A stretch of 64,000 nt of DNA from Marisediminicola senii (GTDB lineage: Bacteria; Actinomycetota; Actinomycetes; Actinomycetales; Microbacteriaceae). Position numbers and translations under genes: made by a program. Below are positions 1-64,000 of the stretch, one piece after another. Numbering within the stretch: the first letter of the stretch is position 1; each line of letters starts with the position of its first letter. The stretch covers positions 186,001 to 250,000 of the forward strand of contig NZ_JAALGE010000001.1 of assembly GCF_011057645.1 (NCBI RefSeq), in the 5' to 3' direction. The notes beneath the pieces are model-generated. The model worked only from the letters and a program-made list of their open reading frames with translations. It did not search any database and was not told the origin of the DNA.

Positions 1-2
1 TC

Positions 3-215
3 GCCATCGTCAGCGGGTTCGGGTTCGTCGTCAGTTCCCTCATGCTCTACGTGCTCGCCGACCGGATGGGCTTCGACCCGATCCTCATCAAGGTGCTCTC
101 CCTTCCCGTCGTGCTCGTCGTGCAGTTCTTCCTCAACAGCCGCATCACCTTCGCAACCCGAACACCCGATACAGCGATTACCCCAGAGCCGCTGTCGCAA
201 AGGAGCACAGTATGA
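3..215 (+). CDS. GtrA-family membrane protein, C-terminal part
   Basis: The visible 70 residues are the end of a small multi-pass membrane protein; the start lies left of the window. Two hydrophobic segments can be seen, and the second runs into FFLNSRITF, the polar N-x-x-x-TF tail typical of GtrA proteins. The family is thought to flip or move polyprenyl-linked sugars for envelope glycosylation. Its TGA overlaps the next ATG (ATGA), and the AGGAG ribosome-binding site of the next gene lies inside this frame, so the two genes are probably co-translated. The family call rests on the C-terminus only. Confidence 0.75.
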   Translation, partial: AIVSGFGFVVSSLMLYVLADRMGFDPILIKVLSLPVVLVVQFFLNSRITFATRTPDTAITPEPLSQRSTV

Positions 216-1663
216 CCGAGACACGCATCACCCCGACCGTCGCCGTGGTGGGAGGAGGCTTCACCGGCCTCACCGCCGCATACGAGCTCGCCAAGCAGGG
301 CTACTCGGTCGACGTGTACGAAGCCGCACCGCAGGTGGGCGGGCTCGTCGCCGGATTCACCCTCGACGACGGGTTCCCGCTCGAGAAGGCGTACCACTTT
401 CTCTACACGACCGACAACCACATCATCGACATGGCCAAGGAACTCGGCGTCGACGACAAGCTCGACTTTCACCCGAGCTCCATCAAGGCGTTCTACAAGG
501 GCGAGAAGTACGGCTTCACCACGCCGCTCGAGCTGCTCTCGTTCACGCCCCTGTCGTTCATCAACCGGGTGCGCACCGGCGTCACCGGCCTCGTGCTTCT
601 GCGGCTCAAGAACTGGAAGCCGCTGACCACCATCACGGCCTACGACTGGCTGTGCAAGGTCAACGGCAAGAAGGCCACCGACCTGGTCTGGAAGCCGCTG
701 CTGCAGGGCAAGTTCGACATCTACTGGGACAAGATCACCATGGCATGGCTGTGGACCCGCATCCACGTGCGCCAGACCTCGAAGATCAAGGGCGAGCGCA
801 CCGAACGCCTCGGCTACTTCAACGGCGGATTCCGCATCGTCGTCGACCGCTGGCTGCAGGAACTCGAGAAGCGCGACGCCCGGGTCTATACGAGCTCGCA
901 GATCACCTCCTTCGACGAGAAGGACGGCAAGCCCATGATCACGGTCGGCGGAGAGCAGAAGCAGTACGACGCCGTGCTCGCCGCGCTGCCGAGCAACGCG
1001 TTCGCGCGCATCGCGGGTGACCACCCGTCGATGACGCCGACCTACCAGAAGCAGCTGCTCGACATCGACTACCTCGCTGCCGTGCTGCTGGTCGTCACCA
1101 CCACGAAGCCCATCACCGACACCTACTGGCACCAGATCCACGATTTGGATGCCCCGTTCCTGGTGTTCCTGAGCCTCGACAGCCTCATCGGCACCGAGAA
1201 CACGGGCGGGCGCTACATCTACTACATCGGCGACTACACCCAGAACGACAGCGAGCTGATGGGCCTCACCGACGACCAGATCCGTGAGCGCTGGTATGCC
1301 GGCGCGAACCGCCTGTTCCCGGAGTTCAGCGAGGACATCGTGGTCGAGTCGCACGTGTTCAAGTTCAAGAACGCGCAGCACATCGTCGACGTGACCTACG
1401 AGTCCCGCCTGCCGGAGATGCGCACCGACCTGCCCGGGTACTACCTCGCCAACTTCTCGCAGATTTTCCCCGAAGACCGCGGAACCAACTACGCGGTACG
1501 CGAGGGCCTCAAGGTCGCCGAGATGATCACGAAGGACCTCGGACGCGCCGGCCTGGCCATCGAGGACAGCTCATCGTCGGGCCTCACCATCGCCGACCTG
1601 GCCGCGGAGACCGCGGGCCTCGACAGCGACGGTAGCGACCGCCAGAAGGGTCTCGTCGGCTGA
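212..1663 (+). CDS. FAD-dependent oxidoreductase (amine oxidase / protoporphyrinogen oxidase-like)
   Basis: A 483-residue flavoprotein. Residues 10-38 form the N-terminal Rossmann dinucleotide fold (VVGGGFTGLTAAYEL, ending in VYEA), followed by GGLVAGF, the second FAD contact of the amine-oxidase/HemY superfamily. Near the C-terminus YLANFSQIFPEDRG and the downstream helix form the usual closing FAD segment. There is no signal peptide, so it is cytosolic. It starts at the ATG coupled to the GtrA-type gene, with AGGAG upstream. Flavoenzymes of this type next to GtrA genes are often found in envelope polysaccharide loci, so a role in polyprenyl-sugar or glycan modification is inferred. The substrate cannot be read from sequence. 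A strong hairpin follows. Confidence 0.85.
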   Translation: MTETRITPTVAVVGGGFTGLTAAYELAKQGYSVDVYEAAPQVGGLVAGFTLDDGFPLEKAYHFLYTTDNHIIDMAKELGVDDKLDFHPSSIKAFYKGEKYGFTTPLELLSFTPLSFINRVRTGVTGLVLLRLKNWKPLTTITAYDWLCKVNGKKATDLVWKPLLQGKFDIYWDKITMAWLWTRIHVRQTSKIKGERTERLGYFNGGFRIVVDRWLQELEKRDARVYTSSQITSFDEKDGKPMITVGGEQKQYDAVLAALPSNAFARIAGDHPSMTPTYQKQLLDIDYLAAVLLVVTTTKPITDTYWHQIHDLDAPFLVFLSLDSLIGTENTGGRYIYYIGDYTQNDSELMGLTDDQIRERWYAGANRLFPEFSEDIVVESHVFKFKNAQHIVDVTYESRLPEMRTDLPGYYLANFSQIFPEDRGTNYAVREGLKVAEMITKDLGRAGLAIEDSSSSGLTIADLAAETAGLDSDGSDRQKGLVG

Positions 1664-1678
1664 CGCCAGCATCACCCC

Positions 1679-1712
1679 GTGGGGTCCGTCGGTCACCGCC
1701 GACGGGCCCCAC
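1679..1712. terminator. Hairpin terminator between convergent genes
   Basis: A 14-bp stem (GTGGGGTCCGTCGG at 1679-1692 with its complement at 1699-1712, one G-T pair) closes a 6-base loop. It lies between the stop of the FAD oxidoreductase and the stop of the convergent cellulase-like gene. There is no long U-run, as is common in GC-rich actinobacteria, and it could serve both strands. Confidence 0.7.
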
Positions 1713-1732
1713 GCCCTGTTAACCGGGTCGCG

Positions 1733-2953
1733 CTACTCGCCGCCGAACGCCGACAGCTCGGCCTCGTACGAGTCCGCGTAGACGCCGCTCTCGTTGCCGT
1801 CCCAGTAGTGGTGCGCCTCGTACCTGAAGTTGTCGGCCGGGTCGTCGATCCAGCCGTCGGGGTGGTTCGTCGACCAGCGGGCGAGGCTCGAGTAGTCGTA
1901 GCCGCCGACCATGACCAGCGTTTCGTCTCCGCTCTCGCGGATGGCCGTGAGCACCTCCTGCGACACGTCTTCCCACAGGCCGGCCGCGGCCTGCTGGTCA
2001 CCCTCGAAGCCGAACGGCTCGTTCATCAGGCCGTACGCCAGCAGTGCCGGGTGGTCGCCGAACTCGGCCGCGAGCTTGAGCCATACGTCGGACAGCGCGC
2101 TCGCGGGCAGGGCATCGGTGCCCACCTGCAGCTCGCCGGATTCGGTGGCGTACTTGCCGTAGTTGTGCAGGTCGAGCACGACGTCGACGCCGTTCGCCTC
2201 GGCGGCATCCAGCGCGTCGCGCACCAGGGCCACGTCCTCCGGTCGGAGGTCGCCGTACGGTTCGGCCTGCAGGCGCTCCCACATCACCGGGAGCCGCACC
2301 AGGTCGACGCCCCGGTCGGCGAGGAACGAATACGACGCGGCAGGCTCGTCGAAGTAGGTCTGGCCGAGAACACCGGGGGCGACGTTGCTGTATCCGTCAC
2401 CGGTGCCGAAGTCGAGGCCGGAGAGGTTGACGCCGACCCGGACATCGGTGGATGCCGCGAACTCCTCGACCACGGAGGCCTGGGGCCCCGCGGCGTCGAG
2501 ACCGCTGAGCCGCTCACCGCCGTAGACGGTGAGCGGGTAGTCGTCCGACCAGCTGCTGCCCGCCGCCCACGTGGTCGACCAGAGGCCCTTGTCTTCGGCC
2601 ACGGTGTACCACTTCTCGGCGAGGGCGTTCCAGGCGTCGGCATCCACCTCGTTCTTCGGCCACCCCATCTCGCCGACGAATGCGGTCGCGCCGTTGTCGT
2701 CGAGCCACTCCGAGTAGTCGAGCAGTTCGCCGATGCGCTGCTGTTCGAGGAGGTTGAGGTCGACTCCGTCGAGCGCCGACGGCGAGGGCGACGGCCTTCC
2801 GCTGGGATCGCTGCTCGCACCCGGCTGCTGCGGGCCATCCGGGCCGGCGTCGTTCTGGCCGAACACGATGACCGCGAGAATGACGGCCGCGACCAGCGCC
2901 ACGACAGCGGCGATGATGATGGCACGCCTGCGACGGCGCTTCGTGGTGTCCAT
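1733..2953 (-). CDS. Membrane-anchored GH5-type cellulase with circularly permuted domain
   Basis: A 406-residue protein. RRRRRR plus a hydrophobic stretch (residues 6-31) form an N-terminal membrane anchor, followed by a Ser/Pro-rich linker (45-60). The catalytic parts are those of GH5 but in the wrong order. The nucleophile motif FVGEMGWP (E95) and the final-strand motif TTWAAG...DYPL (128-141) come first. Then come strand 1 (VNLSG, 175), VRLPVMW (219), DLHNY (261), the acid/base motif MNEP (E312) and EAHHYWD (379-385), after which the chain stops. A normal GH5 would place the E95 and WAAG blocks after HHYW. Start: ATG preceded by AGGGGG; an upstream in-frame start would destroy the anchor topology. 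Probably a beta-glucanase facing outward. Confidence 0.8.
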   Translation of the reverse strand: MDTTKRRRRRAIIIAAVVALVAAVILAVIVFGQNDAGPDGPQQPGASSDPSGRPSPSPSALDGVDLNLLEQQRIGELLDYSEWLDDNGATAFVGEMGWPKNEVDADAWNALAEKWYTVAEDKGLWSTTWAAGSSWSDDYPLTVYGGERLSGLDAAGPQASVVEEFAASTDVRVGVNLSGLDFGTGDGYSNVAPGVLGQTYFDEPAASYSFLADRGVDLVRLPVMWERLQAEPYGDLRPEDVALVRDALDAAEANGVDVVLDLHNYGKYATESGELQVGTDALPASALSDVWLKLAAEFGDHPALLAYGLMNEPFGFEGDQQAAAGLWEDVSQEVLTAIRESGDETLVMVGGYDYSSLARWSTNHPDGWIDDPADNFRYEAHHYWDGNESGVYADSYEAELSAFGGE

Positions 2954-3156
2954 TCGGAGAGACCCCCTGCTTACGGTGCAGTTCCCATAACGACAGAACG
3001 TGCGCGTACGGGTGGTACATCGGAACACGGACCGCGACGACGCGCCGTTCGTCCATGCTACCGAATGGATCGGCCGGCCCTTTCGCTACCCGATCCGTCG
3101 TGCCAGCGCCTCGAGCCTCGCACCTCGCTGCAAGGGGAGCGCCCTAGGCTCGCCTC

Positions 3157-4155
3157 GTGAACTTCGCCTACCACCGCCTCGCCCGCTCCTGGCCGAAATA
3201 TCGCTGGTGGAAGGCCCTCGTCACTGGTCTCATCGCCGTCGCCCTGTACCTGGGATTCAGCATCGCCGCCGTCGTGGTGTTCATCGTTCTCTCCGTCGCG
3301 CTGCCCGACACGTTCGGGGCCAGCGTCGAGTCGATCGCGGCGGTGGAGCTCGACCTCTCCGACCCGATCGTCTTCTCGTTCGCGCTCGGGTCGATCGCGC
3401 TGATGCTGCCCTCGGTGCTCATCGCGGCGCTGATCATGGGACCACGGCCGCTCGGGTTGCTGTCGTCGGTCGAGGGACGCCTGCGCTGGGGATGGCTCGG
3501 ACGCTGCATCCCACCGGCCCTGGTCATCTACGGCGTAGTGTTCGCCGCATCGTTCCTGCTGGAGCCCGCAACCGGGGGAGAGGCCGCTCAGCCGGTGATC
3601 ACCGCCGCGACGTGGGCGCTCATCGTGTTGGCGCTCGTACTCACGCCCCTGCAGGCGACGGCGGAGGAGTACGTGTTCCGGGGATACCTGATGCAGGCCA
3701 TCGGCGGCTGGCTGAAGCATCCGGCCTGGGCGATCCTGCTGCCCGTTCCGCTGTTCGCCATCGGGCACGACTACGACGTCTGGGGGCTCCTCGACGTGTC
3801 GGTGTTCGGGGTGGTCGCCGCGTGGCTGACCTGGCGCACCGGAGGACTCGAGGCCGCGATCGTCGCGCATGTCGTGAACAACACCGCGCTGTTCCTGCTG
3901 GGGGCGGTCGGGCTGGTCGACATGAACGCCGACACCGGGTCTGCGGTCGGGCTGCTGTCGACCGTCGTGATCCTCGGCGCATATTCGTGGTGGGTGGTGC
4001 GCATGGCGAAGCGGACCGGCCTGCGCACCGAACGCACCATGCAGCCGGTGGAGGAACCCGCCGGTGCCCCTTACGGGCCCGCGCCGACCGGTGCTCCCCA
4101 GTACGCGCCGCTCGACGATCCGCCGTCACCGGCTCCTCGTACAGTAGGGTCATGA
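3157..4155 (+). CDS. CPBP family intramembrane metalloprotease
   Basis: A 332-residue membrane protein with about eight hydrophobic helices. It carries the CPBP/Abi signatures [11 protein letters not shown] (about residue 169; the glutamate pair and Arg are catalytic or structural), a His in the next helix (FAIGHDYD) and a late HVVNN motif. This family (type II CAAX protease/Rce1-like) cuts within membranes; bacterial substrates are mostly unknown. A hydrophilic Pro-rich tail of about 50 residues follows the last helix. It starts at GTG, with AAGGGGAGC about 15 bases upstream. Its TGA overlaps the recQ ATG (ATGA), so recQ is translationally coupled to it, an unusual pairing with no obvious functional link. 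Confidence 0.88.
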
Positions 4156-6035
4156 CTCAGCCAGACTTCGGATCGTCCGTCGTACCCAGGGCAGTCGCCA
4201 CCGAACCCGTCGCGCGCGTGACGACGGGGGCGACCCCCGCCGAGGCGCTGCACCGGGTATTCGGGTACGACGAGTTCCGCGGCAACCAGGCCGAGATCAT
4301 CGACCACGTCGCCGGCGGCGGCGACGCCCTCGTGCTCATGCCCACGGGCGGCGGAAAGTCGCTGTGCTACCAGATCCCGTCGATCGTGCGACAGGGCACC
4401 GGGGTCGTCATCTCCCCGCTGATCGCCCTCATGCAAGACCAGGTCGATGCCCTGTCGCTCGTCGGAGTGCGCGCCGCGTACCTCAACTCGACCCAGAGCG
4501 TCGACCACCGCCGGGCCGTCGAGCAGGCCTACCTCGCGGGCGAGCTCGACATGCTCTACCTCGCCCCTGAGCGGCTGCGCGTCGAATCGACTGCGGCCCT
4601 CCTTGACCGCGGAACGATCGCGCTGTTCGCCATCGACGAGGCGCACTGCGTGTCGCAGTGGGGGCACGACTTCAGGCCCGACTACCTGCGGCTGTCGATG
4701 CTGCACGAGCGCTGGCCGACCGTGCCGCGCATCGCGCTCACCGCGACCGCCACCGAGAAGACCCACGCCGAGATCGTCACGCGGCTGCAACTCGAGGGCG
4801 CCCAGCACTTCGTGGCCAGCTTCGACCGGCCCAACATCCAGTACCGCATCGCGCCGAAGAACCAGCCGCAACAGCAGCTGCTGCAGCTCATCCGCACCGA
4901 GCACCCCGGCGACGCCGGCATCGTCTACTGCCTCTCGCGCGCGTCGGTCGAGAAGACGGCCGAATTCCTCGCCGACAACGGGGTGCCTGCGCTGCCGTAC
5001 CACGCCGGCCTGCCGACCCACGTGCGTGCCGCGAACCAGTCACGGTTTTTGCGCGACGACGGCATCGTGATGGTCGCGACGATCGCCTTCGGCATGGGGA
5101 TCGACAAGCCAGACGTGCGGTTCGTGGCGCACCTCGACCTGCCGAAATCGGTGGAGGGCTACTACCAGGAGACCGGGCGGGCTGGGCGCGACGGCCTGCC
5201 GTCGACGGCGTGGCTCGCCTACGGGCTGCAGGACGTGGTGCAGCAACGCCGCATGATCTCGGAGTCCGAGGGCGACGCGGCCCACCGCCGCACGCTCAGC
5301 GCCCACCTCGACGCGATGCTCGCGCTGTGCGAAACAGTGCAGTGTCGACGGATGCAGCTGCTCGGCTACTTCGGAGAGACCTCGACCGCCTGCGGCAACT
5401 GCGACACGTGCCTCTCGCCTCCCGAGTCGATCGACGGCACCGTGCCGGCGCAGAAGCTGCTCTCGACCGTCGTGCGCCTCCAGCGCGAACGCAACCAGAA
5501 GTTCGGCGCCGGCCAGCTGATCGACATCCTGCTCGGCAAGCGCACGCCGCGGGTCGAGCAGAACCAGCACGACAGCCTGAGCACCTTCGGCATCGGAACC
5601 GAGCTCAGTGAGCAGGAGTGGCGCGGCGTCGTCCGACAGCTGCTCGCGCAGGGCCTGCTCGCCGTCAGTGGCGAATACGGCACCCTCGGCATCACCGACG
5701 ACAGCGCCGCGGTTCTCTCCGGCCAGCGCCCGGTCGCGCTGCGCCGCGAACCTGAGCGGGCGGCCAAGCGGTCGACCCGGCGCGCGGCGGGGGCGACGTC
5801 CGACCTCGCCCCGGCGGCGGCCCCGGTGTTCGAAGCGCTGCGCGCGTGGCGCGGCGCCCAGGCGAAGGAGCAGGGCGTGCCCGCCTACGTGATCTTTCAC
5901 GACGCGACGCTGCGTGAGATCGCCACCGTGCGACCGACCGACCGCGCGACCCTGGCGACCGTTACGGGCGTCGGCGAGGCGAAGCTCGACAAGTACGGCG
6001 ACTCGATCCTCGAGACGCTGGCTGCGGCGGGGTAG
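4152..6035 (+). CDS. recQ: ATP-dependent DNA helicase RecQ
   Basis: A 627-residue 3'-5' superfamily 2 helicase used in recombination and repair. In order: Walker A PTGGGKS near residue 64, DEAH with CVSQWGHDF (the RecQ aromatic-rich loop) near 161, the second RecA lobe with GRAGRDG, zinc-binding cysteines ([12 protein letters not shown]...CGNCDTC, about 398-420), a winged-helix RQC domain, and a C-terminal HRDC domain (about 555-627) that helps DNA binding. Length matches full-length bacterial RecQ. The ATG overlaps the previous stop. The open frame continues far upstream, but only as a shadow of the CPBP gene. Its stop codon is overlapped by the first unit of a 15-bp tandem repeat. Confidence 0.96.
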
Positions 6036-6090
6036 CCGCGGCGCCGTAGCCCGCGGCGCCGTAGGCTGCGGTGCCGTAGCCCGCGGCGTC
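6032..6090 (+). repeat. 15-bp tandem repeat after recQ
   Basis: Four imperfect copies of a 14-15 bp unit (consensus GTAGCCCGCGGCGCC) run head to tail from the recQ stop codon, which is part of the first unit. They end about 35 bp before the left end of inverted-repeat element copy 1. No reading frame is supported here. Confidence 0.7.
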
Positions 6091-6126
6091 CCAGGCCGCG
6101 GTAGCCGGGCGTCACCCGTGCCCGGC

Positions 6127-6312
6127 GGCTTTCATTATTCAGGAGGGTGTTGGGGTGGGGTAAGAGAGGGGCGGTGGATGCCGCGTGCGGAACGCAGCAT
6201 CCAATCGATATCTATGCCGCGACGCACGATTCGTGCACGCGTGCCCCTGCCAGCTCGCCCAACTCCTGAATGATGCGAGAAACCGTAGACCTGCTCCTGA
6301 ATGATGAAAGCT
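6127..6312. repeat. Inverted-repeat element, copy 1
   Basis: The left end GCTTTCATTATTCAGGAG (6128-6145) is matched, inverted with one mismatch, by CTCCTGAATGATGAAAGC (6294-6311). The centre holds a hairpin (GGATGCCGCGT, 6176-6186, with ACGCAGCATCC, 6192-6202). A second, inner copy of CTCCTGAATGATG lies at 6263-6275, so the right end is duplicated. The spacing from the central hairpin to the inner right end (58 bases) is identical to copy 2 at 42519-42671. It encodes no transposase. It lies between the tails of two convergent genes. It could be a MITE-like mobile remnant or a transcribed structured repeat. Confidence 0.8.
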
Positions 6313-6381
6313 AGCGCGGCCCGCTGCGACCCGTGTTGGCCGAACTCCGAGCGGAACGGGGTGTTGGCCGCACCACGCAGA

Positions 6382-6406
6382 AGCGGCCCGCACGTGGCGG
6401 GCCGCT
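6382..6406 (-). terminator. Hairpin terminator for the SDR/small-gene operon
   Basis: A perfect 10-bp stem, AGCGGCCCGC with its complement, closes a 5-base loop. It lies 55 bases downstream of the minus-strand 58-codon gene and is the first strong hairpin its transcript would meet. Confidence 0.6.
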
Positions 6407-6407
6407 C

Positions 6408-6455
6408 CTGTACTGGCGTGATGCTGTACTGCCGTGGTGCTGTACTGCTGTGTTG
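6408..6455. repeat. 16-bp tandem repeat, three units
   Basis: Three units of CTGTACTGNYGTGNTG lie head to tail, immediately beside the terminator hairpin and five bases beyond the stop of the minus-strand small gene. No function is visible. Confidence 0.65.
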
Positions 6456-6460
6456 CCGTG

Positions 6461-6637
6461 CTATTCCGGTCGCACCGGCGCGTCATCCCGAATATCGATG
6501 CGGGTCACGCCGTTCGGGCGTTCCGTCACCTCGACACGGGGAGCCGCATCCGCCTCGGTCGACTTCGGCGCGGTCGTGAGCTGGTCATGCCGCTTCTCGT
6601 CGAAGTCGTCGGGGCGACCCGAGTCAGCGCCCGTCAC
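6461..6637 (-). CDS. Small acidic protein translationally coupled to SDR
   Basis: A 58-residue frame too short for most ORF callers. Its GTG overlaps the SDR stop codon as GTGA, so it would be translated by coupling. Codon use is typical of real genes here (mostly G/C third positions). The product is hydrophilic and rich in Asp, Glu and Arg, has no membrane segment, and ends in [18 protein letters not shown] followed by APVRPE. I do not recognise a characterised family, although short proteins with a similar [12 protein letters not shown] ending may be widespread in related genomes. It is followed by a terminator hairpin. The reading frame is well supported; the function is unknown. Confidence 0.7.
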
Positions 6638-7530
6638 GGGGTGGGCATTCCACCGTTGACGTTGAGGGTCTCGCCGATCACGTAGCTCGACTCACCTGAC
6701 GCCAGGAACACGTACGCCGGCGCAAGCTCGGCAGGCTGTCCCGGACGGCCGAGGGGGGTCTGCTCGCCGAACTCGGGGAGCGCCTCGGTGGGCTGTCCGC
6801 CCGCGGTCTGCAGCGGGGTCCAGATCGGGCCGGGAGCGACCACGTTCACGCGGATGCCCTTCGGCGCGAGCTGCTGCGCGAGTCCCTTGGAGAACGCGTT
6901 GATGGTCGCCTTGGTCGACGCGTAGTCGACGAGGGTCTCGGAGGGCGAGTACGCCTGGATCGACGAGGTGTTGATGATGCTCGATCCCGGGGCGAGGTGG
7001 GGCAGTGCCGCCTTGGTGATCCAGAACATGGCGTAGACGTTGGTCTTGAACGTCTCGTCGAACTGCTCGTCGGTGATCTCGAGCAGGTCGGGCTGCGTCT
7101 GCTGCTTGCCCGCGTTGTTCACGAGGATGTCGAGTCCGCCGAGTCCCTCGACGGCGTCGGCGACCAGCTTGCGGCTGAACGCGGCGTCGGTGATGTCTCC
7201 GGGGAGCGCGACGGCGGTGCGGCCGGCCTCCTCGATGAGCTTGACGACGCCCTTGGCGTCTTCTTCTTCCTCGGGGAGGTACGAGATGGCGACGTCCGCA
7301 CCCTCACGGGCGTAGGCGATGGCGACGGCGGCGCCGATTCCGGAGTCTCCGCCGGTGATCAGTGCCTTGCGGCCCTCGAGGCGGCCGGTGCCGCGATACG
7401 AGGTCTCGCCGCGGTCGGGGGTGTTGTCGAGGTCGGCGTCGAGGCCGGGGCCGCCCTGCTTCTGCGCGGTCGGCTTGATGTCGTCGTACTTGGTAACGGG
7501 ATTCTCGAATACGTACTGGTCGTTGCTCAT
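6634..7530 (-). CDS. SDR family oxidoreductase (YdaD/YghA type)
   Basis: A 298-residue short-chain dehydrogenase. It has an N-terminal extension of about 50 residues ([18 protein letters not shown]...) typical of the YdaD/YghA stress-linked subgroup. Next come the NAD(P) motif TGGDSGIG (about residue 61), NNAGKQ, the catalytic Ser in INTSSIQ, and YASTK. The C-terminal [16 protein letters not shown] is standard. Substrates are unknown; homologues are often general-stress proteins acting on aldehydes or alcohols. The ATG was chosen because the extension starts there; further upstream the frame crosses the divergent GNAT gene. It shares an operon with the overlapping 58-codon gene. Confidence 0.92.
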
Positions 7531-7612
7531 GTATCCATGCAAACAGTCGGCTCGAATATCGACAACCCGCTTCCGCTGAGGCCCGGGGAGCGCTACACGG
7601 ACCTTCGACGTG

Positions 7613-7632
7613 GTGGATGCCGCGGCATCCAC
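7613..7632. repeat. Perfect 20-bp palindrome between divergent genes
   Basis: GTGGATGCCGCGGCATCCAC is a perfect palindrome in the 115-base gap between the divergent SDR and GNAT genes. It consists of two head-to-head copies of the GGATGCCG motif that is over-represented across the window. It could be an operator for either gene or just a fusion of two motif copies. Confidence 0.5.
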
Positions 7633-7645
7633 GACATCATGGGGC

Positions 7646-8221
7646 ATGCTCACGACCGACCGTCTGCTCCTGCGCGACTGGACCACCGACGACCTCGCAC
7701 CCTTCGCCGACCTCAACGCCGACCCCGACGTCATGCGGTACTTTCCCGCCCCGCTCGACCGGGCGGCAAGCGACGCGCTCGCCCGGCGGATCCGCGACCG
7801 CCTCACCCGGTCGGGCTGGGGGCTGTGGGCGGTGGAGGTGGCCGACCCGGGGTCGGAGCTCGACGGGGAGTTCATCGGGTTCACCGGGCTGATCCGCCAG
7901 GACTTCGCGGCCCACTTCACCCCCGCGATCGAGGTGGGCTGGCGACTGCGCAGGGCGGCGTGGGGCCACGGCTACGCGACGGAGGCGGCGCGGGCGGTAC
8001 TGCACCACGGCTTCGTCGACCGGGGGTTCGACGAGATCGTGTCGATGACCGCCAGGGGCAACGCGCGCTCCCGCGCGGTGATGGAGCGCCTCGGCATGAC
8101 GCGCGACCCCGCAGACGACTTCGACCACCCCTCGGTGCCCGCAGACAGCGACCTCGTTCGGCACGTGCTGTACCGGCTGCCGCGGCCGACCTGGCAGGCG
8201 GCCGCCGTGGCCCGGCCGTAG
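7646..8221 (+). CDS. GNAT family N-acetyltransferase (RimJ/RimL-like)
   Basis: A 191-residue acetyltransferase of the Acetyltransf_3 group. [11 protein letters not shown] is the characteristic first strand. The core [24 protein letters not shown] contains the acetyl-CoA loop and helix, and [16 protein letters not shown] is the closing motif of RimJ/RimL-like enzymes. The target, a protein N-terminus or a small amine, cannot be told. The ATG before LTTDRLLL was chosen over an in-frame upstream ATG that falls in the 20-bp palindrome. It has no good ribosome-binding site. Confidence 0.9.
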
Positions 8222-8225
8222 TGGC

Positions 8226-8801
8226 CTAGCGCGCCCGGTTCAGCCAGGGCTGCAGGGCGCGCGTCACGAACGGCAGCACCCAGTAGGCCATGATCGGCGT
8301 CAGCACGATCGTCGTGATGAAGACCTTGGCGAGCGTCCACAGGTCGTCCCAGCCCGGAACGACAGCGACCGCGAGCAGGGTGAAGGCCAGGTTGACCGGA
8401 AAGAAGCCGAGCCAGATGCTGATCGCCTGCTTCCAGCGCGGCGGGCGCACCTGCGGCTCGGGTTCTGTGGAGCCCAGCTCGGTGGTCGCCGACGGGGCGT
8501 CGAACCAGCCCTCGATGCCGGTGCGCCGGTTGACCCGGCGCTCCTCGACCATCCCGCGGCCGAGGTCGAGCCATGCGCTGCGTTCCCCCGAGTTCTCCCA
8601 CGCGTCGAGGGTCTCGGCGTCGTCGAAGCGGTAGAGCATGTGCCATTCGTCGGAGGACGCCGATTCGCGCACCCACCCCGACCCGAGAAAACCCGGCCAG
8701 GTGTTGGCGAGGTTCACTCCGGACTGCACCCAGCGGGTGACCTCCGGAACGCGATCGGGGTCGACGGCACGCGTGATGGAGACGGTGACGGGAGCGCTCA
8801 T
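8226..8801 (-). CDS. Antibiotic biosynthesis monooxygenase-like protein with two membrane helices
   Basis: A 191-residue protein. The first 100 residues are a ferredoxin-like ABM domain (VTVSITRAVDPDR..., WPGFLGSGWVRE, WHMLYRFDDAETLDAWENS). The C-terminal third carries two hydrophobic helices after a basic RPPRWKQ segment, the layout of the COG3224 group. Such domains in quinol monooxygenases act without cofactors; here no substrate is known. The ATG overlaps the stop of the MarR-type gene (ATGA), so the pair is one operon. Its stop lies five bases from the convergent GNAT stop. Confidence 0.85.
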   Translation of the reverse strand: MSAPVTVSITRAVDPDRVPEVTRWVQSGVNLANTWPGFLGSGWVRESASSDEWHMLYRFDDAETLDAWENSGERSAWLDLGRGMVEERRVNRRTGIEGWFDAPSATTELGSTEPEPQVRPPRWKQAISIWLGFFPVNLAFTLLAVAVVPGWDDLWTLAKVFITTIVLTPIMAYWVLPFVTRALQPWLNRAR

Positions 8802-9436
8802 TGCTCCAGTATCGGCGGTCGCCGCTGATCGGATGGTTTCGCTGGTTTCGCGAGCTCGCGCGCATGGGCCGCGAGGCGGTCGGCGGCACCGCGAAGGTAG
8901 CGGCTGATCACCTCGCGCTCGGCCTCGGTGAATTCGAGCGACAGGTCGTCGAGGGCCACGAAGAGCGGGCCGAGTTCGCCGAGGATGCGGCCGACGGCCT
9001 CGCCGCGCGGCACGAGCGACACCCGCCGCCGGTCCTGCACGTCACGCGTCCGCGAGATGTGCCCGGCCTGCTCGAGGCGGTCGGCGAGTTCCGTCGCCGA
9101 GCCCGTGCTGATGCCCAAGCGCTGGCCGAGCTGGGCGGGCCCGAGCTGCGTGCCCTCCTGGTCCATGATGTGGCCCATCGCCGCGTAGTCGAGGTGGCGC
9201 AGGCCGACCCGGGTGGCGAGGGCGTGGTCGAGGGAGACCGACGCACGGTTCACCGAGCGCAGCGCCCACGAGAGTTCCTCGGCCGACATGCGCCCGCGCT
9301 CGACGGCTTCCGCCCTGTCGTCGCCTGCCCTGTCGTTGCCTGCCCTGTCGTTGCCTGCCCTGTCGTTGCGTGCCGTGTCGTCGCCTGAGCTGTCGGTGCC
9401 CGTTCCGGTGCCCATCGCCGCGTCATCCATGCCCAC
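8798..9436 (-). CDS. MarR family transcriptional regulator
   Basis: A 212-residue regulator. Residues from about 50 form a MarR winged helix: LRHLDYAAMGHI, the recognition region LGQRLGISTGSATELADRLEQAGH, and the wing RTRDVQDRRRVSLVPRGE. The first 45 residues are a low-complexity Asp/Arg/Ala tract (repeats of NDRAG) encoded by a 15-bp tandem repeat and absent from normal MarR proteins. The start may be GTG (used here) or ATG six bases later. It is divergent from the MFS exporter with about 110 bp between them, and co-transcribed with the ABM protein. A classical role would be ligand-relieved repression of the exporter. Confidence 0.9.
   Translation of the reverse strand: MGMDDAAMGTGTGTDSSGDDTARNDRAGNDRAGNDRAGDDRAEAVERGRMSAEELSWALRSVNRASVSLDHALATRVGLRHLDYAAMGHIMDQEGTQLGPAQLGQRLGISTGSATELADRLEQAGHISRTRDVQDRRRVSLVPRGEAVGRILGELGPLFVALDDLSLEFTEAEREVISRYLRGAADRLAAHARELAKPAKPSDQRRPPILEQ
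9313..9387. repeat. 15-bp tandem repeat inside MarR gene
   Basis: Five units of consensus CCCTGTCGTTGCCTG lie in frame in the 5' part of the marR-type gene, encoding repeated Asp-Arg-Ala-Gly-Asn on the minus strand. The number of units could change by slippage without shifting the frame. Confidence 0.8.
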
Positions 9437-9443
9437 ATACTAC

Positions 9444-9472
9444 TTGACAATTACCTCCGCAATGGAGAAACT
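9444..9472 (+). promoter_or_regulatory. Possible MFS promoter / MarR operator region
   Basis: A perfect -35 TTGACA (9444-9449) with a weak -10-like GAAACT 17 bases on points toward the MFS gene. Overlapping it is CTCC-GCAAT-GGAG (9456-9468), a short inverted repeat that could be part of a MarR site. Both readings are tentative. Confidence 0.35.
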
Positions 9473-9548
9473 CGGAAACGGAGCTACACGTCTTCACCAC
9501 CCATCTCGATCCATCCCCTCACCCCGGTTCGACCAGGAAGGCGACACC

Positions 9549-11120
9549 ATGACCACCCCGTCCACGCCGGCAATGGATGCTGCGCCCCCCGCGTCCTCCG
9601 CTGCCCCCGCCCTCACCGCGGCGCAGCTGCGCTCCCTGCTCATCGTGCTCTGCGCCGGCCTCGCGCTCGTGGTGGCCGGCAACTCCGCGCTCGCCATCGC
9701 GCTGCCCGATATCGCCGCAGACCTCGGAGCCGACCAGTCCGAACTCACCTGGATCATCGACGCCTACGCGCTCACCTTCGCCGCGCTGCTGCTCACGGCG
9801 GGCATCGCGGCCGACCGGGTGGGCAGGCGCACGATCCTCGTCATCGGGCTCGTGATCTTCGGCGCAGCGTCGCTCGCGGCGGCGTTCTCTCCCGACCCGG
9901 CCTGGTTCATCGGGCTGCGCGCCCTCTCTGGCATCGGTGCCGCCGCGGTCTTTCCCGTGACGCTGTCTGCCCTCGTCGACGCCTACCCGGAGGAGCGCCG
10001 CACCTTCGCCATCGGGGTGTGGTCCGGCGTCAGTTCGGCCGGCGCGGTGGCTGGCACCATCGTGGCCGGCGCCATGCTCGAGGTGTTCTGGTGGGGGAGC
10101 GTGCAGCTGCTGTTCGGCGGCGTCGCGCTGCTGCTCATCGTGCCCGTGCTGCTGCTCGTCGCCCAGAACCGCAATCCCGCGCTGTCGCTCGACCCCCTCG
10201 GTGCGCTGTGGTCGGTCGTGGCGCTCGCCGGCCTCGTGCTGGGCGTGGTCGAGGGGCCGCAGCGGGGTTGGCTCGATCCGGTGACGGTGGTGGCGCTCGT
10301 CGTCGGCGTGATCGGATTCGTGGCCTTCGTGGTGCACCAGCTCCGAGCATCCATACCGTCACTCGACGTGCGGCTGTTCACGAACCGTGGCCTGGCCGCG
10401 GGGTCGGTGATCGTGACCGTGCAGTTCTTCGCGTCGCTCGGGTTCTTCGTGCTGTCGCCGCAGTACCTGCAGATCGTGCTGGAGTACACGCCGCTGGGTG
10501 CAGCACTCGCCCTGCTCGTCGTGCCGGTCGGAGTCGGCGCGGGCATCGGCGCTGCCGCTGCGCTGAGCAGGAGGTTCGGCGCGAGGGTGCCAGGCGCGGT
10601 CGGCCTGCTGCTCATGGGCGTCGGGTTCGTCATCTTCGGCGTCGGCGTCACCGGCGGGCTCGATCCGTCGCTGTGGATGCTGGGGGCCGGCGTTCTCGTG
10701 TTCGGGGTGGGCTTCGGCATGGGAATCACCCCCGGCACCGAGCTCATCATCGACGGCCTTCCGGCGGACCGCCGCTCGGTCGCGAGCGCCGTGAACGACA
10801 TCACCCGCGAGGTCGGCGGCGTGCTCGGCATCGCCGTGCTCTCCAGCGTGCTGGTCTGGTTCTACCGCGACGACATCGCACCCGTGCTCGGCGGGTTGCC
10901 CACCGAGCTACAGGAGGTGGTCGACGCGGGGGCGGGCGCTGCCCTCGGCGTCGCGGGCTCGCTCGGGCCAGGGGGAGAGGCGCTCGCCGACGCCGCACGC
11001 GAGGCATTCGCCGTGGGGCTCAGCGCGTCGATGTTCGTCGGCGCCGTCGTGCTGGCGGTCGCCGCGGTCATCACGGCGGTGGTCGCCCCTCCGCGGACGC
11101 GCGAGGGGAAGGCGACATAA
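9549..11120 (+). CDS. MFS multidrug exporter, DHA2 (14-helix) family
   Basis: A 523-residue transporter with about 14 hydrophobic helices, the EmrB/QacA type of drug:H+ antiporter. It has the helix 1 motif GNSALAIALPDI, DQSELTWIIDAYALTFAALLL, motif A as ADRVGRRTILVIG, and motif C-like glycines in helix 5 (GVSSAGAVAGTIVAG). The ATG follows AGGAAGG at ideal spacing; upstream frame extension is only a shadow of the marR gene. It is divergent from the MarR/ABM operon and seven bases upstream of the hydrolase gene. Context suggests inducible export of a toxic organic compound. Confidence 0.93.
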   Translation: MTTPSTPAMDAAPPASSAAPALTAAQLRSLLIVLCAGLALVVAGNSALAIALPDIAADLGADQSELTWIIDAYALTFAALLLTAGIAADRVGRRTILVIGLVIFGAASLAAAFSPDPAWFIGLRALSGIGAAAVFPVTLSALVDAYPEERRTFAIGVWSGVSSAGAVAGTIVAGAMLEVFWWGSVQLLFGGVALLLIVPVLLLVAQNRNPALSLDPLGALWSVVALAGLVLGVVEGPQRGWLDPVTVVALVVGVIGFVAFVVHQLRASIPSLDVRLFTNRGLAAGSVIVTVQFFASLGFFVLSPQYLQIVLEYTPLGAALALLVVPVGVGAGIGAAAALSRRFGARVPGAVGLLLMGVGFVIFGVGVTGGLDPSLWMLGAGVLVFGVGFGMGITPGTELIIDGLPADRRSVASAVNDITREVGGVLGIAVLSSVLVWFYRDDIAPVLGGLPTELQEVVDAGAGAALGVAGSLGPGGEALADAAREAFAVGLSASMFVGAVVLAVAAVITAVVAPPRTREGKAT

Positions 11121-11127
11121 TCGAAGG

Positions 11128-11913
11128 GTGGAGTTCTTCGAGAGGCTGCGGCGACCGGCGACCACGCCCCTCCACGTTGCGATCGACGAGGGGTCGGGAC
11201 CGGTCGTCGTGCTGGTGCACGGCATCGCGTCATCGGCCGTGACGTTCGAGAACCTCGTTCCGCTCATCGTCGACCGGCACCGGGTTATCGCCGTCGACCT
11301 GATGGGCTTCGGCGAGTCGGTCGCCCCGGACGACGCGACGTTCACGATCGAGGAGCACGTCTCGGCGCTCGAGGACACCCTCGACACGCTCAGGCTGCGC
11401 GACCCGTTCGTGCTCGTCGGCCACTCGATGGGGTCGCTCATCGCGAGCCGGTACGCGGCCACCAACCGCAGGCGCATCTCGAAGCTGGTGCTGGTGAGCC
11501 CGCCCATCTACGTCGCCCCGACCGCGATCGGCGATCCGATCGAGCGGGCAGCGATGGGCCTGTACCTCAGGGCCTACGAGTACCTGCGCCTGAACAAGAC
11601 GTTCACGATGCGCAACGCGGCGTTCCTCGCGCGAATGTCGCCGATCAAGAACGTGCTCGAGGTCAGCGAACGCAACTGGACGGCGTTCGTGCAGTCGCTG
11701 CAGCAGTCCATCGAGTCGCAGACCGCGGTGAGCGACATCGCGTCGGTGCGGGTTCCGGTCGAGGTGGCCTACGGAACCCTCGACCCGTTCATCTTTCCCG
11801 CGGGGCTGCGCATCGTCGAGCAGATGCGGCACGTCACGGTGCACAAGGTCGACGCCGGCGACCACCTCGTGCGCAAGCGCCTGGCGCGGGTGGTCGCGGC
11901 CGCCATCGGCTAG
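11128..11913 (+). CDS. Alpha/beta hydrolase
   Basis: A 261-residue alpha/beta-fold hydrolase. It has the oxyanion-hole motif VLVHGIASS (about residue 31), the nucleophile elbow GHSMGS (about 97), the acid Asp in GTLDPFIFP and the catalytic His in AGDHLV near the end. There is no signal peptide. It starts at GTG eight bases after the exporter stop, with GAAGG before it, so it is almost certainly co-transcribed. It may detoxify an ester or lactone that the neighbouring exporter also handles; the substrate is unknown. Confidence 0.88.
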   Translation: MEFFERLRRPATTPLHVAIDEGSGPVVVLVHGIASSAVTFENLVPLIVDRHRVIAVDLMGFGESVAPDDATFTIEEHVSALEDTLDTLRLRDPFVLVGHSMGSLIASRYAATNRRRISKLVLVSPPIYVAPTAIGDPIERAAMGLYLRAYEYLRLNKTFTMRNAAFLARMSPIKNVLEVSERNWTAFVQSLQQSIESQTAVSDIASVRVPVEVAYGTLDPFIFPAGLRIVEQMRHVTVHKVDAGDHLVRKRLARVVAAAIG

Positions 11914-11934
11914 CTGCCCTCCGCGAGACGCGGC

Positions 11935-12753
11935 TCACGCGAGGTGCGGTGCCCGCACGCGCAACACGACGGTGACCGCGACGACCGCCACCACCGCGAC
12001 GATGGCGGCGACGGCGGCCGGTGTCGACAGCAGGTCACCGCTGAGGCGGGCGACGGCCACCCAGGCGAGGCCCCAGCACAGTGACGCGGTCGGCGCGAGG
12101 CGACCCCGGCCGTAGACGGCGAGCAACAGGCCAACGAGTCCGGCCACGGCGATGATGACGACGGCCCAGGCATCCATGCCCAGTCCGAAACCGTCGAACC
12201 CCTGCGCGACGAGCAGCGCCGTGGTGTTCGCGGCGGTCGCGACGCAGACCCAGCCGAGGTACAGCCCGACCGTGCCGTCGGCCACGATCGCCTCGACGAT
12301 GCCGCCGGGGCGGGTCTCGACGGTGATGAGGAACGCCCATACCAGCACGGCGAGCAGCAGCACGATGACCGGCACGCTCAGGGGCAGCAGGTCGAACTGG
12401 ATGGAGAGGATCCACGCGGCATTGAGGATGAGGGAGGCGGCGATCGGGTAGCCGAGGCGCCGCTGTCGGGGGGCGCTCTTCTGCGCGGGCAACAACTGCC
12501 AGATCGCGTAGGCGATGAGGCCGAGGTAGATGACCGACCAGATGCCGAATGCGGGGCCCCCCGGCGCGATCGGGGTCGCGTCCGCCGCGAGCGCCCCGCC
12601 CGCGGCATCCTGGATAGGGGTTCCCCCGGCGGCGCCCGAGCCGATGAACGACCCGACGATCGCGACAACCGCGCTGGCCAGAACGGTGAGCTGGCGCGCC
12701 AGGTCGTTCGGGGCGGTCGTCACGTCGGGGTTCGTCGGGTTGAGGTTCGTCAT
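11935..12753 (-). CDS. TspO/MBR-related membrane protein
   Basis: A 272-residue integral membrane protein with about seven hydrophobic helices. Local matches to TspO/MBR (tryptophan-rich sensory protein) are PAFGIWSVIYLGLIAYAIWQ, LNAAWIL, and TAANTTALL. It is longer than the usual 160-residue TspO, as in many actinobacterial members. TspO proteins bind porphyrins and act in stress signalling; that function is not established for this long type. A 33-residue disordered N-terminus rich in Asn and Pro precedes the first helix. It is convergent with the hydrolase gene, 21 bases from its stop. Confidence 0.7.
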   Translation of the reverse strand: MTNLNPTNPDVTTAPNDLARQLTVLASAVVAIVGSFIGSGAAGGTPIQDAAGGALAADATPIAPGGPAFGIWSVIYLGLIAYAIWQLLPAQKSAPRQRRLGYPIAASLILNAAWILSIQFDLLPLSVPVIVLLLAVLVWAFLITVETRPGGIVEAIVADGTVGLYLGWVCVATAANTTALLVAQGFDGFGLGMDAWAVVIIAVAGLVGLLLAVYGRGRLAPTASLCWGLAWVAVARLSGDLLSTPAAVAAIVAVVAVVAVTVVLRVRAPHLA

Positions 12754-12809
12754 GGCGCCGATCGTAGCGGTGTACCCCGTCTGAGTACGCGCCGACCGGC
12801 GCCGTGGCG

Positions 12810-13190
12810 CTACTCGGCTGCGGGGGCCTGCTTCTTCTGCTCGGCGATCTTGGCGTGCACGTCGTCCATGTCGAGGGCCTTCACGGCGTCGATGACCTGC
12901 TCGAGGGCGGGTGCCGGCAGAGCGCCGGGCTGCGAGAACACGAGCACCCCATCGCGGAACGCCATCAGGGTGGGGATCGAGGTGATGCCTGCGGCGCCGG
13001 CGAGCTGCTGCTCGGCCTCGGTGTCGACCTTCGCGAAGGTCACGTCCTGGTGCTGCTCGCTGGCGTTCTCGTAGATCGGGGCAAAGGCCTTGCAGGGGCC
13101 GCACCAGTCGGCCCAGAAGTCCACGAGGGTGATTCCGGGTGCGGTGACGGTCTCTTCGAATGCTTCGGTGGTCAGGGTGACGGTGCTCAT
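12810..13190 (-). CDS. trxA: Thioredoxin
   Basis: A 126-residue thioredoxin with the active site WADWCGPCK (two redox cysteines near residue 30), the cis-proline in ITSIPTLMAF, and the typical FAKVDTEAEQQLA strand. It is about 15 residues longer than E. coli Trx1 owing to a charged C-terminal tail (AKIAEQKKQAPAAE). It reduces protein disulfides in the cytosol with thioredoxin reductase, which is not encoded here. It starts at ATG after AAAGGAAGG. It may also serve the thioredoxin-type arsenate reductase encoded 2.4 kb away. Confidence 0.93.
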   Translation of the reverse strand: MSTVTLTTEAFEETVTAPGITLVDFWADWCGPCKAFAPIYENASEQHQDVTFAKVDTEAEQQLAGAAGITSIPTLMAFRDGVLVFSQPGALPAPALEQVIDAVKALDMDDVHAKIAEQKKQAPAAE

Positions 13191-13305
13191 GGTGCCTTCC
13201 TTTCGTAGGGGGCGCTGGGCTCGCACGTGCCGTCGGGCTCGGTGCCCGTGACTGCGATGCCTGTGGGGGTCAACGCGTGACCCGGCCCGAAAAGTCCCTG
13301 ACTGC

Positions 13306-13935
13306 TCAGCCGACGGTCAGCAGGTCGGTGAGCGGAAGGCGGGTGCGCGGGGCGATCTCGCGCTGGCGCGCGGGTTCGGCGAGGGCGTCGGCGGGCCCGA
13401 CGACCCCTACCGCCGAGATCGACATCGGCGCGAAGCGGTCGGGGAGTCGCAGGGCGACGCCCAGGCCGGTGGCGTCGAACCCGCCGATCTGGTGCACGTG
13501 CAGGCCGTCGTGGTGCGCCTGGATGGTGAAGTGGGCGACGGCGCCGCCGAGGTCGTAACGGGCCCACGGGCGGGCTGAACCGTCGGCGCCCTCGAGCTCG
13601 GCGATGTTGACGACGAGCAGGGCGGCGGAGCCGGCCCACGCGGCATTGAAGCCGACGAGGTGGGCGACGATGGTGTCGAATTCGGGCGTTCCGCGGCGGG
13701 CGACGATGAACCGCCATGGCTGGCTGTTCGAGGCCGACGGCGACCAGCGCGCCGCCTCGAGCGCCGCAGTGACCTGCGCGTCGGTGACGATCGCGTGCTG
13801 GTCGAACGACCGGGGGCTCCAGCGCTCCGCGAGCACGGGGTGGATGGGTTCGCTGGTGTGGGCGGTACGGGGAGCGGGAGCCGGAGCGGGGGCGGCCTGG
13901 GCGGCCTCGGTAGCGGCGGGTGCAGCAGTAGACAC
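13306..13935 (-). CDS. Nitroreductase family protein
   Basis: A 209-residue FMN oxidoreductase of the nitroreductase family. The family's opening is ERWSPRSFD, followed by EAARWSPSASNSQPWRFIV, an FMN phosphate-binding and substrate loop. Late HIGG-type glycines (HQIGGFDATG) and a C-terminal Arg-rich stretch complete the fold. Members use NAD(P)H to reduce nitro groups, quinones or flavins. The first 25 residues are an Ala/Pro-rich tail not needed for the fold. It starts at GTG with GGAAGGA eight bases upstream. Confidence 0.88.
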   Translation of the reverse strand: MSTAAPAATEAAQAAPAPAPAPRTAHTSEPIHPVLAERWSPRSFDQHAIVTDAQVTAALEAARWSPSASNSQPWRFIVARRGTPEFDTIVAHLVGFNAAWAGSAALLVVNIAELEGADGSARPWARYDLGGAVAHFTIQAHHDGLHVHQIGGFDATGLGVALRLPDRFAPMSISAVGVVGPADALAEPARQREIAPRTRLPLTDLLTVG

Positions 13936-14057
13936 GGTGATGTCCTTCCGTCAGAGCGATCGATGCGGAGCCACCGACGTCATTGGGGTCACGCTCCGCT
14001 GCGATCAAACTGCGTGGGAGACCGGTGTATTCCTTTGCATGAGAATATTCGCCGGGG

Positions 14058-15551
14058 TCAGGCCGTGCCGATGACCGACAGCCAGCCGGCCAGTGCGAGC
14101 AGGCTGATCGCCAGCACGGGAATGGTCAGCACGATGCCGACCCGGAAGTACTTTCCCCAGCCGATGTGGATGCCCTTCTTGTCGAGCACGTGCAGCCACA
14201 GCAGGGTCGCGAGACTGCCGATCGGGGTGATCTTGGGCCCGAGGTCCGATCCGATGACGTTGGCGTAGATCATCGCCTCGTGCGTGAGGCCGGTCGCCCC
14301 TGCGGCGCCGATGGCGAGGGCGGCGATAAGCACGGTCGGCATGTTGTTCATCAGCGACGCGAGGATCGCGACGACGAAGCCGACGCCGAGCGCGGTGGCG
14401 AGCACGCCGTTGTCACCGAAGATGCTGAACAGCTCGGCGAGGCGGTCGGTCAGGCCCTGGTTGCGCAGGCCGTAGACCACCAGGTACATGCCGATGCTGA
14501 AGAGCACGATCTGCCAGGGGGCTTCCCGGAGTATCCGGCCGACGGCGATGGGCCGGTACGCGGTCTGGGTCGCGGTGGGGCTGGAGATCGAGGTGCTGTC
14601 GGTCGCGTCCGCGGCCGCGGTCGTCGCCATGGCGTCCCTGGCGGCACGTCGCTTCGACATCGACCGGGGCCCCGAACCGCCACGCCCCGAACCCGCGTGC
14701 CCCGAACCCGCGCGCCCGGAGCCACCGCGCCTCCGGAACAGGATCGCGGGCTGTCGCGATGCCACGACGATGAGCCCGAGCGCCGCCACGCCCGTCACGA
14801 CCGAGAGGGGAACGTGCAGCGGGTCGGCCGCGAAATACCCGACAAGCAGGAACCCCAGAACGACCCACCCCGCGCGAAAGGTCACCCGATCGGTGATCGC
14901 GGTGGCGGGGAGCGGGAGCGCTGAGGCGTCGTAGGTGCGGGGGATGCTTTTGAAGAAGTACAGGAACAGCACTCCGAGGCTCGCGAGCACGGTGACGATC
15001 CCGACCGGCACCATCACCATGGCGTAGCGCGCGAAGCTGATGTCGAAGAAGTCGGCCGACACGATGTTGACGAGGTTCGAGACCACGAGCGGCAGGCTGC
15101 CGGCGTCGGCGATGAAACCCGTCGCGATGACGAAGCCGAGCGACGCCTTCGTCGAGAACTTGAGGGCGAGGAGCATCTGGATGACGATCGGCGTCAGGAT
15201 GAGGGCCGCGCCGTCGTTGGCGAACACCGCCGCGATCACGGCACCCAGCAGCACGATGAGCATGAACAGCACCCGGCCGCGTCCGCGACCCCAGCGGGCG
15301 ACGTGCAGGGCGGCCCATTCGAAGAACCCCGACTCGTCGAGGATCAGCGAGATGATGATGATCCCGATGAACGCCAGGGTCGCGTTCCAGACGATGTCGA
15401 ACACCGTCGGGATGTCGGAGAACTGCACGATCGTGGTGGCAAGGGCCAGCACAGCACCGCCGAGTGCGCTCCAGCCGATGCCGAGCCCGCGGGGCTGCCA
15501 GATCACCAGCGTCAGGGTGACCACGAAGATGAGGACGGCGACGATGGTCAT
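14058..15551 (-). CDS. arsB: Arsenical pump membrane protein ArsB-like
   Basis: A 497-residue permease of the ArsB/NhaD (ion transporter) superfamily that would expel arsenite. About 11-12 helices are seen. Signature regions include [16 protein letters not shown], the re-entrant [14 protein letters not shown], and the mirrored MNNMPTVL...[22 protein letters not shown] in the second half, the classical ArsB ending. The cytoplasmic loop between the halves is unusually long (about 65 residues) and low-complexity, with GSGRAGSG-type repeats. It is divergent from arsC with an ArsR-like palindrome between them. No arsR lies in the window. Confidence 0.9.
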
Positions 15552-15615
15552 GCGGGCAGTCTCCCTGGGTGGATGCGGCAGCAAACGGCGCGTGCCGATA
15601 TTGTCATACCGAAAC

Positions 15616-15633
15616 CATAGATGATCACCTATG
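15616..15633. promoter_or_regulatory. ArsR-like operator palindrome
   Basis: CATAGATGATCACCTATG matches its own reverse complement at 16 of 18 positions, and AA/TT pairs extend it one base further out on each side. It sits in the 90-bp gap between divergent arsB and arsC, eight bases before the arsC ATG. An AT-rich palindrome centred on TGATCA fits the operators of ArsR/SmtB repressors; the actual regulator is not in the window. Confidence 0.6.
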
Positions 15634-15641
15634 CTTACCTC

Positions 15642-16052
15642 ATGACCGACAAGCCCACAGTCCTCTTCGTCTGCATCCACAACGCCGGCCGCTCGCAGAT
15701 GGCCGCCGGCTACATGCGCGAACTCTCCGGCGGAGCCGTCGAGGTTCGCTCCGGCGGGTCAGAGCCCGGCGACCAGATCAACCCGATGGCGATCGAGGTG
15801 ATGGCCGAGGAGGGCATCGACATCTCGCAGGCCATTCCACAGCTGATGACCACCGAGCAGGTACGCGACTCCGACGTCGTCATCACCATGGGGTGCGGCG
15901 ACGTGTGCCCGATCTTCCCGGGCAAGCGCTATGAGGACTGGGAGCTCGTCGACCCCAAGGACAAGAGCGCCGACGAAGTGCGCCCCATTCGCGACGACAT
16001 CAAGTCGCGCATCGAGAAGCTGCTCGCCGAGCTCATCCCCGCGAAGGCCTGA
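15642..16052 (+). CDS. arsC: Arsenate reductase ArsC (low-molecular-weight phosphatase type)
   Basis: A 136-residue arsenate reductase with the LMW-phosphatase fold. The P-loop CIHNAGR (C11 to R17, CX5R) is the nucleophile loop. GCGDVCP (about 84-90) supplies the two resolving cysteines of thioredoxin-linked ArsC, though mycothiol-linked actinobacterial enzymes look similar. It reduces arsenate to arsenite for ArsB to export. The ATG at MTDKP was preferred to an in-frame ATG seven codons upstream, because that one lies inside the operator palindrome. Confidence 0.93.
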
Positions 16053-16070
16053 CCGTGGACGTCAGCGGGG

Positions 16071-16136
16071 GTGCTGTTCGTGTGCAAGCGGAACGCCGGC
16101 CGGTCGCAGATGGCGGCGTCGCGGTGGTCAGGACTC
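16071..16136 (+). pseudogene. Fragment of a second arsC / LMW phosphatase gene
   Basis: Eighteen bases after arsC a frame reads [17 protein letters not shown], the first strand and CX5R loop of the same family. It is similar to but not identical with the intact copy (CKRNAGR against CIHNAGR). Similarity ends after about 20 codons, where the sequence runs into the convergent mmuM gene. The rest of the gene is gone, so this is a 5' remnant of a tandem paralogue. Confidence 0.75.
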
Positions 16137-16156
16137 GCTAGCAGTTCGGCTGCGCG

Positions 16157-16181
16157 CCCGCATCACCTCTCGTGGTGCGGG
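16157..16181 (-). terminator. Hairpin overlapping the end of mmuM
   Basis: A 10-bp stem (CCCGCATCAC at 16157-16166 with GTGGTGCGGG at 16172-16181, one G-T pair) spans the last codons and stop of mmuM. It lies between convergent coding ends and could terminate either transcript. Confidence 0.5.
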
Positions 16182-17092
16182 TGCAGTTCTGCCCGCATGC
16201 GAGCGATCTCTGCGGGACCGACCCGGCAGCACCCGCCCACCAGGCTGGCACCCTCAGCCCACTGGCCGGCGGGTGCGAGGCCCGGGCGTCCGTGCCAACG
16301 CCGTGCCGCCGCATCCCATCGTTCACCGGAATTGGGGTAGACGACGATCGGCCGGTCGGTGACGGCCGCGGCGGAAGCAATCGCCTGCGGCACTTCGTCG
16401 GGATGCGAGCAGTTGATGCCGACCGCAACGATCTCGTCGGCAGAGTTGGCGAGCGCGAACCCCTCGGCCATCGGCTGGCCGGAACGCAGCCGCCCGTTCT
16501 CGACGGTGAACGACAGCCAGGCCGGGTGACCGGAGCCGCGCACGAGGTCGACCAGCGCGGTGCCCTCGTCGAGGGACGGCACGGTTTCGAGGGCGAGGAG
16601 GTCGGCCCCGGAGTCGGCGAGGATGGCGAGGCGTGGCTCGTGCCAGCGACGCAGCTCGTCGAGGGTCAGTCCGGACGACCCGGAGTACTCCGACCCGTCG
16701 CCGAGCGTGGCACCGTACGGCCCGACCGAGGCGGCGACCCACAGCGGAGTCTCGTCTTCAGTGGGGTTAGTGCCGGTGCCGGCTGAACCGGTGATGGCTG
16801 CAGTGGAAGAGCGGGCGAATGCCGCGAGCTGCACGCTTCGCCGCAGCAATGCCTCGGTGTCTGCGCGAGAGAACCCGTGCCGCTCGAGCAGCTCGAAGCC
16901 CACCTGGTACGAGGCGGTGATCGCCACCTGGGCGCCGGCCGCGAAGTACTCGGCGTGTGCCGCCTCGATCGCACTGGGGGACTCCGCGAGCAGTCGGGCG
17001 CTCCACAAAGAGTCCGAGAGGTCGTGGCCGCGCGCCTCGAGCAGGGTGCCGAGGCCCCCGTCGAGCACGACCGGAAAGCGGGAGAAGTCCAT
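16163..17092 (-). CDS. mmuM: Homocysteine S-methyltransferase
   Basis: A 309-residue Pfam S-methyl_trans enzyme. It has the N-terminal VVLDGGLGTLLEARG, a first zinc-ligand region GINCSHPDEV, and the paired cysteines VGGCCRVGP near the end. It moves a methyl group from S-methylmethionine (or S-adenosylmethionine) to homocysteine, giving methionine, without folate or cobalamin. Length is typical. It starts at ATG; ppc lies upstream on the same strand after a 113-bp gap. No partner S-methylmethionine permease is present. Its 3' end abuts an arsC fragment. Confidence 0.94.
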   Translation of the reverse strand: MDFSRFPVVLDGGLGTLLEARGHDLSDSLWSARLLAESPSAIEAAHAEYFAAGAQVAITASYQVGFELLERHGFSRADTEALLRRSVQLAAFARSSTAAITGSAGTGTNPTEDETPLWVAASVGPYGATLGDGSEYSGSSGLTLDELRRWHEPRLAILADSGADLLALETVPSLDEGTALVDLVRGSGHPAWLSFTVENGRLRSGQPMAEGFALANSADEIVAVGINCSHPDEVPQAIASAAAVTDRPIVVYPNSGERWDAAARRWHGRPGLAPAGQWAEGASLVGGCCRVGPAEIARMRAELHPHHER

Positions 17093-17205
17093 CGATGCAG
17101 TCTGCCCCGGATGGACCTAGAAGGGCGGTGGGTCGTCCGCGTTCGGCGTGCACTGGCGTGCACGGGCGGGGTCCCGACCAGAGCGCGGCGGCCCCGCTGC
17201 CAGCG

Positions 17206-19875
<2,670 letters not shown>

Positions 19876-19988
19876 GGGTCAACGCTAGCTGTCAGATGTT
19901 TCACGTTTATTCCCTGCGGCATGCCCGGGGTGTCGTCGGTCGATACGACGCCGTCGGCTCGTTCATGGCCCGCTTTACAGTGGGTCGA

Positions 19989-20999
19989 TTACTCCGCAGT
20001 CGCCGTGGCGAGTGACTCGACGAGCTGGTCGAGGCCCCACGGGAGACTGATTGCCGTGGGCGGGGAGACCGCCGCGACGTTCTGGGTACCGACGAGCTGG
20101 GCTACGGCGCCGGACTGCACGGCCGGGATCACCGAGGTTTGCGGTGAGCCGAGGAACGTGTCCGCCTCCGCCTGGGTCGCCGCGTAGCTGAGCACGACAT
20201 CCGCCTCGAGCTGGTCGAGCTGCTCGTAACTCAGCGTGTAGAAGAACGGGGAGTCGCCGTTCGCGAGCTCCTCCACTGCAGGGGCGCTCACGAAACCGAG
20301 GTCGAGCATGAACTCGACGCGCGGGTCCGCGGGCTTGTAGACGTAGAAGGTGCCGCTGAAGTCCGAGACGGCGGCGATGGTCTTGCCGGCGAACTCGGGG
20401 TGCGCTGCAGCCTGCTCAGCGATCTGGTCCTCGATACCGGTGAGCACGGTGGCTGCCTCATCCGACCGACCGAGGGCCTCGCCCACGGTGGTCACGACGT
20501 CCCGCCACGGGGTACTCCATGCCTCGCCCGGGTAGGCGACGGTCGGCGCGATCGCGGAGAGCGTCTCGTACTGCTCCTCGGTGATGCCCGAGTAGACGGC
20601 GAGGATGACGTCGGGGTCGGCTTCCGCGATGGCCTCGTAAGGCGGCTCGTCCGGCGAGTCCGGGAGGATGGTCGGAAGTTCGGCGCCGGCGTCGGCGACG
20701 GCCTCGGCGACCCAGGGGAGCACGCCGTCCTCGTCTCCGGCGTACGAGTCGAACGGAATGGCGACGGGTATCACGCCAACCGCGATGGCGGCGTCGGTGC
20801 TGCCCCAGCCGAGGGTGACGACGTTTTGCGGGTCGGCGGGAACGGCCGTCTCGCCGAACGCGTGCTCAATAGTGACGGCCTCTCCCGAGCCCGCGGTCGA
20901 GTCGTCGGCGGTGTCTGTGGCGGTGCTGCATCCGGCGAGCAGGACAAGTGCGGTGAGGGCGGATGCTGCGCGGACGACGTGTCTCATGCGACGAGGCAA
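19989..20999 (-). CDS. Iron-siderophore ABC transporter substrate-binding lipoprotein
   Basis: A 336-residue FecB/FepB-type binding protein. A basic N-terminus, a hydrophobic segment and the lipobox LLAGC mark it as a lipoprotein. The mature part begins with VTIEHAFGETAVPADPQNVVTLGW, the usual opening strand of class III periplasmic siderophore binders, and contains ADPDVILAVYSG. The start is TTG with GGAG five bases upstream; an ATG four codons later lacks a ribosome-binding site. It follows the permease/ATPase genes but has its own iron box in the 48-base gap, so it may be made in excess of the membrane parts. Confidence 0.92.
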   Translation of the reverse strand: MPRRMRHVVRAASALTALVLLAGCSTATDTADDSTAGSGEAVTIEHAFGETAVPADPQNVVTLGWGSTDAAIAVGVIPVAIPFDSYAGDEDGVLPWVAEAVADAGAELPTILPDSPDEPPYEAIAEADPDVILAVYSGITEEQYETLSAIAPTVAYPGEAWSTPWRDVVTTVGEALGRSDEAATVLTGIEDQIAEQAAAHPEFAGKTIAAVSDFSGTFYVYKPADPRVEFMLDLGFVSAPAVEELANGDSPFFYTLSYEQLDQLEADVVLSYAATQAEADTFLGSPQTSVIPAVQSGAVAQLVGTQNVAAVSPPTAISLPWGLDQLVESLATATAE

Positions 21000-21032
21000 G
21001 GGGGCTCCAGTGAGTCGGGAAACGATTTGTAT

Positions 21033-21051
21033 TTAGGTGAGCCTACCCTAA
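21033..21051 (-). promoter_or_regulatory. IdeR/DtxR iron box for the binding-protein gene
   Basis: TTAGGTGAGCCTACCCTAA matches 16 of 19 positions of the DtxR/IdeR consensus. It overlaps the last codon and stop of the ATPase gene and lies 33 bases upstream of the binding-protein start. With iron bound, such a repressor would block this promoter. Confidence 0.85.
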
Positions 21052-21911
21052 CCTTCGACGTGCGGGCGCACAGAGACTGCGGACGCGGCGGATGCCTCAG
21101 TCCTCAACGAATGAAACCTCCCCATCGGAACCACCATCGGCGACCCGCTGACCGGGTCTGGCGCGACGAGGGCCTCGAGTCCGAACGCCTCGGCGATCAC
21201 CTCTCGGGTGATGACGGCCGCGGGCGCTCCCTCGACGACGATGCGTCCGTTGGCCATGACGACGAGGTGGTCGGCGTATCGGGCCGCGAGGTTGAGGTCG
21301 TGCAGCACCATCACGATGGTCACCCCGCGTTCGCGGTTGAGCTCGTGGAGCAGGTCGAGTACCTCGATCTGGTGGGTCACGTCGAGGAACGTCGTCGGCT
21401 CGTCGAGCAACAGGATGTCGGTCTCCTGCGCGAGCGCCATGGCAATCCAGACGCGTTGGCGCTGCCCGCCCGAGAGTTCGTCGACCGGACGTGCCGCGAG
21501 ATGCAGGGTGTCGGTCGACCGGAGCGCGGATGCGACGGCCGCTTCATCCTCTGCCGACCACTGTCGGAACAGCCCCTGGCGGGGGAAACGCCCGCGGCCG
21601 ACGAGGTCGCCGACGGTGATGCCCTCGGGGGCTATCGGCTGCTGGGGGAGGAGTCCGACGACCATCGCGAGACGTCTGGTCGGCAGGCGGTGCACGTCGG
21701 TGCCGTCGAGGGTGACGATGCCGGCGTCCGGTCGGAGCAGCCTCGCGAACGAGCGCAGCAGGGTCGACTTGCCGCACGCATTCGGCCCGACGATGACGGT
21801 GACCTGACCGTTCGGCACCGCGAGGTCGAGCCCCTCGACGACGCGGCGTCCGTCGTAGGCGAGGGCGAGCCCATCGGCGCGGAGGTCGTGCGAGGTGCCG
21901 TCGGGGGTCAT
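21048..21911 (-). CDS. Iron-siderophore ABC transporter ATP-binding protein
   Basis: A 287-residue FecE/FepC-type ATPase. It has Walker A GPNACGKST (about residue 42), Q-loop LLPQQP, signature LSGGQRQRVWIAMALAQ, Walker B ILLLDEPTTFLD and the switch HDLN. It powers siderophore import through the two permeases encoded just upstream. The ATG overlaps the preceding permease stop (ATGA). The C-terminal tail of about 30 residues (TEASAASAVSVRPH) is a little longer than usual. Its 3' end carries the iron box of the next gene. Confidence 0.95.
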   Translation of the reverse strand: MTPDGTSHDLRADGLALAYDGRRVVEGLDLAVPNGQVTVIVGPNACGKSTLLRSFARLLRPDAGIVTLDGTDVHRLPTRRLAMVVGLLPQQPIAPEGITVGDLVGRGRFPRQGLFRQWSAEDEAAVASALRSTDTLHLAARPVDELSGGQRQRVWIAMALAQETDILLLDEPTTFLDVTHQIEVLDLLHELNRERGVTIVMVLHDLNLAARYADHLVVMANGRIVVEGAPAAVITREVIAEAFGLEALVAPDPVSGSPMVVPMGRFHSLRTEASAASAVSVRPHVEG

Positions 21912-22981
21912 AGCGTTCCTCTCGAACGGTTACTGCGGGCGACGAGCAGCAGGAGCACGGGCGCGCCGACGATACCGGTGACGATGCCGACCGGTACCTG
22001 CAGGCCCGTGATCGCGTGCTGGGCAAGCAGGTCGGCGCCGCTCACGACGACCGCGCCGACGAGGGCGCTCGCCACGAGCGCCGGCCCGCGTCCGCCCAGC
22101 AGTCGTCTGGCGATCGGCGCCGCCACGAAGGCCACGAAGGCGACGGGCCCGGCAGCCGCCGTCGCAAGGGCGGCGAGGCCGACCGCGACCAGCAGCAGCA
22201 TGAGACGGGTGCTGCGGGTGCGGACGCCGAGACCTGTCGCGGCCTCATCGCCGAGCTGCAGCATCCCGAGCCTCGTCGACAGCGAGACCAGCGCGAGCAC
22301 GAGCACTCCGCCGCCGACGACGGCAACGAGGAGGTCCGCCGGCTGTACGGTGCCGATGCTCCCGACCAGCCATACCAGGGCGGACTGCGCATCGCGCACG
22401 TCAGAGCGTGTGAGTAGATAGCCGATGAGCGCCTGCGCGAGGAACGCCAGTGCTATTCCGTTGATCACGAAGCGGTCGCCCGCGGCGTCCGCTCGCCCGG
22501 CGACGAGCAGGATGAGGGTGGCCACGACGACGGCACCCGCGAAGGCGGAGAGTGAGACGGCGAGGCCGCTCCATCCGGCGAGCAGGATGGCGGCAACCGC
22601 AGCCGCGCTCGCACCCTGCGAGATCCCGATGAGATCGGGGCTCGCGAGGGGATTGGCAAAGAGTGACTGGAAGACGGCGCCGGCGAGCCCGAACATGGTG
22701 CCGACCATCAGTCCGAGCAGCAGCCGCGGCATCCGGAGTCCGAGCACGACGAAGCTGTCGCCACCGGTCCCCTGGCCGACGAGCGTTGCCAGCACGTCGC
22801 CGGGCGCGATGACGCGGTCGCCGAGCATGAGCGCCAGAACGGAGACCACCACGAGTACCCCGACGAGAGAGAGGCAGACGGATGTCCGTCGCCGACGCCC
22901 CACCCGGCGGACCGTCGCTACGACCGAGGCGTCCGACCCGATGTCGGCAGCGGTCTGAGTGCGGATGTCGATCCCGCTCAT
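21908..22981 (-). CDS. Iron-siderophore ABC transporter permease (FecCD family), second
   Basis: A 357-residue FecCD/BtuC-type permease with about ten helices after a basic cytoplasmic N-terminus (RRVGRRRRT). Family marks include LRMPRLLLGLMVG, LAGAVFQSLFANPLASPDLIGISQGAS (the glycine-rich strand before helix 3) and AAGPVAFVAFVAAPIARRLLG, which includes the ATPase-coupling loop. It forms a heterodimeric channel with the gene upstream. The start is the ATG that overlaps the upstream stop (ATGA); the open frame beyond it is a shadow. Confidence 0.94.
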   Translation of the reverse strand: MSGIDIRTQTAADIGSDASVVATVRRVGRRRRTSVCLSLVGVLVVVSVLALMLGDRVIAPGDVLATLVGQGTGGDSFVVLGLRMPRLLLGLMVGTMFGLAGAVFQSLFANPLASPDLIGISQGASAAAVAAILLAGWSGLAVSLSAFAGAVVVATLILLVAGRADAAGDRFVINGIALAFLAQALIGYLLTRSDVRDAQSALVWLVGSIGTVQPADLLVAVVGGGVLVLALVSLSTRLGMLQLGDEAATGLGVRTRSTRLMLLLVAVGLAALATAAAGPVAFVAFVAAPIARRLLGGRGPALVASALVGAVVVSGADLLAQHAITGLQVPVGIVTGIVGAPVLLLLVARSNRSRGTL

Positions 22982-24018
22982 CGAATCATCACCTGCCCCC
23001 GACGCACCATCGCCATGAGCACCGGTGCCCCGATCACGGCGACGACGATGCCCGCCTCGAGTTCGGCGGGCTGCACGATCAGTCTGCCCAGGGTGTCGGC
23101 GAGCACCACGAGCATCGCGCCGATGGGGATCGAGTAGGCCAGGATCCACCGGTAGTCACTCCCGACGAGCCTGCGGGCGGTGTGCGCGGCGACGAGCCCG
23201 ACGAAGACAAGTGGGCCCGCGAGCGATGTTGCCGATCCGCACAGCACGATGATCGCGAGCCCCGCGGCGAGCCGCGAGAGTCCGACGCGCTGGCCGAGGC
23301 CGCGGGCGAGGTCGTCGCCGAGCGCGAGTCCGTTCAGGCTGCGCCCGAGCAGCAGCGCGATTACCGTGCCGGCGAGGAGGAAGGGTGCGAGAGTCCCGAT
23401 GGTGCCGATGTCTCGGGCAACGAGCGAACCGACCGACCAGAACCGGTACTGCCCGAGGGTGTCCAGATCACGCAAGAGCACGAGCGTCGTCACCGACGTG
23501 AGCGCGGCGGCGACGGCGGCTCCCGACAGGGTGAGCCCGAGAGGTGTGGGGCCAGTCCGACCGGATGCAACGGCGTACACGGTGACCGCTGCGACCGTCG
23601 CACCGAGGAACGCGAACCACACGAATCCTGACGGTGCGGTCACCCCGAACATGGAGATCGCAATCACGACGGCGAGCGAGGCGCCGGCGTTGACTCCGAG
23701 TAGGCCGGGGTCGGCGAGCGGGTTGCGGGTGAGTCCCTGCATGAGCGCACCCGCGAGCCCGAGGGCGGCACCCGCGACGAGACCGATCATCGTGCGGGGG
23801 ATGCGCAGGCTGAGCACGACCATCTGCTCGGTGGCGTCGGTCGGCTGCCCGGTCAGCGCGGCGAGGACCGTGGAGACGTCGATCGAGCGCGACCCGACGA
23901 GAAGGCTTACCCCGACGGCGACCACAACGCCGCCGATCAGTGCGACGAGGCCGAGGGGCCGCCTCGCGGTCCGCCGCATCCCCGCCGCCGGCGTCGACTC
24001 GGGAACATAGGTAAGCAT
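22978..24018 (-). CDS. Iron-siderophore ABC transporter permease (FecCD family), first
   Basis: A 346-residue FecCD-family permease. It has LRIPRTMIGLVAGAALGLAG, LMQGLTRNPLADPGLLGVNAGAS and SLAGPLVFVGLVAAHTARRLVG, matching the paired permease downstream, with about ten helices. It is the first gene of the operon. The ATG lies inside the iron-box palindrome, so either the mRNA is leaderless or translation begins at the second ATG (codon 14, MRRTARRPLG), just before the first helix. Both are workable; the first is given here. Repression by IdeR/DtxR would shut the whole operon. Confidence 0.93.
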   Translation of the reverse strand: MLTYVPESTPAAGMRRTARRPLGLVALIGGVVVAVGVSLLVGSRSIDVSTVLAALTGQPTDATEQMVVLSLRIPRTMIGLVAGAALGLAGALMQGLTRNPLADPGLLGVNAGASLAVVIAISMFGVTAPSGFVWFAFLGATVAAVTVYAVASGRTGPTPLGLTLSGAAVAAALTSVTTLVLLRDLDTLGQYRFWSVGSLVARDIGTIGTLAPFLLAGTVIALLLGRSLNGLALGDDLARGLGQRVGLSRLAAGLAIIVLCGSATSLAGPLVFVGLVAAHTARRLVGSDYRWILAYSIPIGAMLVVLADTLGRLIVQPAELEAGIVVAVIGAPVLMAMVRRGQVMIR

Positions 24019-24025
24019 TACCTAA
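24007..24025 (-). promoter_or_regulatory. IdeR/DtxR iron box at the head of the siderophore operon
   Basis: ATAGGTAAGCATTACCTAA is a near-perfect palindrome (TAGGTAA-gca-TTACCTA) matching 14 of 19 positions of the DtxR/IdeR consensus. It contains the start codon assigned to the first permease gene, which suggests a leaderless transcript or a later start. Confidence 0.75.
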
Positions 24026-24035
24026 GTATGGCAGG

Positions 24036-24173
24036 TGGTGTATCCGGCACGCCGACCGCTTCGTCGACGACCTCGACGCCGCAGCCGACCGTCTCGATCG
24101 GCACGCCACGGATTCGTTCGTGGCCATTCCGTGGTCAGGTGGCCCGTACGAGAGGGCGGATACCGCCTGCTGA
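24036..24173 (+). pseudogene. Remnant of an unidentified gene (C-terminal codons)
   Basis: Forty-five codons, including HADRFVDDLDAAADRL, TDSFVAIPW and SGGPYERADTA, end at TGA. Third positions are strongly G/C and the residues look like a real acidic protein. There is no in-frame start codon, and the sequence to the left is the iron operator. It looks like the 3' stub of a gene lost by deletion. I do not recognise the family. Confidence 0.45.
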
Positions 24174-24210
24174 GGAGGCAAGTTCGGCCCGTTCATTGGA
24201 CTCTTCGAGG

Positions 24211-24283
24211 TGGCTCCGACGGGCGTCGATCCCGTGACCTCACGATTTTCAGTCGTGCGCTCTACCAACTGAGCTACAGAGCC
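24211..24283 (-). tRNA. tRNA-Phe (GAA)
   Basis: A 73-base cloverleaf: acceptor GGCTCTG paired with CGGAGCC, D arm AGCTCAGTTGGTAGAGC, anticodon loop CTGAAAA (GAA), T arm with GGGATCGACGCCCG. The 3' CCA is not encoded (ACC follows the stem). Confidence 0.95.
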
Positions 24284-24319
24284 AGACAGTCGATGCCGAA
24301 GCACCTGCCGTCATAGACG

Positions 24320-24347
24320 AAAAGCCCCTCCTTTCGAAGAGGCTTTT
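24320..24347 (-). terminator. Terminator after tRNA-Asp
   Basis: AAAAGCC at 24320-24326 pairs with GGCTTTT at 24341-24347, with partial extension into the loop. On the minus strand it ends in TTTT, a standard intrinsic terminator between tRNA-Asp and tRNA-Phe. Confidence 0.65.
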
Positions 24348-24353
24348 CACCAG

Positions 24354-24427
24354 CGACCCTGACCGGACTTGAACCGGCGACCTCCGCCGTGACAGGGCGG
24401 CGCGCTAACCAACTGCGCTACAGGGCC
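24354..24427 (-). tRNA. tRNA-Asp (GTC)
   Basis: A 74-base cloverleaf: acceptor GGCCCTG paired with CAGGGTC, D arm AGCGCAGTTGGTTAGCGC, anticodon loop CTGTCAC (GTC), T arm GCCGGTTCAAGTCCGGT. The discriminator is G and no CCA is encoded. Confidence 0.95.
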
Positions 24428-24452
24428 AAGCTATTTAGTTCTGAATGTCTGG

Positions 24453-24525
24453 TGACCCCAACGGGATTCGAACCCGTGTTAACGCCGTGAAAGGGCGCCG
24501 TCCTAGGCCACTAAACGATGGGGCC
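24453..24525 (-). tRNA. tRNA-Glu (TTC)
   Basis: A 73-base cloverleaf: acceptor GGCCCCA paired with TGGGGTC, anticodon loop CTTTCAC (TTC), T arm ACGGGTTCGAATCCCGT. The 3' CCA is encoded just outside (24450-24452), unlike the two neighbouring tRNA genes. Confidence 0.95.
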
Positions 24526-24919
24526 ATGAAGTTCAGGACTTCGTAGCAACCGAAAACCAAGCATAGGGGTGTGCGGGGGTTCTGCCAAACCGGCCCGACC
24601 GCGGTGACCAAAGCGGCCTGACCGCAAAAGCCGAACCGGCCCGACCACGGTGAAGACAGCGCCAGATCGCGATGCCCGTTCCAGCCCCAGAACTCGGGCA
24701 GTTGACGCAGCGAAAACCCCCGAGATAACAACACGGACACGCCTCCGCGAGTCGGAGTAGCGGTGTCACCAGAAGAGGTGGTAGGGACTCAACTGGTGAT
24801 TCGAGGCCCGCTGTCCTACTGTTACACGTGTCAAGAGTGTGAACGGCGGGCGCCCGATACCGCCTCCATCGAATAAATGGGGATGAATGAAGCGTCACAA
24901 CCGTCACGGGGAGAAGACT
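24526..24919 (+). other. Gene-free stretch: long structured leader of the M23 peptidase gene
   Basis: No coding frame is supported. The first ~170 bases are featureless. After a candidate promoter come CTCCG-CGAGT-CGGAG (a 5-bp hairpin near 24741-24755), CACCAG paired with CTGGTG about 25 bases later, and ACACGTGT, an 8-bp palindrome in TGTTACACGTGTCAAG near 24820. If the promoter is right the leader is about 180 bases long, which suggests RNA-level or DNA-binding control. No known riboswitch consensus was matched. Confidence 0.45.
24702..24731 (+). promoter_or_regulatory. Candidate promoter for the M23 peptidase gene
   Basis: TTGACG (24702-24707) and TAACAA (24726-24731) are separated by 18 bases. 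These are reasonable -35 and -10 boxes for a housekeeping sigma factor in a GC-rich genome. Confidence 0.4.
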
Positions 24920-26248
24920 GTGCCACGCACAGTCCATACCGTCGCGCAGCGATTGCGCCACGCGAAACTGGTCGCCGTCGTCGCGATCGCCGCCGTCGCA
25001 CTGACCGGCGGCATCGTCGGGCAAGCAGCATCCCCGGCCTATGCAATCGAATACCCGAGCTGGGAAGACGTACAGAACGCCCGCTCGAGCGAGTCGGCCA
25101 AGCAGGCCGAGATCACCCGCATCCAGGACCTGCTCGCGCAGCTCGAAACGACCGTCACCGACACCCAGGCGGCGTCCGTCGCCCGCGGTGAGGAGTACCA
25201 GGTCGCACAGGACGCCTTCGACGAGGCCGACTTCAAGGCCAGCCAGCTGCAGGAGGACGCCGACGAAGCAGAGGCCGTCGCCGCCGATTCCAAGCTCCGC
25301 GCCGGCCAGCTCGCCGCCCGCATCTCTCGTGGGGGCAGCGACGTCTCCGCCACCCTGTTCTTCGACAGTGGCTCGGCCGACGACCTGCTCTCCCAGCTCG
25401 GCATGGCCAGCAAGATCACCGACCAGTCCGCTGGCATCTACACCAAGGCCACCCAGGACCAGAACGCCGCCCAGTCGCTCACCGACCAGGCCGAAGTCGC
25501 CAAGGACGCCCTCAAAGTTCTGTCGGATGCCGCGGCCGAAGCCTTCGAAGCCGCCCGCGTCGCCGCGGTCGCCGCGGAGACCGCGCTCACCGAACAGCAG
25601 GAGAACCGGGCAGTGCTCGAGCAGCAGCTGCTCGTCCTGTCGGAGAACCGGGCAGCCACCGAAGCCGACTACGCAGTGGGCGAGCAGGTCCGAGCCGTCG
25701 AGGCCGCCCGCGTCGCCGACCTGGCTCGCCAGGCGCGCGCCGCAGAAGCCGCCTCCTACGCCGCGATGTCCGCCCGCTCCAGCGCTGCCAGCGGCGGCGG
25801 TGGCGGCGGTGGCGGAGCCCCCGCTGGCGTCGTGTCGTCCAACGGCTGGGCGCTGCCCGCGGCCGGTCCGGTCAGCAGCTCCTACGGCTACCGCATCCAT
25901 CCCCTCACCGGGGTCCGCACGTTCCACAACGGCACCGACATCGCGCCGGGGTGTGGACTACCCATCTACGCGGCACACAGCGGAACCGTCACCTACGCCG
26001 GCAACAACGGTGCCTACGGCAACTTCGTGCAGGTCACGGGCTCCGGCGTCACCACCGGCTACGCCCACATCATGAACGGCGGTGTGCTCGTGCGCAACGG
26101 CCAGAGTGTCAACGCCGGTGACCTCATCGCCCGCATCGGCACCACCGGCGCATCCAATGGCTGCCACCTCCACTTCGAGGTGCGCGTGGGCGGCAGCCTG
26201 ACCGACGCCGTGCCGTTCCTCTCCGCCCGCGGCATCCGGATCGGCTAG
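24920..26248 (+). CDS. Secreted M23 family peptidoglycan endopeptidase with coiled-coil regulator
   Basis: About 442 residues. A signal peptide ends near ASPAYA. Then come two long Ala/Glu/Gln-rich coiled-coil regions (about residues 50-280) like those of FtsX-controlled or RipA/EnvC-like hydrolases, a run of eight glycines as linker, and a LytM/M23 domain. The domain has HNGTDIAPGCG (zinc His and Asp), a GYAHI loop and HLHFEV (zinc and catalytic His), so the metal site is complete. It cuts peptide cross-bridges in the wall. The GTG start has GGGGAG six bases upstream; an in-frame ATG 33 bases earlier has a poorer site. A bidirectional terminator follows. Confidence 0.9.
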   Translation: MPRTVHTVAQRLRHAKLVAVVAIAAVALTGGIVGQAASPAYAIEYPSWEDVQNARSSESAKQAEITRIQDLLAQLETTVTDTQAASVARGEEYQVAQDAFDEADFKASQLQEDADEAEAVAADSKLRAGQLAARISRGGSDVSATLFFDSGSADDLLSQLGMASKITDQSAGIYTKATQDQNAAQSLTDQAEVAKDALKVLSDAAAEAFEAARVAAVAAETALTEQQENRAVLEQQLLVLSENRAATEADYAVGEQVRAVEAARVADLARQARAAEAASYAAMSARSSAASGGGGGGGGAPAGVVSSNGWALPAAGPVSSSYGYRIHPLTGVRTFHNGTDIAPGCGLPIYAAHSGTVTYAGNNGAYGNFVQVTGSGVTTGYAHIMNGGVLVRNGQSVNAGDLIARIGTTGASNGCHLHFEVRVGGSLTDAVPFLSARGIRIG

Positions 26249-26336
26249 GGGCACCCGACCCAGCCAGCCAGCGCGGCATCGCCATCGGCAGACGCCGTCG
26301 CGGCGGCATCCACAACAGCATCACGCACAACGAAAA

Positions 26337-26370
26337 AACCGGCACCGACTCCATCGAGTCGGTGCCGGTT
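26337..26370. terminator. Bidirectional intrinsic terminator
   Basis: A perfect 15-bp stem (AACCGGCACCGACTC with its complement) closes the loop CATC, between the M23 gene and convergent ppa. A run of six A upstream gives a U-tail for the minus strand, and TTTCT follows on the plus strand. Confidence 0.92.
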
Positions 26371-26385
26371 TCTCGTGCGGCGGAA

Positions 26386-26886
26386 CTAGACCGCGTGTGG
26401 CGCCTCGGCGGCGAGCTTGTCGATCCCCGCGATGACGATGGCCTCGGCCTCTGCGGCGTCGCCCCAGCCCTCGGTCTTGACCCACTTGCCGGGCTCGAGG
26501 TCCTTGTAGTGCTCGAAGAAGTGCTCGATCTCCTTGCGCTGGTACTCGGGGATGTCACCCAGGTCCTGGATGTGCGCCCAGCGCGGGTCCTTGGCCGGCA
26601 CGGCGATGACCTTGGCGTCGGATCCGCCGTCATCGGTCATGTTGAACACGGCGACGGGGCGAACGGCGACGCCGACACCCGGAAAGAGCGGGTAGTCGAG
26701 CAGGATCAGCACGTCGACCGGGTCGCCGTCGAGCCCGAGCGTGTTCTCGAAGAACCCGTAGTCGGTGGGGTAGACGAAGGTCGTGAACAGCACGCGGTCG
26801 AGGAACACCCGACCGGTCACGTGGTCGACCTCGTACTTGTTGCGGCTTCCCTTGGGAATCTCGACGATCGCGTCATAGCTGGCCAT
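26386..26886 (-). CDS. ppa: Inorganic pyrophosphatase
   Basis: A 166-residue family I soluble pyrophosphatase that pulls biosynthetic reactions forward by splitting PPi. Recognisable blocks are [29 protein letters not shown], the metal-binding [10 protein letters not shown] and [18 protein letters not shown]. Length is typical of the bacterial hexameric enzyme. It starts at ATG with AAAGGACC upstream. It is divergent from tilS with a 105-bp gap, a common arrangement in actinobacteria. Confidence 0.97.
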
Positions 26887-26991
26887 GGCCGGTCCTTTCG
26901 TGGAACCCGCACGAGGTCGTGCCTCAGCGCGTGGGATTCCGGAGAATGTGCCGACACCACGTCGGTACGTCGGCTGCCATAACGTTATCGG

Positions 26992-28035
26992 ATGACCGAC
27001 AGACCCCGGCTGACGCCCGCGATCGCCGATATCCGCCGGGCGGTGCGGGGTGCGCTCGAGGGCCAGCAGCCCGGTGCGCTGGTGCTCGTGGCGTTGAGCG
27101 GCGGACCGGATTCCCTCGCGCTGGCCGCCGCGTCCGCGTTCGAGGCGCCCCGGGCCGGCCTGGTGGCGGGGGCCGTGATCGTCGACCACGGACTGCAGGA
27201 GGGGTCGGTGGATGCCGCGGCCGCAGCATCCACCACCGCCAGGGCACTGGGGCTCGACCCCGTCGTGGTGAGGGCAGTCCGCGTGGGCACCGCGGGCGGA
27301 CCGGAGGCCGCCGCCCGTGACGCCCGCTACGCCGCCATCGAGACCGTGCGGCGCGAGACCGGGGCGACGAGCGTGCTGCTCGGCCACACCCTCGACGACC
27401 AGGCCGAGACGGTGCTGCTCGGACTCGCGCGGGGCAGCGGCACCCGCAGCCTCAGTGGCATGGATGCCGCGAGCGGCGCACTCCTCAGGCCGCTGCTCGG
27501 CATCCGTCGGTCGACCACCTTGGCGTTCTGCGACGATGCGGGCCTCACCCCGTGGCACGACCCGCAGAACGACGACACCGCATACACCAGGGTGCGCGTG
27601 CGCGCGACGGTGCTGCCCACGCTCGAGAGCGAGCTCGGCCCGGGTATCGCCGAGGCCCTCGCCCGCACCGCCGAGCAGGTGCGCGAAGACGCCGGGGCGC
27701 TCGACCACTTCGCCGAGGAGATCATCGAGGAGCTCGCCGAACACGCCGAGGCCGGGATCGCGCTGCCGGTCGCGTCGCTCGCGAGCAACCCGCCCGCACT
27801 GCGGCAGAGACTGGTGCGTCTCGTCGTGCACGGCGAGTTCCACCGGACGCTGTCGCGCGCGCAGACCCTCGAGGTGTGCCGCCTGGTCACCGACTGGCAC
27901 GGGCAGGGGCCGCTCGACCTGCCCGGCATTAGGGTGGAACGGCGCGGGGGGCGGATAGTGTTCAGCGCGCAAAGACCGCCGACTGACCCGGCCGTCCCAG
28001 CACCAGCCACGACCACGGAGCCCCAATGGAACTGA
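26992..28035 (+). CDS. tilS: tRNA(Ile)-lysidine synthase
   Basis: A 347-residue N-type ATP pyrophosphatase. The PP-loop [13 protein letters not shown] (about residue 34) and [15 protein letters not shown] identify TilS, which changes C34 of the AUA-reading tRNA-Ile to lysidine. It also has a substrate-binding helical domain after residue 200. The short C-terminal part is normal in actinobacteria. The ATG lacks a ribosome-binding site, and TTATCG lies just before it, so the mRNA may be leaderless. It overlaps hpt by ten bases and begins the tilS-hpt-ftsH cluster. Confidence 0.95.
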
Positions 28036-28580
28036 CCGACATCGCCGACGACCTGGCCGCGACGCTCTACACCGAGCAGCAGATCCAGGACAAGATCGAG
28101 GAGCTCGCGAAGCGCATCGACGCCGACTACGCGGGCGAGAAGCTGCTGCTGGTCGGCGTGCTCAAGGGCGCGGTGATGGTGATGGCCGACCTGGCCAGGG
28201 CGCTGACGTTGCCGATCGAGATGGACTGGATGGCCGTGTCGTCGTACGGCTCCGGAACCCAGTCGTCGGGCGTCGTGCGCATCCTCAAGGACCTCGACAC
28301 CGACCTCACCGGCCGCAAGGTGCTCATCGTCGAGGACATCATCGACTCGGGGCTCACCCTCTCCTGGCTGCGCGCGAACCTCAGCAGCCGGGGCGCGGAG
28401 TCGGTCGAGATCTGCGCGCTGCTGCGCAAGCCCGATGCCGCGAAGGTCGTGGTCGACGTCAAGTACGCCGGTTTCGAGATCGCCAACGAGTTCGTCATCG
28501 GGTACGGGCTCGACTACGCGGACAAGTACCGCAACCTGCGGGGGATCGGCGTGCTGGCGCCGCACATATACGCCTCATAG
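28026..28580 (+). CDS. hpt: Hypoxanthine phosphoribosyltransferase
   Basis: A 184-residue purine salvage enzyme that makes IMP or GMP from hypoxanthine or guanine and PRPP. It has [14 protein letters not shown], the flexible loop [11 protein letters not shown], and the PRPP-binding signature [14 protein letters not shown]. Length is standard. The ATG overlaps the end of tilS by ten bases in another frame, giving translational coupling. A 112-base gap with room for a promoter separates it from ftsH. Confidence 0.97.
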
Positions 28581-28692
28581 CCAATGGTCGTTACGCCGCC
28601 AGCAAACAGTGGGGTGACGCCAATAGCGCTGCAGGTACCCTTGCAGTCACATTCTTCGTCAGAAAGGCGCCGGGCACGCCGTCCGGGACACT

Positions 28693-30696
<2,004 letters not shown>

Positions 30697-30701
30697 GACC
30701 C

Positions 30702-31274
30702 GTGACCGGCATTGACACCGGCCGCATCGCGGCAGCGGTCGCCGAACTGCTCGAGGCCATCGGCGAGGACCCGCAGCGTGACGGCCTCCGCCACACACCG
30801 CAGCGGGTCGCCGATTCGTATCGCGAGTACTTCGCCGGCATCGGCGTCGACCCACTGCGGCACCTCGACGACCTGCTGCCCGTCGAGGAGCCGGGCGAGC
30901 TGGTCGTCGTGCGCGACCTCGAGTTCAGGTCGACCTGCGAACACCATCTCGTGCCGTTCACCGGAACCGCGCATATCGCCTATGCACCCGAGGCCAGCCT
31001 CGTCGGGCTGGGCAGGCTCGCGCAGGTCGTCGAGACCCTCGCCGCCCGGCCGCAGCTGCAGGAACGCCTCACCGACCAGGTCGCCGGCACCATCGACGCC
31101 GGGCTCGCGCCGCGCGGGGTGCTCGTCGTACTCGACGCCACCCACTCGTGCCTCGCCGCCCGCGGCGCCCGGCAGGCCCACAGCACCACCGCGACGATGG
31201 CCGCGCGCGGCATCATGACCGATGCGGTCAACCGCGCCGAAGCGCTCGCCCTGATCGGTGCACACCGTGGCTGA
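30702..31274 (+). CDS. folE: GTP cyclohydrolase I
   Basis: A 190-residue enzyme for the first step of folate synthesis (GTP to dihydroneopterin triphosphate). Zinc ligands are in STCEHHLVPF and in HSCLAARGARQ. The second motif usually reads CMxMRG, so the Met-to-Ala change is a mild variation. GLRHTPQRVADSYREYF is the family opening. It starts at GTG five bases after the ftsH stop; the frame upstream is a shadow of ftsH. It overlaps the start of folP. Confidence 0.96.
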   Translation: MTGIDTGRIAAAVAELLEAIGEDPQRDGLRHTPQRVADSYREYFAGIGVDPLRHLDDLLPVEEPGELVVVRDLEFRSTCEHHLVPFTGTAHIAYAPEASLVGLGRLAQVVETLAARPQLQERLTDQVAGTIDAGLAPRGVLVVLDATHSCLAARGARQAHSTTATMAARGIMTDAVNRAEALALIGAHRG

Positions 31275-32121
31275 GCATGCCGCAGGGCGCGCCGCCGCAC
31301 GCCCTGAGCGTGCCGCAGCGCGCCCGGTCATCCTCGGCATCCTCAACGTCACGCCCGACTCCTTCAGCGACGGGGGAGTGCACGCCGACGTCGACTCCGC
31401 GGTCGCCGCAGCCCACCGGATGGTCGTGCAGGGTGCCGACATCATCGACGTCGGCGGCGAGTCCACCCGCCCTGGCGCCCAGCGCGTACCGGTCGAGGTC
31501 GAGCGACAGCGCATCGAACCGGTGGTGCGCGAACTCGCCGCCGCCGGCATCGCGGTGAGCATCGACACCATGAACGCCGCCACGGCGGCCATCGCCATGC
31601 AGCACGGTGCGAGCATCGTGAACGACGTCTCCGGTGGACTCGCCGACCCCGACATGGCCGGCGTCGTGGCGGCCGGCGGCGCCCGCATGGTCGCGATGCA
31701 CTGGCGCGGCCCGAGTGCCACCATGAATGATCGCACCGACTACGGCGACGTCGTGGGCGACGTGATCGCAGACCTCGATCGACGGATGCAGCAGCTCGTC
31801 GCCGAGGGGATCGACGAGTCCCGCGTCATCCTCGATCCCGGAATCGGGTTCGCGAAGAATGCCGGGCAGAACTGGCGACTGCTCGCGGCCATGGACCAGT
31901 TCACCGCGCGCGGCACCCCGGTGCTGGTCGGGGTGTCGCGCAAGAGGTTCCTCGCAGACCTGCTGCCCGACGGGGAGCCTCCGGTGGCGAGGGATGCCGC
32001 AACCGCCGTCATCAGCGCGATGATGGCCTCCGCCGGCGCGTGGGGCGTGCGCGTGCACGACGTCGCGGCGACGGCCGCGGCCCTCGACGCGTGGAGTGCC
32101 ATCGAGGGCGCGCGATCGTGA
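31258..32121 (+). CDS. folP: Dihydropteroate synthase
   Basis: A 287-residue TIM-barrel enzyme joining p-aminobenzoate to the pterin; it is the sulfonamide target. It has signatures ILNVTPDSFSDGG, DIIDVGGESTRPGA and VILDPGIGFAKN. It starts at GTG within folE (17-base overlap); a second in-frame GTG nine bases on is also possible. An Ala/Arg-rich lead of about 20 residues precedes the first strand. Its TGA overlaps the folB GTG (GTGA). Confidence 0.96.
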   Translation: MHTVAEHAAGRAAARPERAAARPVILGILNVTPDSFSDGGVHADVDSAVAAAHRMVVQGADIIDVGGESTRPGAQRVPVEVERQRIEPVVRELAAAGIAVSIDTMNAATAAIAMQHGASIVNDVSGGLADPDMAGVVAAGGARMVAMHWRGPSATMNDRTDYGDVVGDVIADLDRRMQQLVAEGIDESRVILDPGIGFAKNAGQNWRLLAAMDQFTARGTPVLVGVSRKRFLADLLPDGEPPVARDAATAVISAMMASAGAWGVRVHDVAATAAALDAWSAIEGARS

Positions 32122-32492
32122 GCGCCGTGCCGCGCGACAGCATCACCCTGACCGGGCTCCGTGCCCGCGGCAACCACGGTGTCTTCGCCCACGAGCGCGA
32201 GGACGGCCAGGAGTTCGTGGTCGACGTGACGGTGGCGGTCGACCTGGCGGGCGCCGCGGCATCCGACGACCTCTCGAGAACGATCCACTACGGAGTGCTC
32301 GCCGAGGAGGTGGTCGCCGCGGTCGAGCGACACCCCGTCGACCTGATCGAGACGGTCGCGGAACGCATCGCCGCCGTCGTGCTCGCCCACCCCGCCGCCC
32401 ACTCGGTGCGGGTGACCGTGCACAAGCCGCAGGCGCCCATCACGGTACCCTTCACCGATGTCGCCGTGACGATCGTCAGGGACCGGCAGTGA
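32118..32492 (+). CDS. folB: Dihydroneopterin aldolase
   Basis: A 124-residue enzyme making 6-hydroxymethyl-dihydropterin. It has LTGLRARGNHGVFAHERE (the Glu-containing first motif), DDLSRTIHYGVLAEEV, DLIETVAERIA and the closing VTVHKPQAPI. Length is typical of the octameric enzyme. It starts at GTG coupled to folP (GTGA). folK follows after 48 bases. Confidence 0.95.
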   Translation: MSAVPRDSITLTGLRARGNHGVFAHEREDGQEFVVDVTVAVDLAGAAASDDLSRTIHYGVLAEEVVAAVERHPVDLIETVAERIAAVVLAHPAAHSVRVTVHKPQAPITVPFTDVAVTIVRDRQ

Positions 32493-32540
32493 GACGGCCA
32501 TGGTGACGGAGACGACGATCGAGGCAGGGGTGGTGGCACC

Positions 32541-33086
32541 GTGGCGGTGAGACAGCAGCGCATGCGGGCGCGCCTCCCGGCCGTCATCGCCCTGGGCAGC
32601 AACCTCGGCGACCGCGAACGCACGCTGCGCGACGCCGTGCGCGCGATCTCGGCACTGCCGGGGGTCACGGTGACCGCGGCATCCGACATCGTCGAATCGC
32701 CGGCGCTCAAGCCCGACGGCGTCGACGACCAGGCACCCGCCTACCTCAACGCGGTCATCACGGTGCGCTCGGCCATGAAGCCGGAGAACCTGCTCGCCGC
32801 ACTGAACGGCATCGAGGCCGACATGGGGCGCGTACGTGCCGAGCGGTGGGGCGACCGCACCATCGACCTCGACCTGATCACCGCGGCCGGAACACAGGTC
32901 ACCAGCGAGAACCTGACGCTGCCGCATCCGCGGGCATACCAGCGCGCGTTCGTGCTGGTGCCGTGGCTGCAGATCGCGCCGCTCGCGAACCTGCCCGGCT
33001 ACGGCCGCATCGCCCAGCTGGTGCAGGAGGTCAGCGACGTGGTGCACCCGTACGCCGCGGCCCCGCTGATGGACGAGGTCCGCTGA
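32541..33086 (+). CDS. folK: Hydroxymethyl-dihydropterin pyrophosphokinase
   Basis: A 181-residue HPPK adding pyrophosphate to the pterin before FolP. It has VIALGSNLGDRERTL, the metal-binding ERWGDRTIDLDLI, and LPHPRAYQRAFVLVPW. GTG codons at 32541 and 32547 are both possible starts, with AGGGGTGG just upstream. The tail AAAPLMDEVR is echoed in the 22-codon frame that follows. Its TGA shares a base with the ATG of that frame (TGATG). Confidence 0.95.
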   Translation: MAVRQQRMRARLPAVIALGSNLGDRERTLRDAVRAISALPGVTVTAASDIVESPALKPDGVDDQAPAYLNAVITVRSAMKPENLLAALNGIEADMGRVRAERWGDRTIDLDLITAAGTQVTSENLTLPHPRAYQRAFVLVPWLQIAPLANLPGYGRIAQLVQEVSDVVHPYAAAPLMDEVR

Positions 33087-33154
33087 TGTCGCAAAGACCG
33101 GCCCGAACCCGCTTCACCGGCCACGCCGCCCCGCTCGCAAACGAGGTTCGCTAG
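33086..33154 (+). CDS. 22-residue frame with a copy of the FolK C-terminus
   Basis: It starts at an ATG overlapping the folK stop and ends at TAG directly before the next gene's ATG. It reads MSQRPARTRFTGHAAPLANEVR. Its last eleven residues (GHAAPLANEVR) resemble the folK end (PYAAAPLMDEVR). Either a short coupled leader-like peptide or the scar of a small 3' duplication that produced an extra stop. Real translation is uncertain. Confidence 0.35.
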   Translation: MSQRPARTRFTGHAAPLANEVR

Positions 33155-33643
33155 ATGACCCGCACCCGCATCTCCAGCCTGCTGCTGCTCGCCGCGATCG
33201 GCCTCGTGGTCGGTGGCATGACGCAGCTCGCGCTCGCGTCGGCCGGGCGCCCAATCGTGATCGCACCGATCACCCTGCCCCTCGCCCTGATCGCCATCGG
33301 GGCGATCGTGGTCTGGATGGCGGTGCCCATTCGACGGATGACGCGGGGGCGCGCACCGGCGAAGGGCCCCGTCGACCCGTTCTTCGCCACCCGCGTGGTG
33401 ATGCTCGCGAAGGCCAGCGCCCTCAGCGGCGCGCTGCTCGCCGGCGCAGGCGGAGGGATGCTCGCGTATCTCCTCACGCGTTCCGTGGTGCCGGGGGTAG
33501 GCTCGCTGGCGTCGACGATCGCCACCATCGTGGGTGCGGTGGTGCTCCTGACCTGCGGTTTGGTCGCGGAGCACATGTGCCGCATCCCGCCAGACGACGA
33601 CGAAGACAACGACGGACAGCGACCGGCGAGGGCACGCTCCTAA
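33155..33643 (+). CDS. DUF3180 family membrane protein
   Basis: A 162-residue protein with four hydrophobic helices in two pairs and a charged linker (RRMTRGRAPAKGPVDPFFATRVV), the DUF3180 layout. This actinobacterial family of unknown function is almost always found directly after folK, as here. The acidic tail DDDEDNDG is cytoplasmic. It starts at ATG immediately after the stop of the 22-codon frame. Confidence 0.85.
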   Translation: MTRTRISSLLLLAAIGLVVGGMTQLALASAGRPIVIAPITLPLALIAIGAIVVWMAVPIRRMTRGRAPAKGPVDPFFATRVVMLAKASALSGALLAGAGGGMLAYLLTRSVVPGVGSLASTIATIVGAVVLLTCGLVAEHMCRIPPDDDEDNDGQRPARARS

Positions 33644-33688
33644 GCGGGCCGATCCCGCCGGCGAGGCACCAGCGACCAGAGGATTCCA

Positions 33689-34171
33689 GTGAGCACACGC
33701 CTTGACCTTCCGACGCTGGCCTGGCACCGGGTGTCACCGAAATACCTCACGGCGGAGTTCATCGGGCTTGCCGTCACCGCACTGGTCGTCGCGGGGGCGA
33801 CCATCCCGCTGCACCTGTTCGGCTGGGACTACGCGTGGTGGGCCACCGCGGCCGCGGTACTCGCGGTCCTGGTCTACGCGGCGTTCACCCCACGTCGCAT
33901 CCGCGCGATCGGCTACGTGCTGCGTGATGACGACCTGGTGTTCCGCAAGGGCATCCTGTTCCAGCGCTTCGTCGCGGTTCCCTATGGACGGATGCAGCTC
34001 ATCGACGTGAACCGTGGACCGTTGTTGCGCGCCCTCGGGCTCAGCGACCTCAAGTTCGTCACTGCCGCGGCATCCACCAATGTCATCATTCCCGGACTGC
34101 CCCAGCACGAGGCAGACGAGCTGCGCGATCACCTCGTCGCGCTCGCCGAGAGCCGCCGGGCCGGCCTGTGA
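33689..34171 (+). CDS. PH (bPH2/DUF304) domain membrane protein, short
   Basis: A 160-residue protein. Two N-terminal helices are followed by a bacterial PH domain of the YdbS type (VLRDDDLVFRKGILFQRFVAVPYGRMQLIDVNRGPLLRALGL). It starts at GTG with GAGG upstream. Its TGA overlaps the GTG of the longer PH protein, so they form a YdbS/YdbT-like pair. The Bacillus pair is linked to resistance to some membrane-active compounds; no function is proven here. Confidence 0.85.
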   Translation: MSTRLDLPTLAWHRVSPKYLTAEFIGLAVTALVVAGATIPLHLFGWDYAWWATAAAVLAVLVYAAFTPRRIRAIGYVLRDDDLVFRKGILFQRFVAVPYGRMQLIDVNRGPLLRALGLSDLKFVTAAASTNVIIPGLPQHEADELRDHLVALAESRRAGL

Positions 34172-35853
34172 GCGACGAGCAATACCCGTCGGGACCCGTC
34201 GCGGGCCCCGCGCCCGCGGCGAACTCCGCCCCCGCGCCCGAGACGAACCCGGGCACCGCGCCCGAGGCGGGCCCCGCGCCTGACGAGGTCGTCGCCCGCA
34301 CCCCCGCAGCGCTGCCGGGCGAACCCGTCACCGCGCTCGCCGCGTCACTGAGCGACGGCGAGTGGCATCGGCTGCACCCCGCGTCACCACTCCTCAAGGG
34401 CGGAATCGCGCTGCTCGCCATCATCGGCGTGATCATCGCCAACCTGCGCGAGCGCCTGATCGAGATGTTCGTTCCGCAGGCGGGGTACGGCGCCGGGGAC
34501 CCGATCGACCTGATCCTCGAGAGCGGTTACCTGCTGCCCGCCATCGGAGCCGTGCTCGCGGTGCTCGTCGTGCTGGTCATCGGCTTCTACGTTTCGTGGC
34601 GCATGCACACCTTCCGCATCACCGACGAGGTCGTCGAGGTGCGCTCCGGCGTGCTGTTCCGCACCAACCGCAGGGCCAGGCTCGACCGCATCCAGGGCAT
34701 CAACATCGTGCGGCCCGTGATCGCACGGCTGTTCGGGGCCGCCAAGCTCGAGGTCAACCAGGCCGGGCAGGACGCGAACGTCAAGCTCGAGTACCTCGGC
34801 TCCGGTGCGGCCGACGACCTGCGGCGCGAGATCCTACGCCTCGCATCGGGCAGCCGCGCGGTCGCGCAGCACGGGGCCGCAGCCACAACGGCCGAGGGGT
34901 CGATCGTCGACCGGCGGCTCGGCGAGTTCCTCGCGCCGGAGCTGGACCCGAATGCCGCCGAACCGGAGTCGGTGGTCAAGCTCAGCGTCGGCCGGCTGCT
35001 CGGCTCCATCGCCCTGAGCGGCGGCACCATCTTCCTCGTGCTCATGATCGTCGCCGTCATCGTGACCTCGATCTTCGCGAGCGAGGCACTGTTCGGGCTC
35101 ATCGGCGTGATTCCCGCCGCCCTCGGTATCGGCACCTTCTACGTCCAGCGGTTCCTGAAGTCGCTTCGCTACACGATCGCCGGCACGCCGGACGGGGTGC
35201 GCGTCGGCTTCGGCCTGCTCACCACGAGCAACGAGACCCTGCCCCCCGGCCGCATCCACTCCGTCAAGGTCAGCCAGCCGATCCTGTGGCGCACCACCGG
35301 GTGGTGGGAGGTCAAGGTCAACCGTGCAGGCCACTCCTCGGCGTCAGGAGCCGCCGGCCAGCAGAACACCACCATCCTCCCGGTCGGCAACCTCGACGAC
35401 GTGCGCCGCGTGCTCGGCCTCGTGCTGCCCGAGTTCAGCGCCGAGGAGGCGCTCGCGATGGCCGAGACCGGCATGATCGGCCGTGGAACCGACGACGACG
35501 GCTTCGCCAACTCGCCCCGCCGCGCGCGCGTGCTGCGCTGGTTCTCGTGGCGACGCAACGGATTCGCCGTCGGCCCCGGGTCCGTGCTGTTGCGCAAGGG
35601 CAAGATCTGGCGCGAGCTCGTCATCGTTCCGCACCCGCGCCTGCAGAGCATCGCGCTCAGCCAGGGCCCGCTCCAGCGCCGCCTGTCGCTCGCCGCCGTC
35701 TACCTGCACACGGTCGCCGGCCCCATCACGGCGCAGCTCGGCGCGATCGACGCCGACACCGCCACCGCCTTCTTCGACGATGTCGCGGCGGCCGCCGTCT
35801 CCGCGTCGAGCACCGACACGTCGCACCGATGGCGTTCGACGGAGGATGCATGA
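34168..35853 (+). CDS. PH (bPH2/DUF304) domain membrane protein, long
   Basis: A 561-residue YdbT-like protein. A 65-residue Pro/Ala-rich disordered start precedes two helices, then a bPH2 domain (FRITDEVVEVRSGVLFRTNRRARL), two more helices, a second (YTIAGTPDGVRVGFGLLTTSNETL) and a third (GFAVGPGSVLLRKGKIWREL) PH-like unit. It starts at GTG coupled to the short PH protein. Its stop overlaps the next ATG. The three PH units in a membrane frame suggest a scaffold; ligands are unknown. Confidence 0.85.
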   Translation: MSDEQYPSGPVAGPAPAANSAPAPETNPGTAPEAGPAPDEVVARTPAALPGEPVTALAASLSDGEWHRLHPASPLLKGGIALLAIIGVIIANLRERLIEMFVPQAGYGAGDPIDLILESGYLLPAIGAVLAVLVVLVIGFYVSWRMHTFRITDEVVEVRSGVLFRTNRRARLDRIQGINIVRPVIARLFGAAKLEVNQAGQDANVKLEYLGSGAADDLRREILRLASGSRAVAQHGAAATTAEGSIVDRRLGEFLAPELDPNAAEPESVVKLSVGRLLGSIALSGGTIFLVLMIVAVIVTSIFASEALFGLIGVIPAALGIGTFYVQRFLKSLRYTIAGTPDGVRVGFGLLTTSNETLPPGRIHSVKVSQPILWRTTGWWEVKVNRAGHSSASGAAGQQNTTILPVGNLDDVRRVLGLVLPEFSAEEALAMAETGMIGRGTDDDGFANSPRRARVLRWFSWRRNGFAVGPGSVLLRKGKIWRELVIVPHPRLQSIALSQGPLQRRLSLAAVYLHTVAGPITAQLGAIDADTATAFFDDVAAAAVSASSTDTSHRWRSTEDA

Positions 35854-36554
35854 CGCCGGCGCCGCAGCAGAGGTCGGGTCGCCTCGGGGTCGGCATCGTC
35901 GGGGCTGGCCTCGTCGGCCCGGTGCTGGGTGCCGCCCTCGCCGGGGCCGGCCACGCCATCGTGGGCATCTCGGCCATCTCTGAGGCCAGCAGGGAACGCG
36001 CGTCGGCGATCCTGCCCGGAGTGCCCATGATCGACGTGCCCGCCCTCGTCGAGCGCAGCGAACTGGTGATCCTCGCCGTTCCCGCCGACGAACTCGAGGG
36101 TCTCGTCGCGGGGCTCGCCGCGGTGAAGGCCTGGCAGCCCGGCCAGCTCGTGGTGCACACCGCGGCGCGCTTCGGCACCGCCGTGCTCGCGCCGGCCATG
36201 GCGCAGGGAGCGATCCCGCTCGCCATCCACCCGGCCATGGCGTTCACCGGAACCTCGATCGACGTCGCCAGGCTCGCCGAGACCTGGTTCGCCGTGACCG
36301 CCCCCGGGCCCGTGCAGCCCATAGGGCAGGCGCTCGTGGTCGAGATGGGCGGGGAACCGGTGATGATCGCCGAGGCCGACCGGGAGGCGTACGCCGAGGC
36401 CATTAGCACCGCGACCAGCTTCTCGCACGCCATCGTGGCCCAGGCCACCGGAATCCTCGCCGAAATCGGCGTCGAAGCACCGGGCCGGCTGCTCGCGCCA
36501 CTCGTGCGATCCTCGGTCGAGAACGCCCTGCGCACCCCGCCGCCCAGCCTGTGA
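35850..36554 (+). CDS. Rossmann-like / DUF2520 domain protein
   Basis: A 234-residue protein with an N-terminal Rossmann fold (VGIVGAGLVGPVLGAALAGAGH, LVILAVPADELEG). A DUF2520-type helical C-terminal half contains HPAMAFTGT and ATSFSHAIVAQA. The fold resembles ketopantoate or prephenate-type reductases, and the gene stands directly before panC, as in many actinobacteria, so a role in pantothenate synthesis has been proposed for such genes. The true substrate is unproven. The ATG overlaps the preceding stop. Confidence 0.85.
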   Translation: MTPAPQQRSGRLGVGIVGAGLVGPVLGAALAGAGHAIVGISAISEASRERASAILPGVPMIDVPALVERSELVILAVPADELEGLVAGLAAVKAWQPGQLVVHTAARFGTAVLAPAMAQGAIPLAIHPAMAFTGTSIDVARLAETWFAVTAPGPVQPIGQALVVEMGGEPVMIAEADREAYAEAISTATSFSHAIVAQATGILAEIGVEAPGRLLAPLVRSSVENALRTPPPSL

Positions 36555-36581
36555 CCTGCGGAGCACCGGTAACATCGTCAG

Positions 36582-37439
36582 GTGTCCGTCGTCGTCGAAA
36601 CCATTGCGGGCATGCGCTCCGCACTCCGCCACCTCACCGAAAGCGCTGACGGAGGCAGGAAAGTCGCCCTGGTGCCCACGATGGGTGCCCTGCACGACGG
36701 CCATCTCGCCCTGATCGACCGGGCCCTCCAGATCGCCGACATCGTGGTCGTCTCGATCTTCGTCAACCCGCTGCAGTTCGGGGCGGGCGAGGACCTCGAC
36801 ACCTACCCGCGCACCCTCGACGCCGACCTCGCGGCCCTCGAGGCCCGCGGCGTGCCGTTCGTATTCGCCCCCACCGCCGACGAGATGTACCCGCGGGGCG
36901 CGAGCGAGACCCGCGTCACCTCGGGGTCGATCGGCGGCCGATACGAGGGCAAGTCGCGTCGCGGACACTTCGACGGCGTGCTCACCGTCGTCGCGAAGCT
37001 GCTGAACATCGTCGAGCCCGACGTCGTGGCATTCGGCGAGAAAGACGCCCAGCAGGTCTTCCTGGTGCGGCGCATGATCGGCGACCTCGACCTCGACATC
37101 GCGGTCGAGGCCGTCGAGACGGTGCGCGACGTCGACGGCCTCGCACTGTCGAGCCGCAACCGCTTTCTCGACGACCGCCAGCGCCGCGCCGCCGTCGCCA
37201 TCCCGAATGCCCTCGAAGCGGCGGAGTCGTCGGCCGATCGGGGAACCGACGCCGTGCTCGCCGCAGCGCAGTCGGTGCTCACCGGCGACTCCGACGTGCA
37301 GCTCGACTACCTCACCGTCGTCGACCCCGCCACCTTCCTGCCGGTCGACGAGGGCCACCACGGCCGCGCGGTCGTGCTCGTCGCCGCCCGCGTCGGCGAC
37401 ACCCGCCTGATCGACAACCAGGCCATCTACATCGGCTGA
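36582..37439 (+). CDS. panC: Pantothenate synthetase
   Basis: A 285-residue ligase joining pantoate and beta-alanine with ATP. It has [11 protein letters not shown] (HXGH-like ATP site), [35 protein letters not shown] and LSSRN. Complete length. It starts at GTG 27 bases after the DUF2520 gene without a clear ribosome-binding site. lysS follows after 71 bases with its own site. Confidence 0.96.
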
Positions 37440-37510
37440 GTGCCGCAACTACCATTGGACGGTCGGCCAGCCCGACGCCCGCACCACACCTATTCGCACG
37501 CAGGAGAGCC

Positions 37511-39022
37511 ATGACCGAGCCCAGCACCCCGATCCTCTCCGACGATGAGGCACTCGAGCTCGAGGTGTCGGAGCAGAAGTCCGTGCGCCTCGCCAAGCGG
37601 GCGCGACTCATCGAGTCCGGCGCGGGTGCCTACCCGGTCGGCGTGCCCGTCACGACGACCATTCCCGCGGTGCGCGCCGCCTACCCCGACCTGGAGCCCG
37701 ATGTCGCCACCGGCGACGTCGTCTCCATCGCCGGTCGCGTCGTGCACTCGCGCAACACCGGCAAGCTCTGCTTCGCGTCACTGCAGTCCGGAGACGGGTC
37801 GCGAATCCAGGCCATGGTGAGCCTGGCCGCGGTCGGCGAGGACTCGCTGCGCGACTGGAAGGAGCTCGTCGACCTCGGCGACCATGTCTTCGTCTCGGGC
37901 GAGGTCATCTCCAGCCGACGGGGCGAACTCTCCGTGATGGTGAACGAATGGCAGATCGCCTCCAAGGCCCTGCGCCCGCTGCCCAACCTGCACGCCGAGC
38001 TCAACGACGAGACCCGCGTGCGCAGCCGTTACCTCGACCTGATCGCCCGGGAGGGCGCCCGCGAGATGGTGCGCTCCCGTGCCGCCGTCGTGGCATCGCT
38101 TCGGAAGACCTTCGCGCTGCACCACTACGTCGAGGTCGAGACCCCGATGCTGCAGGTCATGCATGGCGGGGCATCCGCCCGCCCGTTCGCCACCCACAGC
38201 AACGCGTTCGACACGGAGCTCTACCTGCGCATCGCGCCCGAGCTGTTCCTCAAGCGCGCCGTCGTCGGCGGCATCGAGCGGGTCTTCGAAATCAACCGCA
38301 ACTTCCGCAACGAGGGCGCCGACTCAACACACTCCCCGGAATTCGCGATGCTCGAGGCCTACCAGGCCTACGGCGACTACCACCAGATGGCCGACCTGAC
38401 CCAGCAGATGGTGCAGAACGCGGCGCTCGACGCCACCGGATCGCACGTCGTCACCTGGGCAGACGGCACCGAGTACGACTTCGGCGGCGAGTGGGACCGC
38501 GTCAGCATGTACGACTCGCTCTCCGCGGCATCCGGCATCGCCATCACCCCGGAGACGCCGCTCGACGAGCTGCTCACCCTCGCCGGGTCGCTCGACATCG
38601 AGGTGCACCTGCCCACCCACGGCAAGCTCGTCGAAGAGCTCTGGGAGCATTTCGTGAAGCCCGGGCTCGAGCGCCCGACCTTCGTGATGGACTTCCCGGT
38701 CGACACCTCCCCGCTCGTACGCGCGCACCGCTCCATCCCCGGCGTCGTAGAGAAGTGGGACCTCTACGTGCACGGCTTCGAGCTCGGCACCGGCTACTCC
38801 GAGCTGGTCGACCCCGTCGTGCAGCGCGAGCGGTTCGTCGAGCAGGCAAAGCTCGCCGCGGGCGGCGACGTCGAGGCCATGCGCCTCGACGAAGAGTTCC
38901 TCCGGGCGCTCGAGCACGGCATGCCGCCCACCGGCGGAATGGGTATGGGCATCGACCGCCTGCTGATGGGCATCACCGGGCTCGGCATTCGCGAGACCAT
39001 CCTGTTCCCGCTGGTCAAGTAA
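37511..39022 (+). CDS. lysS: Lysyl-tRNA synthetase, class II
   Basis: A 503-residue class II enzyme. An N-terminal OB-fold anticodon-binding domain (about 60-160, [21 protein letters not shown]) is followed by the catalytic core with motif 2 ([20 protein letters not shown]) and motif 3 ([11 protein letters not shown]). VETPMLQ and TSPL are class II Lys-specific contexts. It starts at ATG with CAGGAGAG. Two small membrane-protein genes follow at once. Confidence 0.97.
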
Positions 39023-39033
39023 GAGAGAGAACC

Positions 39034-39168
39034 ATGAGCTACCTGCCTCCCGAGAAGAAGAAGCGCTCCGACCCGCCGACCCCGATGCGCATGCTGCTGT
39101 GGGTGATCGTCGCGGGAGTCGGGCTCTACTTCGTCGGAACGGGCATCGTCGGGATCCTCGGGGGCTGA
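39034..39168 (+). CDS. Small single-helix membrane protein
   Basis: A 44-residue frame with a basic N-terminus (LPPEKKKRSDPPTP) and one hydrophobic helix (MLLWVIVAGVGLYFVGTGIVG). The ATG follows AAGAGAGAGAACC, 11 bases after lysS. Codon use matches neighbours. Too short for most gene finders. I know no named family; such positive-in helix proteins often bind larger membrane complexes. Confidence 0.7.
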   Translation: MSYLPPEKKKRSDPPTPMRMLLWVIVAGVGLYFVGTGIVGILGG

Positions 39169-39214
39169 GTGCCGCGGCATCCACCCTCCCAGCCGGCGCG
39201 CGTATCCTAGGGCG

Positions 39215-39400
39215 GTGCTAGAGAACTTCTGGGCGAATGCCGCCTTTTCGGTCACACCGACGATCCTGGTCGGAATCATCTTCTGGATTGTGATGCGGTC
39301 GATCCTGCGGGCCGACCGCACCGAACGCAAGGTGTACTCCGACATGGAGACCGAAGAGCGTGCCCGCCGCGCGGCGAAGGCCGCCGAAACATCGAAGTAA
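39215..39400 (+). CDS. Small membrane protein with charged tail
   Basis: A 61-residue protein. One helix (TPTILVGIIFWIVMRSI) is followed by a strongly charged helical tail (LRADRTERKVYSDMETEERAR). The GTG start lies nine bases after TATCCT, a good -10 box, so the mRNA is probably leaderless. Short proteins with this layout are common in actinobacteria; no function is known. Confidence 0.75.
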   Translation: MLENFWANAAFSVTPTILVGIIFWIVMRSILRADRTERKVYSDMETEERARRAAKAAETSK

Positions 39401-39452
39401 CACCGCTCACATAGCTTGGGGCAAGGTACACACCCCCAACAGAGCGGAAAGC

Positions 39453-42410
39453 ATGACGTTCACGCGCGTCATCGCTGGAACTGGCGGCATTGCCGTCGCC
39501 CTTTCAGCGATCGTCCTTACTCCATCCATCGCCCAGGCAGACCCGGCAACGACCGCGACGCCGATAGTCCGCGCCACGTCGAGTTACATCGACATGCCGG
39601 AGAGCTATCCGTTCCAGCCCGAGCTGGAGGTGACCCCCGACCTCGCCACGGATGCATCGCTGCAACGTGGCCTCACCCCCTACGACGAGATCGCTCCCCA
39701 GCTCAATGAGTGGATGGCCGAGAGCGACCTCATCTCCAGCCAGGTGGTCGGCAAGTCCGGCCTCGGCCGCGACATCCACCTCGTCACCATCACCGCCCCG
39801 GAGACCCCGGAGCAGACAGCGCAGCAGAACGCATGGCGCGACGAGGTCAAGAACGACTCCGCCGCCGCGGCCGTCGACACCGAACTGCTCGATGGCTACA
39901 AGATCCCACTGTGGTTCAACGCCAACATCCACGGCAACGAGTGGGAGGGCACCGACGCGAGCCTCAACTCGATCGAGCAGCTGCTCACCGACGACTCCGC
40001 GGAGACCGCGGAGCTGCTCGCCGGCAACCGCATCTACTTCACGCTGACCAACAATCCAGACGGCCGTGCCCTCGGGCAGCGCGCGGTCGCGGCCGGGTTC
40101 GACGCGAACCGCGACTTCATCACGGGCGCGACGGCCGAGGCATCCATCGTCCGCGACCTGGCGAGCATCATCCAGCCGACCAACTTCATCGACATCCACG
40201 GCTACACCGACGTGCTGCAGGTCGAACCGTGTGGTCCGCCGCACGGCGAGAACTACGAGTACGACCTGTTCCTGCCGTACGCCTACGACGCCGCGCTCGA
40301 GATCGAGCAGGCCGTCGTCGCCGCGAACGTCGAGGGCAACACCTACCTCGCCGCCGATGGCTCGACGACCACGGAGAACACCGGCAAGATCAACATCCCC
40401 TACCGCGACATCCGCGCGGGCTGGGACGACTGGCCGCCGATCTTCGCGCCCCAGTACGTCGCATACCAGGGAGCGATCACCAACACCGTCGAGCTCCCGC
40501 TCGGCCGCGTGCAGAACGACGTCACCGAGGGCACCCGCCGCGGCGTCGTGAACACCGAGGTCGCCGAGATCGTCATCGACACCACCGTCGGTTACGTCGC
40601 CGACAACGGCAGCGCGCTGCTCGACAACCAGATCGAGATCTTCCGCCGCGGAGACGCCGGCGAGCCGATCGAGACCATCCCCACCGACCTCGACCCCGCC
40701 ACCGTTCCCGAGCCCAACCAGTGGGCCGAGATCTGGGACGAGACCGACGTCTACCCGACGTTCATCCCGCGCGCCTACGTCATCCCGGTCGGCGAGGGGC
40801 AGCGTTCTGACACGGATGCCGCCACCCTCGTCGACCAGCTGCTGGTCAACGACATCGAGGTGCAGAAGACCACGACCGCCCTCACGGTAGACGGCGTCAC
40901 GTACCCCGCAGGGTCGTACTTCGTCGACATGCACCAGCCGCTGCGCGGGCTCGCGAACGTGCTGCTCGCCGATGGCACCGACATCTCCGAGCGCGTGCCG
41001 AGCATGTACGACATCTCGGCGTGGAGCCTGTCGCTGCTGTGGGGAGCGGATGTCGCGGCCGTCGGCACCACGACCGACCCGGCCATCGCGGTCTCGGCCG
41101 TGCCGATCACCGACACCCCCGTCGACGCCGAGCTCCCCGCCGAGGGCACGTACCTCGAGCTCGAGGCACGCGGCGTCGCGGAGTTCCAGGCGATCAACGA
41201 GATGCTGTTCGACGGCATCGCCGTCTCGCAGTTCGCCGACGGTTCGGTTATCGTCGGGCCCGACGCGGCATCCCGTGCCGCCGCGGCGAACGTCGTCACC
41301 GAGTACGGGGTCTCCTTCACCGGAACCGACGGTTCACGCCTCGGCACCGAGGAGAGCACCGCTCTGTCGTCGCTCACCGTCGGGTACTCCGGCAACCAGG
41401 ACGACCGCGTGACGCTCGAGAAGCTCGGGTTCCGCGACATCGTGCTCGTCACCTCGGCGACGATCAGCTCGGGTGCAGTCGACCTCGGCGGCATCGACGT
41501 GCTGTGGGTCGGCGGAAACCTGGCCTTCGACGCGGCCACGCAGGGGACCGGCATCGCTGCGGTCACCGCGTACCTCGCCGACGGCAAGGGCGTCGTCGGA
41601 CGCGGTGCCGCCGGAGCCGCATTCGCGAACTCGTTCGGCCTGCTCGCCTCGACCTCGGTCAACGGCACCGGCGGTTCGAACGGCATCGTGAACATCGACA
41701 CTCCCGACACCGGGCTGCTGTCGACCTACGCGCAGGACACCGCGTTCGTATCGCCCGCGACCTGGTTCACGGCTCTCGGAGCCGGCGTGACCGTAGAGCA
41801 GAGCTACGACGCGGCCGAGCCGTTCGTCTCCGGACACTGGCGCGACGCGACGCAGAACCCGAACACCCCGGCGATCCCGCCTGGCAACACCGGACAGGCA
41901 GATGCCGCCGGCCAGCCGGCTGCGGTCTCCTCCGAGTCGGCGACCGGGTCGCGCACGTTCCTGTTCGGCACGTACCCGACCTACCGCACGCACCCGGTCG
42001 GCGCGTTCAGCGACGTCGCCGAGGCGCTGCTGTGGGCGGGACCCGAGGGCACGGCAGTCGCCGCTCCCGTCGTGGAAGAGGAGCCGGAGCCCACTCCGGA
42101 ACCGACGACCGACCCCACCCCGGTGCCCACGCCCGACCCCAGCCCGAGCGTTCCCGCGCCAGGCAACGGCGGCGCGGTCGGCGGCGACGGCAGCAACGCC
42201 GGTAACGGCGGCGCTGGCAGCGGCGCTGGCAGTGGCAATGGCAGCGGCTCCGGCAGCGGCAGCACCGCGGGCGGATCGAACGACCCGCTGGCGATCACCG
42301 GCTACGAGGCAACGGGGCTGGTGACCCTCGCGGGCCTGCTGCTCCTGCTCGGCGCCGGCGTGTTCGCCATCGGACGCCGCCGCCTGCAGACGGGCGCGAC
42401 CACCCAGTAA
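39453..42410 (+). CDS. Secreted, wall-anchored M14 zinc carboxypeptidase
   Basis: A 985-residue surface protein. A signal peptide ends near AQA (residue 29). The M14 domain shows HGNEWEG (zinc His and Glu, about 160), NNPDGR and DANRDF (substrate contacts), the zinc His in FIDIHGYTD, and the general base Glu in NTVELPLGR (about 345). A long beta-rich part follows. Then come a Pro/Thr/Glu linker, a Gly/Ser-rich linker and LAITG (about 945) with a hydrophobic helix and RRR tail: an LAXTG signal for class E sortase. It probably trims peptides outside the cell. It starts at ATG with GCGGAAAG; the upstream frame is a shadow. Confidence 0.92.
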   Translation: MTFTRVIAGTGGIAVALSAIVLTPSIAQADPATTATPIVRATSSYIDMPESYPFQPELEVTPDLATDASLQRGLTPYDEIAPQLNEWMAESDLISSQVVGKSGLGRDIHLVTITAPETPEQTAQQNAWRDEVKNDSAAAAVDTELLDGYKIPLWFNANIHGNEWEGTDASLNSIEQLLTDDSAETAELLAGNRIYFTLTNNPDGRALGQRAVAAGFDANRDFITGATAEASIVRDLASIIQPTNFIDIHGYTDVLQVEPCGPPHGENYEYDLFLPYAYDAALEIEQAVVAANVEGNTYLAADGSTTTENTGKINIPYRDIRAGWDDWPPIFAPQYVAYQGAITNTVELPLGRVQNDVTEGTRRGVVNTEVAEIVIDTTVGYVADNGSALLDNQIEIFRRGDAGEPIETIPTDLDPATVPEPNQWAEIWDETDVYPTFIPRAYVIPVGEGQRSDTDAATLVDQLLVNDIEVQKTTTALTVDGVTYPAGSYFVDMHQPLRGLANVLLADGTDISERVPSMYDISAWSLSLLWGADVAAVGTTTDPAIAVSAVPITDTPVDAELPAEGTYLELEARGVAEFQAINEMLFDGIAVSQFADGSVIVGPDAASRAAAANVVTEYGVSFTGTDGSRLGTEESTALSSLTVGYSGNQDDRVTLEKLGFRDIVLVTSATISSGAVDLGGIDVLWVGGNLAFDAATQGTGIAAVTAYLADGKGVVGRGAAGAAFANSFGLLASTSVNGTGGSNGIVNIDTPDTGLLSTYAQDTAFVSPATWFTALGAGVTVEQSYDAAEPFVSGHWRDATQNPNTPAIPPGNTGQADAAGQPAAVSSESATGSRTFLFGTYPTYRTHPVGAFSDVAEALLWAGPEGTAVAAPVVEEEPEPTPEPTTDPTPVPTPDPSPSVPAPGNGGAVGGDGSNAGNGGAGSGAGSGNGSGSGSGSTAGGSNDPLAITGYEATGLVTLAGLLLLLGAGVFAIGRRRLQTGATTQ

Positions 42411-42422
42411 CGGCACCACGCA

Positions 42423-42456
42423 GAAGGGCCGTCACGCGACAGCGTGGCGGCCCTTC
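42423..42456 (+). terminator. Intrinsic terminator after the M14 gene
   Basis: A 15-bp stem (GAAGGGCCGTCACGC with its complement, one G-T pair) closes the loop GACA, 12 bases after the stop codon. CGTCGTT follows. Confidence 0.85.
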
Positions 42457-42484
42457 GTCGTTCCCGGGTGCGTGCGGTAGGCGG

Positions 42485-42516
42485 GTTGCGCGGGGCGCGT
42501 GTTGCGCGGGGCGCGT
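42485..42516 (+). repeat. Perfect 16-bp tandem duplication beside element copy 2
   Basis: GTTGCGCGGGGCGCGT occurs twice without spacer, ending two bases before the left end of the inverted-repeat element. Copy 1 of the element also has a tandem repeat on its left side. Confidence 0.85.
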
Positions 42517-42518
42517 GT

Positions 42519-42671
42519 GGCTTTCATTATTCAGGAGGTTATGAGCCGGCAAAACAGAATATTGCGGATGCTGCGTGCTGAACGCAGCATCCATTCTTCT
42601 GAGCCGCTTCCACACAAGAATCGTGCAATCGTCAGCCCGAAACCCCTGTCGACTCCTGAATAATGAAAGCC
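42519..42671. repeat. Inverted-repeat element, copy 2
   Basis: It is bounded by a perfect 19-bp inverted repeat: GGCTTTCATTATTCAGGAG (42519-42537) and its complement (42653-42671). The centre has a perfect 11-bp stem (GGATGCTGCGT, loop GCTGA, 42566-42592). AATCGTGCA further right is shared with copy 1 at the same offset. It is AT-richer than its surroundings, has no open frame, and lies tail to tail between the M14 terminator and the pirin gene. It is probably the better preserved copy. Confidence 0.88.
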
Positions 42672-42720
42672 GCACGGGCCACCCGGCCGTTCCCGGTCAG
42701 TCGTCGCGGTACGAGGAGGC

Positions 42721-43689
42721 TCAGCCGCGGGCGCGCAGCCGCACGCCGGGCATGGTCGGCGCGGCGAGCGGCTGCCCGTCGTAGTCGACCGCGCCGAATC
42801 GTCCGCCGTCGTCGAGCCCGGTAATCACATCGGCCTGCCACGCCTCGCGAAATTTGACGATCTCGTCGTGGCTGCGCCCGATGAAGTTCCACCACATCAC
42901 GATCTGCTCGCCCAGCGGCTCGCCGCCGAGCAGCAGAAGCCGGCACGCCCCGTCGGCATCGAGCGTCACGGTGTCGCGCCCCACCGGCAGGTACGCCACG
43001 TCGACGCGCGGCACGGGCGTTCCGTCGACCACGAGGGCGCCGCGGTCGACCAGGATGCCGTACTCGAAGGCCGGGTCGAGCGGCACCGCGATCGGGTCAC
43101 CGGCCGGCAGGTCGAGCTGCGCGCCGACGAGCGGGCTGTGGGTCGGCAGCGGCGAAGTCTGGCCGGCGAGGGAGCCGAGGAATACCCGCACCGTCACGTC
43201 ACCCCAGGCGACGGCCTCGGGCGCGTAGTGCTCGAACGCCGGCGAACAGTGGCGCGCGGCATCCGGAAGGGCCACCCACAACTGCACGCCGTGCAGCTCA
43301 GACGTGTCGTCGGTGGAGACCTCCGAGTGTTGGATGCCGCTGCCCGCCGTCATCACGTTGACCTCGCCCGGCCGCACCGTCGCGATGCTGCCGAGACTGT
43401 CGCGGTGTTCGACCTCGCCCGAGAACAGCCAGCTCACGGTTTGAAGACCGGTGTGTGGATGCGGCGGCACGACCATTCCGCGTCCGCCCCGCACGTCATG
43501 CGGCCCGTAGTGATCGATGAAGCACCATGCGCCGATGAGCGAGCGACCGCGCTGCGGCAGGGTGCGCCGCACCGACATGGCCCGCGGCCCGCCGAGGGGA
43601 ACGTCGCGGGCCGAGAGTACCTCGACACCGGAGCCGTCGGGGCGATCCTCGAGCAACAGCTCGGCGGGTCGCTTCTCGACGTTGCTTAT
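42721..43689 (-). CDS. Pirin family protein
   Basis: A 322-residue bicupin. The family's strong blocks are RTLPQRGRSLIGAWCF and DHYGPHDV, the metal-site PPHPHTGLQTVSWLFSGEVEHRDSLG, and MTAGSGIQHSE (second His/Glu pair). The N-terminus should read Met-SNVE, but the codon before SNVE is ATA. It overlaps the XRE stop as ATAA where ATGA would be expected. No better in-frame start is near, so an ATA start (or a point mutation) is inferred. Bacterial pirins bind iron and can act as quercetinases or regulators. Last gene of the DUF2975/XRE operon. Confidence 0.88.
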   Translation of the reverse strand: MSNVEKRPAELLLEDRPDGSGVEVLSARDVPLGGPRAMSVRRTLPQRGRSLIGAWCFIDHYGPHDVRGGRGMVVPPHPHTGLQTVSWLFSGEVEHRDSLGSIATVRPGEVNVMTAGSGIQHSEVSTDDTSELHGVQLWVALPDAARHCSPAFEHYAPEAVAWGDVTVRVFLGSLAGQTSPLPTHSPLVGAQLDLPAGDPIAVPLDPAFEYGILVDRGALVVDGTPVPRVDVAYLPVGRDTVTLDADGACRLLLLGGEPLGEQIVMWWNFIGRSHDEIVKFREAWQADVITGLDDGGRFGAVDYDGQPLAAPTMPGVRLRARG

Positions 43690-43949
43690 GGCATCGATGC
43701 TAGGCCCGTCGGCTGTACGGGGGAATGCGTCGTGACCAGCAGTTCTCCTATCTCGCAATCGAGCGCGACGCAGATGGCAGACAGGGTGGAGAAACGGATG
43801 GCGCGTGCCCGGTCGTTCTTCAGCACCGACAGGTTCACGATGCTCACGCCCACGAGCTCGCTCAACCGGGTCAGGGTCATGCCGCGCGCCTGCAGCAGCT
43901 CGTCGAGCCGGCAATGGACCCCGGTCGGTTCGTCGTCGACGGGTGGCAT
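43686..43949 (-). CDS. XRE-type HTH transcriptional regulator (YozG-like)
   Basis: An 87-residue protein that is almost entirely an HTH_26/XRE domain: LDELLQARGMTLTRLSELVGVSIVNLSVLKNDRARAIRFSTL, then ICVALDCEIGELL, the usual ending of the YozG-like group. These regulators are typically encoded next to DUF2975 membrane proteins, as here. The ATG shares a base with the upstream DUF2975 stop (TGATG). It likely autoregulates the operon through the repeats at 45403-45452. Confidence 0.92.
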   Translation of the reverse strand: MPPVDDEPTGVHCRLDELLQARGMTLTRLSELVGVSIVNLSVLKNDRARAIRFSTLSAICVALDCEIGELLVTTHSPVQPTGLASMP

Positions 43950-44749
43950 CAGACCAGGCCCCTGGCGTCGTGTTGCAGGCGTTCCCCCGCACGGAACAGC
44001 ACCGCGAGCGTCACGAGGGCGAGCGCGACGCCGATCGGCCAGAACTCGATCGTGGCGGCGAGGCTCGGCTCCGGCAGGCCGGACCCTCCCAGCCCGAGTG
44101 ACCAGTTGCGTTCCTGAATGTCTTCGCCCTCGAGCGCGTAGCCGCTCGTGCGGAACATCTGCTCGGCGGCGAGGTTGCCCGCGATCGTGAAGCACACCTG
44201 CCACACCACCCCGCCGACGCCGAGCACGACGCCGGTTTTAGCGAGCAACCCGCTCAGCGGGCGGGAGAACGGCTCGGTTTCGAGAGCGCGGCCAGCGAGG
44301 GCCGCCACCAGCACGAGGACCAGCACCACGGTGGCCCCGTTGGCGAGGTGCCCGGCTGCGAGCCATGCGCGCGCCGCGGCATCCAGTCCCTCCACGTCGA
44401 AGGTGCCCCTCTCGAACCCGGGCCCACCGACGACCTCGGCAGTCGGTCCCTGTACGTCGAAGACGCCGGGGGAGGTAGCCGGCTGGAACGGGCGCACGAG
44501 CACGTCGAGCGTCACCCGCTCGGCGACGGTCGCCTGCACGATCGCCACCACGGTGCCGATCGCGACGAGCAGGGCGCCGATGATGGCCCACCCGTTGACC
44601 AGTTTCGCGACGCGCGAGCCGTCGGCCGCCGGGGGAGTTCCGGTGCCCCGGCGGCGTTGCCGTGCCGGTCGCGCGGCTGTGGCCAGCACGGCGATGGCCC
44701 CGAGTCCGACGAGAACGGGAATGAGCCAGGAGGGTGAGGTCGAGAGCAT
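43949..44749 (-). CDS. DUF2975 family membrane protein, second copy
   Basis: A 266-residue protein with an outward N-terminal helix, then four further helices in the DUF2975 pattern. An extracytoplasmic segment (VERVTLDVLVRPFQPATSPGVF onward) separates helices two and three. Its last residues, LQHDARGLV, match the tail LQRDTTGLV of the gene upstream, so the two are tandem paralogues. The start is the ATG coupled to the upstream stop. Function unknown; pairing with an XRE regulator suggests a membrane sensor or antagonist. Confidence 0.8.
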   Translation of the reverse strand: MLSTSPSWLIPVLVGLGAIAVLATAARPARQRRRGTGTPPAADGSRVAKLVNGWAIIGALLVAIGTVVAIVQATVAERVTLDVLVRPFQPATSPGVFDVQGPTAEVVGGPGFERGTFDVEGLDAAARAWLAAGHLANGATVVLVLVLVAALAGRALETEPFSRPLSGLLAKTGVVLGVGGVVWQVCFTIAGNLAAEQMFRTSGYALEGEDIQERNWSLGLGGSGLPEPSLAATIEFWPIGVALALVTLAVLFRAGERLQHDARGLV

Positions 44750-45390
44750 CAGACCAGCCCCGTGGTGTCGCGCTGCAGCGACGCGGCGTATTCGAAGGCG
44801 AGGGCGACGAGTAGCAGCCCCATACCGAGCGCGATCATGCCGGGGTCGAACCCGGCGACCATGGGCCAGAACCCGTCGATCCCGGCGGCGCCATTGAGCT
44901 CGCCCACCGTCGTCCACACGGTGGCGACGTGGAGTCCGGCGGCGATGATGCCGCCGATGAGGGCGGTGGCTCCTGCGGTTGCGACGGTCTTCCACAGCAC
45001 CGTGGTGAAGAGCGTTCCGTGCAGTAGGCGCCACGCGATGACGGCAAGCCCGACGGCGAGGAGCACCGAGGCGAGTGCGCCCACGACGGTCGAGATGGTG
45101 GCCAGGACCAGGGGCGTCGCCGACAGGCCGTCGACGACGACTGCTGCGGTGTCGTAGCCGCCGTTGGCGATCGACGCTCCGCCGTTCTCGACCGCGTCGG
45201 CAGGCAGGGGTTCGTCCACCTCCAGTGAGATGGCGAGCTGGCCGGTAGCCAGCATCTGCGTGACGGTCGTGCTCACCGTCACCGCGATCGCCAGGCCGGA
45301 GACGCACGAAGCGAAGAATACGAACCAGACAACACCCCGTGCAAACCGCGCTGTCCATCCGGTGCCCTGCAGTTCCGTTCTCGGACTCAT
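44749..45390 (-). CDS. DUF2975 family membrane protein, first copy
   Basis: A 213-residue protein with four hydrophobic helices and one external loop (about 55-85, LEVDEPLPADAVENGG). It is the first gene of the DUF2975-DUF2975-XRE-pirin operon. It starts at ATG with AAGGGAG seven bases upstream; an earlier in-frame start would fall in the operator repeats. Its C-terminal tail is shared with the second copy. Confidence 0.82.
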   Translation of the reverse strand: MSPRTELQGTGWTARFARGVVWFVFFASCVSGLAIAVTVSTTVTQMLATGQLAISLEVDEPLPADAVENGGASIANGGYDTAAVVVDGLSATPLVLATISTVVGALASVLLAVGLAVIAWRLLHGTLFTTVLWKTVATAGATALIGGIIAAGLHVATVWTTVGELNGAAGIDGFWPMVAGFDPGMIALGMGLLLVALAFEYAASLQRDTTGLV

Positions 45391-45402
45391 GCTCACTCCC
45401 TT

Positions 45403-45460
45403 AACGACAATCAATAACAACGACAATCGTTAACATAGCGATTATCGATAAGACTGGCAA
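45403..45460 (-). promoter_or_regulatory. Promoter with multiple operator-like repeats for the DUF2975/XRE operon
   Basis: On the minus strand TTGCCA (45455-45460) and TATGTT (45432-45437) are 17 bases apart, a near-ideal promoter. The spacer holds the perfect palindrome TTATCGATAA (45442-45451). Downstream, AACGACAATC occurs twice (45403-45412, 45419-45428), the second within the palindromic AACGACAATCGTT. The segment is strikingly AT-rich. A regulator bound here would block RNA polymerase; the XRE protein of the operon is the natural candidate. Confidence 0.7.
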
Positions 45461-45571
45461 GGTATCGGCTCCCTCCATCACGCCTAGGGCGAACAGGGGC
45501 ATCAAATGCCAGAAGCCGTCGTTACTGTCTCTATATCGGCACGAACCCTGCACCGTGCTTAGGGAGACACC

Positions 45572-48058
45572 ATGTTTGAAAGATTTACCGACCGAGCTCG
45601 TCGCGTTGTCGTTTTGGCCCAGGAAGAGGCCAAGATGCTCAACCACAACTACATCGGCACCGAGCACATTCTGCTCGGGCTCATCCACGAGGGTGAGGGC
45701 GTCGCCGCCAAGGCGCTCGAGTCGTTGGGCATTGCGCTCGACGCCGTGCGCGAGCAGGTCCAGGACATCATCGGCCAGGGCCAGCAGCAGCCGACGGGGC
45801 ACATCCCGTTCACCCCCCGCGCCAAGAAGGTGCTCGAGCTCTCGCTTCGCGAGGCCCTGCAGCTCGGCCACAACTACATCGGCACCGAGCACATTCTGCT
45901 CGGGCTCATCCGCGAGGGCGAGGGCGTAGCCGCCCAGGTCCTCGTCAAGCTGGGCGCCGACCTCAATAAGGTCCGCCAGCAGGTCATCCAGCTGCTCTCG
46001 GGCTACCAGGGCAAGGAACAGGTTGCCGTCGGCGGCAACGACCAGGCCGCACAGCAGGCCGGAAGCCAGGTGCTCGACCAGTTCGGTCGCAACCTGACGC
46101 AGGCCGCGCGCGACGGCAAGCTCGACCCCGTCATCGGGCGCGAGAAGGAGATGGAGCGGGTCATGCAGATCCTCTCCCGCCGTTCCAAGAACAACCCCGT
46201 GCTGATCGGTGAGCCCGGCGTCGGCAAGACCGCCGTCGTCGAGGGCCTCGCCCAGGCCATCGTGCGCGGAGACGTGCCGGAGACGCTGAAGGACAAGCAG
46301 CTCTACACGCTCGACCTCGGCTCGCTCATCGCCGGGAGCCGCTACCGCGGTGACTTCGAGGAGCGCCTGAAGAAGGTCACCAAGGAGATCCGCACCCGCG
46401 GCGACATCATCACCTTCATCGACGAGATCCACACCCTCGTCGGCGCCGGTGCCGCAGAAGGCGCGATCGACGCGGCGAGCATCCTCAAGCCGCTGCTCGC
46501 CCGTGGTGAGCTGCAGACGATCGGTGCGACCACCCTCGACGAGTACCGCAAGCACTTCGAGAAGGATGCCGCCCTCGAGCGTCGCTTCCAGCCCGTCCAG
46601 GTTCACGAGCCCTCCCTGCCGCACACCATTAACATCCTCAAGGGGCTCCGCGACAAGTACGAATCGTTCCACAAGGTCTCGATCACCGACGGCGCCATCG
46701 TCGCGGCCGCGAACCTCGCCGACCGCTACGTGGCCGACCGGTTCCTGCCCGACAAGGCGATCGACCTAATCGACGAGGCCGGAGCACGTCTTCGCCTGTC
46801 GATCCTCTCCGCCCCGCCCGAGCTCCGCGAGTTCGACGACCGCATCGCGGCCGTCCGCGGGCAGAAGGAAGGTGCAATCGAGGGCCAGGACTTCGAGAAG
46901 GCCGCATCCCTCCGCGACGAAGAGAAGCAGCTGCTCGGTGAGCGCCTGCGCCTCGAGAAGCAGTGGAAGAGCGGCGAAGCCGGCTCGACCGGCACCGTCG
47001 ACGAGGGTGTCATCGCGGAGGTCCTCGCGGCCGCCACGGGCATCCCGGTCTTCAAGCTCACCGAAGAGGAGACCGCGCGTCTCGTCTTCATGGAGCGCGC
47101 CCTGCACCAGCGGGTCATCGGACAGGAGGAGGCCATCTCGGCTCTCTCCAAGACCATCCGCCGCACCCGCGCAGGCCTCAAGGACCCGAAGCGCCCCAGC
47201 GGTTCGTTCATCTTCGCCGGCCCCACGGGTGTCGGAAAGACCGAGCTCGCCAAGGCGCTCGCCGAGTTCCTATTCGACGACGAGAACGCGCTGATCTCGC
47301 TCGACATGAGCGAGTACGGCGAAAAGCACACCGTCTCGCGCCTGTTCGGTGCCCCTCCCGGATTCGTCGGATTCGAAGAGGGTGGCCAGCTGACCGAGAA
47401 GGTCCGTCGCAAGCCGTTCTCCGTGGTGCTGTTCGACGAGATCGAGAAGGCTCACCCCGACATCTTCAACTCGCTCCTCCAGATCCTGGAAGAGGGACGC
47501 TTGACGGATGGCCAGGGTCGCGTAGTCGACTTCAAGAACACCGTGATCATCATGACCACGAACCTCGGTACGAAGGACATCACGGGAACGCCGATCGGGT
47601 TCACCTCGGCCTCCGACACCGCAACCGGCTACGACCGGATGCGCGGCAAGGTCGTCGAAGAGCTGAAGAAGCACTTCAAGCCCGAGTTCCTCAACCGCGT
47701 CGACGAGACGATCGTCTTCCCGCAGCTCAACCCCGTTGAACTGCTGCAGATCGTCGACCTGTTCGTCAAGCGTCTCTCGGACCGCCTGCTGGACCGCGAC
47801 ATGACGGTGGAGCTCACGCTCCCCGCCAAGGAGCAGCTCATCAAGGTCGGGTTCGACCCGTCGCTCGGAGCGCGTCCGCTGCGTCGTGCCATCCAGCACG
47901 AGATCGAGGACCGCCTGAGCGAGCGCATCCTGCAGGGTGAACTCAACGCGGGTGACCACGTTCACGTCGACTATGCCGACGCCGAGTTCATCTTCACGAC
48001 CAGCCGCCAGGCCGGCCGCGAAGCCATCGAAGAGGAGATCGCCGCCGTCGAGGCGTAA
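45572..48058 (+). CDS. clpC: ATP-dependent Clp protease ATP-binding subunit ClpC
   Basis: An 828-residue HSP100 unfoldase. It has two N-terminal Clp_N repeats ([14 protein letters not shown] twice), AAA-1 with Walker A GEPGVGKT (about 213), and a UVR/coiled-coil middle segment ([15 protein letters not shown]). AAA-2 has GPTGVGKT (about 550), [12 protein letters not shown], and the ClpP-docking region after ITGTPIGF. It feeds proteins to ClpP and is essential in many actinobacteria. It starts at ATG with AGGGAG. A strong terminator follows 18 bases after the stop. Confidence 0.98.
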
Positions 48059-48076
48059 TCCACCAGCACGACACCG

Positions 48077-48103
48077 AGGCCCGGGAGCATTGCTCCCGGG
48101 CCT
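48077..48103 (+). terminator. Intrinsic terminator after clpC
   Basis: A perfect 12-bp stem (AGGCCCGGGAGC with its complement) closes the 3-base loop ATT. TCGTCGT follows. Confidence 0.85.
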
Positions 48104-48137
48104 TCGTCGTGCCCGGGCCGGGTGACAGGATGACCCC

Positions 48138-49571
48138 ATGGATTCCGACCAGAACTCGTTCATCGAGACGTTCCGCACCTTCCTCGAAGACGTCATCCAG
48201 TCGTCGCATCGCGACTCCCGGCTGACCCCGATGGGTGAGCTGGTCGAGCAACACCTGGGGGCGGATGCCACGGCTGTTCCCGCGGTGACCGAGACGATCC
48301 TCGGGCATCGACTGGTGGACGCCGATCTCGCCATGGCCGAGTTGCGCACCCGTTCCGAGTCGCGTCTCGTCGGTATCTCGCATGGGCAGATGCGCATGGG
48401 CGAGGACCTCCCCGGGTTGCTCACGAACAGCCACGTCTCATTCGCGCCCGGACCGGTCGACTACGTGTCGATCGCCACCGGGCCCGACACGGAACGCCAG
48501 GTCGTGGCATCCGGCCTGCACCTCTTCGAGTTCCGGGGGCAGCCGGTGGCCGTGTTGCAGCGTGAGGCGCGCCCGCAATTCGGCCAGGAACACGCCCGTC
48601 TCGAAATCATGGCAACCGACCCTGCCATCACGGCAGCACTCATCCGCGAGGTGCGGCAGCTGATGGTGCACCTGAGCGTGCTGCGGGGCCAGGTGCTGTC
48701 GCTCACCGGTAGCGAATTCGGCAACGGGGCGGCGGGCGCCGCCTTCCTCGCGCGGCCCACGGTCGCCGCGGGCGACGTCGTGCTCGCGGACGGCGTGCTC
48801 GACCAGGTCGTGCGGCACGTGGTCGGTATCGGCGCGCAGCGGGAGCGCCTGGTCGCGGCCGGCCAACACCTCAAGAGGGGCGTGCTGCTCTACGGGCCGC
48901 CGGGAACGGGCAAGACGCTGACCGTGCGGCACCTGCTCGCGCGGACGCCGGGCACGACAGCCGTACTGCTCACCGGCCCCGGCATCCGGTTCATCACCGA
49001 GGCAGCCGAACTGGCGAGGGCGATGCAGCCCGCGATCGTGGTGCTCGAAGACGTCGACCTCGTCGCGGGGGACCGGGAGATGCATTTCGGCCCCCAGCCC
49101 CTGCTGTTCTCGGTGCTCGACGCTCTGGACGGACTCGACGGCGACGCCGACGTCACTTTTCTCCTCACAACCAACCGGGTCGAACTGCTGGAGCGCGCGC
49201 TCGCGGAGCGCCCCGGCCGAGTCGACCTCGCCGTGGAGATCGACCTGCCCGATGCGGATACCCGGCGACGCCTCTTCGCGCTGTACTCGAACGGCCTGCC
49301 ATTCTCGTCGGGTGCGGTGGTGGCCGCTGCGGACCGGGCGACCGGGGTCACCGGATCCTTCGCGAAGGAACTCGTGCGCCGGGCAGTGCTGACGGCAGCC
49401 GAGGCATCCCGCGACGTCACCGACGACGACCTCGCCGACGCACTCGAGCAGCTGTTGTCGGCGCGGGAGGCGCTTACTCGGAGTCTCCTCGGGGGACCCG
49501 GCGGCGACGAGCCGGGGATCGACTTCGGCCAGGGCGATGACGACGATGGCATCACGTTCGAACCCAGGTAG
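48138..49571 (+). CDS. AAA+ family ATPase, function unknown
   Basis: A 477-residue protein. Residues 1-230 show no recognised fold. Then comes a single AAA+ module: Walker [17 protein letters not shown] (about 255), Walker B IVVLEDVDLVAGD, sensor-like LLTTNRVELLERAL, and an arginine-finger-type ERPGRVDLAVEI. The C-terminus is acidic. The module resembles Cdc48/FtsH-type ATPases, but no protease or membrane part is present. It starts at ATG 80 bases after clpC, behind its terminator. The substrate is unknown; a chaperone or remodelling role is inferred. Confidence 0.88.
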   Translation: MDSDQNSFIETFRTFLEDVIQSSHRDSRLTPMGELVEQHLGADATAVPAVTETILGHRLVDADLAMAELRTRSESRLVGISHGQMRMGEDLPGLLTNSHVSFAPGPVDYVSIATGPDTERQVVASGLHLFEFRGQPVAVLQREARPQFGQEHARLEIMATDPAITAALIREVRQLMVHLSVLRGQVLSLTGSEFGNGAAGAAFLARPTVAAGDVVLADGVLDQVVRHVVGIGAQRERLVAAGQHLKRGVLLYGPPGTGKTLTVRHLLARTPGTTAVLLTGPGIRFITEAAELARAMQPAIVVLEDVDLVAGDREMHFGPQPLLFSVLDALDGLDGDADVTFLLTTNRVELLERALAERPGRVDLAVEIDLPDADTRRRLFALYSNGLPFSSGAVVAAADRATGVTGSFAKELVRRAVLTAAEASRDVTDDDLADALEQLLSAREALTRSLLGGPGGDEPGIDFGQGDDDDGITFEPR

Positions 49572-49615
49572 CGGCGATCGCCCGGTCCAGCGCCGCCGCC
49601 GCACCCGCCACTCGA

Positions 49616-49702
49616 CGAAAACGAAGGAACTATTCACTGGGTAGTCTCGAAACGCGTGCAATTGCCCGGTTCGCGCGAGTTTCTCCTTCGTTGTCGTTTT
49701 CG
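49616..49702. repeat. Interrupted inverted repeat before the acetyltransferase gene
   Basis: CGAAAACG (49616-49623) and AACGAAGGA (49620-49628) are mirrored by TCCTTCGTT (49684-49692) and CGTTTTCG (49695-49702). If translation starts at the downstream GTG, these arms lie in the leader and promoter region and could fold or bind a regulator. Confidence 0.4.
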
Positions 49703-49736
49703 TTCTCTTCCTCGCCAGTCGTCAGGTGGTCCCGCA

Positions 49737-50285
49737 GTGTCCCGGTCAGAATCGCCCCGGTCCGATGCCCCGCGGTCGGATTTCGTCGTGCGCGGCCCCC
49801 GCACCTCAGACGTTCCGCACATCCAGCGGCTGATCGGGCCGCTGGTGAACCGGGGCATCCTGCTCGGCAAGGAGTCCGTGGTGTTCTACGAGGCGATCCG
49901 CGAGTTCCGCATCGCCCAGAACGACATGGGAGTGCCCGTTGGATGCGGCGCGCTGCACGTGATGTGGCAGGATCTCGGCGAGATCCGCACCCTCGCCGTC
50001 GACCCCGAGTGGATGCACCGTGGCGTCGGGCATTCCATCCTCGAGCGACTCGAAGCGGACGCCCTCGAGCTCGGCCTCACGCGCCTGTTCTGCCTCACCT
50101 TCGAGGTCGACTTCTTCGAGAAGCACGGCTATTCGGTGATGGGCGAGGAGCCGATCGACCCGGCGCTGTATTCCGAGCTGCTGCGCAGCCCCGACGAGGG
50201 TGTGGCCGAGTTTCTCGATCTGGCCCGGGTAAAGCCCAACACGCTCGGCAATACCCGAATGATCAAGCATCTCTCGCTAGCCTGA
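49737..50285 (+). CDS. Amino-acid N-acetyltransferase (N-acetylglutamate synthase type)
   Basis: A 182-residue GNAT protein of the short NAGS group: FVVRGPRTSDVPHIQRLI, the acetyl-CoA loop RTLAVDPEWMHRGVGHSILERLE, and FCLTFEVDFFEKHGYSVM, typical of actinobacterial ArgA-like enzymes that start arginine synthesis. The GTG was chosen for AGGTGG seven bases upstream. An earlier GTG (49656) would add 27 Arg-rich residues before the domain, but has a -10-like TAGTCT that could make it leaderless. The next gene overlaps its stop (TGATG). Confidence 0.85.
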   Translation: MSRSESPRSDAPRSDFVVRGPRTSDVPHIQRLIGPLVNRGILLGKESVVFYEAIREFRIAQNDMGVPVGCGALHVMWQDLGEIRTLAVDPEWMHRGVGHSILERLEADALELGLTRLFCLTFEVDFFEKHGYSVMGEEPIDPALYSELLRSPDEGVAEFLDLARVKPNTLGNTRMIKHLSLA

Positions 50286-50923
50286 TGAGTATGTCGACCT
50301 TCCGTAATCCCGTCGGCCCGCAACCGAGCAAGGTGTACTGGCGTCGTCGCCTGGTGGCCCTGCTCGTGCTCATCGCGGTCGTGGTCATCGTCATCCTGTT
50401 GCTCTCCCGGCTCTTCGGCGGTGCGCCAGACGAACCGGTCGACGACACCGCGGCGGCTGCCCCGACGAGCAGCGATGCCGCCGTCGCACCGTCGCCGAGC
50501 TCGACGCCGACGCTCATCGAAGGTGCGGACTGCCTGCCGGAGAACGTCACCGTGACCGCGATCACCGACTCCGAGAGCTACGGCTCCGACGAAGAGCCCG
50601 GCCTCGCCTTCACCATCGCGAACACCGGCACCGCCGCGTGTACCTACAACGTCGGCCCAACGCAGCAGACCTTCACCGTCACGAGCGGCGAAGAGCAGTA
50701 CTGGTCGTCGAAGGACTGCGAGACCGACCCGATCGACGCAGACCTGATGCTCGAGCCGAACGTGCCCGTCACGTCGGAGCCCATCACCTGGGACAAGACC
50801 CGATCGTCAGAGGACACCTGCGGCGAGGAGCGCCCGGCCGCTCCGGGCGGGGGCGCCACCTACTACCTGAACGTCTCGGTCGGAGCCGTCGAGTCCGAGC
50901 CCGTCGCGTTCATCCTGCAGTAG
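50285..50923 (+). CDS. Membrane-anchored extracytoplasmic protein (DUF4232-like fold)
   Basis: A 212-residue protein. It has a basic start, one long helix (about 22-44), a Ser/Ala/Pro-rich linker, then a beta-rich domain with four cysteines (DCLP, ACTY, DCET, TCGE) likely forming two disulfides outside the cell. The strand pattern resembles the Ig-like DUF4232 family, without firm motif evidence. The ATG is coupled to the acetyltransferase stop; a second ATG two codons on is equally possible. Confidence 0.75.
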   Translation: MSMSTFRNPVGPQPSKVYWRRRLVALLVLIAVVVIVILLLSRLFGGAPDEPVDDTAAAAPTSSDAAVAPSPSSTPTLIEGADCLPENVTVTAITDSESYGSDEEPGLAFTIANTGTAACTYNVGPTQQTFTVTSGEEQYWSSKDCETDPIDADLMLEPNVPVTSEPITWDKTRSSEDTCGEERPAAPGGGATYYLNVSVGAVESEPVAFILQ

Positions 50924-50935
50924 GCCGCGGCAGCC

Positions 50936-51322
50936 ATGAGCACTCCAGGATCCGCGCCGGAACCCGGCGAGACGCCCCTCTCAATCGCCCTGCAGACCAG
51001 TGACAGCGCTGCCGTCGCCTTCGCGCTCCGGCAGGAACCGGTCACGGTGCCGCTGGTCTCGAACGACGACGCCGACCTCGTGCGCGTCTTTCGCGCGCCG
51101 GGAGCCGACACGAACGCGCTGCTGCTGTTCTCCTCGCACCAGACCTACGTGTGGATGCTGCCCGACGAGACCGATCACCGCTCCACGGACTTCACGCCGG
51201 AGCAGCTGACTGACTACCTGCGCACCCACCTCGACGAGCTCGACGTGGTGTGGTTCGACGTCGCGGGGCCGTTCCCCATGCAGGCCGACCCGGTCGACCT
51301 GCTGCGTGCGCTGACGCTCTAA
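50936..51322 (+). CDS. Hypothetical protein, possibly SseB-like
   Basis: A 128-residue cytosolic protein without signal or helices. ALRQEPVTVPLVSNDDADLVRVFRAPGADTNALLLFSS has the strand pattern of SseB N-terminal domains, but the match is weak. It starts at ATG 12 bases after the preceding gene, likely the same transcript. Codon use is normal. It ends eight bases from the convergent GntR regulator. Confidence 0.7.
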   Translation: MSTPGSAPEPGETPLSIALQTSDSAAVAFALRQEPVTVPLVSNDDADLVRVFRAPGADTNALLLFSSHQTYVWMLPDETDHRSTDFTPEQLTDYLRTHLDELDVVWFDVAGPFPMQADPVDLLRALTL

Positions 51323-51330
51323 GACTGCGC

Positions 51331-52134
51331 CTACCGCGCGAGCGTCTCGTTGGCGTGCCGGAGCGCCTCCTGCAGCAGCTCGAAGTCGATGCGCACGTGC
51401 TCGCGGGCGATCTCGCTCGCCAGGTCGCCGTCGCGGTCGGCGATCGCCGCGACGAGTCGGCGGTGGTCGGCAAGCGCCCGCGCCTCCATGGCGCGCATGC
51501 CCGCCGGGCTTCCCCACAGGTGTGCGGGGGCGACGATGCTGATGCGGGATTCCAGTTCGAGCAGCACCGAGCTGAGCGTCTCGTTGCGGGCCGCCGCGCT
51601 GATCGCGAGGTGCAGCAGCGTGTCGGCGCGCTGGGAGTCCTGGCCGGATTCCGCCGCCGCGAACGCCTCTACCAGCGAGTGCAACCGGGTGACGTCGTCA
51701 TCGTCGCGGTTCTCGGCGGCGGCCCTCGCGATGGTGCCGTGCAACCGGCGTACGGCTTCGCTGGTGTCGGCGAGCGACTCCCAGCGTGACGTCAGGGTGC
51801 GCAGTACGGCACCGCTGGATGCGTCGGGCCACTGTTCGCGCACGAACGAGCCACCGCTCTTGCCGCGCTGAGTCTCGATGAGCCCGCGTTCCAACAGTCG
51901 CGCCAGCGCTGCCCGCACGGTCATCCGGCCGACGCCGAGCGCCGCCGCGAGCTCGCGTTCGGCTGGCAGCCGCGCTCCGGGCAGGTACTCGCCGATGGCG
52001 ATGGCCGTCACGAGTCGATCGGTGATCTCGTCGACCCTGGATGCCGAGCGCAGCGGCTGCACCAGGAGCTCCGGGGGAGCGTCGGAGACCCGGGGTGCCG
52101 CCCGCGTGCTCGCGTCGCTGCCCTGATCGGCCAT
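51331..52134 (-). CDS. GntR/FadR family transcriptional regulator
   Basis: A 267-residue regulator. It has a winged helix at about 35-105 with GARLPAERELAAALGVGRMTVRAAL and LIETQRGKSGGSFV, then an all-helical FCD ligand-binding domain. The FCD domain has the metal-binding pattern Asp/His spread over RRLHGT, HLAISAAARNETL and LADHRRLVAAI. It starts at ATG with GAGGAC; an upstream in-frame ATG would add 45 residues of repetitive His/Pro-rich sequence. It is divergent from the peptidase operon and almost certainly its repressor, relieved by a small acid or amino-acid ligand. Confidence 0.93.
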   Translation of the reverse strand: MADQGSDASTRAAPRVSDAPPELLVQPLRSASRVDEITDRLVTAIAIGEYLPGARLPAERELAAALGVGRMTVRAALARLLERGLIETQRGKSGGSFVREQWPDASSGAVLRTLTSRWESLADTSEAVRRLHGTIARAAAENRDDDDVTRLHSLVEAFAAAESGQDSQRADTLLHLAISAAARNETLSSVLLELESRISIVAPAHLWGSPAGMRAMEARALADHRRLVAAIADRDGDLASEIAREHVRIDFELLQEALRHANETLAR

Positions 52135-52160
52135 GCGCGGGTCCTCGCCTTCGCTGGGGG

Positions 52161-52200
52161 CGTGCTGGGCGGTGCTGGGCGGTGCTGTGTCGTGTTGTGG
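52161..52200. repeat. 10-bp tandem repeat upstream of the GntR gene
   Basis: Four degenerate decamers (consensus GGTGCTGGGC) lie in the 5' leader of the gntR gene, in phase with one helical turn. No coding role is supported. Confidence 0.5.
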
Positions 52201-52284
52201 TGCCGGGTCGTGCTGTAAGTCGGAGTGCGGTAGTTCGCAGCGGTGCAGGCGACGGCCCGTTACAACCATGTTAACGCTGCCTAA

Positions 52285-52303
52285 TGGTCTTGATCCAAGA
52301 CCA
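52285..52303 (+). promoter_or_regulatory. GntR-type operator of the peptidase/permease/amidase operon
   Basis: TGGTCTTG-atc-CAAGACCA has perfect 8-bp arms. The outer TGGT...ACCA matches the half-sites of FadR-subfamily operators. It lies between the divergent gntR and hydrolase genes, right after the -10-like TAATGG, where it would block transcription start. Confidence 0.75.
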
Positions 52304-52380
52304 TGAAAGGCACACTATTGCCCTCGGCGCTCGCATCAGTGAGCGCCACTCCTCATCCTCCCTCCCCCCTGGAGCGTGCC

Positions 52381-53313
52381 GTGCAGCCCACCGTCGCCGT
52401 GTCAGAGCAGTACATTCCGTTCGGCGAATGGCGAACCTGGGCGCGCATCACCAGGCCGGGCGAGCAGGCGCCCGAACAGGCGGGGCAGCCGGCCGCAGGG
52501 CGCATACCGGTCATCGTGTTGCACGGTGGCCCCGGCATGGCGCACGACTACGTGCAGAACTTCTCGCGCCTCGCGGACACGGGGCGCGCCGTCATCCACT
52601 ACGACCAGATCGGGTGCGGACGCAGCACGCACCTGCCCGACGCGTCACCCGACTTCTGGACGGTGCAGCTGTTCGTCGACGAGTTCGTGAACCTCGTCGA
52701 GCACCTCGGAATCACCCAGTACCACCTGGTCGGCCAGTCGTGGGGTGGGATGCTGGCTGCCGAGCTCGCTACCCGCAGGCTCCCCGGGCTGCGCAGCCTC
52801 GCGATCTGTAACTCGCCCGCCTCGATGGAGCTGTGGATGTCGGGTGCCGCGAGCCTGCGTGCGCAGCTGCCCGAAGCCGCCCGCACGGCGCTCGACCAGC
52901 ACGAGGCCGCTGGTACCACCGACCACCCCGACTACTTCGCCGCGACGCAGGTGTTCTACGACCGCCACGTCTGCCGCATCACCCCGACGCCCGCCGACTT
53001 CCAGGCCAGCGTCGACCAGATGGAGGCCGAACCCACGGTGTACCACACCATGAACGGGCCGAACGAGTTCCACATCGTCGGGTCGCTGCGCACCTGGAGC
53101 GTTATCGACAGGCTGCCCGTGGTCGCCGTGCCGACGCTCGTGGTCGCCGGAGAATTCGACGAGGCGACGCCCGAGACCTGGGCGCCGTTCGTCGACCGCA
53201 TCGCCGGTGCCCGCCAGCACGTCTTCGCCGGGGGCAGCCACTGCGTGCACCTCGAGCAGCCGGACACCTTCTTCGCCGTACTCGGGGCGTTCCTCGCCGA
53301 GAACGACGGCTGA
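52381..53313 (+). CDS. Proline iminopeptidase-family hydrolase (S33)
   Basis: About 310 residues. An alpha/beta hydrolase of the proline iminopeptidase group: VIVLHGGPGMAHDY (oxyanion hole, HGGPG), HYDQIGCGRST, the nucleophile GQSWGGMLAAELA, the acid Asp in GEFDEATP, and the His in GGSHCVHLE. It releases N-terminal residues, often Pro, from small peptides or hydrolyses amino-acid amides. GTG with GGAG six bases upstream was preferred to an in-frame ATG at 52303 that touches the operator. First gene of the operon with the permease and amidase. Confidence 0.92.
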   Translation: MQPTVAVSEQYIPFGEWRTWARITRPGEQAPEQAGQPAAGRIPVIVLHGGPGMAHDYVQNFSRLADTGRAVIHYDQIGCGRSTHLPDASPDFWTVQLFVDEFVNLVEHLGITQYHLVGQSWGGMLAAELATRRLPGLRSLAICNSPASMELWMSGAASLRAQLPEAARTALDQHEAAGTTDHPDYFAATQVFYDRHVCRITPTPADFQASVDQMEAEPTVYHTMNGPNEFHIVGSLRTWSVIDRLPVVAVPTLVVAGEFDEATPETWAPFVDRIAGARQHVFAGGSHCVHLEQPDTFFAVLGAFLAENDG

Positions 53314-53402
53314 CCCGTCCTCCCGACTCACCCCTCCGAACCCACCCCTCCCGCCATCCCACCCCACCCCTCACCCCGTCGAAATCCCCGAGAAAGAACC
53401 CC

Positions 53403-54833
53403 ATGAGTGAATCGTCTGCGCGCCGCGCGAAGTCATCCCAAGAAGAACTCGAGTCCTACGGCTACACCCAGCAGCTCAAGCGTTCGGTCTCCACCGGCGA
53501 CCTGCTCATCTACGGGCTCATCTTCATGGTGCCGATCGCCCCGTGGGCGATCTTCGGCACCGTCTACAACGCGTCGTCTGGCATGGTGCCGCTCGTCTAC
53601 CTGATCGGGCTCATCGCCATGATCTTCACGGCACTCGCGTACGCGCAGATGGCGAAGTCCATTCCGCTTGCGGGGTCGGTGTTCTCGTACGTCGGCCGAG
53701 GCATCCACCCCACCGTGGGCTTCTTCGCGGGCTGGGCCATCCTGCTCGACTACCTGCTCGTGCCCACGCTGCTCTACGTGTTCGCGGCCGAATCGATGAT
53801 CGGAATCTTTCCGGAATCGCCTCGCTGGCTGTGGGCGCTCATCTTCGTTGCGATCAACACCGTCATCAACCTGCTCGGCATCAGTTCGATCAAGCGCATG
53901 AACCGCGCCTTCCTCGCCATGGAGCTCGCGTTCGTGGCCATCTTCATCGTGATCGCGATCATCGCCCTCACCAACGGCGTCATTCCGGGGGCCGAGTTCA
54001 CGACCGACCCGATCTGGACCCCGAGCGAGGTATCCGGGCCGCTCATCGCGTCGGCCCTGTCGATCGCCGTGCTCAGCTTCCTCGGCTTCGACGGCATCTC
54101 CACCCTCGCCGAGGAGTCGACCGGTGGCCGCAACAGCGCGGGCAAGGCCATGATCGGCGCCCTGCTCATCGTCGCCGTGCTGTTCATCGTGCAGACCTGG
54201 CTCGCCAGCTCGCTCGCCGCCGGACGCGACGCGTTCAGCGACGACGAGGTCGGCAACGCGTTCTTCACGATCGTGCAGGCCGCGTCGAGCACCGGATGGA
54301 TGACGGCGTTCCTCGTGGTCAACGTGCTCGCGATCGGCATCGCCAACGCCATGGCCGCGCAGGCCGCCACGTCGCGCCTGCTGTTCTCGATGAGCCGCGA
54401 CCGGCAGCTGCCCGCGTTCCTCAACAGGGTCAACAAGAACCAGGTGCCGCAGGCCGCCATCCTCGTCGTCTCCAGCCTCTCGGCCGTACTGGTGCTGTTC
54501 TTCGTCGGCCAGATCAACCTGATCTCGTCGCTGGTGAACTTCGGTGCGCTGTTCGGCTTCATGCTGCTGCATGTGTCGGTCGTCGTGCACTACATCGTCC
54601 GCAAGAAGTCGAAGAACTACCTGCTGCACCTCGTCGTTCCGACGGTCGGCTTCCTCATCATCGGCTACGTGCTCATCAATGCGAACGCCGAGGCCAAGAT
54701 CGGCGGCCTGGTCTGGCTCGTGCTCGGCGCCGCAGTATTCGCGTACTACAAGGTCACCGGCACGAAGACGCCGCTCACCAGCCCGACCACCGAACCCGAG
54801 CTCGACGTCGCGGGTGTGGAGGGCGACCGATGA
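53403..54833 (+). CDS. APC family amino acid permease
   Basis: A 476-residue transporter with 12 helices. The APC opening is YGLIFMVPIAPWAIFG after a cytoplasmic STGDLL segment, with helix 6 FLGFDGISTLAEES and the later ATSRLLFSMSRDRQLPAF loop. It imports amino acids or related amines by cation or solute exchange. It starts at ATG; the open frame upstream is a shadow. A C-rich 89-base gap separates it from the hydrolase. Its stop overlaps the amidase ATG. Confidence 0.94.
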   Translation: MSESSARRAKSSQEELESYGYTQQLKRSVSTGDLLIYGLIFMVPIAPWAIFGTVYNASSGMVPLVYLIGLIAMIFTALAYAQMAKSIPLAGSVFSYVGRGIHPTVGFFAGWAILLDYLLVPTLLYVFAAESMIGIFPESPRWLWALIFVAINTVINLLGISSIKRMNRAFLAMELAFVAIFIVIAIIALTNGVIPGAEFTTDPIWTPSEVSGPLIASALSIAVLSFLGFDGISTLAEESTGGRNSAGKAMIGALLIVAVLFIVQTWLASSLAAGRDAFSDDEVGNAFFTIVQAASSTGWMTAFLVVNVLAIGIANAMAAQAATSRLLFSMSRDRQLPAFLNRVNKNQVPQAAILVVSSLSAVLVLFFVGQINLISSLVNFGALFGFMLLHVSVVVHYIVRKKSKNYLLHLVVPTVGFLIIGYVLINANAEAKIGGLVWLVLGAAVFAYYKVTGTKTPLTSPTTEPELDVAGVEGDR

Positions 54834-55753
54834 GCGAGCACTTTCTCGCGAACACCCTCGGCCAGCCCGGGTTCGACGCCACCCTCGAGCCCGTGCTGCG
54901 CATCCAACCCGGCACCGGCGAGCACATCGCGTTCGAGACCAGCGATGCCGTCTACGCCGAACTGCACGACCACCACGACATGGCGAAGCTCACCGCGCAG
55001 ATCAACCCGGTCACCGGCCCCGTCTACGTCGAGGGAGCGATGCCCGGCGATGTTCTCGCGGTGACGATCCACGAGATCCGGCTGACCGATGTCGGCTGGT
55101 CGGTGAGCCTGCCCGGTGCGGGCGCGCTCCAGAACGTGATGGGCGACGGCATATTCACGCGCCGCGTTCCGATCGACGCCGAGGGCGTGCACGTGACCGG
55201 GCGGCACGTCTTCGACGCGAAGCCGATGATCGGATGCATCGGCACGGCGCCCGCCGCCGGTGTCGGCTCCACGATCATGCCGAGCTACCCGACGGGCGGC
55301 AACATGGACCTCACCGAGTGCCGCCCCGGGTCGACCGTCTACCTGCCCGTGATGGTGCCAGGCGCCTACCTGTCGATCGGCGACATCCACGCGATCATGG
55401 CCGAGGGCGAGTCGTCGTTCGTGGCCATCGAGGCGCAGGGTACCGCGGTGGTGAGCGTCGACATCGTGCGCGGTCTGGCGCTGCGCGCCCCCCGGGTCGA
55501 GACCGAGGACGAGTGGGTCTTCGTCGGGCTCGGCGACCCGGTGCAGGAGAGCATCCAGCGTGGGTACGAAGACGCCTTCTCGTTCCTCGTCGACCAGAAC
55601 GGCTGGGAGAAGGGCGACGCCTTTGCGGTGCTCAGCGCGGTCGGGCACTCCCGGCTGGGCGGGCCGACCGGGTCGCTCGACCCCGATCCGCTGCACCCGT
55701 TGACGCCAGCGGGATCGGTGACGGTGCACCGCATTCCGAAGAGCGTGCTGTAG
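54830..55753 (+). CDS. Acetamidase/formamidase family protein
   Basis: A 307-residue FmdA/AmdA-type amidohydrolase. It has TGEHIAFETSDA, GPVYVEGAMPGDVLAVTI, CIGTAP, and YPTGGNMDL (metal/active-site region), then VPGAYLSIGDIHAIMAEGE. Members split short aliphatic amides into acid and ammonia. The ATG overlaps the permease stop (ATGA). With the S33 hydrolase and permease it forms an amide or peptide catabolic set; the natural substrate is not known. Confidence 0.93.
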   Translation: MSEHFLANTLGQPGFDATLEPVLRIQPGTGEHIAFETSDAVYAELHDHHDMAKLTAQINPVTGPVYVEGAMPGDVLAVTIHEIRLTDVGWSVSLPGAGALQNVMGDGIFTRRVPIDAEGVHVTGRHVFDAKPMIGCIGTAPAAGVGSTIMPSYPTGGNMDLTECRPGSTVYLPVMVPGAYLSIGDIHAIMAEGESSFVAIEAQGTAVVSVDIVRGLALRAPRVETEDEWVFVGLGDPVQESIQRGYEDAFSFLVDQNGWEKGDAFAVLSAVGHSRLGGPTGSLDPDPLHPLTPAGSVTVHRIPKSVL

Positions 55754-55780
55754 CGGCGGCCTCGCCGCCCAGACAGCGCG

Positions 55781-55826
55781 GCCCGGCACCGCGGCAAAAC
55801 GCCGCGGCGCGGCATCGCAGCCGGGC
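55781..55826. terminator. Two-tier hairpin between amidase and radA
   Basis: The inner stem CCGCGGC-aaaac-GCCGCGG (55789-55807) is enclosed by GCCCGGC (55781-55787) and GCCGGGC (55820-55826). It stands between convergent genes and lacks a U-run. Confidence 0.5.
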
Positions 55827-55836
55827 GCGTGCGCCC

Positions 55837-57216
55837 CTAGAAGTTGGGGATGCGCACGCGCTCGGTCGCGTCGGCGCCGGTGAGGAACGCGAGGCGCACC
55901 GCCTCGCCGATGTGCCCGGCCTCGGCGTCGAGGATGGTCGTGAAACCGAGACGCCGGGCTTCGGCTGCGCGCTGCTTGGTCGACGACGCGGGACGCACCT
56001 CCCCGGCGAGGCTGATCTCGCCGACCGCCGCAAGCGACCCCGCGAACGGCTTGTCCTTGTAGGCGCTCGCGATCGCGAGGGCAATGGCCAGGTCGGCGCC
56101 CGGTTCGGTCACGCGGATGCCACCGACCGTAGAGACGTAGACGTCGTAGCCGCTGAGCGCGAGTGACGCGCGCCGCTCGAGCACCGCGAGCAGCATCGCG
56201 ACGCGGGCGGAATCGACGCCGTTGACCACGCGCCGCGGCTGCGGCGCCGACGACTTGACGATCAGGGCCTGCATCTCGACGGGGAGCGCGCGGCGCCCCT
56301 CGACCGCGATGGTCACGCACGTGCCGGAGACGGCGACGGCGCCGCGGGAGAGGAAAAGGCCGCTGGGATCGGAGACTTCGGCTATTCCGTCGCCCGTCAT
56401 CTCGAAGCATCCCACCTCGTCCGTCGATCCGAAGCGGTTCTTGTGGGCGCGCACGAACCGCAGGGCGGTCTGCCGGTCGCCCTCGAACTGCAGTACGACG
56501 TCGACGAGGTGCTCGAGCAGGCGGGGTCCGGCGATGGTGCCGTCTTTGGTGACGTGGCCGACGAGCAGGATGGGGAGGTTGCGGTCTTTCGAGACCCTGA
56601 TCAGGGTCGCGGCGACCTCTCGCACCTGCGATGGCCCGCCCGCGAGTCCCTCGGAGAGGGACGACGACACGGTCTGCACGGAGTCGACGATCACGAGCTG
56701 CGGCTGCACCTGGTCGATGTGGCCGAGGATCGTGGCGAGGTCGGTCTCCGCCGCGAGGAACAGCGACGGCTGCAGCGCGCCGGTGCGCTGGGCGCGCAGG
56801 CGCACCTGGTTGACCGATTCCTCGGCGGTGACGTAGAGCACGGTCGCGCCGGCCTTGGCCGCGCGGGAGGCGACCTCGAGCAGCAGGGTGGACTTGCCGA
56901 CGCCCGGCTCGCCGCTGAGCAGCATCGTCGCGCCCGGCACGATTCCGCCCCCGAGCACGCGGTCGAACTCGCCGATACCGCTCGGCCAGTGCGCCACCGA
57001 CTCTGCACCGATGTCGACGATGGAGCGTGCGGCCCTGGCGTCGTCGACGGCCGCGGGGCGCACGGTGCGGGCGGAGCCCACCGACTCCGGCATGGTCTCG
57101 ACGACGGTGCCCCACTGCTGGCACTCGCCGCAGCGGCCGGCCCACTTGAGGGTCGTCCAGCCACACTCCGTACACCTGAAGTTCGAGGCGGATGCGCGCG
57201 TTCGTGACTGGGCCAT
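55837..57216 (-). CDS. radA: DNA repair protein RadA
   Basis: A 459-residue RecA-like branch-migration ATPase. It has an N-terminal zinc finger CTECGWTTLKWAGRCGEC, Walker A GEPGVGKST (about 103), the RadA motif KNRFGSTDEVG, and a C-terminal Lon-like domain (YDVYVSTVGGIRV, ISLAGEVRP). It works with RecA in recombinational repair. The ATG has no ribosome-binding site, but TAGGCT seven bases upstream would make it leaderless. The GDSL gene lies 140 bp upstream on the same strand. Confidence 0.97.
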   Translation of the reverse strand: MAQSRTRASASNFRCTECGWTTLKWAGRCGECQQWGTVVETMPESVGSARTVRPAAVDDARAARSIVDIGAESVAHWPSGIGEFDRVLGGGIVPGATMLLSGEPGVGKSTLLLEVASRAAKAGATVLYVTAEESVNQVRLRAQRTGALQPSLFLAAETDLATILGHIDQVQPQLVIVDSVQTVSSSLSEGLAGGPSQVREVAATLIRVSKDRNLPILLVGHVTKDGTIAGPRLLEHLVDVVLQFEGDRQTALRFVRAHKNRFGSTDEVGCFEMTGDGIAEVSDPSGLFLSRGAVAVSGTCVTIAVEGRRALPVEMQALIVKSSAPQPRRVVNGVDSARVAMLLAVLERRASLALSGYDVYVSTVGGIRVTEPGADLAIALAIASAYKDKPFAGSLAAVGEISLAGEVRPASSTKQRAAEARRLGFTTILDAEAGHIGEAVRLAFLTGADATERVRIPNF

Positions 57217-57356
57217 CAGCCCAGCCTAGGCAGGACGGCCGACATCGCCGGGCGACCCTCCACACGGTCAGCGGACGCGCGCTCGCGGGGCTGTGGCCAG
57301 CCGGGTGTGGGGCCGGTGTGCGTGCCTGTGGCGGGTGCCCGTGCCGTGGACCTGGC

Positions 57357-58145
57357 CTACGCCCGCGCCTGCGGCTCCTCGGTCGGGCGCGCGTCGGCGC
57401 GCTTCTCGATGGCGCGCAGCCGCTCGGCCACCAGCGGCTCGAACGCCGACGCCCAGACGGCGTATCCACGATCGTTCGGGTGGAAGAAGTCGGCCGCGAC
57501 GTCGCGCAGTGCCGTGCGTGCCGCGGTGCGCGCCCGGGTGATGCGGTGCAGCGGGGCGACCACGAGCCCGAGCTCGCCCGCCACCCGGTGCACGATCTCG
57601 TTGGCCACCCGCACCTTGCGCTCGGCGTCGCCGTAGTAGAACGACGGCAGGTCGGCCACGATCGCGAACTCCGGAAGCGCCGCATACAGCTCCCTGATCT
57701 CGCGCTCGAAACGCTCGGGGTCGAACTCGCCGACATCGTTCGCGCCGATCGACACGGTCATGATGTCGGGATTGAGCCGGGCGAGCGCGGGCAGCTGCTC
57801 CAGCGCCTCACGCACCCGCGCCCCGGACTGGGCGAGGTTGACGACCCGCAGCGTACCCCCGGTATGGCGACGGATGCTGCGCGCCAACAACCCCACATAG
57901 CTGTGGTTCGGGCGGCTCGCGCCTATGCCCTGCGCCGCGGAATCGCCGATGGCCACGTACAGGTGGTCACCGGTCTTGCGGCGCTGTGCCCGCCAGAACG
58001 CCGAGTTGACCGGGATGGCCTCGGCGAGGCGCTCCATGCCGCCCGCCCGCCGCCGGATGACGAGGTGCCGGCCGACGAACACGGCGCCGGTCAGCACGCC
58101 CGTGACGCCGGCCGAGATGGTGACGGCCCGAAGTGCAGTTCGCAT
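57357..58145 (-). CDS. SGNH/GDSL family hydrolase, membrane-anchored
   Basis: A 262-residue esterase-type protein. It has an N-terminal hydrophobic anchor (about 8-26), block I AIGDSAAQGIGA (nucleophile Ser), block III IGANDVGEFD, and block V DFFHPNDRGYAVWA (catalytic Asp and His). The SGNH catalytic set is complete. It probably faces outward and removes acyl groups from lipids or glycans. It starts at ATG. tRNA-Ser lies 101 bp upstream on the same strand. Confidence 0.9.
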   Translation of the reverse strand: MRTALRAVTISAGVTGVLTGAVFVGRHLVIRRRAGGMERLAEAIPVNSAFWRAQRRKTGDHLYVAIGDSAAQGIGASRPNHSYVGLLARSIRRHTGGTLRVVNLAQSGARVREALEQLPALARLNPDIMTVSIGANDVGEFDPERFEREIRELYAALPEFAIVADLPSFYYGDAERKVRVANEIVHRVAGELGLVVAPLHRITRARTAARTALRDVAADFFHPNDRGYAVWASAFEPLVAERLRAIEKRADARPTEEPQARA

Positions 58146-58204
58146 GCCAGAACTGTAGCCGCGTCATCCACCCCGATGGGCCTGCCTATGGCCGCAAAGA
58201 CGTG

Positions 58205-58235
58205 AAAAAACCCCGGAATCGCGGGGATTCCGGGG
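58205..58235 (-). terminator. Intrinsic terminator after tRNA-Ser
   Basis: A perfect 10-bp stem (CCCCGGAATC with its complement) closes the loop GCGGG. Six A on the plus strand (58205-58210) give a U6 tail on the minus strand. Confidence 0.9.
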
Positions 58236-58246
58236 CATTCACATGG

Positions 58247-58333
58247 CGGTACCGGTGGGATTTGAACCCACGGTGGGCTCTCACCCACACAACTTTTCGA
58301 GAGTTGCACCTTCGGCCGCTCGGACACGGTACC
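58247..58333 (-). tRNA. tRNA-Ser (CGA)
   Basis: An 87-base class II tRNA: acceptor GGTACCG paired with CGGTACC, anticodon loop CTCGAAA (CGA), a long variable arm (GTGGGTGAGAGCCCAC), T arm GTGGGTTCAAATCCCAC. No CCA is encoded. Confidence 0.95.
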
Positions 58334-58431
58334 GCCGTCGATCTTAGTACAGGTCTGGGGGTGTCGTTTCGCGGGGCGATACCAGCCGCGAATGGAGCCG
58401 GATCAGTCGAATGCGACGACGAGCTGTTCGG

Positions 58432-59343
58432 TTAGCGAATGCCGCTGCGGGCGAACCCCTGCACGAAGTAGCGCTGGAAGACCAGGAAGAGCACGACCAT
58501 CGGCAGCACCGAGATGAGGGTGAGAGCCATGCTGGCGCTGTAATCCGGTGTCGACTGCCCCTTCAGGTAGAGCAGCCCGATGGGGAGCGTGAACAGCTCG
58601 TTGTCCTTCAGTGCGATGAGCGGCCACGCGAAGTCGTTCCAGCTGCCCAGCAGGGTGAGCAGCGCCAGCACCGCGATGAGCGGCTTGCTCAGCGGCAGCA
58701 CGATCTGCAGGAAGACGCGAATATGGCCGGCGCCGTCCATCCTCGCCGCCTCGATCAGCTCCTCCGGTATCGACAGGAAGAACTGCCTGGCGAGGAAGAT
58801 GCCGAACGCGGCCGCGGCGCCGGGCAGGATGACCGCCCAGTAGGTGCCGTAGAGCTGCAGCCCGGTGACGAGCCGGAACTGCGCGACCATGATCGCCTGC
58901 ACGGGGATCATCATGGTGGCCAGAGACAGCAGGAACAGCAGGTTGCGGCCTGGAAACCGCAGGCGGGCGAACGCGTAGCCGGCGAGCAGGTTCAGCGCCA
59001 CGGTGAACGCCGTGACGAACGCGCCGATGACGACCGAGTTGACGAACCACTCGGCGACCGGGAACCGGGCGAAGACCGACTCGAAGTTCTCGAGCGTGAT
59101 CGTGCTCGGCCAGAACCTCGGCGCTCCCGGTTCGAACACCTCGCCGCTCGGGGAGAACGCGATGACCAGCATCCAATAGAGCGGGAAGAACACGATGGCG
59201 GATGCCGCGACCGCGAGCACCAGGCGGGTGATCCAGGCTCCCCGCGAACCGGTGCGGCCCCGCGCGGGACGGGTGGGCACGCGGGTGCGCGTGCGGGCCA
59301 GGTCGGCGGCGGGGGCGATTTCTGTCAGCTGTGACGACGTCAT
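58432..59343 (-). CDS. Sugar ABC transporter permease, MalG type
   Basis: A 303-residue carbohydrate permease of the CUT1 family. It has six helices after a Thr/Arg-rich N-terminus and the EAA loop EAARMDGAGHIRVFLQIVLPLSKP, which docks the ATPase. It ends FVQGFARSGIR, close to the usual QGLTAGAVKG-type ending. It starts at ATG ten bases after the MalF-type gene. Third gene of the set; the ATPase is not encoded nearby and is presumably a shared MsiK-like protein. Confidence 0.94.
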   Translation of the reverse strand: MTSSQLTEIAPAADLARTRTRVPTRPARGRTGSRGAWITRLVLAVAASAIVFFPLYWMLVIAFSPSGEVFEPGAPRFWPSTITLENFESVFARFPVAEWFVNSVVIGAFVTAFTVALNLLAGYAFARLRFPGRNLLFLLSLATMMIPVQAIMVAQFRLVTGLQLYGTYWAVILPGAAAAFGIFLARQFFLSIPEELIEAARMDGAGHIRVFLQIVLPLSKPLIAVLALLTLLGSWNDFAWPLIALKDNELFTLPIGLLYLKGQSTPDYSASMALTLISVLPMVVLFLVFQRYFVQGFARSGIR

Positions 59344-59353
59344 TCTCGGTGTC

Positions 59354-60283
59354 CTATTCGACGAGGTCGCGCGTACGGTTGGTGCGCCACTGCACGAAGG
59401 TGAAGGCGAGGGTGATCAGGAGGATCACGATGCCCAGGGCGGCCCCGTAACCCTGCTCGCGAATCTGGAACGCGTTGCGGTAGGCGTAGGTACCCAGCAC
59501 GGAGGTCGAGAATCCGGGACCGCCGCCGGTCATCACGAAGATGATGTCGAAGACCTGGAACGAGGCGATGACGTTCATGATGAGCAGGAAGAACGTCGAT
59601 GGCCCGACGAGCGGCACGGTGATGGAGCGGAACTGTTGCCACGAGTTCGCGCCGTCGATACGGGCCGCCTCGTAGAGCTCAGGCGAGACGCTCTGCAGGC
59701 CCGCGATGTAGATGACCATGTTGAAGCCGATGCGCAGCCAGATCGAGGCGATGATGACCGAGACCATCGCCGCGGCACCGTCGGATTGCCATGCGACGGG
59801 GGAGCCCCCGAGCGAGACGAGCACCTTGTTGACGATGCCGGAAGACTCGCTGAAGATCGTCACGGCGATCAGGCCGGACGCGACGCCCGAGATCACCAGC
59901 GGCAGCACGATGATCGTGCGGAAGACTCCGCGTGCGGGGAGGACGGAGTTGAGCAGCACCGCGAGGCCCAGCCCCCCGATGAGCTCGATGGGCACGGTGA
60001 TGGCGGTGAAGAGCAGGGTGTTACCCAGGCTCTGCCAGAAGATCGGGTCGGCGGCCATCCGGGTGTAGTTCTCGAACCCCACCCACTCCGGGGTGCCGAA
60101 TCCCCGGGTCTCCTGCAGCGACAGCTGGATCGCGTAGAGGATCGGCACGAAGAGGAACAGCGCCATCAGCAACATGTTGGGTGCGAGGAACCCGAAGCCG
60201 GCGACGGCCTCACGCCCTCGCGCCGAGCGCAGCCGCACAGCCGTTGACCGGCCGGTGCGGCTGCGCTCAGACACCGCGGTCAT
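59354..60283 (-). CDS. Sugar ABC transporter permease, MalF type
   Basis: A 309-residue CUT1 permease with six helices. FLAPNMLLMALFLFVPILYAIQLSL is the standard opening, and the EAA loop reads YEAARIDGANSWQQFRSITVPLVGP. Then come the usual FDIIFVMTGGGP and GYGAALGIVI. The ATG shares a base with the stop of the binding-protein gene (TGATG); frame further upstream is a shadow. Confidence 0.95.
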   Translation of the reverse strand: MTAVSERSRTGRSTAVRLRSARGREAVAGFGFLAPNMLLMALFLFVPILYAIQLSLQETRGFGTPEWVGFENYTRMAADPIFWQSLGNTLLFTAITVPIELIGGLGLAVLLNSVLPARGVFRTIIVLPLVISGVASGLIAVTIFSESSGIVNKVLVSLGGSPVAWQSDGAAAMVSVIIASIWLRIGFNMVIYIAGLQSVSPELYEAARIDGANSWQQFRSITVPLVGPSTFFLLIMNVIASFQVFDIIFVMTGGGPGFSTSVLGTYAYRNAFQIREQGYGAALGIVILLITLAFTFVQWRTNRTRDLVE

Positions 60284-61575
60284 CAGCTGGTGGCCTCTTC
60301 GATGGCGGAGCTGATATTCGCCAGCGTCTCGGCAGTGCCCTGCCCGCCGACGAAGGCCTGTTCGAGCTGGTCCTGCATGGCGACCGAGATCTCGGCGAGG
60401 AACGGCGACGTGAGCTGCTTGACGTCGGTGGGCTCGATTGTCGTCGCCTGCTCGACGAACACGGGCATGACGTCGGGGCGCACGGCGAAGTCGATCGATG
60501 CCGGGTCGATGTCGACGCGGGTCGGCAGCTCGTTCGTGGCAGCGCAGAAGGTGCTCATGTTCTCGGCGTTGGACATGAACCGGAGGAACTCGGCCGCGAG
60601 CTCCGGGTTCTCCGTTCCCGCGGTGGCGACGAGGGCATTGCCGCCGAGGTCGGTCGCGCCGCGCTCGTTGACCGGCATCGGCGTCGCGATCCAGTCGAAG
60701 TCGGCGAGGTTCTCGACGTCGGGAACGAGGAAGGACCCGACGAACGACATCGCGACGGTCTGCTCGGTGAAGAAGGCATCGGCGTAGGTCGCGGACTTGA
60801 CGGAACTGGTCGGCGGAACCCACTGGTTCTCGAAGAAGCTCTTCGTGAAGTCGAGGGCCTCAGCGCCCGCGGCGGAATCGATGGCGGGCGTGGTGCCGTC
60901 TTCTTCGAGCAGGGCGCCGTCGGCTTCGAACAACCAGCTCAGCCAGCGGGGAGTGCCGCCGAGCTGCCAATTCGACGCGAAGGGGTATTGCTCCGCGGGG
61001 AGCGACGACCGCAGGGCCGTCGCGACATCGGCGAACTCCTCCCAGGTCCACGCCTCATCGAGGGTGGTGGGGATGTCGGTGATCCCCGCGGCCGTGAGCA
61101 GCGGCACGTTGACGAGCAGTGCAGAGACGTCGGTCTGGTGGGGAACGCCATACGGCGTGCCCTCGAACGAGACCGCCTCCCAGAACGCGGGAGTGAAGGC
61201 CGCGACCTCGTCCTCGGTGAAGTAGTCGGTGAGGTCGAGCAGCTGCTCCTGGCTGGAGTAGACGCCCACGTTGCCGTAGTCGGCCCGAAAGATGTCGGGC
61301 GCCTCGCCCGAGCTCAGCTGTGCGTCGATGTTGGTGAACATCTGGTCGTATGGCACCACGTTGAGCTCGACCTGTGCGCCGTCGTTGGCGGCTTCGAATT
61401 CGGTGATCAGCGACTCGAAGGCCGCCTGTTCGGATTCGCTGGCCCAGGTGGTGAAGGTCAGCGAGCCTTCGGAGTCGGCGTCGCCGCCTCCGCCGCCGAA
61501 ACCGGCGCATCCGCTGAGGGCGGTCGTCGCGGCGAGGGCTGCGGCGACGAGGGGAATGGTGCGTTTGGTAGTCAT
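60283..61575 (-). CDS. Sugar ABC transporter substrate-binding lipoprotein
   Basis: A 430-residue CUT1 binding protein. The signal peptide has the lipobox ALSGC, then a Gly-rich start, SLTFTTWASESEQAAFESLI, and the late APTNELPTR-like ATNELPTRVDID. It captures a mono- or oligosaccharide; the sugar cannot be told. The ATG follows AGAGG. A promoter candidate lies just upstream. No regulator or glycosidase gene is adjacent, so the operon is the minimal three-gene type. Confidence 0.95.
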   Translation of the reverse strand: MTTKRTIPLVAAALAATTALSGCAGFGGGGGDADSEGSLTFTTWASESEQAAFESLITEFEAANDGAQVELNVVPYDQMFTNIDAQLSSGEAPDIFRADYGNVGVYSSQEQLLDLTDYFTEDEVAAFTPAFWEAVSFEGTPYGVPHQTDVSALLVNVPLLTAAGITDIPTTLDEAWTWEEFADVATALRSSLPAEQYPFASNWQLGGTPRWLSWLFEADGALLEEDGTTPAIDSAAGAEALDFTKSFFENQWVPPTSSVKSATYADAFFTEQTVAMSFVGSFLVPDVENLADFDWIATPMPVNERGATDLGGNALVATAGTENPELAAEFLRFMSNAENMSTFCAATNELPTRVDIDPASIDFAVRPDVMPVFVEQATTIEPTDVKQLTSPFLAEISVAMQDQLEQAFVGGQGTAETLANISSAIEEATS

Positions 61576-61602
61576 GTCGAACCTCTTAGCGCGGGGGGTG
61601 AG

Positions 61603-61630
61603 GGGATATTGGCAGAGGCTGGCAATTCAA
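61603..61630 (-). promoter_or_regulatory. Candidate promoter for the sugar ABC operon
   Basis: On the minus strand TTGAAT (61625-61630) and TATCCC (61603-61608) are 16 bases apart, 28 bases before the ATG. The spacer contains TGCCA twice, possibly half-sites for a sugar-responsive repressor. Confidence 0.4.
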
Positions 61631-61708
61631 CAAACCCAACCAGTGGGCTGCCCGTGTGCGCGCTGTGAGGGTCGGGCAGGTTGGTGTGCCTGAGGGAGAT
61701 GTGCGCGC

Positions 61709-62518
61709 CTACTCGGCCGAGCTGTAGATCACGATCTCACCGGACGGTTCATCGAACACGAACTGCAGCGCGGTGCCGATGGGGTAGTCGCTGCGCAGCT
61801 CGTCGGGCATCTGTTCCGTCACCTTGATGGCGATCGCTGCGGGAAACGCGTTCGCCGCGCAGCCGGTCAATACCAGCCCCTGCACGGAACTGGTGGCGAG
61901 GTCGAATCCGGCGGCCGTCGTGATGAACAGGCATTCGTCGACGTACCCGTCGGTGACGATGCCGTCGGGCACGACGACGGCGCGCATGCCGCGGAACTCG
62001 GAGAACACCCGGGGACTCGAGGTCCCACCGAAGGTGAAGTACGCCGGAATGTCGACGCCGCTCTCCTCGCCCAGCCGGATCACCTGCGTCGCCCCGAGGC
62101 CATGCGGATCGGGGGTGTCGCGTTGGATGACCGCGGCCGACCCGAGCACCGCGGCGATGATCGCGGTGACGAGCGATAGTGCCCAGAGCACGGGCAGGCT
62201 CCACCGCGACGGGGTGGGCGCGGTGTCGGGGGTGGACGCGGTGTCGTCATCCGGGGCGGTCGCCTTCGGAACGGGCGGCTGCGGGGCGGCGTCGGCCTGC
62301 TGCCCGGGCTGTGGGCCAGCAGTCGCTGGCTCGACGGCAGGCGCGGTGGCTGGCGCCGCGGCATCCACTGGTTCACCCTGCGTCGAGGTGGCCCGCCGCT
62401 CGAGCGCCTCGAGTTCGCGCAGTCGCCCGAGGGCCGCTGCGTCGGCGTGGATGTCGGCGCCCGGACCGTATGCGCGCGCCCGGAGCATCCGCAGCTCGTG
62501 AACCGCCTCGGGATCCAC
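61709..62518 (-). CDS. Hypothetical single-pass membrane protein
   Basis: A 269-residue protein. It has a 45-residue helical cytoplasmic start (AVHELRMLRARAYGPGADIHAD), an Ala/Pro-rich linker, one helix (about 107-131) and an external domain of about 130 residues with two cysteines (DECLF, TGCAA). I recognise no named domain. It starts at GTG three bases after the aldo/keto reductase stop, so it is co-transcribed with it. A surface sensor or scaffold is possible, but nothing in the sequence proves it. Confidence 0.75.
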   Translation of the reverse strand: MDPEAVHELRMLRARAYGPGADIHADAAALGRLRELEALERRATSTQGEPVDAAAPATAPAVEPATAGPQPGQQADAAPQPPVPKATAPDDDTASTPDTAPTPSRWSLPVLWALSLVTAIIAAVLGSAAVIQRDTPDPHGLGATQVIRLGEESGVDIPAYFTFGGTSSPRVFSEFRGMRAVVVPDGIVTDGYVDECLFITTAAGFDLATSSVQGLVLTGCAANAFPAAIAIKVTEQMPDELRSDYPIGTALQFVFDEPSGEIVIYSSAE

Positions 62519-62521
62519 GCC

Positions 62522-63538
62522 TTATCGCCGCCGGGCTGCCGGCGCGAGAGTCGCGGCGCCGTAGCTGTTGTCGTTGGGGTTGATCGTGACGCCGGGAGCG
62601 ACGATCGCGTCGATGCGGTCGAGGGTCTCCGCGCTCAGCGTGACGTCGAGGGCGGGCAGCTGCGATTCGAGCTGCTGCATGGTGCGCGGGCCGATGATGG
62701 CCGACGTCACGCCGGGGTGCCGGATGACGAACGCGATCGCGAGTTCGATCATCGAGATGCCGGCGTCGTCGGCAACCGCCGCAATGTCGTCGATGAGGTC
62801 GAGCTTGCGCTGGTTGGCGGCGTACTCCATGTCGAAGCGGTGCCCGGGGCGCGCCGCCGAGGCCGAAACCGGCGGGTTGTCGCGGCTCCACCTCCCCGAC
62901 AGCCAGCCGCCGGCGAGCGGACTGTAGGTGAGGGTTCCCATGCCGTGCCGCTGCGTGGTCGGCAGCACGTCTTCTTCGATGCCGCGCACGAGGATCGAGT
63001 ACGGCGGCTGCTCGGTGACGAAGCGTTCCAGGTTGCGCTCCCTGGATACCCACTGCGCCTCGACGATCTCGCTGCCCGAGTACGACGACGAGCCGATGTA
63101 GCGCACCTTGCCCTGCCGCACCAGGTCGGTGAGCGCGCCGAGGGTCTCCTCGACGTCGGTGGTGGGGCTCGGCCGGTGCACCTGGTACAGGTCGATGTAG
63201 TCGGTGTCGAGGCGCCGCAGCGAATCCTCGACGGCGCGCATGATGTACTTGCGCGACCCGCCGCTGCGGTTGGGGCCGTCGCCCATCGGGATGAAGAACT
63301 TGGTCGCGAGCACCACGTCGTCGCGGCGCCCCGTGAGGGCTGCGCCCACGATCTCTTCCGAGCCCCCTGCCGAGTAGACATCGGCGGTATCGACGAAATT
63401 GATGCCAGAAGCGAGGGCGTGATGGATGACGCGGATCGCGTCGTCGCGGTCGTCATTGCCCCACGGCCCGAACATCATCGTGCCCAGGCACAGCGCGCTC
63501 ACCTCGAGACCGGTGCGGCCGAGTAGGCGGTACTCCAT
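62522..63538 (-). CDS. Aldo/keto reductase
   Basis: A 338-residue NADPH-dependent reductase of the AKR family. It opens with MEYRLLGRTGLEVSALCLGTMMFG and has NFVDTADVYSAGGSEEIVG (catalytic Asp and Tyr), VLATKF (Lys), and YQVHRP (His). The NADP-binding SAIIGPRTMQQLESQL is near the end. The tetrad is complete. It acts on aldehydes or ketones of unknown identity. It starts at ATG with GAAGGAG eight bases upstream. Confidence 0.94.
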   Translation of the reverse strand: MEYRLLGRTGLEVSALCLGTMMFGPWGNDDRDDAIRVIHHALASGINFVDTADVYSAGGSEEIVGAALTGRRDDVVLATKFFIPMGDGPNRSGGSRKYIMRAVEDSLRRLDTDYIDLYQVHRPSPTTDVEETLGALTDLVRQGKVRYIGSSSYSGSEIVEAQWVSRERNLERFVTEQPPYSILVRGIEEDVLPTTQRHGMGTLTYSPLAGGWLSGRWSRDNPPVSASAARPGHRFDMEYAANQRKLDLIDDIAAVADDAGISMIELAIAFVIRHPGVTSAIIGPRTMQQLESQLPALDVTLSAETLDRIDAIVAPGVTINPNDNSYGAATLAPAARRR

Positions 63539-63671
63539 GGGTGCTCCTTCGCAGTCGGGTCGTGCCGGCGCTCGCGGCACGCCACGACACCCCACGAGCA
63601 CCCTAAGCAATTCTCGGCTGAACGGCGCCCGGGAGGGCACCTGCGGCTGCCGCGCCCGTAGCATCGGGTCA

Positions 63672-64000
63672 ATGGATGCGGCGGTGGGGCGAGTGCGGGT
63701 GCGGTCGCGGAGGCGCATTGCGCTCGCCGTGCCCGTGGTCATCGCCCTGGGGCTCGTGCTGCGCTTCGGGCTGTCCGGATACGTCGCGGATGCCTCGGGC
63801 GGGGTGCTCTACGCCCTGCTGATGTACCTCGCCATCGCGTTCATCGCCCCGCGCCATGCGGCCATCCGGGTCGGAGTCATCGCGCTCGGCGTCTCGGTCG
63901 GCGTCGAGCTGCTGCAGCTGACGCGCATTCCGCTGCTGCTGGCGGAGGCGTTCCCGCCCGCCGCGCTGGCCCTTGGCACGTCGTTCGCGCTCGCCGACCT
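63672..64000 (+). CDS. DUF2809 family membrane protein, N-terminal part
   Basis: 109 codons are visible and the gene runs off the right edge. An Arg-rich start precedes at least three hydrophobic helices. GGVLYALLMYLAIAFIAPRH and VGVELLQLTRIPLL match the DUF2809 pattern (conserved GxxLYA and ELxQL). Family members are small four-helix membrane proteins of unknown function. It is divergent from the aldo/keto reductase with a 133-bp gap. The start is the first ATG of the frame. Confidence 0.8.
   Translation, partial: MDAAVGRVRVRSRRRIALAVPVVIALGLVLRFGLSGYVADASGGVLYALLMYLAIAFIAPRHAAIRVGVIALGVSVGVELLQLTRIPLLLAEAFPPAALALGTSFALAD

Follow-up and report, generated by a model that had tools for sequence, protein, structure and literature searches.

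A circularly permuted GH5 cellulase encoded beside a probable glycan-synthesis operon in Marisediminicola senii

We found that P0001, a protein encoded in the window (the 64,000-nucleotide stretch of Marisediminicola senii DNA analysed here), carries the two parts of a GH5 catalytic barrel in swapped order, and from its sequence the circular permutation is as good as certain. P0001 is probably a membrane-tethered endoglucanase that acts on a surface beta-1,4-glucan made by the products of neighbouring genes. GH5 ranks among the largest and most intensively studied families of cellulases. In the openly licensed PMC papers searched, we found no account of a GH5 barrel permuted in nature, an absence that is weak evidence, and where excerpts of GH5 and cellulase papers mentioned permutation, it concerned cited titles (a TOS1 glucanase, a CBM pair), engineering, GH70, MalS or phage genomes, and not GH5 enzymes.

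Swapped order of the GH5 barrel in P0001

The gene is well inside its 341-kb contig, at 187.7-189.0 kb, and has the following layout.

1733..2953, minus strand: permuted GH5 protein P0001, 406 aa, a single open frame
2861..2953, minus strand: residues 1-31, Arg-rich start and hydrophobic helix, probable membrane anchor (AlphaFold2 helix 3-31)
2759..2860, minus strand: residues 32-65, Pro/Ser-rich linker (model confidence mostly low)
2450..2758, minus strand: residues 66-168, N-block (Pfam profile 218-269; DSSP of the model)
2669..2671, minus strand: codon of E95, nucleophile position, in FVGEMGWP (invariant in 11 aligned rows; Glu in all 24 permuted proteins)
1736..2446, minus strand: residues 170-406, C-block (Pfam profile 23-205; VIA-align to 4lx4_D)
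2018..2020, minus strand: codon of E312, acid/base position, in MNEP (invariant in 11 aligned rows; Glu in all 24 permuted proteins)

The N-block corresponds to canonical helix 6, strand 7 (with E95), helix 7, strand 8 (with W129) and helix 8, and the C-block to canonical strands 1-6, with the chain ending about 20 residues past strand 6. Residues 1-31 (MDTTKRRRRRAIIIAAVVALVAAVILAVIVF) probably anchor the protein in the membrane, as judged from the predicted helix and the sequence. Across residues 22-55 the pLDDT of the model is below 50. No domain other than Cellulase scored above the cut-off in a Pfam search of P0001.

Profile and pairwise comparisons both recovered the swapped order. PF00150 (Cellulase, 272 positions) matched P0001 with 119.3 bits against a curated cut-off of 23.5 (whole protein E 2.7e-34), and residues 204-393 were aligned with profile positions 23-205. 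When the N-terminal part was searched alone, residues 78-132 were aligned with positions 218-269 at an E value of 0.005, below the curated cut-off, so that the two blocks did not overlap on the profile. The best PDB matches by phmmer were 4lx4 (E 9.3e-44) and 5hpc, which is XacCel5A (E 2.6e-43). In 5hpc, query residues 173-391 matched chain residues 25-234 and query residues 77-166 matched 248-332 (i-Evalue of this second stretch 0.001), and in 4lx4 residues 174-394 matched 15-219 and residues 79-143 matched 236-296, the second stretch having an i-Evalue of only 2.2. The opposite arrangement was seen in canonical genes elsewhere in the window's family and order: in G034 (E 5.2e-7) and G054 (E 8.3e-9), the N-block match follows the C-block match within a single frame. 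Profile searches can make permuted GH5s look truncated, since the best Pfam stretch here covers only positions 23-205 of 272.

AlphaFold2 with an 11-row alignment gave a pLDDT of 81.5 and a pTM of 0.80 for the whole of P0001, and for residues 66-406 a pLDDT of 88.0 and a pTM of 0.89, with the strands in the chain order beta7, 8, 1, 2, 3, 4, 5, 6. The strands of the P0001 model are at residues 91-97, 125-129, 173-176, 218-223, 257-262, 304-308, 346-350 and 376-383, and two additional short strands appear at 267-276 in the whole-protein model. P0001 is thereby predicted to form the (beta/alpha)8 barrel of GH5, and a closed active barrel is very likely. Because its strand order is 7-8-1-2-3-4-5-6, and not 1-8 with the acid/base before the nucleophile as in canonical GH5, P0001 was classed as a permuted variant derived from GH5 rather than as an ordinary member.

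Structure comparison by Foldseek and VIA-align, which keep chain order, superposed residues 165-405 of P0001 on the first two thirds of Cel5A enzymes, a partial match that the permutation predicts for sequential aligners. The VIA-align superposition of model residues 165-405 on 4lx4_D 5-228 had a Z score of 22.9 and an rmsd of 2.6 Å over 223 residues, and the shorter model (66-406) aligned to Cel5A with a Z score of 21.7. Among the 50 VIA-align rows listed, 17, to other GH5 enzymes, started at P0001 residue 88-123 and superposed strand 8 in a rotated register; strand 7 was superposed in one of them (4w84_B, from residue 88).

We suggest that a short linker would have joined the old N and C termini (3 residues lie between the profile matches in P0001), with the new chain ends placed after strand 6 and before helix 6. 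Synthesis would then start with strands 7-8 and go on to strands 1-6, and both parts would close one (beta/alpha)8 barrel. A failure of the N-block to fold onto the C-block of the same chain, with the barrel completed in trans by a domain-swapped dimer or left incomplete, is very improbable: the models are of single chains only, which leaves room for such an arrangement, whereas the single-chain pTM of 0.89 and the 3 residues between the block matches, which fit the adjacent termini of a canonical barrel, argue against it.

Two other explanations of the block order were rejected. Truncated tandem GH5s in place of a single barrel do not fit blocks that lack profile overlap and a confident single-chain model, and a chance order does not fit permuted relatives that are colinear with P0001 in other genomes. 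The coordinates, strand and residue numbers of the original prediction, with E95 in FVGEMGWP and E312 in MNEP, were confirmed for a 406-residue frame on the minus strand; its N-terminal helix was recovered as a hydrophobic helix predicted by AlphaFold2. Its central claim, a permuted barrel made of two non-overlapping blocks that together are complete, is borne out by the profile mapping, the PDB alignments and two AlphaFold2 models with all eight strands. The conservation of the permuted form as a family, the exopolysaccharide-type locus, a further permuted GH5 in this genome and the copies in phages go beyond that prediction.

Eight positions, R220, H263, N311, E312, H381, Y383, E95 and W129, which we take to be the GH5 active-site set, were invariant in 11 aligned permuted proteins. 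The Glu after strand 4 (NEP) and the Glu on strand 7 are the acid/base and nucleophile of GH5, which are here E312 and E95, and E95 would act as the nucleophile and E312 as the acid/base. Both catalytic Glu residues were kept in all of the 24 permuted proteins found in bacteria, and the full set of eight in 18, the incomplete ones being L061, L063, L064, L067, L068 and L069. This conservation gives indirect support to P0001 being a working enzyme. In L067 (G804:C50:33240-34394), the active-site Arg, His and Asn are replaced (VAREHY), and this protein is perhaps inactive.

P0001 is nearest to the Cel5A/RBcel1/EG-II group. It resembles Cel5A, RBcel1, XacCel5A and EG-II, which we take to be subfamily GH5_5, in sequence, in the predicted barrel and in all eight active-site residues. 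It differs from the Cel5A group in having strands 7-8 and the nucleophile first, new ends between strand 6 and helix 6, and a predicted N-terminal membrane helix.

Distribution and origin of the permuted form

To class the loci, we used the order of two profiles, the N-block and the C-block of alignment A2. After C-block matches with E above 1e-10, those of fewer than 120 profile positions and identical sequences were left out, 64 distinct C-blocks were obtained, of which 24 were permuted, 31 were canonical and 9 had no detectable N-block. The permuted call for L065 rests on a weak N-block match (E 0.041). The 24 distinct permuted proteins comprised 23 from Actinomycetota, two of them in the window's genome, and one from a Saccharimonadia MAG. 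Permuted and unpermuted forms, which the original prediction had proposed to look for in related genomes, are thus both present.

In the family search (398 genomes), matches at E 1e-6 were found in 17 genomes, and four genomes besides the window's own were colinear over nearly the whole query with 51-53% identity. The order search (396 genomes) and the phylum search (396 genomes) matched 9 and 12 genomes, respectively, at E 1e-20, the window's genome included in each. The permuted form in the phylum sample was found in the window's own genome, G804, G826, G848, G864, G960, G971, G1012, G1042 and G1086; G943 and G1138 had partial GH5 genes and were left unclassed. The scan of named genomes gave 11 loci, of which one was a Stutzerimonas locus with two canonical genes and ten were permuted (five Demequina, a Homoserinimonas MAG, Microbacteriaceae bacterium PS02343, two actinobacterial bins and the Candidatus Saccharimonadia MAG). 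These named-genome loci overlap the other samples, several being identical in sequence, and L033 and L039 are those of G072 and G100 of the family search.

Carriage was patchy. The permuted form was present in 5 of 44 genomes of one Demequina genus group, where a sixth match, G1161, had part of the C-block only and was left unclassed. In the window's own genus, none of the 5 genomes matched. In the Pseudomonadota sample, 13 of 249 genomes matched and none was permuted; those that could be classed were canonical, and L110 was without a detectable N-block. In the phylum of the Saccharimonadia MAG, 3 of 192 genomes matched and only the MAG itself was permuted, L101 and L102 having part of the C-block only. 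Nine plasmid records matched, none with 80% query coverage, and no permuted form was found among them.

The original prediction had named an assembly artefact as one finding that would overturn it, and permuted relatives from many assemblies contradict this. The one point in favour of an assembly or annotation artefact is that the assembly behind the window is a draft of 110 contigs. With the identical order recurring in 24 distinct proteins of bacteria, from many assemblies, and in six copies on viral contigs, this explanation has a negligible probability.

The permuted proteins share a common shape. The chain stops 1-14 residues past the C-block in 23 of 24, and in 16 of 24 no more than 4 residues separate the N-block match from the C-block match (3 in P0001; longest gap of all 36). 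The lone exception to the common chain end is the second copy of the window's genome, which continues into a linker and cell-wall-binding repeats. This divergent copy (G000:C11:60462-61556; L045:3736-7728, minus strand; 30% identity) is part of a protein of 1330 aa that has Pro/Thr linkers and matches CW_binding_2 three times.

To trace the origin of the permutation, trees of permuted and canonical rows were built. Tree 1, with 52 bacterial rows (24 permuted and 28 canonical; of the 64 distinct C-blocks, the 9 without a detectable N-block and 3 of fewer than 195 residues were left out), needed 3 label changes, and holding the permuted rows together cost 11.3 log units (AU p 0.157). The tree without two long rows still needed 3 changes. 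Tree 2, to which 8 viral-contig rows were added (30 permuted, 30 canonical), needed 4 changes, with a cost of 24.7 log units (AU p 0.085). The permuted rows never formed one side of a branch in the bootstrap trees of the 52-row set, of the set without the long rows or of the set with viral rows, and the starred branches force only 1 change in each of the three trees. These trees neither reject a single origin nor decide between one and several; the common chain end in 23 of 24 proteins favours one origin.

Duplication and truncation is a plausible source of the permutation. Tandem GH5 cores were found in the Pseudomonadota sample (L109 and L111) and were rejected as direct intermediates, being far from the permuted rows in the tree. 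In excerpts of two papers, the GH70 glucansucrases are a natural circular permutation of the (beta/alpha)8 barrel relative to GH13 amylases, explained by duplication and terminal deletions (PMC4919382; PMC11046441). GH70, as described in those excerpts, is another family acting on alpha-glucans, and its chain starts at helix 3, whereas that of P0001 starts at helix 6. Natural rearrangements of glycoside hydrolases are also described in excerpts on the GH3 enzyme GlyA1 (PMC5104943) and on MalS of GH13_19 (PMC10223318); in these, as far as the excerpts go, the domain order is swapped, whereas in P0001 the cut is inside the catalytic barrel.

Gene neighbourhood and proposed role

A convergent operon with the order GT2 - GT39/GH8 - GtrA - FAD is located left of the P0001 gene and runs toward it. 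The first three genes are left of the window (L044 9774-14215).

L044 9774-11120: GT2 (PF13641 E 2.9e-35)
L044 11117-13726: PMT_2/GT39-like membrane protein with a C-terminal GH8 domain (PF01270 E 3.7e-31)
L044 13736-14215: GtrA
212..1663 (L044 14212-15663), plus strand: FAD-dependent oxidoreductase (Amino_oxidase), last gene of the convergent operon (profile match)

Two gene pairs, GT2 with GT39-GH8 and GtrA with FAD, overlap at their stop and start codons. An additional GT2-GtrA gene was observed upstream of the operon. On the other side, a CAAX-type membrane protease gene (window 3157-4155, plus strand) is divergent from the P0001 gene, and no match to it was found beside the other GH5 loci searched. 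The window's genome also has a second, separate GT2 - GT39 - GH8 set (G000:C41:2102-8453; L095), with 30% (GT39) and 26% (GH8) identity to P0002; its GT2 and a sortase-like gene downstream were identified by reading of the sequence.

Gene-context analysis showed that a permuted GH5 adjoins GT2, GT39-GH8, GtrA and FAD genes in 10 loci, namely the window's own, five Demequina, three others from the window's family (PS02343, G164 and G362) and the Saccharimonadia MAG. In the MAG, the genes follow one another on one strand in the order GH5, GT2-GtrA, GT2, GT39-GH8, GtrA, FAD. Its copies are more distant, with identities of 48% for FAD, 53% for GT2 and 39% for GH5, and the GC content of the locus is 0.507, compared with 0.67 for the window region. 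This locus (L041/L166; G1155:C97), in a MAG of roughly 1 Mb, may reflect transfer from an actinobacterium, or misbinning. We found no description of such a putative surface-glycan locus in Demequina and its relatives in the narrow part of the literature looked at.

A nearly full-length GT39-GH8 was present in 9 of 10 permuted-GH5 genomes tested of the window's order. No GT39-GH8 match was found in MAG G072 (90% complete), although part of the FAD gene is present on the 6-kb contig that carries its GH5. Among permuted-GH5 genomes of the phylum's other families, 0 of 10 tested had a GT39-GH8 match at E 1e-10, a count that includes G1138, whose GH5 is partial and unclassified, and the permuted GH5s of actinobacterial families f25, f30, f32 and f34 were outside such an operon within the stretches examined. 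An exopolysaccharide role therefore cannot hold for the permuted GH5s in general.

Canonical GH5 genes adjoin related GT2, GT39 and GT2-GtrA genes (28-38% identity) in G431 (L087) and G054 (L088), which indicates that both topologies occur in comparable loci. A conserved permuted branch and unpermuted relatives in comparable loci together offer a clean test of the effects of permutation, with the permuted GH5s as test subjects for the folding, stability and tethering of a TIM-barrel enzyme.

The GT2 protein matched cellulose synthase models weakly, all NCBIfam matches being below the cut-off, and the polymer therefore need not be cellulose. The nearest match of the GH8 domain is BcsZ (NCBIfam NF008305, E 9.1e-31, with 107 bits where the cut-off is 299; PDB 3qxq, E 8.2e-17). 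At the position of the Glu in TTSEGQ, which we take to be the GH8 general acid, the ten loci have T, L, L, L, L, D, M, M, E and G, that is, Glu in one of ten. Judged from its sequence, this domain (L044:12677-13726) is possibly a pseudoenzyme. The permuted GH5 is the hydrolase of the locus with a complete active site, and this is the main ground for the functional reading.

A catalytically altered look of the GH8 partner, together with a permuted homologue (L067) that has lost the active-site Arg, His and Asn, could also suggest that P0001 binds or transglycosylates the nascent glycan rather than hydrolysing it; the eight active-site positions are intact in P0001 and 10 aligned permuted relatives, and we regard this as improbable.

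The best reading is that P0001 has a role in finishing a surface beta-glucan, which rests on the gene neighbourhood. The N-terminal helix and the flexible linker would tether the enzyme to the outside of the membrane. There P0001 would hydrolyse or transglycosylate a beta-1,4-linked glucan that the GT2, GT39-GH8 and GtrA proteins would produce and export. A surface cellulose-like polymer might thereby be trimmed or released, as is thought for BcsZ and CslZ. BcsZ (GH8) is the hydrolase of bacterial cellulose operons, linked to a GT2 glycan synthase, and RBcel1 is part of a cellulose operon. Like BcsZ, P0001 is linked to a GT2, and its locus also encodes a BcsZ-like GH8 domain; unlike BcsZ, P0001 is a GH5, and the local GH8 is fused to a GT39-like membrane protein and is mostly without the acid Glu. 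Neither a GH8 nor a GH6 domain was found in P0001 by Pfam, so the likeness to BcsZ and CslZ is one of role and not of family. CslZ (GH6), of the Streptomyces cslA-glxA locus, is described in an excerpt as a membrane-associated glucanase encoded in the opposite orientation beside a cellulose-synthase-like operon (PMC9040799). In that excerpt, CslZ is a lipoprotein with the copper oxidase GlxA as partner, whereas the P0001 locus has the FAD protein.

P0001 might instead be a secreted cellulase that is ordinary except for its permutation and serves to feed on plant or algal beta-glucan, with incidental glycan-synthesis neighbours. Its nearest solved relatives are endoglucanases, carriage is patchy, as in the Demequina genus group, and other actinobacterial families carry permuted GH5s without the operon. 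We nevertheless consider this unlikely, given the tight GT2/GT39-GH8/GtrA/FAD synteny at nine loci within the order and also in the MAG from a different phylum, the probable membrane anchor and the lack of further Pfam domains above cut-off in P0001.

Permuted copies on viral contigs

Four scans of the viral contig set, classed by block order, gave six permuted genes on five contigs.

L120:2995-4029: permuted GH5 viral copy
L121:3025-4107: permuted GH5 viral copy
L124:1252-2343 and L124:2992-4518: two permuted GH5 viral copies
L132:6037-7188: permuted GH5 viral copy
L154:5599-6603: permuted GH5 viral copy

One copy is within a 1759-aa repeat-rich frame. PHROGs profiles identified phage hallmark genes nearby on four of the five contigs: portal and major head protein genes on the L120 contig, terminase large subunit and head protein genes on the L124 contig, a major head protein gene on the L132 contig, and, on L154, an endolysin/amidase gene and one for a protein with weaker matches, including to major tail proteins. 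The tested neighbour in L121 had no PHROGs match, and the five viral permuted proteins given to PHROGs matched no family at E 1e-3 or better. The viral permuted GH5s are candidate phage depolymerases, likely borne on the virion.

One possible, speculative scenario is that the permuted GH5 arose once and spread through actinobacteria and phages, the bacterium finishing its own beta-glucan coat and the phage depolymerase stripping such coats. The permutation may suit N-terminal tethering, with the N terminus away from the substrate groove. In tree 2, the second copy of the window's genome groups weakly (90/70) with the phage pair of L124, and a phage origin of that copy is a lead only.

Among named phages (5 and 3 records for two queries), no match with 80% query coverage and no permuted form was found, and record MT835628 has the canonical order. 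The other viral-contig relatives that could be classed were mostly canonical. The viral GH5 relatives L137, L139, L142, L143, L148 and L158 have the canonical order with roughly 200-250 residues between the blocks.
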